Shown one piece after another: positions 1-40,169 of a DNA stretch of 40,169 nucleotides; position 1 is the first letter of the stretch; the number at the start of each line of letters is the position of its first letter. The stretch spans positions 1 to 40,169 of the forward strand of contig OMWF01000257.1 of assembly GCA_900314665.1 (NCBI GenBank), written 5' to 3'. This DNA comes from an uncultured Actinomycetes bacterium. Lineage in GTDB: Bacteria > Actinomycetota > Coriobacteriia > Coriobacteriales > RUG033. The notes under the pieces are model-generated. The model made no database searches. It saw nothing but the letters and a program-made list of their open reading frames with translations, and had not been told where the DNA came from. The position numbers and the translations under genes are program-made.

Positions 1-573
1 CCCGACCACGTCGCCCAGGGCCTGGCCCTTCTCCGGCGGCTGCACGACGCGGCCCTGCCCTGCCCCTTCAGCTCCGACATGAAGGCCAGCAACCGGGAGC
101 TTGCCAGGCTCATCGAAGAGCAGGGCATCGCCGACAGCCATGGGCTTGCCGCCTATGCCGAGCTGGTCCGCCTCGTGCAGGAGGGCGCGGACCGCGACGG
201 CGTCGCCTCCGTGCTCTGCCACAACGACGCGTGCGACGCAAACTTCCTGGTGACCCCCGGCGAGATGCGCCTCATCGACTGGGAGTACGGGGGACTCGCC
301 GACCCCGGCAGCGACCTGGCCTCGTTCATCTGCGGCACCCGGTTTGCCCCGGACGAGGTCGACGCCCTCATCGCCGCCTACTACGGGCACCAGCCGAGCG
401 TGGCCGAGCATCGTCACATGATCGGCTACATTGCGCTCTACTGCTACCACTGGCTGCTCTGGGCCGAATACCAGGAGGCCCATGGCATGGTGGGCAACCA
501 GATGCCGGCCATCTGGGAGGAGTACGCCCAGGCCTACATCCCGCGGGCGGCCGAGCTCTACCGCGAGCGGTGA
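1..573 (+). CDS. Choline-kinase-like (LicA-type) phosphotransferase, 5' truncated by window edge
   Basis: The reading frame is open from base 1, so only the last 190 residues are present and the true start lies upstream. The visible part holds the catalytic half of the aminoglycoside-phosphotransferase/choline-kinase fold. It has a Brenner-type loop HNDACDANF near visible residue 75, then IDWEYGGLADP carrying the metal-binding Asp, and an upstream LLRRLHDA helix typical of LicA and ethanolamine/choline kinases. Family knowledge: such enzymes phosphorylate choline or a related amino alcohol with ATP, often to decorate surface polysaccharide or teichoic acid. The substrate cannot be read here; a different small hydroxylated substrate is possible. 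No partner lic genes are visible because the upstream side is cut off. The gene ends at a TGA, followed by a 228-base AT-richer spacer before argR. Confidence 0.8.
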   Translation, partial: PDHVAQGLALLRRLHDAALPCPFSSDMKASNRELARLIEEQGIADSHGLAAYAELVRLVQEGADRDGVASVLCHNDACDANFLVTPGEMRLIDWEYGGLADPGSDLASFICGTRFAPDEVDALIAAYYGHQPSVAEHRHMIGYIALYCYHWLLWAEYQEAHGMVGNQMPAIWEEYAQAYIPRAAELYRER

Positions 574-622
574 GGGGTGGGCACCTCCTCCGTACAACAG
601 GCCACACAGTTCGCAAAGATGC

Positions 623-691
623 TTGATTTAACCGTTCATATGCAATAATTGCGCATAAAATCATAAAAATATAAATTCTACTGGGAATTCT
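623..691 (+). promoter_or_regulatory. AT-rich control region upstream of argR, with candidate promoters and ARG-box-like repeats
   Basis: This is an unusually AT-rich island in a GC-rich window. TTGATT (623-628) lies 17 bases before TAATTG (646-651). A second possible -10, TATAAA, is at 670-675. Overlapping these are an 11-base perfect palindrome GCAATAATTGC (642-652), a stretch at 662-680 that loosely resembles the Gram-positive ARG box (CAT...AAATTC), and a direct repeat AATTCT at 674-679 and 686-691, about one helical turn apart. ArgR autoregulation is known in many bacteria, so operator function is plausible, but the match to any ARG consensus is imperfect. Confidence 0.35.
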
Positions 692-801
692 ATGGGTTTA
701 TCGATAGACTCAGAGCTGTTTGAATGCACGGTTGGGCATGGCTTCGGACGCTCCTGCGCACGGGCATTGGAGGACGGAGCCAGGTGGAATGGGGTGAGGG
801 C

Positions 802-1266
802 ATGCGACGCCGAAACGACCGACACGACGTGATACGGGACATCATCCGCACGGAGCGCATCACGACCCAGCGGGCGCTGGTTGAGTCCCTGCGCGGCCGG
901 GGCTACGACTGCACCCAGGCCACGGTCTCCCGCGACATCAAGGACTTGAACGTCCGCAAGGTCGAAGGGGGCGTCTATGCGCTGGTCGAGGACATACACC
1001 TCACGCACATGGTGCATGACCTGGTTGACGAGGTAAAGCGGACGGGCAACCTGGCGCTCGTCAAGTCGAGTACCGGCACCGCCTCCGGCGTAGCCGCGGC
1101 GCTCGATGCGACGGAGCTTCCGGGCGTGATGGGGTCCATCGCGGGCGACGATACGATTCTCGTGATCTGCGAGGACGAGGAGAGCGCCGAGAAGTTCGTG
1201 ACCATCATCGAGGGGCTGCTTCCCGAGGAAGTGCCCGAGGACGAGGAGTTCGGGGAAGAGGAGTAG
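802..1266 (+). CDS. argR: Arginine repressor ArgR
   Basis: The 154-residue protein matches the usual ArgR length. The N-terminal winged helix (about residues 1-70) includes ITTQ...LVESLRGRGYDCTQATVSRDIKDLNV, where QATVSRDI is the recognition helix region. The C-terminal arginine-binding hexamerisation domain shows GTASGVAAALD and the hallmark GSIAGDDTILVI. The tail is very acidic (PEDEEFGEEE). ATG 802 is preferred over an upstream in-frame start at 724, because GGGGTGAGGG sits just before it and the extra 26 residues look unrelated to the family. By family role, ArgR with L-arginine represses biosynthesis genes, and in some bacteria activates catabolism. It lies directly upstream of argG and argH, its likely targets, with a candidate self-operator upstream. 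Confidence 0.95.
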   Translation: MRRRNDRHDVIRDIIRTERITTQRALVESLRGRGYDCTQATVSRDIKDLNVRKVEGGVYALVEDIHLTHMVHDLVDEVKRTGNLALVKSSTGTASGVAAALDATELPGVMGSIAGDDTILVICEDEESAEKFVTIIEGLLPEEVPEDEEFGEEE

Positions 1267-1333
1267 GATCCTCACGCGTTTTGTCAGGCAGGCGCGGCGT
1301 CGATAAGGCGAGCCGCGCGGAAAGGTGGAGAGA

Positions 1334-2557
<1,224 letters not shown>

Positions 2558-2634
2558 GCGCCGGCCGCCATTGACACGTCGTGGGGGCGGCTCGCATACA
2601 CAAGGCAGCTGCTCGCGTAATGGGAGGTCGGCAT

Positions 2635-4056
2635 ATGCCAGCACCGCAACATGACAACAAGGCCCTCTGGGGCGGTCGGTTTGAGGGACATCCGGAGCGC
2701 TTCACGCAGGAGTTCGGCGCCTCGCTGCCCATCGACAACCGCCTCTGGCGAGAGGATATCGACGGCTCCAAGGCTCACGCCCGGATGCTCGCCCGGCAAG
2801 GCATCATCTCGAATCAGGACGCCGAGGACATCGTGGCCGGCCTGGACCGGGTGGCGGCGAGCATCGAGGCGGGCACCTTTGTCTGGGACATCGATGACGA
2901 GGACATCCACATGGCCATCGAGCGCACCCTGACCGAGGACATCGGGGCGGCCGGGGGGCGGCTCCACACCGGTCGCTCGCGCAATGACCAGGTGGCGACC
3001 GACACCCGCCTGTGGGCCAAGCGGGCCTCGGCCAAGCTGGCGGGCGAGCTTCTGGCCCTGCGCCAGAGCCTCATCGACGTGGCGGCCGATAACCCGGACG
3101 CGGTGATGCCCGGCTACACCCACATGCAGCGGGCCCAGCCCATTCTCTTCGCCCATCACATGCTGGCCTACTCGTGGATGTTCGCCCGCGACTTCACCAG
3201 GGTGGTCGCCGCCCACGCCTCCGCTGACGTGCTTCCCCTCGGCAGCGCCGCCCTGGCGGGCACCACCTATCCTCTCGACCGCAGTTACGTGGCCGAGCAG
3301 CTGGGCTTCTCGCGCATCTCGCAGAACTCGCTCGACGCGGTGTCCGACCGCGACTTCCTGCTCGACCTGGACTACGCGTGCAGCGTGGCTATGATGCACC
3401 TCTCCCGCCTGGCCGAGGAGCTGGTGTACTGGTCGAGCGGAGAGTTTGGCTTCATCACCATGTCCGATCAGTTCTCGACCGGCAGCTCCATCATGCCGCA
3501 GAAGAAGAACCCCGATTTTGCCGAGCTCATCCGTGGCAAGTCGGGCCGCGTGGTGGGCGACCTCACCGCCCTGCTGGTCACGATGAAGGGCTTGCCGCTG
3601 GCCTACAACAAGGACATGCAGGAGGACAAGGAGGGCGTCTTCGACGCAGTCGACACCCTCACCGCCTGCCTGCACGTGATGCGCGGCATGATTACCACCA
3701 TGCGCGTGAACGAGGCGCGGATGCGCGAAGCCGCCCATGGCGGCTTCATGGCCGCCACCGACCTTGCCGACTACCTGGTGGGGACCGGCCTGCCGTTCCG
3801 CGAGGCGCACGAGGTGGTGGGCCGCATCGTGCTCGCCTGCGAGAAGGAGGGGAGGACCTTGCAGTCGCTTACCCTCGAGGAGCTCAAGGAGTTCTCCGAC
3901 CGCTTTGGGGAGGATGCCCGCGACGCGGTCGACATCGACCGGGTCGTCGACCGCCGCACCACCGTGGGCGGCACCTCGCACAGCTCCGTGGCCGAGCAGC
4001 TGGCGAGTGCCCGGGAGCAGCTAGCCGCCGATAAGGAGACGGCCAGCCGCCTCTAG
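2635..4056 (+). CDS. argH: Argininosuccinate lyase
   Basis: ArgH splits argininosuccinate into arginine and fumarate, completing arginine synthesis. The 473-residue product has the fumarase/aspartase superfamily signature GSSIMPQKKNP at about residues 283-293, which carries the catalytic Ser loop. It also has the N-terminal LWGGRFEG and the HTGRSRNDQVATD motif of argininosuccinate lyases. ATG 2635 was chosen because GGGAGGT sits six bases upstream; an in-frame GTG at 2581 would add 18 residues with no family match. It is the last gene of the argR-argG-argH group. It converges with the minus-strand penicillin-binding protein gene, with a long hairpin between them. The other arginine genes (argCJBDF) are not in the window. 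Confidence 0.98.
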   Translation: MPAPQHDNKALWGGRFEGHPERFTQEFGASLPIDNRLWREDIDGSKAHARMLARQGIISNQDAEDIVAGLDRVAASIEAGTFVWDIDDEDIHMAIERTLTEDIGAAGGRLHTGRSRNDQVATDTRLWAKRASAKLAGELLALRQSLIDVAADNPDAVMPGYTHMQRAQPILFAHHMLAYSWMFARDFTRVVAAHASADVLPLGSAALAGTTYPLDRSYVAEQLGFSRISQNSLDAVSDRDFLLDLDYACSVAMMHLSRLAEELVYWSSGEFGFITMSDQFSTGSSIMPQKKNPDFAELIRGKSGRVVGDLTALLVTMKGLPLAYNKDMQEDKEGVFDAVDTLTACLHVMRGMITTMRVNEARMREAAHGGFMAATDLADYLVGTGLPFREAHEVVGRIVLACEKEGRTLQSLTLEELKEFSDRFGEDARDAVDIDRVVDRRTTVGGTSHSSVAEQLASAREQLAADKETASRL

Positions 4057-4093
4057 GCGGCCGATGCCATAGTCCTTGATCGGAGCGCAACGA

Positions 4094-4150
4094 GAAGGGC
4101 CGCACCGCGCAGGGTGTTCCGTAGAAACCCGGTGCGCGGTGCGGCCCTTC
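4094..4150. terminator. Strong hairpin between convergent argH and PBP genes
   Basis: Perfect 18-base arms lie at 4094-4111 and 4133-4150 around a 21-base loop. The loop can pair further (GGGT with ACCC). The hairpin sits between two genes that run toward each other, so one structure could end both transcripts. There is no clear U-run on either side, so simple intrinsic termination is likely but not certain. Confidence 0.75.
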
Positions 4151-4176
4151 GTGCGTTATCTCATGGGCGCGAAAGA

Positions 4177-6426
4177 CTAGTCCCCGCTGCTGTTCTCGGC
4201 GCCCCCGGCGGATTCGCCCCCGTTGCCGCCATCGCCGCCGGAACCTGATTCCTGGCCAGGGCCGGACTCTTGGCCGCCGCCGGCGCCGGCATTCGAGCCG
4301 CTTGACTCGGCGTTGCCCGAGTCGCCGCCTTCGCCGCCCGTGCCGCCGCTGGCGGCGCCGGAGCCCGTGCTGGAGCCCGTACCGGTGCCGGCTCCGGTGC
4401 TCGTGCTTGTGTGGCTCTCGGAGGTGGTTTGCGCGGTGGAGGTCGCGGTGCCCTGCCTCTCCTCATCTTTTTGCGTCGAGGTGGAGGTGGAGCTGCCGCT
4501 GCCGCCGAAGACGCTGCTCCAGCGGCTCCAGTCGTAGGTGAGGGAGCCAGTCGGCTGGCGGAACCGCTCGTTGTCCGCGCCCATGATGCCGAGCGCCTGC
4601 TCGGTGAAGGCGCCCCAGACCGGAGCGCAGGTGTTGCCGCCGTATCCCTGGCCGCCGTTGTAGTAGATGGTCGAGTCCTCGCGGGAGCCGAGCCAGATGG
4701 CGGTCGCCAGCTGCGGCGTGTAGCCGCAGAACCAGTTGTCTCGGCAGTTCTCGGAAGTGCCGGTCTTGCCGGCTGCCGCCTGCCCATTGTCGAGCGACGC
4801 CGCGGAGCCGGTGCCGCGGGTGATGACACCTTCCAGCACGTCTGTGGTCACCGAGGCGACCTCGGGGTCAAGCACCTGGGTGCCCGTGGTGTCCTCCTGA
4901 AAGAGCACGTCTCCCGCGGAGTTGGTGATCTTGGTGATGGCCGAGGGGTCGCGGTGGACGCCGTTGGCGGCCAAGGTGGCGTAGGCGGAGGCCATCTCCA
5001 GCGTGCAGACCCCCTGGGTGCCCAGGGAGATGGACTCCACCGACTCGAGCGGCGAGGTGATACCCATGGACTTGCAGGTGTCGACGATGGGCTGGGCTCC
5101 GATGGCGTGGGCCAGGTGCGCGTAGACCGTGTTGACCGAGAGCCAGGTGGCGCGCTCGATGGTCATGTCGCCGTAGCCGGTGCCCTCGGAGTTTCTGACG
5201 GTCCATGTGGGCGAGATGGTCGCCGGTGATGACGAGTCGCACGTCATCTGCGGTGAGATGCCCTCTTTGAGGGCGGTGACCAGGGTGAAGGTCTTCATCG
5301 AGGAGCCTGCCTGCCGACGGGCCTGGGTGGCGAGGTTGAACTGCTCGGCGTAGTAGTCGCGGCCGCCCACCATGGCGAGGATGTGGCCGGTCTTGGGGTC
5401 GATCGAGGTGAGCGAGTACTCGAGGGAGTCGCTCTGACCCTCCAGGTACCTGTTGGTGACTTCCTCGGCGGCGTCTTGGACGCGGGTGTCGAGGGAGGTC
5501 TGGATGACGAGGCCGCCGCGGAAAATCTCTGCGTCCGAGTAGTTCTCAGAGAGCAGGCCCTGCACGTAGGTCACGAAGTAGGGGTAGCGGTAGATGCCGG
5601 TGTGCGCCTGCGCGGCGACGTTGAGGTTGAGCGGCTCGGCCTGGGCGGCGTCATGCTCCTGCTGGGTGATGTCGCCGGCCGTGAGCATGCGGTCGAGGAC
5701 TGTGTTGCGGCGGTTGACGGCTGCATCCGGGTTGTTGACCGGGTTCAGGTTGTTGGGCGACTGGGGGATGCCCACCAGCAGCGCCGCCTCGGCCAGGGTG
5801 AGGTCGGATGCCGACTTGGAGAAGTAATGCTGGCTCGCCGCCTCGATTCCGTAGGCGCCGTCGCCGTAGTTGATGGTGTTCAGATACATCATCAGGATGT
5901 CGTCCTTGGAGTATTGGCGCTCGATCTCCAAGGCGAGAAACGCCTCGCGCACCTTTCGCCTGATGGTGAGGTCGTTCATCTCGTCGAGCAGCAGGGTGTT
6001 GCGCACGTACTGCTGGGTGATGGTGGAGCCGCCCTCGTTGCCTCCCGTGAGCTGGGAGATGACGGCGCGGCCGATGCCCTGGATGTCGACGCCGTTATGC
6101 TCGTAGAAGCGCACGTCCTCGGTGTCGACGGTGCCGTTGAGCACGTAGGGGCTCACCTTGTCTATGGTGATGGCGGTGCGGTTCTGGGTGGCGAACTCCG
6201 CAAGCAGCACGCCGTCTGCCGAGTAGACCTGAGAGGGGGCGGCGATGGAGTAGGCCTCGGCGTCTGAGGCGTCGGGCAGGTCTGAGAGCCATTCGTCGGC
6301 GACTCGGACCAACCCCACGACCCCGGCGACTGCGACTGCCACGATGGCGAGCACGATGGCCAGGGCGAGGAATCCCGGCGCATGGGTCTTGGCGCGGGGC
6401 CGGCCGTTCCAGTAGCGAGTTGACAT
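4177..6426 (-). CDS. Class A penicillin-binding protein (bifunctional glycosyltransferase/transpeptidase)
   Basis: This 749-residue enzyme polymerises lipid II and cross-links peptidoglycan at the outer face of the membrane. A short cytoplasmic tail precedes one membrane segment (about 17-41). The GT51 domain (about 65-240) has TEDVRFYEHNGVD with catalytic Glu103, GGSTITQQ at 132-139 and SKDDILMMYLN. The transpeptidase domain has SxxK as Ser375-Lys378, SVN at 430-432 and KTGTS at 554-558, all intact. From about residue 641 to the end is a low-complexity Ser/Thr/Gly/Glu tail, a common actinobacterial trait. The ATG is preceded on the minus strand by GGGAGG at good spacing. The gene stands alone, divergent from the U32 gene and convergent with argH. 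Confidence 0.96.
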   Translation of the reverse strand: MSTRYWNGRPRAKTHAPGFLALAIVLAIVAVAVAGVVGLVRVADEWLSDLPDASDAEAYSIAAPSQVYSADGVLLAEFATQNRTAITIDKVSPYVLNGTVDTEDVRFYEHNGVDIQGIGRAVISQLTGGNEGGSTITQQYVRNTLLLDEMNDLTIRRKVREAFLALEIERQYSKDDILMMYLNTINYGDGAYGIEAASQHYFSKSASDLTLAEAALLVGIPQSPNNLNPVNNPDAAVNRRNTVLDRMLTAGDITQQEHDAAQAEPLNLNVAAQAHTGIYRYPYFVTYVQGLLSENYSDAEIFRGGLVIQTSLDTRVQDAAEEVTNRYLEGQSDSLEYSLTSIDPKTGHILAMVGGRDYYAEQFNLATQARRQAGSSMKTFTLVTALKEGISPQMTCDSSSPATISPTWTVRNSEGTGYGDMTIERATWLSVNTVYAHLAHAIGAQPIVDTCKSMGITSPLESVESISLGTQGVCTLEMASAYATLAANGVHRDPSAITKITNSAGDVLFQEDTTGTQVLDPEVASVTTDVLEGVITRGTGSAASLDNGQAAAGKTGTSENCRDNWFCGYTPQLATAIWLGSREDSTIYYNGGQGYGGNTCAPVWGAFTEQALGIMGADNERFRQPTGSLTYDWSRWSSVFGGSGSSTSTSTQKDEERQGTATSTAQTTSESHTSTSTGAGTGTGSSTGSGAASGGTGGEGGDSGNAESSGSNAGAGGGQESGPGQESGSGGDGGNGGESAGGAENSSGD

Positions 6427-6461
6427 GCAACCTCCCAGTCTGCGGCAGCTCGTGAACCCCT

Positions 6462-6491
6462 ATTATCATCCTCCGCATGTCAGTCTGTCAG
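6462..6491 (-). promoter_or_regulatory. Putative sigma-70-type promoter of the PBP gene
   Basis: Read on the minus strand, CTGACA (6491-6486) and GATAAT (6467-6462) are separated by 18 bases. The -10 lies about 36 bases before the PBP start codon. Both hexamers differ from consensus by a single base. This is sequence inspection only. Confidence 0.55.
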
Positions 6492-6583
6492 GTGGATGGC
6501 CGTTGCAACCGGGTCAAACGCCGGCCAGACGTGGCACAGGGCGTGCCCGGTAGCGGTGAGCGGCCCGTTTTTGACCCTATGCC

Positions 6584-6612
6584 TTAAACGATCGCCCCTC
6601 GTGCGCTACTCT
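6584..6612 (+). promoter_or_regulatory. Putative sigma-70-type promoter of the U32 gene
   Basis: TTAAAC (6584-6589) and TACTCT (6607-6612) are separated by exactly 17 bases, about 45 bases upstream of the GTG start at 6657. It lies back to back with the minus-strand PBP promoter. Confidence 0.55.
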
Positions 6613-6656
6613 GAAGCCTTACCTGAGAGGACAGAGGACCGAGAGAGGACAGTGCA

Positions 6657-9131
6657 GTGGGAGCTACCGGTGGGTCTTTACGGCAACGTACGTTCGAGCT
6701 GCTGGCGCCGGCCGGCACCGAGGAGGCGGCGCGGGCCGCGCTCGCCAACGGGGCCGATGCGGTCTATCTGGGCCTGGGCGAGTTCAACGCCCGCCGCAAC
6801 GCCCAGAACCTGGGGCTTGAGGAGCTCGAGCGGATCTGCCGGCTCGCCCACCTGGGCGGGCAGCGCATCTACCTGACCGTCAACACCGTCCTCGCCGGCG
6901 AGGAGCTCCCGCGCGCGCTCGCCTTGATCGACCAGGCTTGGAGGGCCGGCATCGACGCGGTCATCGTCCAGGACCTTGGGCTTCTCAAGCTGCTCACCGA
7001 AACGATGCCCCAGGTGGAGGTGCACGCCTCCACGCAGATGAACATCCAGGACGCGCGGGGCGTGGAGCTGCTGGCGCGGCTGGGGGCCCGCCGGGTGACC
7101 TTGGCCCGCGAGCTCAGCCTCGAGGAGCTCTCCTCCCTGGCCGCGCTCGGGGTCGAGCTCGAGGTCTTCGGGCACGGCGCGCTCTGCGTCTGCGCCTCCG
7201 GCCAGTGCCTGATGTCGAGCCTCATCGGCGGGCGCTCCGCCAACCGAGGCCTGTGCGCGCAGCCCTGCCGCCTACCCTACCTGCTGGTGGATGAGGAGGG
7301 GCGGCCCCTCGCCGACCCTGACGAGGTGGGGCGCTACCTGCTCTCGCCCAAGGACCTGAGCACCATCGACATCATCCCCGAGCTCATCGGCACCGGGGTC
7401 TCATCGCTCAAGATCGAGGGCCGCATGAAGTCCCCGCAGTACGTGGCCACCACCACCGCCGTCTACCGGTGGGTCATCGACCGGGCGCTTGCAGGCCGCC
7501 CCGCCGCCCCCAGCGCTGGTGCGCGAGACGACCTGGCGGAGGCCTTCTCGCGCGGGTTCACCACCGCGTACCTGACCGGCCAGCGCGACATGGGCATGAT
7601 GGGCCCAAAGCGGCCCAACAACCGCGGAATCAGGGTGGGGCGCGTCTCCGCCCTGGGAGGGGGCCTGGTGGAGCTTTCGCTCGACCGCGCCATCCGCTGC
7701 GGCGACGTGCTCGAGTACTGGACCTCCCGCGGCGCCGTGGCCGAGCGGGTGTCCTCGCTCGAGTTTCACGGCCAGGCGGCGGACGAGGCGCCGGCGGGAT
7801 CGAAGCCGCGTCTTTCCGTGAGCCGCCCGGTGGCGCCGGGCGACCGCGTGTTCCGGGTCTCAAACGCCCGCCTCGAGGAGCGCGCGGCCAAGAGCTACGA
7901 GGGCTTCGCGGGCGTGGTGCGGCCGGTGGAGGTGCGGGTCGCATGCCGGCTGGGCGAGCCGCTCGCGGTGACGCTCGCCGACCGCGAGGGGCACCTGGCG
8001 TCCGCCGCGGGCCCGCAGGTCGAGCCGGCTCGCACCAAGGCCGTCACCGAGCAGGACATCCGCGAGCACGTGGGCCGCTTCGGAGGCACCTGCTTTACCC
8101 CGGCCTCCTGGGACATCGACCTCGACGAGGGCGTGGGCGTGGGCTTCTCGCTTCTCCACCGCCTGCGCCGGGAGGCAGCCGAGAAGCTCGAGGAGGAGCT
8201 GCTCGCGCCCTATGCGGAGCGCAGCCAGCAGCCGCAGCCCCTGCTCGCCGTCGAGCGGGAGGAGGCGGGGGCAAAGCGAGCCGATCGCCCCGCCGACCCC
8301 TCGCAGGCGCTGGTGTCGCTGCTGGTGAGCGCCGAGAACGCCGATGCCGCCCGCGAGGCGGCGAAGGGAACCCCGGTGCGCATCGAGGTGCCGGCGGTGG
8401 CGCTTGCCTTCGAGGGGGAGGCGGCGGCCCCCCTGCGCCGCGCCTTTGACGAGGGGGCGGCGCTGATGATGCCCGTCAACTGCCATGACGGACGCGACGC
8501 CCGGGTCATGGAGCTGGTGGGGGAGGGGCGCACGGTGGTGGCCGAGAGCCTCTCGCTGCTCGACGGCTGCGTTCGAGCGGGGGCTTCGGTCGAGGTCGGC
8601 CCCCATCTGCCGCTGTGGAACGCGCCCGCCATCGAACTGGTCAAATCGCTCGGTGCCAGCCGGGTCTGGCTCACCCCAGAGCTCTCGCTCGCGCAGATCG
8701 GCGCGCTGGCGGGGTCGTCGGCGCTGCCTCTCGGGCTCACGGTCTCGGGTGCCCAGGAGCTGATGGTGACCGAGCATTGCGGGCTCATGGCCATCGGGCC
8801 CTGCCAGGAGCGCTGCTCCTCGTGCGCGCGTCGGCGCCGTCGCACGTATCTGCTCGACCGCAAGGGCTACCGGTTCCCGTTGCAAAGCGACGCCGTGGGC
8901 CGCAGCCACCTCTACAACGCGGTGCCCCTCGACCTCGGCCCCCAGCTGCCCGACCTGCTGGCCAGCGGGGTCGGCGCGCTGAGGGTCGACGCCACCCTGC
9001 TCGGGGCGGACGAGGTGGGGCCGGCGCTGGAACGCATGCTGGAGGGGCTTGCGCGCGCCCAGGCGGGGCGCTCGCCGTTGTCCAAGCTCGGCGGCACGAC
9101 CACCGGGCACCTGTTTCGCGGCGTGCGATAG
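6657..9131 (+). CDS. U32 family peptidase-like protein with DUF3656-type collagenase region (RlhA/TrhP relative)
   Basis: This 824-residue protein starts with the U32 TIM-barrel signature FELLAPAGTEEAARAALANG, then AVYLGLGEFNARRNAQNLG. The cysteine cluster C177, C179, C184, C200 and C204 lies in the segment containing GHGALCVCASGQC and RGLCAQPC. In UbiU/UbiV, and by homology RlhA and TrhP, cysteines at this place bind a 4Fe-4S cluster. A long second half includes another Cys-rich stretch (EHCGLMAIGPCQERCSSC) followed by a DRKGYRFPL motif seen in the larger Firmicute-type U32 proteins. Family knowledge: close relatives hydroxylate rRNA or tRNA pyrimidines using prephenate, and true protease activity is doubtful. 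The exact target here is unknown. GTG 6657 follows GAGAGGAC. A promoter is visible upstream and tyrS lies downstream. Confidence 0.9.
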   Translation: MGATGGSLRQRTFELLAPAGTEEAARAALANGADAVYLGLGEFNARRNAQNLGLEELERICRLAHLGGQRIYLTVNTVLAGEELPRALALIDQAWRAGIDAVIVQDLGLLKLLTETMPQVEVHASTQMNIQDARGVELLARLGARRVTLARELSLEELSSLAALGVELEVFGHGALCVCASGQCLMSSLIGGRSANRGLCAQPCRLPYLLVDEEGRPLADPDEVGRYLLSPKDLSTIDIIPELIGTGVSSLKIEGRMKSPQYVATTTAVYRWVIDRALAGRPAAPSAGARDDLAEAFSRGFTTAYLTGQRDMGMMGPKRPNNRGIRVGRVSALGGGLVELSLDRAIRCGDVLEYWTSRGAVAERVSSLEFHGQAADEAPAGSKPRLSVSRPVAPGDRVFRVSNARLEERAAKSYEGFAGVVRPVEVRVACRLGEPLAVTLADREGHLASAAGPQVEPARTKAVTEQDIREHVGRFGGTCFTPASWDIDLDEGVGVGFSLLHRLRREAAEKLEEELLAPYAERSQQPQPLLAVEREEAGAKRADRPADPSQALVSLLVSAENADAAREAAKGTPVRIEVPAVALAFEGEAAAPLRRAFDEGAALMMPVNCHDGRDARVMELVGEGRTVVAESLSLLDGCVRAGASVEVGPHLPLWNAPAIELVKSLGASRVWLTPELSLAQIGALAGSSALPLGLTVSGAQELMVTEHCGLMAIGPCQERCSSCARRRRRTYLLDRKGYRFPLQSDAVGRSHLYNAVPLDLGPQLPDLLASGVGALRVDATLLGADEVGPALERMLEGLARAQAGRSPLSKLGGTTTGHLFRGVR

Positions 9132-9172
9132 CCGCATCCGGGTCGCCGTCCGCTCTCAGGGTTGGACGGTAA

Positions 9173-9181
9173 TGCTACGAT
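9173..9181 (+). promoter_or_regulatory. Extended -10 element upstream of tyrS
   Basis: TGCTACGAT fits the TGnTAnnnT extended -10 form, about 90 bases before the tyrS start. No convincing -35 hexamer is present. No T-box leader, which often precedes Gram-positive tyrS genes, can be recognised in 9132-9269. Confidence 0.35.
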
Positions 9182-9269
9182 ACCGGGCGTTGCCCCGGGC
9201 ATCCCGCCGGTGCGCGAGGTGCCGCGCCGGGCAGCGCTTCTCGTCAGGAACTCTCCGAAAGGACCACCC

Positions 9270-10490
9270 GTGCTTTCTACCCAAGAGCAGCTTCACATCA
9301 TCAAGAGCGGCATCGATCAGCTCGTGCCCGAGGCCGACCTGGTAAAGAAGCTGGATCGAGGCACTCCGCTCACCATCAAGCTGGGCGTCGACCCCACCGC
9401 CCCCGACCTGCATCTCGGCCATGCGGTGCCGCTGCGCAAGATGCGCCAGTTCCAGGACCTGGGGCACAACGTGACGCTCATCGTCGGCGACGGCACCGCG
9501 CTCATCGGCGACCCCTCGGGCCGCAACTCGACGCGCCCGGCGCTCACCTCCGAGCAGATCGCGGCCAACGCCAAGACCTACGTCGACCAGGCCATGAAGG
9601 TGCTCGACCCCGAGAAGACCACGATTGCCTGGAACTCCACGTGGCTGCTCTCGCTCGACCTCAAGGGCCTGCTCGAGATCGCCTCCAAGTTCACGGTGGC
9701 CCGCATCATCGAACGCGACGACTTCTCCAACCGCCTGGCCAACCAGGAGCCCATCTCCATGCACGAGCTTCTCTACCCCATGATGCAGGCGTACGACTCG
9801 GTGGCCATCAAGGCGGACGTCGAGATGGGCGGCCGCGACCAACTCTTCAACCTGCTCGCCGGCCGCGAGCTGATGGAGAAGATGAACATGGAGCCGCAGG
9901 TGGCGCTTACCCTGCCGCTGCTCGAGGGCACCGACGGCGTGCGCAAGATGTCCAAGAGCTACGGCAACTACATCGGCCTCACCGATGCGCCGGCCGACAT
10001 GTTTGGCAAGGTCATGTCCATCCCCGACGAGCTGATGGTCAAGTACTTCCGCCTGGCGTCCACCCTGCCGGTGGCCGAGGTCGACCAGATCGAGCGCGAC
10101 CTGGCGTCGGGCGCCCTGCACCCCAACAAGGCCAAGCGCCTGCTGGCCGCCAACATCGTCACCCTCTACCACAGCGCCGAGGACGCCAAGGAGGCCGAAG
10201 AGACCTTCGACCGCGTCTTCAAGGAGCACGAGGCTCCCACTGACATCGAGGAGCGCTCGGTGAAGCTGGAAGAGGATGCCGAGAAGGGCGGCGTCTACCT
10301 GCCCAAGCTGCTGAGCGAGGTGGGGCTGGCCACCTCCAGCACCGACGCCCGCCACCTCATCGACGGCGGAGGCGTCAAGGTCAACGGCGAACCCGTCAGC
10401 CCGCACGCCTACTTCATGCCCAAGTCCGCCCTCGACGGCAGCACCGTCCAGGTGGGCAAGCGCAGGTACGTGAAGATCGTCGGCTGCTGA
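9270..10490 (+). CDS. tyrS: Tyrosyl-tRNA synthetase
   Basis: TyrRS charges tRNA-Tyr in the cytosol. The 406-residue class I synthetase has HLGH at residues 48-51 in place of the HIGH box, and KMSKS at 226-230. The C-terminal S4-type RNA-binding domain ends with LIDGGGVKVNGEPV and KRRYVKIV. Its sequence style (DPTAPDLHLGHAVPL, GRDQLFNLLAGRELM) is of the TyrRS group sometimes called type 2 or TyrZ-like. GTG 9270 is chosen because GAAAGGA is six bases upstream and the product then begins LSTQEQL, as in the family; a longer in-frame reading from 9162 adds 36 unrelated residues. It is followed by a GC hairpin and then the NifU-like gene. Confidence 0.97.
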   Translation: MLSTQEQLHIIKSGIDQLVPEADLVKKLDRGTPLTIKLGVDPTAPDLHLGHAVPLRKMRQFQDLGHNVTLIVGDGTALIGDPSGRNSTRPALTSEQIAANAKTYVDQAMKVLDPEKTTIAWNSTWLLSLDLKGLLEIASKFTVARIIERDDFSNRLANQEPISMHELLYPMMQAYDSVAIKADVEMGGRDQLFNLLAGRELMEKMNMEPQVALTLPLLEGTDGVRKMSKSYGNYIGLTDAPADMFGKVMSIPDELMVKYFRLASTLPVAEVDQIERDLASGALHPNKAKRLLAANIVTLYHSAEDAKEAEETFDRVFKEHEAPTDIEERSVKLEEDAEKGGVYLPKLLSEVGLATSSTDARHLIDGGGVKVNGEPVSPHAYFMPKSALDGSTVQVGKRRYVKIVGC

Positions 10491-10510
10491 CGCGAGCTGC
10501 GGTCGCGCTT

Positions 10511-10544
10511 CTCGCCGGCCGGGCTACGGCCGCAGCCGGCGGAG
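10511..10544 (+). terminator. GC-rich hairpin downstream of tyrS
   Basis: Arms CGCCGGC (10513-10519) and GCCGGCG (10535-10541) can extend with one bulge through CTC and GAG. The loop is about 15 bases. No T-run follows, so this is a weak terminator candidate. Confidence 0.35.
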
Positions 10545-10707
10545 CCGTTGCCATCCCGATACCGAGCGCCGGCCGGGAATGGGTAAGGTGCAGGCGACGG
10601 GACTCGCAGGGGCGGCGCAAAGGCCGCATGCGTGCGCGTCAAGAGTTCGAGACAGGCACATCGGGCCGGGCGCGAGCGCGCTCGGCGCCGTGAAGGGAGG
10701 ACCCACC

Positions 10708-10938
10708 ATGGTCGACAAGAACAAGGTAGAGGAAGTCATCAACCTCATCCGCCCGGCCCTGCAGGCCGACGGCGGCGACATCACGCTGGTGGGCGTGGAC
10801 GATGACGGTACCGTCAACGTTGAGCTCACCGGAGCCTGTGCCGGCTGCCCGTTCTCGCAGCTGACGCTCTCCAACAGCGTGGAGCGCATTCTCAAGGATC
10901 GCGTGGAAGGCGTGGAGCGCGTCGTCCCCGCCATGTAA
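10708..10938 (+). CDS. NifU C-terminal-domain protein (Fe-S cluster scaffold)
   Basis: This 76-residue protein consists only of the NifU C-terminal (Nfu) domain. It contains IRPALQADGGDITLVGV and the cluster-binding pair GACAGCPFS, with Cys44 and Cys47. By family role it holds and transfers a labile Fe-S cluster to client proteins. The U32 protein upstream and the QueH protein further along have Cys motifs that could need such clusters, but that link is only inference. ATG 10708 follows AGGGAGG at a seven-base gap. In-frame codons upstream to 10579 carry no family similarity. The next gene, 69 bases on, encodes a Cys-rich protein, possibly co-transcribed. Confidence 0.9.
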   Translation: MVDKNKVEEVINLIRPALQADGGDITLVGVDDDGTVNVELTGACAGCPFSQLTLSNSVERILKDRVEGVERVVPAM

Positions 10939-11007
10939 GGGCGCGGGCCGTCGTCGCTTCCGCTCTGCAAGGACCGTGTACCTGTGTTATTGAAGGGGTG
11001 ATGACCG

Positions 11008-11265
11008 ATGCCCGCCTGCTGGGAACAGCGTGGGTGCGATGAGGCGATGTCCGCTCAGTGTCCGCACGCCACCCAGGCGCAGTGGTCGCCGTGCCTGCTC
11101 GATTGCATGTACACCATATGCGACCGGCCCCAGCATGTGGAGACGACAGACCTCGACCTGCTTCTCGATCCCACGATCGATCGCCAGAAGGCCGTGAAGA
11201 TGGTCTGCTGCACCTGCGAGAACTTCCTGAAGAACGGACCTCGCTTGAACGTCTCCTCCGTGTAG
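11008..11265 (+). CDS. Small Cys-rich protein of unknown function
   Basis: The 85-residue product has nine cysteines: C4, C10, C18, C29, C33, C38, C67, C68 and C70. It opens PACWEQRGCDEAMSAQCPHA, a pattern like the short 'CW' metal-binding modules (C-W-E-x-x-x-C...C-P) found appended to some bacterial sensor and redox proteins. The middle has CLLDCMYTIC and the C-terminal part VCCTCENF. It has no signal peptide and no membrane segment. A zinc- or Fe-S-binding role is inferred from cysteine spacing only. ATG 11008 is preceded by AAGGGGTGAT. It follows the NifU-like scaffold gene by 69 bases and ends three bases before a strong terminator, so the two form a compact unit. Confidence 0.75.
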   Translation: MPACWEQRGCDEAMSAQCPHATQAQWSPCLLDCMYTICDRPQHVETTDLDLLLDPTIDRQKAVKMVCCTCENFLKNGPRLNVSSV

Positions 11266-11267
11266 CC

Positions 11268-11302
11268 AGCTCGCCCGCCCCACGCGCCGGGGCGGGCGAG
11301 CT
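11268..11302 (+). terminator. Intrinsic terminator after the Cys-rich gene
   Basis: Perfect 14-base arms at 11268-11281 and 11289-11302 flank a 7-base loop. A short T-rich tail (TTATTGT) follows. The hairpin begins two bases after the upstream stop codon. Confidence 0.75.
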
Positions 11303-11383
11303 TATTGTCCGGCAGGGGTCGACGCCGCCGAGGGAGAACCGCTGACGACGGACGCCATCGGCCAGTGAGGGGCTTTTCGACCA

Positions 11384-12238
11384 GTGCTCAACCACATCTA
11401 CCATGCCTTGAATCCCATCGCCTTCTCCATCGGGCCCATTGACGTGAGGTGGTACGGCCTCGCCTACGTGGCTGCCTTCATCCTTGCCTACCTGCTTATA
11501 TGCCACATTTCCAAGCGCTGGGAGCTGGGGCTTGACTCCGATGACGCGCTCACGCTGGTGGTCGTGGTAGCCATCTGCCTTCTGGTCTGCGCCCGCCTGG
11601 GCTACTGCCTCTTCTACGGCGACGGCTACTACCTGCAGCATCCCCTCAAGATACTGGCGGTCAACGAGGGCGGCATGTCGTTTCACGGGGGCCTTGTCGG
11701 GTGCATCCTGGGCGGCGCCATCAGCTCCCGCCTGCTGCACGTGCCCTTCCTGACCCTGGCCGACTTGGGATCGATCGTGGCTCCGGTGGGGCTCTTCTTC
11801 GGACGTTGCGCAAACTTCGTCAACGGCGAGCTCTGGGGCAAGGTCACCACCCTCCCATGGGGAGTCGTCTTCGAGAGCGGCGGCCCGCTTCCGCGCCATC
11901 CCTCCCAGCTCTACGAGGCGCTTCTGGAAGGCGTCGTCATCTTTCTGGTCCTCTACCTCATGGCGCGGCGTCAGCCGCCCCGCTCCCGGGGCACGTTCCT
12001 CGGAACCTTTCTGGTCCTGTACGGCACCTTCCGGTTCCTCATCGAGTTCGTTCGCGTTCCGGACGTCCAGCTGGGCTACCTCATCAACGGCGTGATTACC
12101 ATGGGCCAGCTGCTCTCGCTGCCCATGGTGGTGGCCGGCGCGGTGCTGCTGGCGTGGGTCCGCGTCAGACGCCTGCCGCAGGGAAGGCGGGCGCGTCGCG
12201 CGACGCCAGGTGTCGGCGGTTCAAACGGGGAGAAGTAG
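11384..12238 (+). CDS. lgt: Prolipoprotein diacylglyceryl transferase
   Basis: Lgt transfers diacylglycerol from phosphatidylglycerol to the lipobox cysteine of prolipoproteins, in the cytoplasmic membrane. The 284-residue protein has the expected seven hydrophobic segments. The signature GRCANFVNGELWG is present, with the essential Arg and Asn, and HGGLVG carries the conserved His. The catalytic-region Arg is in FRFLIEFVRVPD. The second position of the signature is Cys-Ala, where Ile-Gly is usual, a mild variation. The C-terminus is a basic tail. The GTG at 11384 has only a distant GAGGGG upstream, so translation initiation may be weak or the start slightly different. It is a single gene with a terminator upstream and a 203-base spacer before yebC. 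Confidence 0.95.
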   Translation: MLNHIYHALNPIAFSIGPIDVRWYGLAYVAAFILAYLLICHISKRWELGLDSDDALTLVVVVAICLLVCARLGYCLFYGDGYYLQHPLKILAVNEGGMSFHGGLVGCILGGAISSRLLHVPFLTLADLGSIVAPVGLFFGRCANFVNGELWGKVTTLPWGVVFESGGPLPRHPSQLYEALLEGVVIFLVLYLMARRQPPRSRGTFLGTFLVLYGTFRFLIEFVRVPDVQLGYLINGVITMGQLLSLPMVVAGAVLLAWVRVRRLPQGRRARRATPGVGGSNGEK

Positions 12239-12441
12239 GGCGCTTCGCGCCCCGGTTACGTCCGTGCGAGCGCTTGGGCGTTGAGCTGGCCGGCCGTTTG
12301 CCGTACCATAATCCGGTATCTCAAGCGGCATCCGGAATCACTCTGGTCGTTCACGGCAGCCTGCGCAGGCGGTATTTCCGCCTTCGCTCCTGCTCATCCT
12401 CCTTGGCTCCGATGCACACCTTAACGAGGAAGGTAGCACGT

Positions 12442-13206
12442 ATGTCCGGACACTCTAAGTGGGCCACCACTAAGCATCGCAAGGCGGCTCAGGACTCCAA
12501 GCGCTCCGCGCTGTTCTCCAAGCTCTCCCGCATCATCACCGTGGCAGCCAAGGAGGGCGGGGACCCCAACCCCGAGAACAACTCCTCCCTGGCGGCAGCC
12601 ATCGATAAGGCCAAGGGCTACTCGCTTCCCAAGGACAAGATCGAGTCGGCTATCAACAAGGCCTTTGGCGGCGGCGCTGACGGCGCGGTCTACGAGAACG
12701 TCGTCTACGAGGGCTACGGACCCGCCGGCATCGCCGTCTACCTCGAGTGCCTGACCGATAACCGCAACCGCACCGCCGCCGATGTCCGCTCCGCCTTCAC
12801 GCACGCGGGCGGCAACCTGGGCACCACCGGTTCGGTCGCCTTCCAGTTTGAGCGCAAGGGCCGCATCTTCGTCGCCAAGGAGGATAACGCCGAGGACGAG
12901 GACGAGTTCATGATGGCCGTGGCCGAGGCCGGCGGCGACGACTACGAGGATGACGACGAGCAGTGGATTGTCTACACCGATCCTAAGGAGCTGGCCACGG
13001 TCCGCAAGGGCATCGAGGACCAGGGCATCGCCGTCAAGGGTGCCGAGCTGACCATGGTCCCCACCAACACCACCGAGGTCTCGGTGGCCGACGCCAAGAA
13101 GGTCATGCGCCTGGTGGACCGCCTGGAGGAGCTGGACGACGTCCAGAACGTGTATCACACCATGGAGATGACCGACGAGATTGCAGCCGCCCTCGACGAG
13201 GACTAA
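12442..13206 (+). CDS. yebC: YebC/PmpR family protein
   Basis: This 254-residue protein begins with the conserved MSGHSKWATTKHRKAAQDSKR region and continues LFSKLSRIITVAAKEGG and YEGYGPAGIAVYLECLTDNRNRT, all typical of YebC. Members have been described as transcription regulators, and more recently as ribosome-associated factors easing translation of difficult sequences, including proline runs. Which applies here cannot be told. There is an extra acidic stretch (EDNAEDEDEF, EDDDEQ) in the middle domain. ATG 12442 follows GAGGAAGGT. The frame is open far upstream to 11701, but that part overlaps lgt out of frame and is not coding. It ends at a clear terminator before ruvC, although yebC-ruvCAB is a common gene order. 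Confidence 0.95.
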   Translation: MSGHSKWATTKHRKAAQDSKRSALFSKLSRIITVAAKEGGDPNPENNSSLAAAIDKAKGYSLPKDKIESAINKAFGGGADGAVYENVVYEGYGPAGIAVYLECLTDNRNRTAADVRSAFTHAGGNLGTTGSVAFQFERKGRIFVAKEDNAEDEDEFMMAVAEAGGDDYEDDDEQWIVYTDPKELATVRKGIEDQGIAVKGAELTMVPTNTTEVSVADAKKVMRLVDRLEELDDVQNVYHTMEMTDEIAAALDED

Positions 13207-13230
13207 CGGCACGCTGATAGAGCTTGGCCG

Positions 13231-13272
13231 ACGGGCCCGCATGCTGCAGACCGGCATGCGGGCCCGTTCTCT
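13231..13272 (+). terminator. Intrinsic terminator between yebC and ruvC
   Basis: Perfect 14-base arms at 13231-13244 and 13254-13267 flank a 9-base loop. A pyrimidine tail (TCTCTTCTC) follows. It separates yebC from the SOS-type ruvCAB promoter. Confidence 0.85.
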
Positions 13273-13306
13273 TCTCGCCGATTCAGGCCTTGCGGTCGCA
13301 TACATG

Positions 13307-13333
13307 TGCTACACTAATAAGAACAAATGTTCG
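13307..13333 (+). promoter_or_regulatory. Extended -10 promoter and LexA (SOS) box for ruvCAB
   Basis: TGCTACACT (13307-13315) is an extended -10 element. Five bases later is AGAACAAATGTTCG (13320-13333), matching the Gram-positive/actinobacterial LexA consensus CGAAC-N4-GTTCG at all positions except the first. Its core GAAC-AAAT-GTTC is a perfect inverted repeat. The site would cover the transcription start, as expected for a LexA operator. The ruvC GTG is 36 bases further on. Confidence 0.75.
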
Positions 13334-13368
13334 CTATTTGTCGAGCAGGGCATGATTGGGGAGGCGGC

Positions 13369-13941
13369 GTGGCAGCGGATGGACGGCAGCATAAGGGCAT
13401 CGTTATCCTCGGGATAGACCCTGGGCTGGCTAACACCGGCTGGGGCGTCATCGCCAAGTGCGGCTCCTCGCTCAAGTGCCTGGCGTATGGCTGCATCACC
13501 ACCGAAGCCCATGTCGATCTGGCGCAGCGTCTAATGAGGATTCACGACCAGATGGCGGCGGTGGTGCACCGCTATCATCCGAGCGAGGTGGGCATCGAGT
13601 CGGTCTACTTCGGGTCCAACACCCAGAGCGCATTTGCCACCGGCCAGGCCAGGGGGGCCGCCCTGGTCGCCACCGCGGAGGCCTCGCTGGCCACGGGCGA
13701 GTACACGCCCATGCAGATCAAACAGGCGGTGGTGGGCACCGGCGCGGCCGACAAGAAGCAGGTCGAGTTCATGGTGAAGGCCCTGCTGGGCATGACCCGG
13801 GACATCAAGCCCGACCACTGCTCCGATGCCCTGGCCGCCGCCATCTGCCATGCCAACATGCGGATGGGGCGCACCCTGGAGGAGCGCACCCGCCTGCTCT
13901 ATCAGATGGGCCACTCCAATCGCAAGGGGGTCCTCAAGTGA
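13369..13941 (+). CDS. ruvC: Holliday junction resolvase RuvC
   Basis: RuvC cuts four-way DNA junctions symmetrically during recombinational repair. The 190-residue product has the RNase-H-like fold motifs: ILGIDPGLANTGWGVI with the first catalytic Asp, GIESVYFG with the catalytic Glu, and KPDHCSDALAAAICH with the last acidic residues. All four acidic positions appear intact. GTG 13369 is preferred, because GGGGAGG lies five bases before it and the resulting N-terminus reaches the first motif after only a dozen residues; an upstream ATG at 13327 overlaps the SOS box. Its stop overlaps the ruvA start in GTGA, suggesting coupled translation. Expression is probably LexA-controlled. Confidence 0.95.
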   Translation: MAADGRQHKGIVILGIDPGLANTGWGVIAKCGSSLKCLAYGCITTEAHVDLAQRLMRIHDQMAAVVHRYHPSEVGIESVYFGSNTQSAFATGQARGAALVATAEASLATGEYTPMQIKQAVVGTGAADKKQVEFMVKALLGMTRDIKPDHCSDALAAAICHANMRMGRTLEERTRLLYQMGHSNRKGVLK

Positions 13942-14537
13942 TTGATTACCTATCCGGCGAGGTCGCCGCCGTCGCCGCCGACCACGCGGTCATCGATGTG
14001 GGCGGCATCGGCTACCTGGCCAGCATGTCGACCAAGTCGCTGGCGGCTCTGCCGGCGGCGGGCCAGTACGCCCGGGTCTACACCGTGCTGCAGGTGAGCG
14101 ATTCCGGCGTGGCGCTTTACGGCTTTGCCGACCTTGCCGAGCGCACCGCCTTCAACAAGCTGGTGGGCGTCAAGGGCATAGGCCCCAAGGCGGCCCTCTC
14201 GGTGCTCTCCGTGCTCAATCCGGCAGGCTTGGCCGCCGCCATCTCGGCCGAGGACGACCAGGCCATCTCCGCCGCCCCCGGCATCGGCAAGAAGTCGGCT
14301 CAGCGCATCATCCTCGAGCTCAAAGGCACCCTCGACGAGGGACCCAACCTCTTTACCGAGCCGGGAGCAGGCTCTTCGGGAGGGGCGTCGGCGCTGGACG
14401 ACGCCCTGGCCGCCCTGCTCGGCATGGGGTTCAGCGAGGCCGAGTCCAAATTGGCGCTGCAGGGCTTTGACGGCGCTCCCACCGACGACGCCGGGGCCAT
14501 CCGCTACGCGCTCAAGAGGCTGGGGGCGGCCAAGTGA
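13938..14537 (+). CDS. ruvA: Holliday junction DNA helicase subunit RuvA
   Basis: RuvA binds Holliday junctions as a tetramer and loads the RuvB motor. The 199-residue protein has an N-terminal OB domain ([20 protein letters not shown]), two helix-hairpin-helix motifs ([14 protein letters not shown] and [17 protein letters not shown]), and a C-terminal UBA-like domain ([21 protein letters not shown]) that contacts RuvB. The GTG at 13938 overlaps the ruvC stop by four bases, and its own stop overlaps ruvB in the same way. A linker rich in Gly and Ser precedes the last domain, as is normal. It belongs to the ruvC-ruvA-ruvB unit. Confidence 0.95.
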
Positions 14538-15601
14538 TCTGGGAAGCAGAAGACGCCACCTCCTACGGCAGGGGCGATGAGGGCGGCGCGGATCGGGAGC
14601 GCCTGGTGGGCGCCCAGCTCACGGCCGACGACCTGGAGGCCGACCATTCTCTGCGCCCCAAGATGCTCGACGACTATCTGGGCCAGACGCGCGTCAAGGA
14701 AAACCTGCGGGTGCTCATCGAAGCCGCAAAAAAACGCGCCGACCCGCTCGACCACGTGCTCTTCTCAGGCCCTCCGGGGTTGGGAAAGACCACCTTGGCC
14801 GGCGTGGTGGCCAACGAGATGGGAGTCGACATCAAGACCACCAGCGGCCCGGCCATCGAGCGCACCGGCGATCTGGCCGCCATTCTCACCAACCTGCAGG
14901 AGGGCGACGTCCTCTTCATCGATGAGATCCACCGCCTCAACCGCGCGGTGGAGGAGGTGCTCTACCCCTCGATGGAGGACTTTGCGCTCGACATCGTCAT
15001 CGGCAAGGGGCCGGCGGCCCGCTCGGTCAGGCTTGACATCCCGCATTTCACGCTCATCGGCGCCACCACCCGCACCGGGCTGCTCACGGGCCCGCTGCGC
15101 GACCGCTTTGGCATTGCCTTCAGGTTGGACTACTACTCCACCGAGGAGCTGCGGGACATCGTCATACGCTCCGCCACCATCCTGGACGTCATCATCGACG
15201 AGGCGGGTGCCGTGGAGATAGCGCGTCGCAGCCGCGGCACGCCTCGTCTGGCAAACCGTCTGCTCAAACGTGTGCGCGACTTTGCCGAGGTGCGGGCTGG
15301 GGGCGTCATAACCCAGCAGGTGGCGCGTGAGGCGCTCTCCTTCTTTGAGGTGGACGAGCTCGGTTTGGACGCGCTCGACAACAAGATCCTGTCGCTTCTG
15401 GCGCAGACCTTTGGCGGCAAGCCGGTGGGCCTTACCACGCTGGCGAGCGCGCTGGGCGAGGACCCTGGCGCCTTGGAGGACGTGTACGAGCCCTTCCTGC
15501 TGCAGGAGGGGCTTATCATCCGAACTCCGCGCGGACGGCAGGCCACCCGCCGCACCTTCGAGCACCTGGGGCTTCCGCAGCCCGAGGGCTTCGAGGGCTG
15601 A
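14534..15601 (+). CDS. ruvB: Holliday junction branch-migration ATPase RuvB
   Basis: RuvB is the hexameric AAA+ motor that drives branch migration with RuvA. The 355 residues include Walker [10 protein letters not shown], Walker [10 protein letters not shown], sensor 1 IGATTRTG, the arginine-finger region GPLRDRFGI, and the C-terminal winged helix ([35 protein letters not shown]). The N-terminal 35 residues before [12 protein letters not shown] are longer and more acidic than in many orthologues. The GTG start overlaps the ruvA stop. It ends 96 bases before an unrelated unknown gene. Confidence 0.98.
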
Positions 15602-15697
15602 GGCAACGGCAGACGCCGCGACGTCGCCTTGCATGTGGCGCCGCGGCTATCATCGTCTGGGCACCGTGAACATCCGTTACTCATACAAGGGGGAGAC

Positions 15698-16159
15698 ATG
15701 CTCCAGCGCGACTTCATCATGCGGCAGATACAGCAGGGCATCCAGGCCATCATCGATGCCATCCACCATCGTCGCGCAGATGATCCGGATCTGGCCTGCG
15801 AGAGCATCGAGGCCATGCTCGGCTCCGTCTCGGAGATGGACCCCGCGGTGCTCCTCGCCCTCTCGCCCGAGTCCATCGGCACCATCCTCGACCTGGGAGG
15901 GGCGATGAGCGATTCGACGGCCGAGGTGGTGGTGCGGGGGCTGGTGCTCGAGTCGGACATCCTGCGCACCGAGAAGAACGACCCCGCGCTCGCGCAGCTG
16001 CGCTTTGAGCAGGCCCGCGGCATCGCACTGACCTTCCATCTCGAGTTCGATGAGATCTGCGACGTGGTTGACGAGGCGGGGGCCCGTCAGATCCTGGAGG
16101 ATGCGCGGGCCGAAGCCGAGGGCGTGCGGTATGAAGCCGGTCAGGGGGCAGGGGCGTAG
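15698..16159 (+). CDS. Predicted helical protein of unknown function
   Basis: The 153-residue product has no family I can name with confidence. It looks wholly alpha-helical and amphipathic, starting MLQRDFIMRQIQQGIQAIID, with a middle repeat-like region (LACESIEAMLGSVSEMDPAVLLAL) that resembles a tetratricopeptide-like helical array. The opening RDFIMRQIQQ is reminiscent of the DUF6483-type proteins of Firmicutes, but this is weak. There is no membrane segment, signal or Cys motif. ATG 15698 follows AAGGGGGAGA five bases upstream; an earlier in-frame ATG at 15629 has no ribosome site. It lies between ruvB and the cold-shock gene, on the same strand, with spacers of 96 and 215 bases. Confidence 0.8.
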   Translation: MLQRDFIMRQIQQGIQAIIDAIHHRRADDPDLACESIEAMLGSVSEMDPAVLLALSPESIGTILDLGGAMSDSTAEVVVRGLVLESDILRTEKNDPALAQLRFEQARGIALTFHLEFDEICDVVDEAGARQILEDARAEAEGVRYEAGQGAGA

Positions 16160-16240
16160 GCTCCGCTGGGTGCGGCTGCGCACCGCAGGGCGTGCTACCG
16201 GCGCCGTTGAGGAAGGCGCAGAACTTTAACCGAGTTCTCA

Positions 16241-16269
16241 TGCACAAGCAGGGCAGGTACGAGTAGAAT
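16241..16269 (+). promoter_or_regulatory. Putative promoter of the cold-shock gene
   Basis: TGCACA (16241-16246) and TAGAAT (16264-16269) are 17 bases apart. If used, transcription would begin near 16276 and give a leader of about 100 bases. The leader can form a stem from GGCATA (16321-16326) and TATGCC (16343-16348). Long structured leaders are typical of cspA-type genes. Confidence 0.5.
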
Positions 16270-16374
16270 GCCTGATGGCGGTCAAGCGACCGCTTTGTCC
16301 GCGACACGCGAGCCTTGGCTGGCATACGTGCCGTTTGCAGGTTATGCCCTACGGGGCAGAAAGAAAGGCAAGAC

Positions 16375-16581
16375 ATGGCTGAAGGTACTGTTAAGTGGTT
16401 CAATCCTGACAAGGGCTACGGGTTCATCTCCCGCGCTGATGGCGAGGGCGATCTCTTCGTCCACTACAGCGAGATTCAGATGGACGGCTTCAAGACCCTC
16501 GACGAGGGCCAGGCTGTCGTGTTCGACATCACCCCTGGTCAGAACGGCAAGCTGCAGGCGAGCAACGTTCGCAAGGCGTAA
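16375..16581 (+). CDS. cspA: Cold-shock domain protein (CspA family)
   Basis: This 68-residue protein is a single cold-shock domain: [18 protein letters not shown] contains RNP1 (KGYGFI) and DLFVHYSEI contains RNP2 (LFVHY). It binds single-stranded RNA and DNA and acts as an RNA chaperone. ATG 16375 follows AAAGG at six bases; a longer reading from 16315 is not supported by the family. The gene has its own candidate promoter, a leader of about 100 bases and a clear terminator, so it is monocistronic. Which paralogue (cspA, B or C) it is cannot be told from sequence alone. Confidence 0.95.
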
Positions 16582-16605
16582 GTCACATTTCATTTGACTC
16601 ATCGG

Positions 16606-16638
16606 AGGGGGCGGCCGCGTGCCGCCCCCTTCTTGTTG
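16606..16638 (+). terminator. Intrinsic terminator of the cold-shock gene
   Basis: Arms AGGGGGCGGC (16606-16615) and GCCGCCCCCT (16621-16630) flank the 5-base loop CGCGT. The T-rich tail TCTTGTTG follows. Confidence 0.85.
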
Positions 16639-16806
16639 CCGAGGGGTCGGAGTCCTTTGGGCCGGTGGTTTGGGGCGCACCGGGCTGCCCAAGCGCAGGC
16701 GAGGGCGCACCGGGCATCACCTCTGACGGCTTGCGCGTGCGTTGGGGCGAATGGTTTTGCTATGGTCTAGGACCGACGAGAGGGCACTCATCGGAAGGGG
16801 GCAACG

Positions 16807-17556
16807 ATGGCGCGGGACAGGGGACGACTGCTGCTGCACGCTTGCTGCGGTCCGTGCACGATCGAGCCGCTCAAGCTGCTCATCGGCGAAGGATGGCGGC
16901 CCGCCATCTTCTACTACAACCCCAATATCCATCCCCAGGCCGAGTATCGGCATCGGTTGCAGGTCATCGGCGATTACGCCCGAGCGCAGGGCGTAACGCT
17001 CATCGAAGGCCCCTATGATCCCGAGCGATGGCGGGCGCAGGCGGGCTGCTTTGGCGATAGACGACCCGAGCGCTGCCGCGCCTGCTACCGAATGCGCCTT
17101 GAGGAGAGTGCCCGCTTTGCCAAGGAGCATGGCTTCTCGGCCCTCTCCACTACCTTGACGGTGAGTCCTTATCAGTATGTGGGGGCCATCGGCGAGGAGC
17201 TCGAGCGGGCCTGCGGCGACGGGTTGGAGCCGATCTTCAGGGATTTCAGGCCGTATTACCCGGAGGCCACCCGCATCTCCCGGGAGCTTGGCATGTACCG
17301 GCAGAATTACTGCGGCTGCTCGTTCTCCGATGCGGAAGCGGCCGCCGAACGCAAGCAGAGGCGCGAGCAGCGCCGCGTCCAAGCCGAGAAGCGGGCGCAC
17401 GAGCGGGAGGAGCGCGAGGCCGAGCTGGCTCCGCAACGCGAGGCGGCGCGCAAGAAGCGCGAGGAGTACGACCGGCTGCAACGAAGAAAGCGCGAGGTGC
17501 GCGATGCGTTGCGGGCGCAACGCAGGGCGCAGCAGACGTCCATGGACCAGGAGTGA
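16807..17556 (+). CDS. queH: Epoxyqueuosine reductase QueH
   Basis: QueH (formerly DUF208) reduces epoxyqueuosine in tRNA to queuosine, replacing the unrelated QueG. The 249-residue protein has the diagnostic cysteines: HACCGPC (C13, C14, C17), ERCRACYRMRLE (C90, C93) and NYCGCSFS (C169, C171). These hold an Fe-S cluster and a second metal site in characterised members. TLTVSPYQY is also conserved. From about residue 176 to the end is a highly charged Arg/Glu/Ala helix, a probable coiled coil, that most QueH proteins lack. ATG 16807 follows GGAAGGGGG. The position directly before queA, with three bases between stop and start, and ahead of tgt fits the pathway. No preQ1 riboswitch was recognised upstream. 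Confidence 0.92.
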   Translation: MARDRGRLLLHACCGPCTIEPLKLLIGEGWRPAIFYYNPNIHPQAEYRHRLQVIGDYARAQGVTLIEGPYDPERWRAQAGCFGDRRPERCRACYRMRLEESARFAKEHGFSALSTTLTVSPYQYVGAIGEELERACGDGLEPIFRDFRPYYPEATRISRELGMYRQNYCGCSFSDAEAAAERKQRREQRRVQAEKRAHEREEREAELAPQREAARKKREEYDRLQRRKREVRDALRAQRRAQQTSMDQE

Positions 17557-17558
17557 GC

Positions 17559-18662
17559 ATGAGAACCGACGATTTTGACTACGAGCTTCCTCATGAGCTT
17601 ATCGCCCAGGAGCCGGCCGACCCTCGGGACTCGTGCCGCCTGATGGTGCTCGACAAGGCCACGGGGGCGGTTGAGCACCGCGTCTTCCGCGACATCATCG
17701 ACTACCTGGACCCGGGAGACCTGCTGGTGGCCAACGACACCAAGGTGGTTCCCGCCCGGCTGCTGGGCCATAAGGAGCGGACCGGGGGAGCGGCCGAGGT
17801 GCTGCTGCTCAAGCGCGTCGGCGCGGATACCTGGGAGGCTCTGGTAAAGCCTGGGCGCAGGCTGCAGCCGGGTGCGGTCGTCGAGTTCAAGCGGGCGGGG
17901 GGTGACGCGGGAGAGGTGCTGCTCACCGCCACCGTGCTGGAGCATGCCGAGGGCCGCGGCGAGCGCATCGTCCGCCTGGCCGTGCCCGGCTTGGAGGCGC
18001 AGGGAACCGCCGGTGCGGACGCCTCCCGGCTGGAGATGGCGCTCGACACGGCGATTCACGAGGTGGGACACATGCCGCTCCCTCCTTACATCACCCAGTA
18101 CACCGGCGATGATGATCAGTACCAGACCGTCTATGCCCGCCATGAGGGCAGCGCCGCCGCGCCCACTGCCGGGTTGCACTTCACCCCCGAGCTGCTGCAC
18201 CGCATCGAGGGCAAGGGCGTCCGCTTTGCCACGGTCGACCTGGAGGTGGGCGTCGACACCTTCCGTCTGGTCGATGAGGACGACCCGCTTCAGCACGAGA
18301 TGCACACCGAGCGCTACACGGTGAGCCAGGAGGTGGTCGACGCCGTTCATCGGACCCACGAGGAGGGGCATCGGGTCATCGCCGTGGGCACCACCTCGAC
18401 CCGCTCGCTGGAGAGCGCCTGGGACGACGAGCTTCAGGACCTGCGCCCCCGCCTGCGCGAAGCCACGTCGCTCTACATCCTGCCCGGATACCGCTTCCGG
18501 GCGATTGACGCGCTCATCACCAACTTTCACGTGCCCCGGTCCACGCTCATGATGCTCGTCTCAGCCCTGGCGGGGCGCGACCACATCATGGACGCGTACC
18601 GGCAAGCCATCGATGAGCGCTATCGCTTCTTCTCCTTTGGCGACGCAATGCTCATCAAGTAG
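17559..18662 (+). CDS. queA: tRNA preQ1(34) S-adenosylmethionine ribosyltransferase-isomerase
   Basis: QueA moves the ribosyl group of S-adenosylmethionine onto preQ1 at the wobble position of tRNA, giving epoxyqueuosine, the substrate for QueH. The 367-residue protein shows FDYELPHELIAQEPADPRDSCRLMVLD, LLVANDTKVVPARLLG, the core APTAGLHFT, and LITNFHVPRSTLMMLVSA, all family signatures. It is some 20 residues longer than usual, with an insertion around residues 140-155 (PGLEAQGTAGADASRLEMAL). ATG 17559 has AGGAG five bases upstream; a GTG at 17553 overlapping the queH stop is a less likely start. It is tightly linked to queH and 65 bases ahead of tgt. Confidence 0.97.
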   Translation: MRTDDFDYELPHELIAQEPADPRDSCRLMVLDKATGAVEHRVFRDIIDYLDPGDLLVANDTKVVPARLLGHKERTGGAAEVLLLKRVGADTWEALVKPGRRLQPGAVVEFKRAGGDAGEVLLTATVLEHAEGRGERIVRLAVPGLEAQGTAGADASRLEMALDTAIHEVGHMPLPPYITQYTGDDDQYQTVYARHEGSAAAPTAGLHFTPELLHRIEGKGVRFATVDLEVGVDTFRLVDEDDPLQHEMHTERYTVSQEVVDAVHRTHEEGHRVIAVGTTSTRSLESAWDDELQDLRPRLREATSLYILPGYRFRAIDALITNFHVPRSTLMMLVSALAGRDHIMDAYRQAIDERYRFFSFGDAMLIK

Positions 18663-18727
18663 CGCCTCGTTTCCGCCCCGTTAGTCGCGCGGACCGCCGG
18701 CCCCGCACCTGCTCAGGAAGGAATTGC

Positions 18728-19867
18728 ATGCAAGAGCTCGGATACCAGCTGCTCGCCACAGATCCCCACACCGCTGCCCGCAGGGGGGTGCTGCACACCG
18801 CGCACGGGGACATCCAGACCCCGATGTTCATGCCGGTGGGCACCCAAGGGCAGGTCAAGGGCGTGCCATGGAATCAGGTCGAGTCCATTGGCGCGCAGAT
18901 CGTGCTGGGCAACACCTACCACCTGTACCTGCGTCCAGGCGCCGACGTGGTGGAGGCGGCCGGGGGCTTGCACCGCTTCACCGGCTGGAACCACCCCATC
19001 CTCACCGATTCGGGCGGGTTCCAGGTGATGTCGCTGCAAAGCACGCTCAAGCTCGACGAGGACGGGGTCAGCTTCAAGTCGATTCTCGACGGGTCCTCCC
19101 ATCGATGGACCCCTGAGGACAACATGCGCATCCAGGAGCAGCTGGGGGCCGATATCATCATGCAGCTCGACCAGTGCGCGCCCTATCCCGCCGAGCGCGA
19201 CTTCGTGGCCCACGCCATGGAGCGCTCCTCCAATTGGGCAAAGCGCTGCCTGGCGGCGCATCACCGTCCCGACCAGGCGCTCTTCGGTATCGTACAGGGA
19301 GGCATGCACCTCGACCTGCGGCTGGAAAGCGTGGGTCGTCTGCTAGACATGGAAACCGGCGCCGACCGGCCCTTTGACGGGTTCGGCATCGGAGGCTACT
19401 CGGTGGGCGAGCCCCACGACCTCATGTTTGAGACGCTCGGCCAGGTGGCGGGCGCCCTTCCGGCCAACCGACCGCGCTACCTGATGGGGGTGGGCAACCC
19501 CACCACCCTGGTCAAGGCCGTAGGCGCGGGGGTCGACCTCTTTGACTGCGTGCTTCCCACCCGTACCGCCCGCATGAAGACGGCCTTCTCCTCTCAAGGG
19601 CGTCTGAACCTTAAGAACGCGCGCTTCACCCGCGACTTCGGCCCCATCGACGACGCCTGCGGCTGCCCGGTGTGCGCCCGGTATTCGCGCGCCTACATCC
19701 ACCACCTGTACGTGGTCAAGGAGATGGGCGCCGGCATCCTGACCTCGATACACAACCTCTACTTCCTCATCGACCTTATGAAGCGGGCGCAACGGGCGGT
19801 AGAAGCGGGGGAGTACCAGGCGTTCATGGAGGAGTGGATGAACTCGCCGGCGGCCAACGATTACTGA
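18728..19867 (+). CDS. tgt: tRNA-guanine(34) transglycosylase
   Basis: Tgt exchanges guanine 34 of tRNAs with GUN anticodons for preQ1, the first tRNA-level step of queuosine synthesis. The 379-residue TIM-barrel enzyme has ILTDSGGFQVMSL with the substrate-binding Asp, GIVQGG, the nucleophile region GVDLFDCVLPTRTAR, and the zinc site CGCPVC followed by the distant His in ILTSIHNLYFL. ATG 18728 follows AGGAAGGA. It completes the queH-queA-tgt set. The next recognised gene is secD after 324 bases; yajC, which usually sits here, is absent. Confidence 0.97.
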   Translation: MQELGYQLLATDPHTAARRGVLHTAHGDIQTPMFMPVGTQGQVKGVPWNQVESIGAQIVLGNTYHLYLRPGADVVEAAGGLHRFTGWNHPILTDSGGFQVMSLQSTLKLDEDGVSFKSILDGSSHRWTPEDNMRIQEQLGADIIMQLDQCAPYPAERDFVAHAMERSSNWAKRCLAAHHRPDQALFGIVQGGMHLDLRLESVGRLLDMETGADRPFDGFGIGGYSVGEPHDLMFETLGQVAGALPANRPRYLMGVGNPTTLVKAVGAGVDLFDCVLPTRTARMKTAFSSQGRLNLKNARFTRDFGPIDDACGCPVCARYSRAYIHHLYVVKEMGAGILTSIHNLYFLIDLMKRAQRAVEAGEYQAFMEEWMNSPAANDY

Positions 19868-20191
19868 GGGCGGCCGGCACCGGCGGCGGCTGCGCTCCGT
19901 CGTGCCGACGAGCGCCGAGACGCACTTGGGGCGGCCGGCGCGGGCGGCGTCCGCATGCTTTGGCAGCCGTGCTCTATGACAGCCGAGCGGCGGGCACCAG
20001 TACACGGAAAGCGGGCCCGGGGGCGGCACGTCTTGTACCAAACGGTGTATCATCTGCGAGAATAAACGGGGGTAGACAAGCGCGCGCAGGGGCGTATCGG
20101 GGTTCGCGCGTTTGCATCCGCGCAATGCCCACAGACGCTGTCTTTCGGATACGGATGGCCAACTGGGCCTGTTGTCGCTTTGAGGAGGGTC
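19868..20191 (+). other. Spacer between tgt and secD with no gene recognised
   Basis: No credible coding sequence is seen in these 324 bases: there is no small membrane protein like YajC in any frame with a ribosome site. A TATCAT at 20048-20053 could be a -10 for secDF, but no good -35 precedes it. The part next to tgt is GC-rich and repetitive in GGCGG and CCGGC runs, without a clean terminator. Confidence 0.5.
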
Positions 20192-21871
20192 ATGGCACGC
20201 AAAAAGGACGATGCGTCCGAAGAGTTCAAGATGGGCGTGGGCGCAGGGAAGCGCGAACGCTCCAAGGCGGAGCAGAAGCGCGAGCGCAAGGCCGCCAATC
20301 GGGCTGCGGCGCGCGAGGCTGAGGAAAACGCCGACAAGGTCTCAGAACGCACCAGGGCGGATGCCGAGGAGCGGCAGAGCGAGCGTGAGCGCCTGGCAAG
20401 CAGAGGCGGCTCTTCCCGCGCCCATCGCCATGGGCATAAGTCGGTGCGAGACCGGCACAACATCACCCTGCTCGTCGTCTTGGCCTGCGTGGTGGCCTTT
20501 GCGGTCTTCATGTTTGTGCCGCCTGCCAAGACCATCACGCAGGGCCTTGACATCCAGGGCGGCCTCTCGGTCATCATGACCGCCTCGCACCCGGATGGCT
20601 CCGCCGTCACCAACGACGAGATGCAGGAGGCCATCTCCATCGTGGAGCGCCGCGTCAACTCGCTCGGCGCCTCAGAGGCCACAGTCCAGCAGGATGGCTC
20701 CAACTCGATTCTGGTGCAGATTCCCGGCGTGGAGGACTCGGACACCGCCTTGACGACTATCGGCCGCACCGGCACCCTTGAGTTCGTCGACCTGAACGAC
20801 ATCTCAGATGCCTCCGAGGTGCTCGCCATCATGCGGGGGCAGACCGGCCAGACGCTTGAGCCGGGAACTTACACCCCGTTCATGACCGGCGACTCCATCA
20901 CCAACGTCACCATCGGGCAGGAGTCGCGCGGATCCGCCTCCTACGCCGTCAACCTGACCCTCAACGGCGAGGGCACGCAGGCCTTCGCCGACGTCTCGAC
21001 CGCGCTCGTCTCGACCCACGGCCAGATCGCCATCGTGCTCGACGGCGTGGTTCAGAGCGCGCCGGCGGTGCAGAGCGCGATCACGGGCGGACAGGTGCAG
21101 ATCACGGGCAATTACACGCTCGAGGAGGCCAAGTCCCTGCAGACGGTGCTCGAATCCGGCGCCCTGCCGGTCACCCTGACCTTCTCCGAGGCGCGCACCG
21201 TGGGACCCACCCTCGGCCAGGAGTCTCTGAGCCAGGCCGTCATGGCGGCTCTGGTGGGCATGGCCATCGTAATCGTCTACCTGCTCTTCTTCTACGGCGG
21301 CCTGGGCATCCTGACCGCTGCGAACCTGATCGTCTTCGGCCTCATCTACCTCGGGCTTCTGGCGGTGCTCTCGCGGCTCGGGGTCTTTGCCCTCTCGCTT
21401 GCCGGCTTGGCGGGCATCGTGCTCACCATCGGCATGGCGGCGGACTCCTCGATCCTCGTCCTCGAGCGCTTCCGCGAGGAGATCCGCATGGGCAAGTCCA
21501 TCAAGTCGGCCTCCATCTCCGGCGTCCGCCACGGCATCGGCACCTCGATCGACGGCGACGTGGTCTCGCTCGTCTCGGGCATCGTGCTCTTCATCGTGGC
21601 CGTGGGCGCCGTCAAGGGCTTTGGCCTCACCCTGGTCCTCGGCATCCTGGTCGACATCCTGACCATGTTCATCTTCAAGGCGCCCATCATCCGCCTGTTG
21701 GCGCCCGGCCAGATCACCCGCCATCCGGGCTTCTGGGGGCTCTCCGCCGACGTGGCCGAGGGCGTGGCCCATGGGGCGGGCGACAACGACGAGTCCTCCT
21801 CCAAGCATCGCAGGAAGAAGCACGCTGCGTCGGACGGCGCAGCCGAGAAGGGAGGTGCCGACCGTGCGTAG
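20192..21871 (+). CDS. secD: Protein translocase subunit SecD
   Basis: SecD works with SecF to drive late protein export using the proton motive force. In the 559-residue product the first membrane span is at about 91-109, followed by GLDIQGGLSV (the D1 motif), the large P1 extracytoplasmic domain, and five further spans from about residue 350 with GMAADSSILVLERFREE. The first 90 residues form a long, very charged cytoplasmic extension (Lys, Arg, Glu, Ala), unusual because SecD normally starts a few residues before span 1. The C-terminus is also basic (KHRRKKH). ATG 20192 has GAGGAGGGT just before it. Its end overlaps secF by eight bases. Confidence 0.95.
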   Translation: MARKKDDASEEFKMGVGAGKRERSKAEQKRERKAANRAAAREAEENADKVSERTRADAEERQSERERLASRGGSSRAHRHGHKSVRDRHNITLLVVLACVVAFAVFMFVPPAKTITQGLDIQGGLSVIMTASHPDGSAVTNDEMQEAISIVERRVNSLGASEATVQQDGSNSILVQIPGVEDSDTALTTIGRTGTLEFVDLNDISDASEVLAIMRGQTGQTLEPGTYTPFMTGDSITNVTIGQESRGSASYAVNLTLNGEGTQAFADVSTALVSTHGQIAIVLDGVVQSAPAVQSAITGGQVQITGNYTLEEAKSLQTVLESGALPVTLTFSEARTVGPTLGQESLSQAVMAALVGMAIVIVYLLFFYGGLGILTAANLIVFGLIYLGLLAVLSRLGVFALSLAGLAGIVLTIGMAADSSILVLERFREEIRMGKSIKSASISGVRHGIGTSIDGDVVSLVSGIVLFIVAVGAVKGFGLTLVLGILVDILTMFIFKAPIIRLLAPGQITRHPGFWGLSADVAEGVAHGAGDNDESSSKHRRKKHAASDGAAEKGGADRA

Positions 21872-22781
21872 GTTCATTACCAAGGACATCCCGTTCATGC
21901 GGGTTCGCAAGGTCTTCTACGCCATCTCGCTGGCCCTGGTCGTCATCTCCATCGTGGCCATCGGCGCCCGCGGGCTCAACCTGGGCATCGAGTTCCAGGG
22001 TGGAACTTCCATCGACTTCACCAGCGCCGAGGGCATCTCCACCGAGCAGATGCGGCAGGCCTTCGACGATGCCGGCGTGAGCAACGCCACCATTCAGACC
22101 ACCTCCACCAACGGGCAGAGCGGCTTTCTGGTGAGGACGAGCGAGACGGTCCCCGACACCGCCGCCGCCATCGCCAACCAGGTGGGCGCGCAGCTCGGCC
22201 TGCCCTCCGACTCCTACCAGGTCACCACCATCGGCCCCGAGTGGGGCAGCAACGTGATGCGGCAGTCGCTCATCGCCTTCATCATCTCCATCGCCGCCAT
22301 CATCGTGTACATCTCGATCCGCTTCGAGTACAAGATGTCCCTGACGGCCATCCTGGCGCTGTTCCACGACCTCATCATCATCGTCGGCATCTACGCCCTG
22401 ACCGGGCGGGAGATCACCCCCAACGTGATCGCCGCCCTGCTCACCATCCTCGGCTACTCGCTGTACGACACGGTGGTCGTGTTCCACCGAATCAATGAGA
22501 ACGCCAACCCCTCCATGAAGCACTCGTACTTCTGGACCGCCAATCACTCCATCAACGAGGTGTTCATCCGCACCATCAACACCACGCTGACCTCGCTCAT
22601 CCCGGTGCTGTGCATGCTCTTCTTTGGCGGGGCCACGCTCAAGGACTTTGCCTTCGCCATGGCCCTGGGCCTCATCTTCGGGTCCTACTCGTCGATCGGC
22701 GTCGCCTCCCCGCTGTTTGCCGCCTGGAAGACACGCGAGCCGGCCTACAAGCGCCTGGCCGCCAAGTACGGCGAGGCGTAG
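21864..22781 (+). CDS. secF: Protein translocase subunit SecF
   Basis: SecF is the partner of SecD. The 305-residue protein has a first span at about 17-35, GIEFQGGTSIDF in the position of the family GIDFxGG motif, and five C-terminal spans with ISIRFEYKMSLTAILALFHD and GYSLYDTVVVFHRINEN. GTG 21864 overlaps the secD end by eight bases and is preceded by GGGAGGTG within secD, so the two are translationally coupled. The next gene, the RecJ fusion, begins ten bases after the stop and is very likely in the same transcript. Confidence 0.95.
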   Translation: MRRFITKDIPFMRVRKVFYAISLALVVISIVAIGARGLNLGIEFQGGTSIDFTSAEGISTEQMRQAFDDAGVSNATIQTTSTNGQSGFLVRTSETVPDTAAAIANQVGAQLGLPSDSYQVTTIGPEWGSNVMRQSLIAFIISIAAIIVYISIRFEYKMSLTAILALFHDLIIIVGIYALTGREITPNVIAALLTILGYSLYDTVVVFHRINENANPSMKHSYFWTANHSINEVFIRTINTTLTSLIPVLCMLFFGGATLKDFAFAMALGLIFGSYSSIGVASPLFAAWKTREPAYKRLAAKYGEA

Positions 22782-22790
22782 GGGAGCGGC

Positions 22791-25700
22791 GTGAGCTTGG
22801 ACAGCTGCGAGCAACATAGAAGGTGGGAGCTCAGGCCCGCCGACGAGAACCGCGTCAGGCAGCTCCAGTCAGAACTGGGGCTGCCCCATTTGGTGGCCCG
22901 CACCCTGGTTGCTCGCGGCATCGACACGCCGGATGGCGCGCGGGTCTTCTTCGAGCCCTCGCTGGCGCGCGATTGGGCTGACCCGACGGTCATCCCCGGC
23001 CTGACGGACGTGGCAGACGCCGTCGAGGCTGCACTCGACGGAGGCCAGAAGATCGCCATCTTCGGTGACTTCGACGTGGACGGCGTGACCGCCACCGCGG
23101 TCCTGGCGCGCGCCCTCCGCTCGCTCGGTGCCGAGGTGGTGCCGTTCCTGCCGATGCGGGAGGGGGAGGGCTACGGCCTCTCGGTGGCCGCGCTCGAGCG
23201 GCTGCTCGCGCACGACCCCGACTTCATCGTCACCGTCGACAACGGCATCGCTGCCGCCGCGGAGGTGGCCTGGCTGCTTGACCGTGGCGTGAGGGTCGCC
23301 GTCACCGACCACCATGAGCCGGCAGACCTGGTGCCCGAGGGGGTCCCGGTCTGCGACCCCAAGCTCGCCGCCGAGGGTCCCTCCCGAGAGCTCGCCGGGG
23401 TGGGCGTGGCCCTCAAGCTCGTGTGCGAGCTTGGGCGCCGCCGCGGCCAGCCCGATCTCTGGCGCAGCCTCACCGACCTCGCCTCCCTCGGCACGGTGGC
23501 CGACCTGATGCCCTTCACCCCCGAGAACCGCTCCCTGGTGGCGGATGGGGTCGCGCGCATCAATGCGGCGCCCCGCCCGGGCATCGCCGCCCTGGCGGCT
23601 TTGGCGGGGGCGGACACCCGGGAGATGACCTCCGAGTCCCTGTCCTTCTCGCTCATCCCGCGCATCAATGCCGCGGGACGCATCGACGACCCCATGATCG
23701 CCCTCGATCTCCTGCTGACAGACGACCTCGACACCGTCAACCGGGCGGCGGCCCAGCTCGAGGAGATCAACACCCGGCGCCGTCAGATAGAGTCGGAGCT
23801 GTCCGAGCAGGCCACGGCCCAGGCCGAGCAGATCTATCACGGCGAGCGAGCGCTGGTGCTCGCCGGCGAGGGCTGGCATGAGGGGGTCAAAGGCATCGTC
23901 GCTTCCCGGCTGGTCAACACCTACAAGGTGCCCACCATCCTCTTCTCGATCCACGACGGCATCGCCCGCGGCTCGGGTCGCACCGTGGGGTCGATCAACC
24001 TCTTCCAGGCGGTGAGCGCCTGCTCCGACATCCTGGAGCGCTTTGGCGGACACGAGGCGGCGGTGGGGGTGACCGTCAAGGAGGAGAACCTCCCGGAGTT
24101 CACCCGCCGCTTCACGGCGGAGATGGACAAGCTTCCCGAGCGGGCCTTTGTCAACGTCCGAAAGGTCGACGCCCTGGTGAGCCTCTCCGAGCTCACCTTT
24201 GAGAACCTCGACAAGATCCGGCTGCTCCAGCCCTTTGGACAAGGGATGCGCGAGCCGCTCTTCGTAGCCCCCCACGTTTTCATGGACAACCGCGGCGTGG
24301 TCGGCAAGACCGGGGACCACCTGCGCTTCACCGCCACCGACGGTCTTTCGCGGGTGCCCGCCATCAGGTTTCGCTGTCCCCAGATTGACGAGTTCCTCGA
24401 ATGCGACTCGGCGGTCGACGTCGTCTTCGAGGGCCGGGCGGAGGAGTGGCACGGGCGCTGCCAGGCTAAGATGATCGTGCGCGACATCGAGCAGATACCA
24501 GGGGAGGAGGACCCTCAGGTCGATGACGGCACCGTCTCCGGCCGCCTGATGGCCCACGCAGATGAATACCTGGCCGCCGGTCCCTATGTCGGGATCGAGG
24601 AGGCCGTCTCGTTCCATACCAAGGTGGCTGGCGTCACCTTCGAGGGGCGCCAGGACCGCATCGCCGGGCTTGCCGCCGGCGACGAGCTGGCCCTGGTGCG
24701 CGAGCCGGACAACGTCCATGACCCGCACGCGGTCGCGGTCCTGTCATCAGCCGGGCAGGTGGGTTTTTTGAACCGGCGGCTCGCGGAGCGGCTGGCGCCC
24801 TTGATGGACGGAGGAGCCGCCTACGGCGCCTGGGTGACCGAGGTGACCGGCGGCATGTGCGTCAAGGACTCGGACGACCAGCCCGATGAGCTCGCCCGGC
24901 CCGCGGCCCTGGGGCTCAACATCGAGGTTCGGCGCGTCGGCGCTGCCGCGGCGGCAGAGGGCGGGCCTGGCCAAGAGGACGCATCGACGCGGCGCGCCCG
25001 CTGGGCGGCCCTTGCGGATGACGAGCTCGACGAGCGCCTCAAGGAGGCCCTCATCGGGTCTGCCGCCATGCATCAGGCCCAAGTCGACGCCCTGGCCAAT
25101 CTCAAGGCCGGCCGCTCGACCCTGGTGGTGATGGCCACCGGCCGCGGCAAGTCCCTCATCTTCCACCTGCACGCCGCCCGCACCGCCCTGCGTCAGGGAA
25201 AGGCCTCCGTCTTCGTCTACCCGCTGCGGGCCCTGGTCGCCGACCAGCTGGTTCATCTGAGCGACGTGCTTGCCCGCTTCGGCCTTGCCGCGCGGGTGCT
25301 CACCGGCGAGACGCCTCGGCAGGAGCGCGAGGAGGTCCTCGGCGCACTGGCTTCCGGGGACGTCCATGTGATTCTCACCACCCCCGAATACCTGGCCCTG
25401 CACGCCGGACAGCTGGGCCAGGCGGGGAGGATCGGCTTTCTCGCCGTCGACGAAGCCCATCACATCGGGCTCGCCAAGAGTGGCCACAGGAGCGCCTACC
25501 ACCAGCTGCCCCAAGTTCGCGAGCAGCTGGGGGAGCCGGTCTGCCTGGCGGCCACCGCCACCTGCCGCCCCGAGGACGCCCGCGCCATTGAGGAGACGCT
25601 CGACATCGGCGCCCGCGTCCTCGACCCCGCCATCCGCGAGAACCTGGGGATAGACGACCAGCGCGCCGACCGTCCCGGCAAGGTGCGCGACACTTACCTG

Positions 25701-26528
25701 GCCTCCGTCGCCGCATCCGGCGAGAAGCTCATCGCCTATACCAGCTCGCGCAACGGCACGGTCCGGCTGGCGCGCATGCTGCGCAAGCGGCTGCCGCAGC
25801 TTGCCGGCCGGATCGCCTACTACCATGGCGGTCTGCCGCGGGCTGAGCGCCTGGCGGTGGAGGAGGCCTTCCGTACCGGCGAGGTCGCCTGCCTGGTCGC
25901 CACCAGCGCCTTTGGCGAGGGGGTCAACATCCCCGACATCCGCCACGTGGTGCTCTACCACCTGCCCTTCAATGACGTCGAGTTCAACCAGATGTCGGGG
26001 CGTGCCGGGCGCGACGGCCGGCCCGCCACCGTCCACCTGCTCTACTCCCGCCCCGACCAGCGCATCAACGAGCAGATACTGGGGTCGGAGGCGCCTTCGC
26101 GCACCGACCTGGCGGTGCTCTACCGGGCGTTGCACCGTCTGGCCCAGCAGGGCGCCCTGGCCACCGTTGAGGGGGCGGAGCCGCCAGCTGGGACGGACGC
26201 CGTGCTCGTCGAGCGCCCCGCCGTGACCCGCGCCCAGCTGGTCGAGGAGTGCCTGAGGGACGACGTCCGCTGCGGACTCGACGAAGACGGCGTCTCCACC
26301 GGGCTGGCGGTCTTCTCGGAGCTTGGATTCGTGAGGCTCACCGGCAAGGGGTCGGGGCGGCGGATCTGCTACGTGGAGCACCCGCTCCATGCCGACCTGG
26401 CGACATCGACGCGCTACCGCGAGGGCCAGGCCGAGCTGGAGGAGTTCTCGGCCTTCGCCACCTGGGCGCTCGGAGCTCCGGCGGAGGAGGTGCTCGCCCG
26501 CATCAACCGGGCCATCCTGCCCGCGTAG
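22791..26528 (+). CDS. recJ: RecJ exonuclease fused to a HIRAN domain and a RecQ-like helicase
   Basis: One uninterrupted 1245-residue frame carries three modules. Residues 1-575 are RecJ: FGDFDVDGVTAT with Asp93, 95 and 97, VDNG with Asp150, DHH at 173-175, the DHHA1 motif FGGHEAAVG near 418-426, and the C-terminal OB part. Residues about 605-695 read as a HIRAN domain (VAGVTFEGRQDRI, LVREPDNVHDPHAVAV, VGFLNRRLAERLAPL). Residues about 735-1115 are a superfamily 2 helicase of RecQ type: Walker A ATGRGKS (782-788), DEAH (887-890), TAT motif III, and motif VI QMSGRAGRDGR (1067-1077). The remaining 130 residues look like a winged helix; no zinc-binding RQC or HRDC domain is obvious. RecJ degrades single strands 5' to 3', RecQ unwinds DNA, and HIRAN domains bind DNA ends. 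The position between secF and relA is that of recJ in Gram-positives. Confidence 0.95.
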   Translation: MSLDSCEQHRRWELRPADENRVRQLQSELGLPHLVARTLVARGIDTPDGARVFFEPSLARDWADPTVIPGLTDVADAVEAALDGGQKIAIFGDFDVDGVTATAVLARALRSLGAEVVPFLPMREGEGYGLSVAALERLLAHDPDFIVTVDNGIAAAAEVAWLLDRGVRVAVTDHHEPADLVPEGVPVCDPKLAAEGPSRELAGVGVALKLVCELGRRRGQPDLWRSLTDLASLGTVADLMPFTPENRSLVADGVARINAAPRPGIAALAALAGADTREMTSESLSFSLIPRINAAGRIDDPMIALDLLLTDDLDTVNRAAAQLEEINTRRRQIESELSEQATAQAEQIYHGERALVLAGEGWHEGVKGIVASRLVNTYKVPTILFSIHDGIARGSGRTVGSINLFQAVSACSDILERFGGHEAAVGVTVKEENLPEFTRRFTAEMDKLPERAFVNVRKVDALVSLSELTFENLDKIRLLQPFGQGMREPLFVAPHVFMDNRGVVGKTGDHLRFTATDGLSRVPAIRFRCPQIDEFLECDSAVDVVFEGRAEEWHGRCQAKMIVRDIEQIPGEEDPQVDDGTVSGRLMAHADEYLAAGPYVGIEEAVSFHTKVAGVTFEGRQDRIAGLAAGDELALVREPDNVHDPHAVAVLSSAGQVGFLNRRLAERLAPLMDGGAAYGAWVTEVTGGMCVKDSDDQPDELARPAALGLNIEVRRVGAAAAAEGGPGQEDASTRRARWAALADDELDERLKEALIGSAAMHQAQVDALANLKAGRSTLVVMATGRGKSLIFHLHAARTALRQGKASVFVYPLRALVADQLVHLSDVLARFGLAARVLTGETPRQEREEVLGALASGDVHVILTTPEYLALHAGQLGQAGRIGFLAVDEAHHIGLAKSGHRSAYHQLPQVREQLGEPVCLAATATCRPEDARAIEETLDIGARVLDPAIRENLGIDDQRADRPGKVRDTYLASVAASGEKLIAYTSSRNGTVRLARMLRKRLPQLAGRIAYYHGGLPRAERLAVEEAFRTGEVACLVATSAFGEGVNIPDIRHVVLYHLPFNDVEFNQMSGRAGRDGRPATVHLLYSRPDQRINEQILGSEAPSRTDLAVLYRALHRLAQQGALATVEGAEPPAGTDAVLVERPAVTRAQLVEECLRDDVRCGLDEDGVSTGLAVFSELGFVRLTGKGSGRRICYVEHPLHADLATSTRYREGQAELEEFSAFATWALGAPAEEVLARINRAILPA

Positions 26529-26623
26529 CCGGCCCGATGGCGGGGGCGCGGCCGCTTTGCCCCGCGAGCTGCGATAAATGCTTTGGGACCCGACTTCTGC
26601 CGATGTCGGGCAGGCTGTAGACG

Positions 26624-26629
26624 TATACT
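26624..26629 (+). promoter_or_regulatory. Candidate -10 of the relA promoter
   Basis: TATACT lies 61 bases upstream of the relA start in the 162-base spacer after recJ. No good -35 hexamer is present at the expected distance. A small imperfect hairpin (CTGCCGA/TCGGGCAG) occupies 26597-26613. Confidence 0.35.
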
Positions 26630-26690
26630 TAACGTTCCGGATGCGCGCCGGTGAAGCGTTTGCGGCGAGTCGGTCCGAGAGGAGGCGCAC

Positions 26691-28955
26691 ATGGCAGACG
26701 GAGCCATCATTCCAGCCACCCAGCAGGGCATCAAGTCCTTGGACAACTTCGACAAGGTCATAGACCTGGTCTCGCGCTACCTCGACAAGAGCGACATCGA
26801 CCAGATCTGCCGCGCCTACGACTTTGCCTACGAGCGCCACAAGGGGCAACACCGAAAGAGCGGCGAGCCCTTTATCATCCATCCCGTCGAGGTGACGCTC
26901 ATCCTCGCGGACCTTAAGATGGATGCCGACACCCTCACCGCCGCCTTGCTCCATGACACGGTGGAGGACACCACGGCCACCCTGGACGAGGTGTCCGAGG
27001 CCTTCAACCCCACCGTGGCCGAGCTGGTCGACGGCGTGACCAAGATCAGCCGCCTTGAGATCGAGAGCTTGTCCGAGTCGCAGGCAAACAACATGCGCAA
27101 GATGCTGATCGCCATGTCAAAGGACATCCGCGTCATCGTGATCAAGCTGGCCGACCGCCTGCACAACATGCGGACGCTGATGGCCCTACGTGAAGACCGC
27201 CGCATCTTCAAGTCCCGCGAGACCATGGAGATCTACGCGCCGCTGGCCCACCGCCTGGGAATCAACTCGATCGCCTGGGAGCTTGAGGACCTGTCCTTCT
27301 TCTACCTCGAACCGGCCAAGTTCCAGCAGGTCTCCAAGATGGTGGCGGAGAGCCGTACCGCTCGCGAGGAGTACCTGGAGCGCGCCACCAAGCTGCTGCG
27401 CGAGGAGCTCGACCGGGTAGGCATCAAGGGCACCATCTCCGGGCGCCCCAAGCACCTCTACTCCATCTACAACAAGATGACCCAGAAGGGCAAGGCCTTC
27501 TCTGAGATCTATGACCTCATCGCCCTGCGCATCATCGTAGACACCGTCAAGGACTGCTACTCCGCCTTGGGCGCGGTGCACACCCTGTGGCATCCCATGC
27601 CGGGACGCTTCAAAGACTACATCGCGATGCCCAAGTTCAACATGTACCAGTCGCTGCACACCACGGTCATCGGACCTGACGGGCGCCCGCTCGAGATTCA
27701 GATCCGCACCGAGGAGATGCACCGTATGAACGAGTACGGCATCGCCGCGCACTGGCGCTACAAGGAGGGCGGCTCGAGCAGCGCCACCGACGAGAAGTTC
27801 GACCAGCAGCTCACCTGGCTGAGGCAGATGCTCGACTGGGAGCACGAGACCGACGACCCCAAGGAGTTCATGGACTCCCTGCGCATCGACCTCTTTGACT
27901 CGGAGGTCTTTGTCTTCACCCCCAAGGGCGAGGTCATCAGCCTGCGCAGCGGCTCCACTCCCATCGACTTCGCCTACGCCATCCACACCGAGGTGGGCAA
28001 CCACTGCGTCGGCGCTAAGGTCAACGGCAAGATTGTGCCCCTCGGCTACGAGCTGCAGATGGGCGACCGGGTGGAGATACTCACCCAGAACAGCTCCGTT
28101 CCCTCGCGCGACTGGCTCAACATCGTCAAGACGCCGCGGGCCCGGGCCAAGATCCGCTCGTACTTCTCCAAGGCGAGCCACGATGACGACGTGCTGCACG
28201 GCCGAGACCTCGTGGTGCGCGAGCTGCGCAAGCACGGCATCGGCTTCTCCTCGTCGACCGCCACCCGGGCGATGACCGACCTGGCAAGCGACCTGGGATT
28301 TCCCACCGAGGACGACCTCCTGGCCGCCGTGGGCACCAACAAGATCTCTCCGCGCCAGATCACCAACCGCCTCATCAAGCTCCTGGCCAAGGACGGGCAG
28401 GAGGCGGCCGAGGCCAAGATGCCGAGCTTCACCCTCAACACGCCGATGGAGACGCCGCGCCCCGCTCGGCGCAAGCGCTCGGGCACCGGCGTGGTGGTCA
28501 AGGGGCTGGACGACGCCTTGGTCCGCCTCTCGCACTGCTGCAATCCCATGCCCGGCGACGATATCGTGGGGTTCGTGACCCGCGGTCGCGGCGTGTCGGT
28601 GCACCGGGTCGACTGCCCCAACGCCAAGTCGCTGCTCGCCAACCCCGAGCGGATCATCAGCGTGGAATGGGACACGGGGTCGGCCACCACCTTCCAGGTG
28701 GAGATCGTGGTCGAGGCCACCGACCGGCTCTACCTGCTGCAGGATGTCATCACCGCGCTCTCCGGCAGCGGTGTGAACGTCCTCTCCAGCTCCACCACCA
28801 CCCATCGGGACGGGCTGGTAGAGATGCGCTTCCTCTTTGAGGTCTCGGCCACCGAGCGCCTGGAGAGCATCCTGCGCGACGTGCGCGCGGTGGAGGGGGT
28901 CTTCGACGCCCACCGGATGCTGCCCACCAAGAGCGGCAAGAACAGGCGCGCGTAA
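26691..28955 (+). CDS. relA: Bifunctional (p)ppGpp synthetase/hydrolase (RelA/SpoT family)
   Basis: This 754-residue Rel protein makes and degrades the alarmone (p)ppGpp in response to starved ribosomes. The N-terminal HD hydrolase domain is intact (KSGEPFIIHPVEV, LLHDTVEDT with His88-Asp89). The synthetase domain has SGRPKHLYSIYNKM and RFKDYIAMPKFNMYQSLHTTV. Then come a TGS domain (VFVFTPKGEVISLRSG), the Cys/His region (LSHCCNPMPGDDIVGF), and a C-terminal ACT domain. Both activities are therefore predicted. ATG 26691 follows AGAGGAGGCG. It follows recJ, as in many Gram-positive genomes, but the apt gene often found between them is absent. Confidence 0.97.
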   Translation: MADGAIIPATQQGIKSLDNFDKVIDLVSRYLDKSDIDQICRAYDFAYERHKGQHRKSGEPFIIHPVEVTLILADLKMDADTLTAALLHDTVEDTTATLDEVSEAFNPTVAELVDGVTKISRLEIESLSESQANNMRKMLIAMSKDIRVIVIKLADRLHNMRTLMALREDRRIFKSRETMEIYAPLAHRLGINSIAWELEDLSFFYLEPAKFQQVSKMVAESRTAREEYLERATKLLREELDRVGIKGTISGRPKHLYSIYNKMTQKGKAFSEIYDLIALRIIVDTVKDCYSALGAVHTLWHPMPGRFKDYIAMPKFNMYQSLHTTVIGPDGRPLEIQIRTEEMHRMNEYGIAAHWRYKEGGSSSATDEKFDQQLTWLRQMLDWEHETDDPKEFMDSLRIDLFDSEVFVFTPKGEVISLRSGSTPIDFAYAIHTEVGNHCVGAKVNGKIVPLGYELQMGDRVEILTQNSSVPSRDWLNIVKTPRARAKIRSYFSKASHDDDVLHGRDLVVRELRKHGIGFSSSTATRAMTDLASDLGFPTEDDLLAAVGTNKISPRQITNRLIKLLAKDGQEAAEAKMPSFTLNTPMETPRPARRKRSGTGVVVKGLDDALVRLSHCCNPMPGDDIVGFVTRGRGVSVHRVDCPNAKSLLANPERIISVEWDTGSATTFQVEIVVEATDRLYLLQDVITALSGSGVNVLSSSTTTHRDGLVEMRFLFEVSATERLESILRDVRAVEGVFDAHRMLPTKSGKNRRA

Positions 28956-28961
28956 GGGTCC

Positions 28962-29411
28962 GTGCCGGCCTGCCGCCCGATCCCTCCCGGGCATAGAGCT
29001 TCAACGGCCGCGCTCTTCAGCGGTCGGGTCGCCCCTGCGCGCGGATCGCTGCCTCTGAGCGTCCGGGCCTCGCGCGGCGCGGCGCCCGTGCCGCTGCCCC
29101 TCATCCAAGCGGTGACGGCCGAGACCTACGCCGCCCGCCTGGTGGGGCTCGTCCGCTGCCGCGAGCTGCCAATGGATCGGGCCCTGCTGTTTCCTCGCTG
29201 CAGGCGGGTGCACTGCGCAGGGATGCACATCCCCATCGACGTGGTGCTGCTTGACGGGTCGCTCGCCGTGCTGGCGGTGCGGACGGTCGAGCCGTGGCAT
29301 GCCGCGCCTGCGACGGCGGGCACCCGCCATGTGCTCGAGCTGGCGGCGGGGACGGCCGCATGCCTGCAGCCGGGGGACGCGCTGTCGCTTGGGCCGGCGG
29401 GGCGCATATGA
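28962..29411 (+). CDS. DUF192-like protein, start uncertain
   Basis: The 149-residue reading has a C-terminal half matching the DUF192 pattern: LPMDRALLFPRCRRVHCAGMHIPIDVVLLD, then VLAVRTVEPWH and HVLELAAGTAACLQPGDALSL. DUF192 proteins are small beta domains of unknown role, sometimes secreted. The first 50 residues have no family match and are Pro/Ala/Arg-rich. The GTG at 28962 has AAGGG upstream and is seven bases after relA, but GTG 29088 or 29112 could be the true start. The stop overlaps the start of the prepilin peptidase gene in ATGA, which supports the frame as real and coupled. Base composition is even more GC-rich than its neighbours. Confidence 0.6.
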   Translation: MPACRPIPPGHRASTAALFSGRVAPARGSLPLSVRASRGAAPVPLPLIQAVTAETYAARLVGLVRCRELPMDRALLFPRCRRVHCAGMHIPIDVVLLDGSLAVLAVRTVEPWHAAPATAGTRHVLELAAGTAACLQPGDALSLGPAGRI

Positions 29412-30061
29412 GGTGCCTGGTGCTGGCGGCGGTCCTGAGCGCGCTGGCAGGCGCCCTGGTCCCAGGCGCGGCCTGCCGGGCTGCCCGCCGGCGCGGCTGG
29501 GAGCGAGACCTCCTCCCGCGGCGCCGGGCTGCGTTGTCTGCGACAAGCGCGCTTCTCGCCGGGACGCTCGCCCTGCTGCTCGGGTCGGCGGCGGGGGCCG
29601 ACCCGGTGAAGGCCGCGCAGGCGGCCCTGTGCCTCGCGGGGTGGCTGGCGGTCTGCGCCGCGGCGATCACCGACGCCCTGTGCCGGGCGATTCCCAACGC
29701 GGCGGCGCTTGCGGCGGCGACGTGCGGGGCGGCGCGGTGGCTCATCGCAGGGCAGCCGGCGTTGCTGGCAGACGCGATGGCCGGCGCCGCGGCGCTGGGC
29801 GCGGTGCTGCTGGCGCTGCGGGCTGGGCTTGGCAGGGGGTCGCTGGGCATGGGTGACGTCAAGCTGCTGGCAGGCGTCTCCCTGCTGGCAGGTCCCGAGC
29901 GATCGCTGCTGCTGGTGCTGGTGGCGAGTCTCTCGGCTGTCCTGAGCGCCCTAGCGGGGCGTTTGACGGGGCACCGGGGGCGAGGCGCGACCATGGCCTT
30001 TGGGCCCTTCATCGCCCTCGGCACCCTGGCGGTTCTCGCATCGTTGCCGAACTGGCTCTAA
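29408..30061 (+). CDS. Prepilin peptidase, A24 family (TadV/CpaA-like)
   Basis: This 217-residue membrane protein is mostly hydrophobic, with about six spans. The two catalytic aspartates of A24 peptidases are present: AAAITDALCRAIPN (Asp89) and GMGDVKLLAG (Asp150), plus the C-terminal MAFGPFIALG motif. The N-terminal methyltransferase domain of classical PilD enzymes is missing, as in TadV/CpaA or archaeal-type enzymes. By family role it cleaves leader peptides of type IV or Tad pilins at the membrane. No pilin, ATPase or TadE-like gene is in the window, so its substrates lie elsewhere. ATG 29408 overlaps the DUF192-like gene. Confidence 0.85.
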   Translation: MRCLVLAAVLSALAGALVPGAACRAARRRGWERDLLPRRRAALSATSALLAGTLALLLGSAAGADPVKAAQAALCLAGWLAVCAAAITDALCRAIPNAAALAAATCGAARWLIAGQPALLADAMAGAAALGAVLLALRAGLGRGSLGMGDVKLLAGVSLLAGPERSLLLVLVASLSAVLSALAGRLTGHRGRGATMAFGPFIALGTLAVLASLPNWL

Positions 30062-30147
30062 GTCGGGAATTCTCTGTAGCCGCCGTCCTCGTCTGCTAGG
30101 GTAGGATACAGTCAATGGACGGCTCGCATCTGTCAGGAAGGACCGCA

Positions 30148-30813
30148 ATGGCTGTGACCCAGGTGGGCACTATCGCAATCGACCGGTTGGTGGTCGGCAT
30201 GATCGACACCAACTGCTACATCCTCACGAGCGCAAGCGGATGCGTGGTCATCGACCCCGGAGGCGACTTCCCGGTCATCCTCGAGCAGCTGGCAGGCCGC
30301 ACGCCCGACGCCATCGTCCTCACCCACAGGCATCCGGACCACATCGACGCGCTGGCTGCGCTTAAGAAGGCCACGGGCGCCCCGGTCTACGCCCACGAGC
30401 TCGACGTGGAGGGGATTGAGCATCCGGAGACGGACCACGGGCCAGGGTCGGTGTTCGGCGCCCCCGAGGGCACGAAGGTCGACGTGCACCTGCACGATGG
30501 CGACGCCGTCGTGGCGGGCGACATCGCGCTTTCGGTCCTCTTCACGCCCGGGCACACGCCGGGCGGCATCTCGCTGCTGCTCTCAGACCCTGCAGGCGAG
30601 CCGGCCGTGCTCTTCTCGGGAGACACGCTCTTTGCCGGCGGCATCGGCCGCACCGACCTCGAGGGCGGCAGCTACCAGCAGATCGTCGACTCCATCCGCA
30701 CCAAGCTCGCCCCGCTTCCCGACCGGGTGCGGGTTCTGCCCGGCCATGGGCCCGGCTCCACGGTGGCGGCCGAGCGGCGGGCAAATCCGCTCATGAGCGG
30801 CGTGCGGAGGTAG
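30148..30813 (+). CDS. Metallo-beta-lactamase fold hydrolase (glyoxalase II-like)
   Basis: The 221-residue protein has the metal site [11 protein letters not shown] (His60, His62, Asp64, His65), [27 protein letters not shown], and [10 protein letters not shown]. This order and spacing match the hydroxyacylglutathione-hydrolase-like branch, which usually binds two metal ions and hydrolyses thioesters. GRTDL resembles the standard bacterial YcbL-type small glyoxalase II. The natural substrate is unknown; glutathione use is not established. ATG 30148 follows CAGGAAGGA. In Firmicutes a similar gene often follows relA and dtd, and here dtd is lacking. The membrane zinc-ribbon gene starts two bases after its stop. 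Confidence 0.88.
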
Positions 30814-30815
30814 GG

Positions 30816-31286
30816 ATGGCAGGGTTTAACGGATACGGCGGCTGGGGGCGCGGGCCGCGCCGTGCCGGCAACGACGAGCTCAACCGCTTTCTCGTGATTC
30901 TGGCGCTGATACTGCTGCTGCTCAGCATCGTGCCGCTGCTCCGCCCGCTGCTCTTCGCCTCGATCGCCCTCTTCATGGCCGCCATCTGGCGGGTGAGCTC
31001 GACCAACGTCGAGGGCAGGCGGCTGGCCAACGAGCGCTTCCTCAAGCGCTTCTCCCGGCACGGGAGCAGCGTCAAGCGCAAGTCGTCACGCAAGGCGCAG
31101 AGGGGCGGACGGCCTGCGGAGTCCGACGTCGTTGTCGAGAACGCCTGGAGCGAGCGTCGGGGACGTCCTGACATGGTGACGCTGGCCTGCGAGAACTGCA
31201 AGCAGGAGCTGCGCGTGCCCAAGGGCAAGGGGCGCATCAGGGTCATCTGCCCCAAGTGCAAGCACGAGTTCTACACCACCACCTGA
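30816..31286 (+). CDS. Membrane protein with C-terminal zinc ribbon, function unknown
   Basis: The 156-residue protein begins with a Gly-rich, basic segment ([13 protein letters not shown]), then a hairpin of two membrane spans at about 24-40 and 44-60. Next comes a long basic linker rich in Lys, Arg and Ser (about 65-118), and a cytosolic zinc ribbon CENC (125-128) ... CPKC (145-148). The final domain is of the type that binds nucleic acid or protein partners. I do not recognise a named family. GGAGGT sits directly before the start and the preceding stop is two bases upstream, so it is co-transcribed with the hydrolase. It ends before a strong bidirectional terminator and converges with gltX. 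Confidence 0.8.
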
Positions 31287-31354
31287 GCTGAGACGGGCCT
31301 GAGCTGCGCGGCATAGCCTGCTTAATTCCTGGTCTGCCAAGCCCAGGCTGCGAG

Positions 31355-31390
31355 AAAAAAGAAGCGTCCCCCGCCGGCCGGCGGGGGACG
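31355..31390. terminator. Bidirectional intrinsic terminator between the zinc-ribbon gene and gltX
   Basis: Arms of 13 bases (31365-31377 and 31378-31390) make a perfect 26-base palindrome rich in C and G. On the minus strand it is followed by a run of six T (31360-31355), a classical terminator for gltX. On the plus strand a TCTTTT lies eight bases beyond, enough for weaker termination. Confidence 0.88.
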
Positions 31391-31495
31391 TATGCGTCTT
31401 TTGCATCTGATGGAGCGGAACGCGCCTGGCCGCGAGCGGAGCGTCCATGGAGGTCCCGACTGGGCTGCTCCGTCTGCGAGAGTGCGGCGGCGCGG

Positions 31496-32965
31496 CTAGA
31501 GCGCCTGGGGCAGGGCGGCGTCGATGCGGGCCAGGGTGCGCTCGCGGCCCAGCAGCTCGACCGACCCGAAGAGGGGCGGGGACACCATCGAGCCGGTGGT
31601 CGCCACGCGCAGGGGCTGGAAGACCTTCTTGGGCTTGAGCTCGAGCTTGTCGCACACGGCGCGCAGCTGCTCCTCGATGGTGGCGGCGTCCCACGGCTCG
31701 CAGCCGGCGAGCGCCTCGCGGCAGGCGATGAGCGCGTCTTTGGCGCCTTCCTTGGCGAGCACCTTGGCCACGGACTTCTCGTCCAGCCCGACCTCGTCGC
31801 CAAAGAGGAAGGCGACCTTGTCGGGCAGCTCCTCCAACCGGTGGATGCGCTCGTTCACCAGCGGCACAATGGCCTCGAACCAGGGTCGGCTGGCGGCAAT
31901 CTCATCGGCCGTGGCCAGCCCCGCGCGCTCGAGGAAGGGCGTGGCGGCGTCGATGTAGGCGGCGGGCGAGAGCTCCATCAGATAATGGAGGTTCATCCAG
32001 TCGAGCTTCTCGACGTCAAAGACGGCCGGGTTCTTGGAGATGTGGCCGAGCTCGAACTTGTCAAAGAGATCCTGGGCCGAGAAGATGGTGGTCTCGCCGT
32101 CGGGGGCCCAGCCGAGAAGCGCCAGGTAGTTGACGAGCGCCTCCGGCAGGTAGCCCTGGTCGCGGTACTGCTCGACGCTGGTGGCGCCATGGCGCTTGGA
32201 GAGCTTCTTGCCGTCCGATCCGTTGATCATGGAGAGGTGGGCAAAGGTGGGGACGGGGTAGCCGAGGGCCTCGTAGATGAGGATCTGCCGGGGCGTGTTG
32301 GAGACGTGGTCGCCGCCGCGGATGACGTGGGTGATGGCCATGTTGGTGTCGTCGCAGACCACCGCGAAGTTGTACATGGGGGTGCCGTCCGAGCGGACGA
32401 GCACCATGTCGTCCATCACCTCGATGGGGAAGCTCATGTGCCCCAGCACGGCGTCGTCAAACTCGACGGGGCCGTGGTCCAGGGGCACCTTGAGGCGCCA
32501 GACGTGCGGCTCGCCCGCGGCGATGCGGGCAGCTGCCTCGTCGGGGTCGATGTTGCGGCAGGTGCGGTCGTAGCCCTCGTAGGCGACGCCCGCCTCCTGG
32601 GCGGCGGCCCGCTTGGCATCGAGCTCCTCCTTGGTGCAGAAGCACGGGTAGACCTGGCCCCGCTCCTTGAGCTTCTCCAGGGCGTCGCGGTAGGTGTCGA
32701 GCCGCTCGGTCTGCAGGTAGGGGCCGTAGTCACCGCCCACCTCGGGGCCCTCGTCCCAGTCCAGCCCCAGCCAGCGCATGGCGCGGAGGATGACCTGCTT
32801 GTTCTCCTCAGTGGAGCGGGTGGGGTCGGTGTCCTCGATGCGCAGCACGAAGGTGCCGCCGGTGTGGCGGGCGTAGGCCCAGTTGTAGATCGCCGTACGG
32901 GCGCCTCCCACGTGGAGCTTGCCGGTGGGGGAGGGTGCGAAGCGGACACGGACGGGAGCGGTCAT
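31496..32965 (-). CDS. gltX: Glutamyl-tRNA synthetase
   Basis: GluRS attaches glutamate to tRNA-Glu. The 489-residue class I enzyme has RFAPSPTGKLHVGG (residues 8-21, HIGH-like) and KLSKRHG (254-260, KMSKS-like). A zinc site is suggested by YPCFCTKEEL (C108, C110) and YDRTCRN (C136). Whether it also charges tRNA-Gln (non-discriminating) cannot be read from the sequence with confidence. The start ATG at 32965 is preceded on its strand by GAGAGGAA. It lies 119 bases downstream of the ATP-grasp gene on the same strand, and 105 bases of spacer separate its stop from the terminator. Confidence 0.97.
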   Translation of the reverse strand: MTAPVRVRFAPSPTGKLHVGGARTAIYNWAYARHTGGTFVLRIEDTDPTRSTEENKQVILRAMRWLGLDWDEGPEVGGDYGPYLQTERLDTYRDALEKLKERGQVYPCFCTKEELDAKRAAAQEAGVAYEGYDRTCRNIDPDEAAARIAAGEPHVWRLKVPLDHGPVEFDDAVLGHMSFPIEVMDDMVLVRSDGTPMYNFAVVCDDTNMAITHVIRGGDHVSNTPRQILIYEALGYPVPTFAHLSMINGSDGKKLSKRHGATSVEQYRDQGYLPEALVNYLALLGWAPDGETTIFSAQDLFDKFELGHISKNPAVFDVEKLDWMNLHYLMELSPAAYIDAATPFLERAGLATADEIAASRPWFEAIVPLVNERIHRLEELPDKVAFLFGDEVGLDEKSVAKVLAKEGAKDALIACREALAGCEPWDAATIEEQLRAVCDKLELKPKKVFQPLRVATTGSMVSPPLFGSVELLGRERTLARIDAALPQAL

Positions 32966-33084
32966 GTGATTGGTTCCTCTCAGACATCAGGTATCGGGTC
33001 GGTCGGGCTGTTTTTGGGGTCGGGCTGGCGGACGCCCGCAGGGGCGAGTGCGGCGCACCCGGCGGGATGCGGGGCGCGCACTTG

Positions 33085-34461
33085 TCAGACGAGGCCTCCC
33101 TCGCGCAGGGCGGGGGCGTCCGGCTCGGGGTCGACGGCCAGCGAGAGCGCAGTGGCTCCGCCGTAGGCGTCGGAGATGAGCTTCTGTCGGCTGGCCCGCG
33201 AGTAGGTGCCCGCGAAATGGCCATTATACAGGTAGAGCCCGGTGAGGTTGTGGTAGTCCGCCCACTCCGGGTTAATCGGCTGGCCGGGCTCGCGGCCCTG
33301 CTGCAGGTTGGGCGTGGCGTAGAGGGGCGCAAACTCCTGGAGCACGTAGCCCATGCCCTGGTGATCGGCGAGCACCCGGCGCCACTCGTCGTCGGTCATC
33401 GTGCAGCCGGCAAAGATGGAGTCGGCCCCGTAGCTGTTGGAGGGTTTGATGAGCCACTGCTCGCGCTCGGCCACCAGCTGGTCGAGGTCGGTCCCGGGCA
33501 GGTCGAGACGGGTGGTGTAGGGCACGTGCTCCTCGACAAAGCGCCGCTCGTCGGCGGTGAGCATCTCGGACGAGGCGGGCAGGCGCAGCACCTCGAAGAT
33601 GTTCTTGCAGTGCGCGACCTGGGTGGCAAAGCCGCCTACCAGGCAGACTGCATGGTCCTCGTACGCCCGCACCAGGTCGTCGATCTCTGAGCGGTGGGCG
33701 AGGCAGTCGCTGGTGACGGCCCGACGGTAGATGGCGTCCACCCGCCAGCCGTCCTCGTCGGTGAGCGCGCCGCGGGCGTAGCTCAGGGCTCGGGCGTCGA
33801 TGATCCGGCACTCGTAGCCGGCGGCGGCAAAGCGACGCCGGAAGATCTCGATCTCGTTGGGCGTGGTCACGTCCAAGAAGTCCACGATGGCCACGTGGGG
33901 GTTGTCGACGGCGTTCACAAAGCTCCGGTACACCGTGGCGAACTCGGTCACGAAGGGGTCGAAGAGGGCGAAGGGCGCGATGTGGTGGCGGCGGGCCATC
34001 TCCTGGTAGGCGGGCGTCAGGGCGAGCGCGTCGCCCAGCTCGCGGTCCTCGTTCATGGCGGAGGAGCCGTCGGTGTTGAACTCGCAGAACTTGAAGGCGC
34101 CGGTCTCCTCGTTGAGGAAGATGTCCACCCGGGCCATGGGGATGGGCTGCGGATAGCCGGGGTCGAGGCAGATGAGACGCTCGAGCTCGGGGTCAAATCC
34201 AAAGGGCGCGCGGTAGGAGGGGTCCTCGCGGTAGCGCCTGACGGCCTTGCAGAGGATGGCATGGGTGGTCTCGGCCGCCTGCCTGAGCAGCCGCACGGTG
34301 GGGGCGTCCCACAGCTTGGGCGCGTAGAGGGTGTCGACGACCCGCCCGTGGTAGACCGCGGTCGAGCAGTCGATAGCACGGCGGGCGAGCTCACGTCCCT
34401 CCCTGTCGCCTTCGAGCGATTCGATGATGGAGCGATACTCGGCGTCCAGTGCTTTAGTCAT
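33085..34461 (-). CDS. ATP-grasp ligase, glutathionylspermidine-synthase-like
   Basis: The 458-residue protein resembles the synthetase domain of the glutathionylspermidine synthase family, a circularly permuted ATP-grasp fold. Key segments are FKFCEFNTDGSSAMNEDREL (123-142), NPHVAIVDFLD (187-197), VDAIYRRAVTSDCL (241-254), CLVGGFATQVAHCKNIFEVLR and WLIKPSNSYGADSIFAG (336-352). ATP-grasp enzymes join a carboxylate to an amine via an acyl phosphate; in this family the known reaction links glutathione to spermidine. The substrates here are unknown, and no amidase domain is attached. The start ATG has AGGGAT upstream at suitable spacing. A glutamate-cysteine ligase on the same strand lies 3 kb away. 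The gene is divergent from the GtrII-type gene and upstream of gltX. Confidence 0.8.
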   Translation of the reverse strand: MTKALDAEYRSIIESLEGDREGRELARRAIDCSTAVYHGRVVDTLYAPKLWDAPTVRLLRQAAETTHAILCKAVRRYREDPSYRAPFGFDPELERLICLDPGYPQPIPMARVDIFLNEETGAFKFCEFNTDGSSAMNEDRELGDALALTPAYQEMARRHHIAPFALFDPFVTEFATVYRSFVNAVDNPHVAIVDFLDVTTPNEIEIFRRRFAAAGYECRIIDARALSYARGALTDEDGWRVDAIYRRAVTSDCLAHRSEIDDLVRAYEDHAVCLVGGFATQVAHCKNIFEVLRLPASSEMLTADERRFVEEHVPYTTRLDLPGTDLDQLVAEREQWLIKPSNSYGADSIFAGCTMTDDEWRRVLADHQGMGYVLQEFAPLYATPNLQQGREPGQPINPEWADYHNLTGLYLYNGHFAGTYSRASRQKLISDAYGGATALSLAVDPEPDAPALREGGLV

Positions 34462-34477
34462 GGCGGATCCCTGCTGT

Positions 34478-34507
34478 TTGGGGTATGAATCGTATCGTGC
34501 CTATTGT
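34478..34507 (+). promoter_or_regulatory. Candidate promoter of the gtr genes
   Basis: TTGGGG (34478-34483) and TATTGT (34502-34507) are 18 bases apart, in the divergent spacer between the ATP-grasp gene and the GtrII-type gene. The match to consensus is moderate. Confidence 0.4.
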
Positions 34508-34591
34508 AGGGTCAGGCGCGGCTTGACGGGCAGCCATACGGCCCGGCCGATAAGCCGCGCGGGGGCGCCGGTTACGGGAGCGAGGAAGCGC

Positions 34592-36427
34592 GTGGCTGAG
34601 GACAACGAGAGGCTGAGCGATACGAACCCTGCCGAGAAGCTCCGGCCAGGCGACCCTGACCCCTCCGCTCCCCGTGACGCCGAGGCCGACGGCTCTCTTG
34701 CCGCCCCCGGCCGGCCCACCCGGCGCTCGCCCACCTGGCGCACCGCTCCGCGCGGGTCGGCGCCGCGCCCCGCAGTCTGCGAGGCGGGCGGCTTTGTCCG
34801 CTGGTACCGGGGGCTCTTCTCGGATCTGGGCGCCTTCACCCGCGAGCAGGCGGTCCCCCTCGCGCTCTCGGCGCTGGCGGTCGTCGCCACCTACGCCCAC
34901 CTGCTGTTCACCAACAACATCGGCATCGACACCGAGACCATGGTCAACATCCCCGGGACCATCCTCAACTGGTACGGCATCGGCCGGGAGGGCATGGTGC
35001 TCTCCAAGTTTGTGCTGGGCACCCTCGACTTCAACATGTACTGGGCCGAGTACCTGGGGCTTGCGTTTCTGTTGCTGGCGGTCTGGATGTGGTGCTTCCT
35101 GCTGCATCGCTTGGGAGCCCGGCGCCGTCTGACCTTCTGCGTCTTTCCGATGGTCTTTGCCACCCACCCTATCTTCGTCGAGCAGTTCTACTTCACCACC
35201 CAGATGGCCGAGTTCAACTTCGCGCTGCTCATGGTTCCGGTGGCCTTCCTGCTCATCGTCGAGGGCGCTCGCTCGTGCTCGGCCGGCGCCCTGGGCATCG
35301 CCGGGACTGCGGGGTGCCTGCTCTTCCTCTGGGCCTTTGCCTCCTACCAGTCGTTTCTCGCCCTGGTTCTGGCCACGGGCGCGCTCACCGGCCTGATGAT
35401 GGCGCGGCAGGATCCCTTCGACCGAGCCGCCTTCAAGCGCTGCGCCTGGTGCTTTGCCCTGGCGTTCATCGTCTCTGCCGCGGCCTACCTGGTCATCACC
35501 CGCACCTGGTTCTCCTCGAGCGACTACCTCACCGGTCAGATTCTCTGGGGCACCCAGTCGGTGGCCCTGTGCCTGCGCTCGCTGGGGCGGGCGGTGCGCG
35601 ACATGGCCTTTGGCGAGGGGCGCTTCTACACGCCCGTCTACATCGTGGCGGCGGTCCTGCTCGTCTGCCGCCAGGCCGTCGACTTCGGCCGGGGCGAGGG
35701 CGCCGGCCGCCGTGGGTTCATCGTGCTCGCCTCCGCGCTCCTGCTGGTCTGCCCCTTCCTGCTGCCGGCGGTGATGGCCACCGCCCCGGCCGCCCGCACC
35801 GCCTTCACGCTGCCCTTCGTGAGCGCCTCCGCGCTGGTGCTGCTCTGGGAGGGGAGCGACTCCACGGCGCCGGGCCTGGCCGTCAAGCGCCTGGCCATGG
35901 CCGTGCTGGTGCTCGCGGTGACGGGGTCGCAGATGGCCACCAGCCTGCGCCTCATCTACACCGACGACGTTGCCCAGCAGCAGTCGCTCGAGCTGGCGGG
36001 CGTGCTCTGCCACGACCTCGACGTGGCGCTCGAGGGGTCTTCTACCAAGGCCGTGGTCTTTGTGGGCTGCTGGGAGCCGGAGCTCAACTCGGCCTGCCTC
36101 AGGGGCGAGTACATCGGGACCACCGAGTTCCATTGGGGCGACGCCTCGCTGCCTCACTACCAGCGCTCGTCCGAGATCGTCTGCAACTGGCTCGAGTCCC
36201 AGGGCCACACCTACGCCCACCCCACCGACGCCCAGGTCATCGAGGCCCGGAAGATCGCCTACACGATGGCGCCCTACACCAAGGGGGGCGGCATCTATGA
36301 CGCCGGGTCCTTTGTGGTGGTGAAGCTGGGGCCGGACCTCTTCTATAATCAGGACATCGCACCGCTTGCCGCAAGCGGCCAGCCGGCATCGCCTGGAACC
36401 GACGAAGCCCTCAGTGCGACGTTGTAA
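34592..36427 (+). CDS. GtrII-type membrane glucosyltransferase
   Basis: The 611-residue protein has a hydrophilic N-terminus of about 85 residues rich in Asp, Pro and Arg, then ten or so membrane spans. The first large loop reads NNIGIDTETMVNIPGTILNWYGIGREGM, followed by MYWAEYLGLAFLLLAV and FATHPIFVEQFYFTTQMAEF, patterns of the GtrII (glucosyl transferase II) family. Such enzymes take glucose from a lipid-linked donor made by GtrB and add it to surface polysaccharide outside the membrane. A C-terminal extracytoplasmic region of about 130 residues follows the last span. GTG 34592 is chosen because GAGGAAG lies just before it; earlier in-frame ATG codons lie in or near the divergent neighbour. 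gtrB begins 12 bases after the stop. Confidence 0.8.
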   Translation: MAEDNERLSDTNPAEKLRPGDPDPSAPRDAEADGSLAAPGRPTRRSPTWRTAPRGSAPRPAVCEAGGFVRWYRGLFSDLGAFTREQAVPLALSALAVVATYAHLLFTNNIGIDTETMVNIPGTILNWYGIGREGMVLSKFVLGTLDFNMYWAEYLGLAFLLLAVWMWCFLLHRLGARRRLTFCVFPMVFATHPIFVEQFYFTTQMAEFNFALLMVPVAFLLIVEGARSCSAGALGIAGTAGCLLFLWAFASYQSFLALVLATGALTGLMMARQDPFDRAAFKRCAWCFALAFIVSAAAYLVITRTWFSSSDYLTGQILWGTQSVALCLRSLGRAVRDMAFGEGRFYTPVYIVAAVLLVCRQAVDFGRGEGAGRRGFIVLASALLLVCPFLLPAVMATAPAARTAFTLPFVSASALVLLWEGSDSTAPGLAVKRLAMAVLVLAVTGSQMATSLRLIYTDDVAQQQSLELAGVLCHDLDVALEGSSTKAVVFVGCWEPELNSACLRGEYIGTTEFHWGDASLPHYQRSSEIVCNWLESQGHTYAHPTDAQVIEARKIAYTMAPYTKGGGIYDAGSFVVVKLGPDLFYNQDIAPLAASGQPASPGTDEALSATL

Positions 36428-36439
36428 GGGGGAGGGGCC

Positions 36440-37435
36440 GTGCTGCTGTCGATCGTCGTGCCCTGCTATAACGAGCAGGAAATGGTACCGCTGCTGTGGC
36501 GGGCGCTGACGGGCGCGCTCGCTTCCCTTCATGACGAGCAGGGCCTCGACTCCGAGGTCATCCTCGTCGACGACGGGTCGTCCGACGCCACGCTGTCCGA
36601 GCTGCGCGGGCTTGCGGCCGACCCCACCTGCCAAGGCGAGCTCTCCGGCTACCTGCCCGTGCTGCGCTACCGCTCCTTCTCGCGCAACTTTGGCAAGGAG
36701 GCGGCCCTCTCGGCGGGCCTCATGGCGGCCGCGGGCGACCTGGTGGCGGTCATGGACGCCGACCTTCAGGATCCGCCGGAGCTGCTGGCGCAGATGTACG
36801 AGAAGCTCAAGGCCGGCACCTGCGACGTGGTGGCCGCCCGGCGCGTGACCCGTGAGGGGGAGCCGCCCATACGCTCGGTCTTTGCTCGCCTCTTCTACCG
36901 GCTCATGGGCGACCTCTCCAAGACCGAGGTGGTCGACGGCGCCCGCGACTTCCGGATGATGACCCGTCGGGTGGTCGATGCGGTGCTCTCCCTACCCGAG
37001 CGCAGCCGCTTCTCCAAGGGCATCTTCAGCTGGGTGGGCTTTAGGACCGAGTGGATCGAGTACCGCAACGTGGAGCGGGCGGCGGGGGAGACGAGCTGGT
37101 CGTTTTGGGGGCTCGTCCGCTACTCCATCGAGGGGATCGTCTCGTTTTCCATCAAGCCCCTGCACCTGGCCAGCGGCGTGGGGCTCACGATGAGCCTGCT
37201 GGCGCTGGTGGCCATCGTCGTGATCATCGTCCGCACGCTGGCCTTTGGCGACCCGGTGGCGGGCTGGCCGAGCCTGGCCTGCCTGGTGACGCTGGTCGGC
37301 GGCATCACCCTGCTCTCGACCGGCATCCTGGGCGAATACCTGGCCCGGGTCTACCTCGAGGTCAAGCAGCGCCCGCTGTTCCTGGTGGCCGAGGAGGGCA
37401 GCTCGCAAGAGCCCGAAAATGACGGGGCCGCCTGA
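36440..37435 (+). CDS. gtrB: Polyprenyl-phosphate glucosyltransferase GtrB
   Basis: GtrB transfers glucose from UDP-glucose to undecaprenyl phosphate on the inner face of the membrane. The 331-residue GT2 enzyme has LSIVVPCYNEQEMV, ILVDDGSSDAT (DDGS at 44-47), MDADLQDPPEL (105-115), and the RSRFSKGIFSWVGFRT segment typical of GtrB and DPMS relatives. Two membrane spans follow near residues 240-300, ending with LSTGILGEYLARVYLEVKQRPLF. GTG 36440 has GGGGGAGGGG before it. It is coupled to the GtrII-type gene; a GtrA flippase is not present here. The 3' end overlaps a bidirectional hairpin shared with the minus-strand ligase gene. Confidence 0.9.
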   Translation: MLLSIVVPCYNEQEMVPLLWRALTGALASLHDEQGLDSEVILVDDGSSDATLSELRGLAADPTCQGELSGYLPVLRYRSFSRNFGKEAALSAGLMAAAGDLVAVMDADLQDPPELLAQMYEKLKAGTCDVVAARRVTREGEPPIRSVFARLFYRLMGDLSKTEVVDGARDFRMMTRRVVDAVLSLPERSRFSKGIFSWVGFRTEWIEYRNVERAAGETSWSFWGLVRYSIEGIVSFSIKPLHLASGVGLTMSLLALVAIVVIIVRTLAFGDPVAGWPSLACLVTLVGGITLLSTGILGEYLARVYLEVKQRPLFLVAEEGSSQEPENDGAA

Positions 37436-37451
37436 CGTGTGAGGCGGCCCC
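37424..37451. terminator. Hairpin at the junction of gtrB and the glutamate-cysteine ligase gene
   Basis: Perfect 10-base arms GGGGCCGCCT (37424-37433) and AGGCGGCCCC (37442-37451) flank an 8-base loop. The left arm includes the gtrB stop codon. On the minus strand the hairpin is followed by GTCATTTT, so it suits termination of the ligase gene best, and may also stop gtrB transcripts. Confidence 0.75.
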
Positions 37452-37476
37452 GCGGCTTCGCTGCCTTGCCTGCGTC

Positions 37477-38799
37477 CTACAGGTGCGCTCCGTGCGGGCC
37501 CTGCTCGTAGGGGTTCTCCCAGCTTTGGGCGGGGGTGCGGCGGTCGGCCACCAGCTCCTTCAGGGGGAAGATGAGCTCGTACTCGTCATCGCCCAGCGAG
37601 CGCTCGGCGCGGGCTACCAGGTCGTCTGCCAGCTCGGCCGCCGTCTGCTCGTACGGGGTGCCGGCAAGCAGCACCGCCTCGTATCCGCGTTCGCTTATCG
37701 CCTGCTTCATGGCGGGTACGGTGGCGTCGTCAAAGGACTCCGCCATCTGGCTGAGGTCGCGGATGGCGGTGTCGCTGTAGAGGAGGCCCTTGATGAGCGC
37801 CACGTATGCCAGCGCCAGCTCGGGCTTGACGGCGTCGGCCTGGCGTATCTCCAAGTACTCCTTCAGGCGCACGTCGGGGAAGAGCATGGACAGCACATGG
37901 GTCGCCTCCGCAGGGGTCATGGCCCGCTCGGCGTAGATGTCGTTGACCGGCTGGCTGCCGGTGTAGCGCCAACCCACTTCCTGGGACGGGTCCGGCACCA
38001 GGATGGGGGGCGTGGCGAGCACGTAGTCCGCATACGCCTCGAAGTCGAAGCCCTCGTCGAAGAGGCCCGGCACCACGTTGCAGCGGTCTGGGTCGCAGCC
38101 CTGCCAGCAGGCGGCCCGCATGATGTGGTGGGGGCGCCAGGCGCCCTCAAAGACCGGCGCGTTGTCGAGCATCAGGTAGAGCACGGGGCCTATGGCGCTG
38201 GCCGCCCGCATCTTGGCGATGGCGTCGTCCTCGTGCTTGTAGTCGACCGAGACCTGCAGAGAGGCGGTGCCCCGCATCATCGAGCGGCCCCAATGGCTGA
38301 TGCCCATGAAGTACCGGTCCATGCTGCGGTAGCGGAACTTGGGGATGAGCGCCAGATCGTCGACTTTGGCTGTGGGGTGGTAGCCCAGGAAGGGCGTCTC
38401 GGCGCCGATGCGCTCGAGCGCGGGGTCGAGCGTGCGGCGGAAGTCCCGGTACTCGGCGGCCACGTCGGCAAGCCGGTGGTAAGGGCGCATGCTGATCTCA
38501 AACTGGGCGGCCGGCTCGAGGGTGATGGTGTGGCCGGTGCGGGCCAGCCCCAGGATGCCGCCGGTGCCGTCCTCGTGGACCGGGGTGACCTCCTTGTACG
38601 CCTCCTTGAGGCTTTCGAGCAGCACCTCCACGCCCTGCTCGCCGGCGTAGGGGACGGGCGCGCCGCTGCCCTGGCGCACGAGCTCGTGCTCCATCTCGAC
38701 GCCCACCCGCTTGCTCTGGGAGATGCCCGACTCAAAGATCTTGACCAGAATCTCGCGGTTGGCGGCGGTCGCCTGGTGCTCGGTTACGGTCTTGCGCAT
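37477..38799 (-). CDS. gshA: Glutamate-cysteine ligase, plant/GCS2-type family
   Basis: The 440-residue protein fits the glutamate-cysteine ligase group found in plants and some bacteria (also related to EgtA). Signature segments are RVGVEMEHEL (31-40, metal-binding Glu35 and Glu37), LARTGHTITLEPAAQFEIS (85-103), YRSMDRYF, and MRGTASLQVSVDYK (175-188). Family chemistry is ATP-dependent joining of the gamma-carboxyl of glutamate to the amine of cysteine, or to a related amine. A second enzyme for glutathione (GshB) is not seen; the ATP-grasp gene at 33085-34461 is a possible partner. The start ATG at 38799 has GAGGAT nine bases upstream. It stands between the gtr pair and metK. Confidence 0.88.
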   Translation of the reverse strand: MRKTVTEHQATAANREILVKIFESGISQSKRVGVEMEHELVRQGSGAPVPYAGEQGVEVLLESLKEAYKEVTPVHEDGTGGILGLARTGHTITLEPAAQFEISMRPYHRLADVAAEYRDFRRTLDPALERIGAETPFLGYHPTAKVDDLALIPKFRYRSMDRYFMGISHWGRSMMRGTASLQVSVDYKHEDDAIAKMRAASAIGPVLYLMLDNAPVFEGAWRPHHIMRAACWQGCDPDRCNVVPGLFDEGFDFEAYADYVLATPPILVPDPSQEVGWRYTGSQPVNDIYAERAMTPAEATHVLSMLFPDVRLKEYLEIRQADAVKPELALAYVALIKGLLYSDTAIRDLSQMAESFDDATVPAMKQAISERGYEAVLLAGTPYEQTAAELADDLVARAERSLGDDEYELIFPLKELVADRRTPAQSWENPYEQGPHGAHL

Positions 38800-38846
38800 G
38801 AGATGCCATCCTCGCAGAAGTCGTCGTGCGTGGTACGCGCGTGTCT

Positions 38847-38852
38847 TGTATA
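38847..38852 (-). promoter_or_regulatory. Candidate -10 of the glutamate-cysteine ligase gene
   Basis: On the minus strand TATACA lies about 48 bases upstream of the ligase start; TAGTAT is a second option about ten bases further up. No good -35 hexamer is visible. Confidence 0.3.
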
Positions 38853-38971
38853 TGTCCCGATACTACCGCGTGCAGCGGCCTTGCGCGGGCGCGGCATGAG
38901 CAGCGGGGTCGGAGACGCCTGCCAGATACCACTGACGTCCGTTTACCGGAGCACTGGCCCCGGGCCGCTAG

Positions 38972-39000
38972 TCAACATGGTGTTGAGCGAAGGGTATTCT
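38972..39000 (+). promoter_or_regulatory. Candidate promoter driving the riboswitch-metK transcript
   Basis: TCAACA (38972-38977) and TATTCT (38995-39000) are 17 bases apart. Transcription would start near 39007, about 15 bases before the riboswitch aptamer begins, which is the expected geometry. Confidence 0.5.
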
Positions 39001-39021
39001 CGCGGGAGTAGTAAGTTCACA

Positions 39022-39184
39022 GCACCATCAAGAGGCGGCGGGAAACCGTCGCGCGGGTCGAGGGACCGAGCCCTATGAAGCCCCGGCAACCGGCGCACAA
39101 AGCTGCGCGCGGTGCCAAGTCTCGGCAGAACGCCTTTGGCCGGAGGTTCTCGCCGCGGTCGCGGGCGCTTCGGAAGATGGGGGA
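39022..39184 (+). promoter_or_regulatory. SAM-I (S-box) riboswitch aptamer upstream of metK
   Basis: The S-box conserved blocks are present in order: ATCAAGAGG (39027-39035); GGGACCGAGCCC then TATGAAGCCCCGGCAACC (from 39062 to 39091), the hallmark of the aptamer core; GGTGCCAA (39111-39118); and GGAAGATGG (39172-39180). The outer P1 helix can form between CCATC (39025-39029) and GATGG (39176-39180). The P4 side is longer than usual, with AGAAC...GTTCT and an extra GC stem. In known examples S-adenosylmethionine binding switches expression off. The gene controlled is metK, which makes that ligand, so this is direct product feedback. Confidence 0.93.
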
Positions 39185-39234
39185 AGAGCGCGCCTGAGGG
39201 TCTGGCGCAGGAAGCCCCCGCACGGAGCTTTTTT
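39179..39234 (+). terminator. Terminator-like expression platform of the SAM riboswitch
   Basis: GGGGG (39179-39183) can pair with CCCCC (39215-39219) around an inner stem GCGCC (39190-39194) and GGCGC (39204-39208). A run of six T (39229-39234) follows after nine bases. The outer strand overlaps the last bases of the aptamer P1, a plausible switch point. The gap before the T-run makes the exact terminator fold uncertain. Confidence 0.6.
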
Positions 39235-39306
39235 CTTGCCCCGTGGAAGGATACAAGGGTCGGCGGCGCCGCATCCGCTGACACGGGATCGAGAATGGAG
39301 CACTGC

Positions 39307-40169
<863 letters not shown>

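Follow-up and report, generated by a model that had tools for sequence, protein, structure and literature searches.

RecQ and RecJ act as separate proteins in the RecF pathway of E. coli. In Bacteroidota the two genes can be neighbors, and recJ adjoins a RecQ-annotated helicase gene in Parabacteroides, but here too the products are separate proteins. HLTF-type proteins carry a HIRAN domain, which reads 3′ ends in HLTF, beside an SF2 motor. Bacterial RecJ (TIGR00644) is a DHH-DHHA1-OB nuclease that can carry a further C-terminal domain (CTD), which contains PF10141 in Listeria, Paenibacillus and S. aureus (PDB 8y30). In Deinococcus-Thermus RecJ (drRecJ, 5f54), domain IV occupies this place; binding of this domain to the SSB C-terminus has been reported (PMC4846377), as has its critical role in the interaction with HerA (PMC4663267); the latter study found no HHpred homologue of the Deinococcus RecJ CTD. 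Neither a RecJ-helicase fusion nor a degenerate helicase within RecJ has been reported in the open-access literature that we searched.

The window, i.e. the whole 40,169 nt stretch analyzed, encodes all of these parts in one chain: a complete RecJ nuclease, a HIRAN domain and a RecQ-like SF2 helicase with intact Walker A, DEAH and motif VI, as the original prediction had stated. The features are as follows.

20180..21871, + strand, secD, upstream neighbor of the fusion gene (Pfam SecDF_P1_head, SecD_1st)
21771..22781, + strand, secF open frame, directly 5′ of the fusion gene (Pfam SecD_SecF_C, 191 bits)
22780..22786, + strand, Shine-Dalgarno-like AGGGGAG 5′ of the fusion GTG, overlapping the secF stop codon (sequence read)
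22791..26528, + strand, recJ-HIRAN-helicase fusion gene, one uninterrupted frame, 1245 aa
23049..23495, + strand, DHH domain, residues 87-235 (PF01368, 67 bits, passes the gathering score)
23067-23084, + strand, DFDVDG motif, residues 93-98 (motif reading)
23307-23315, + strand, DHH motif, residues 173-175 (motif reading)
23850..24122, + strand, DHHA1 domain, residues 354-444 (PF02272, 52 bits, passes the gathering score)
24165..24485, + strand, RecJ OB domain (RecJ_OB), residues 459-565 (PF17768, 70 bits, passes the gathering score)
24612..24815, + strand, HIRAN domain, residues 608-675 (PF08797, 43.4 bits, cut-off 24.7)
25077..25568, + strand, helicase RecA1 (DEAD), residues 763-926 (PF00270, 72 bits, passes the gathering score)
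25137-25154, + strand, Walker A TGRGKS, residues 783-788, including K787 (motif reading)
25449-25460, + strand, DEAH, residues 887-890 (motif reading)
25638..26084, + strand, helicase RecA2 (Helicase_C), residues 950-1098 (PF00271, 93 bits, match at 974-1076, passes the gathering score)
25905-25922, + strand, motif V, within RecA2
25998-26018, + strand, motif VI GRAGRDG, residues 1070-1076 (motif reading)
26085..26525, + strand, C-terminal winged-helix-like tail, residues 1099-1245 (profile of the tail against Bacillota CTDs; AlphaFold2)
26691..28955, + strand, relA/spoT, downstream neighbor (Pfam HD_4, RelA_SpoT, TGS, ACT_4)

The frame starts with the GTG at 22791, 9 bases past the secF stop codon, and runs to the stop codon at 26526-26528 without any internal stop. 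The protein scores 459 bits against the NCBIfam recJ model TIGR00644 (cut-off 397), and the profile search proposed beforehand verified the HIRAN domain, which extends over approximately residues 598-690 when aligned across the family. It has the complete nuclease, all motifs and the locus of bacterial RecJ, differing by ~670 extra residues that comprise HIRAN, the helicase and the tail. As predicted, the gene takes the place of the ordinary recJ: it is the only recJ in the source genome and sits at the normal secDF-recJ-relA locus, a neighborhood also found around the PF10141-type recJ of Listeria. The proposed search for separate recJ and recQ genes returned no second recJ, but contig C112 encodes a canonical RecQ that has the zinc-binding, RQC and HRDC domains. 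Thus, the fused motor is not the sole RecQ-type helicase of this genome, and the expectation that it stands in for RecQ there was not borne out.

The best phmmer and Foldseek matches of the helicase all belong to the RecQ family (RecQ, RECQL4, RECQL5, WRN), with which it shares the SF2 motifs. The AlphaFold2 model of residues 595-1245 (pLDDT 89.4) has the anticipated RecQ-like fold, and its best structure matches in the PDB are RECQL5, RecQ, RECQ1, BLM and WRN. The motor is RecQ-like rather than SNF2-like and shares its chain with a nuclease, unlike that of HLTF-type proteins. Nevertheless, it scores below the cut-offs of the NCBI RecQ model TIGR01389 (168 vs 640 bits) and the RecQ family model TIGR00614 (164 vs 220 bits), and the zinc-binding, RQC and HRDC domains have no Pfam match in the window protein, so that the unwinding polarity and processivity of RecQ are not to be assumed. 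In the helicase tree, the fused helicases form a single clade separate from canonical RecQ, and in place of the aromatic-rich RecQ loop between motifs II and III they have a shortened GHR(P/S)AY, in which R and Y are conserved and the first aromatic positions are absent. Structure comparison agreed with the description of the tail (pLDDT 89.5) as winged-helix-like, and the predicted lack of the RecQ zinc domain was confirmed as well. We rejected its identification as a RecQ RQC domain, as its fold is a generic winged helix and its sequence does not detectably resemble the tail of canonical RecQ (E 0.2).

Among ~85,000 species, we found 539 candidate fusion stretches; the fusion extends across Coriobacteriia and is present in some of the Bacillota (e.g. 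Orenia and Thermincola, with HIRAN). The proposed length survey gave fused frames of ~1100-1300 aa across Coriobacteriia, a class in which the RecJ-helicase fusion is the general rule. Almost all of 120 Coriobacteriia genomes, including single-contig assemblies, carry it as an open frame, which excludes a sequencing or assembly error that joined two genes. Nuclease, HIRAN and helicase residues are conserved across the fusions: the DxDxDG and DHH motifs of the RecJ part are invariant, and K787, D887 and E888 are present in 32/32 fusions of a set not chosen by motif. In a further 80 contig loci, the conservation of motifs I and V is biased because these motifs served as search patterns. N641 and D644 are conserved wherever HIRAN is present. 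HIRAN as an obligatory part was rejected, since sampled members of five order families (f2, f4, f5, f6 and f10) lack it and keep the helicase. Both HIRAN and the helicase were lost in two species of one genus and are thus dispensable at least there.

We compared the fused motor with the RecJ CTDs of other bacteria. A profile of intact RecA2 plus tail matched that of 29 Bacillota CTDs with an E-value of 6e-30 over 253 columns. RecA2 alone (E 2e-15) and the tail alone (E 7e-17) also matched the Bacillota CTD profile, whereas reversed controls gave E 0.34-0.44; RecA1 and HIRAN had no match to it. Independent alignments reproduced the Bacillota match (E 5.9e-26), and the CTDs of other Actinomycetota RecJ matched at E 1e-13 to 9e-15. 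RecA2 is homologous to the first part of the CTD and the tail to the end of PF10141. PF10141 itself scores 14 bits in the window protein, below the gathering score of 26.4, and 191 and 71 bits in the Listeria and Paenibacillus CTDs, respectively. Residues 581-747 of the S. aureus RecJ structure 8y30 match the CTD profile (E 1e-12); when structures were compared, the tail matched 8y30 at rank 13, which is not significant alone (E 0.16), and the tail profile gave weak HTH matches and no RecJ among PDB sequences. Deinococcus and Thermus RecJ were absent from the CTD-profile and tail-structure matches, which detected no homology between domain IV and the fusion. Viral contigs searched with Paenibacillus RecJ contained no CTD-type sequences.

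Profile homology shows that the CTD of other Bacillota and Actinomycetota RecJ, including PF10141 in Bacillota, is derived from RecA2 plus tail, to judge from sequence. The hitherto unexplained CTD in Listeria, Staphylococcus and their kin, in which RecA1 and HIRAN are gone, the RecA2 motifs are lost and ATPase activity is impossible, would then be a decayed remnant of the fused motor. Several RecJ proteins represent intermediates: L262 retains HIRAN (34 bits), RecA1 (23), RecA2 (25) and tail (87); L269 retains RecA1, RecA2 and tail (46/74/92 bits) without HIRAN; L257 retains RecA2 (68) and tail (48) without RecA1; and L266 has another recognizable but dead helicase. Walker A, DEAH and motif VI are destroyed in all four where the regions remain, and L257 and L269 weakly match PF10141 and helicase models alike in Pfam. 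The remnant was perhaps kept as an SSB-docking domain, which suggests that SSB docking may have arisen from a repurposed dead motor.

We moderately favor the view that a RecJ-HIRAN-helicase was already present in the ancestor shared by Actinomycetota and Bacillota. Its motor would persist in Coriobacteriia and in scattered Bacillota and have died many times elsewhere, the RecA2-tail stump becoming the everyday RecJ CTD, that of the well-studied Firmicutes included. The architecture would thus be ancient, and the Bacillota CTD would gain an origin. In favor of this view, the RecJ tree rejects the intact forms as a single clade (AU p 5e-41). Alternatively, the intact fusion could have been passed horizontally between Coriobacteriia, some Bacillota and the lineage of Oleimmundimicrobium, and the decayed forms would go back to such transfers instead of a shared ancestral fusion. 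Intact forms are a minority within the Bacillota sample, a patchiness that could partly reflect horizontal transfer, and the fusions from a second actinobacterial class group with Bacillota in the RecJ tree with moderate support. That tree was inferred quickly under a single model, and many of its branches are weak and compositional warnings were raised. However, the main clades agree between the helicase and RecJ trees, the locus is common to the window and Listeria, and signs of decay are widespread in Bacillota and Actinomycetota CTDs, which makes spread by transfer a rather unlikely account.

It is likely that the fusion serves as the cell's RecJ in the form of a one-chain nuclease-helicase that couples unwinding to 5′-strand digestion, and that the CTD is a relic of it. 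The RecJ part is predicted to be a 5′-3′ single-strand exonuclease, and the helicase, predicted to be active, would track 3′-5′ on one strand and open the duplex, while HIRAN would probably hold the DNA end or junction. ATP-driven unwinding would feed the displaced 5′ strand to RecJ of the same molecule for end or gap resection, and its digestion would leave the 3′ strand single and available to RecA. The E. coli pair of RecQ and RecJ makes a self-contained resection machine plausible by analogy. RecQ-RecJ resection would here occur naturally in a single chain, and two point mutants would allow its coupling to be measured. We consider it doubtful that the ATPase instead works as a translocase or remodels forks to position RecJ, with HIRAN reading 3′ ends, for replication-fork processing and not for long 3′ tails. 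This would fit the conservation of HIRAN in most members, the missing RecQ accessory unwinding domains (zinc, RQC pin, HRDC) and the canonical RecQ kept in the source genome for bulk unwinding, but several families lost HIRAN while the helicase motifs stayed invariant, and the fusion is the only strong RecQ match in roughly 40% of Coriobacteriia. Recombination and replication restart may run through the fusion in many of these common gut bacteria. In Bacillota, inspection by eye showed no clear relation between having the intact fusion and lacking canonical RecQ.

The helicase is very unlikely to have been gained in Coriobacteriia when an ordinary recJ was joined with a RecQ-like gene, with only superficial resemblance to the CTDs. 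The adjacent genes of Bacteroidota would make such a fusion easy, and canonical RecQ has no detectable similarity to RecJ CTDs, but the separate and collinear homology of RecA2 and tail to the CTDs, which reversed controls did not reproduce, the dead full-length intermediates and the intact fusions in Bacillota and the second actinobacterial class have largely refuted it.

Purifying selection acts equally on both halves of the intact forms: three intact pairs gave dN/dS of 0.18/0.21, 0.09/0.09 and 0.11/0.09 for the RecJ and C-terminal halves. The C-terminal part of three decayed pairs had a dN 1.9-2.5 times that of their RecJ. It is negligibly probable that the fusion is an artefact of assembly or annotation, or that its halves are made as two products, as the halves of one relative (G012) in different frames with a few-base overlap might suggest, given this equal selection and the unbroken frame in >100 independent genomes, single-contig ones included. 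The tail ends in N-(R/K)-P-I-x-P in most relatives.

In agreement with the original prediction, a RecJ nuclease, a HIRAN-like domain and an SF2 helicase are encoded in one open frame. The Pfam domains, including HIRAN in the middle region, all scored above gathering, and the protein retains the complete set of nuclease and helicase catalytic motifs.

22791-26528, + strand, recJ-HIRAN-helicase fusion, uninterrupted frame of 1245 residues
Residues 87-235, DHH
Residues 354-444, DHHA1
Residues 459-565, RecJ_OB
Residues 608-675, HIRAN
Residues 763-926, DEAD (RecA1)
Residues 974-1076, Helicase_C (RecA2)

As read from the sequence, the gene starts 9 bases past the secF stop codon with AGGGGAG ahead of its start, and relA/spoT is the next gene downstream. 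The protein passes the NCBIfam recJ cut-off, while the NCBIfam RecQ models give a good match over residues 755-1118 (E 2e-49) that stays under their cut-offs. Residues 595-1245 were modelled by AlphaFold2 with a pLDDT of 89.4, and the closest solved structures to this model are RecQ-family helicases.

RecJ was detected in 116 of 120 genomes of the class, and its frame is nearly always about 1100-1300 aa, with deviations mainly at contig ends; this length survey speaks against an error joining two genes. Family representatives carry the helicase and tail in the same frame as RecJ. In a scan of a genome collection, relatives of the HIRAN-helicase region turned up in 539 stretches. Of these, 80 were kept, Orenia, Thermincola and other Bacillota among them; RecJ is in frame with the helicase in 76, and the remaining four are truncated by, or close to, the end of a contig. 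HIRAN occurs across most of the class's lineages and in the Bacillota members, as well as in Oleimmundimicrobium, an actinobacterial family outside the class, and is absent from representatives of families f2, f4, f5, f6 and f10. Given this patchiness, HIRAN is best read as an ancient part of the fusion that was lost several times. At one locus (L023, contig C54 of G012), the RecJ and HIRAN-helicase halves occupy different frames, with an overlap of a few bases, probably a frameshift or a natural split.

The genome of the window contains no recJ besides the fusion, so that the prediction of a sole RecJ holds, but it does possess a separate canonical recQ (zinc-binding, RQC and HRDC domains) on contig C112. 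It also encodes a small stand-alone HIRAN protein of 112 aa (L008, contig C305, 1393-1731, - strand). In about 46 of 115 genomes of the class sample, counted by hand from the table of RecQ-family matches (threshold E 1e-40), no RecQ match exceeds the fusion itself in strength. Two species of one genus, G045 and G115, have RecJ proteins of 571 and 584 aa (L107 and L108) without HIRAN or a helicase downstream, and no RecQ-family match at E 1e-40. The sister genome G042 carries the full fusion; the loss is thus recent and clean, and the two species are useful for comparisons.

K787, D887, E888, H890, R1071 and R1074 are invariant in all 32 fusions of a set not selected by motif. The dN/dS values of the RecJ and C-terminal halves are equal in three intact pairs (0.18/0.21, 0.09/0.09 and 0.11/0.09). 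This is as would be expected from an active, needed motor. Nuclease and helicase are likewise combined in a single chain in the known WRN and exonuclease-DinG proteins. HLTF HIRAN binds 3′ ends; by analogy, HIRAN, placed between nuclease and motor, could hold the DNA end. In E. coli, RecQ unwinds 3′-5′ while RecJ degrades the 5′ strand; starting at blunt or 3′-tailed ends requires RecQ (PMC4846377). The fused motor would similarly pass the displaced 5′ end into the RecJ channel beside the OB domain. Since the fusion lacks the RecQ accessory domains, its unwinding may be short-range.

In other actinobacterial classes, RecJ is about 830-950 aa long and ends in a stretch to which Pfam assigns no name. 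The C-terminal domains (CTDs) of Bacillota RecJ proteins vary in length; those of Listeria and Paenibacillus are named PF10141. In profile comparisons, RecA2 plus tail of the fusions matched 29 Bacillota CTDs with E 6e-30 over 253 columns (RecA2 alone, 2e-15; tail alone, 7e-17; reversed-alignment controls, 0.34-0.44), and independently built alignments gave 5.9e-26. The RecA1 and HIRAN profiles did not match these CTDs. Actinomycetota CTDs matched RecA2 plus tail at 1e-13 to 9e-15, and the Bacillota CTD profile matched residues 581-747 of the solved S. aureus RecJ (8y30) with E 1e-12. At the level of sequence profiles, these comparisons show homology between the actinobacterial and Bacillota RecJ CTDs and the RecA2-tail part of the fusion. 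A canonical RecQ profile, built from two sequences only, did not detect the CTDs; it is thus through the fusions that the homology becomes apparent. We found no earlier report of the fusion or its relic in the open-access papers covered by the search.

Among 40 Bacillota RecJ loci, L252, L259, L270, L271 and L272 are intact fusions. Recognizable dead helicases remain in L262 (HIRAN 34, RecA1 23, RecA2 25 and tail 87 bits), L269 (46/74/92 bits, without HIRAN) and L266 (26/61/58 bits), L257 retains RecA2 plus tail only (68/48 bits), and faint CTDs form the far end of the series. In the intermediates, the motif regions that remain have lost Walker A, DEAH and motif VI. Pfam matches both PF10141 (1e-4) and Helicase_C (0.05) in L257, and DEAD (1.3e-5) and PF10141 (8e-4) in L269. 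In three decayed pairs, nonsynonymous change is 1.9-2.5 times faster in the C-terminal part than in the RecJ part. Three Bacillota genomes (G292, G297 and G339) have two RecJ genes each, one of about 810-890 aa and the other of about 750-780 aa.

In a quick RecJ-domain tree with many weak branches, a single clade of intact forms was rejected (AU p 5e-41), and the decayed L257 was sister to the intact L271 at 97. The fusion helicases form one clade separate from canonical RecQ, and the main groups of the fusion helicases match those of the RecJ tree. A single fusion event followed by long co-inheritance and repeated decay is the simplest reading, although some of the scatter may be due to the fused gene having moved horizontally.

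In D. radiodurans, the CTD of RecJ binds the tail of SSB (PMC4846377), and RecJ was the most abundant partner co-purifying with SSB in one study of B. subtilis (PMC3000357). It is a reasonable idea that Bacillota retained the dead motor as a docking domain. No sequence or fold link was found between the Deinococcus RecJ CTD and the fusion.

In some other Actinomycetota (L129, L132 and L133), the open frame runs about 280-480 residues upstream of RecJ, stop to stop; these stretches could be genuine extensions of the protein or simply frames left open by the high GC content. In Parabacteroides (L138, 2495-6145), as in other Bacteroidota records, recJ adjoins a RecQ-annotated helicase gene, here with 9 bases between them, and this pair is an unfused counterpart of the fusion.
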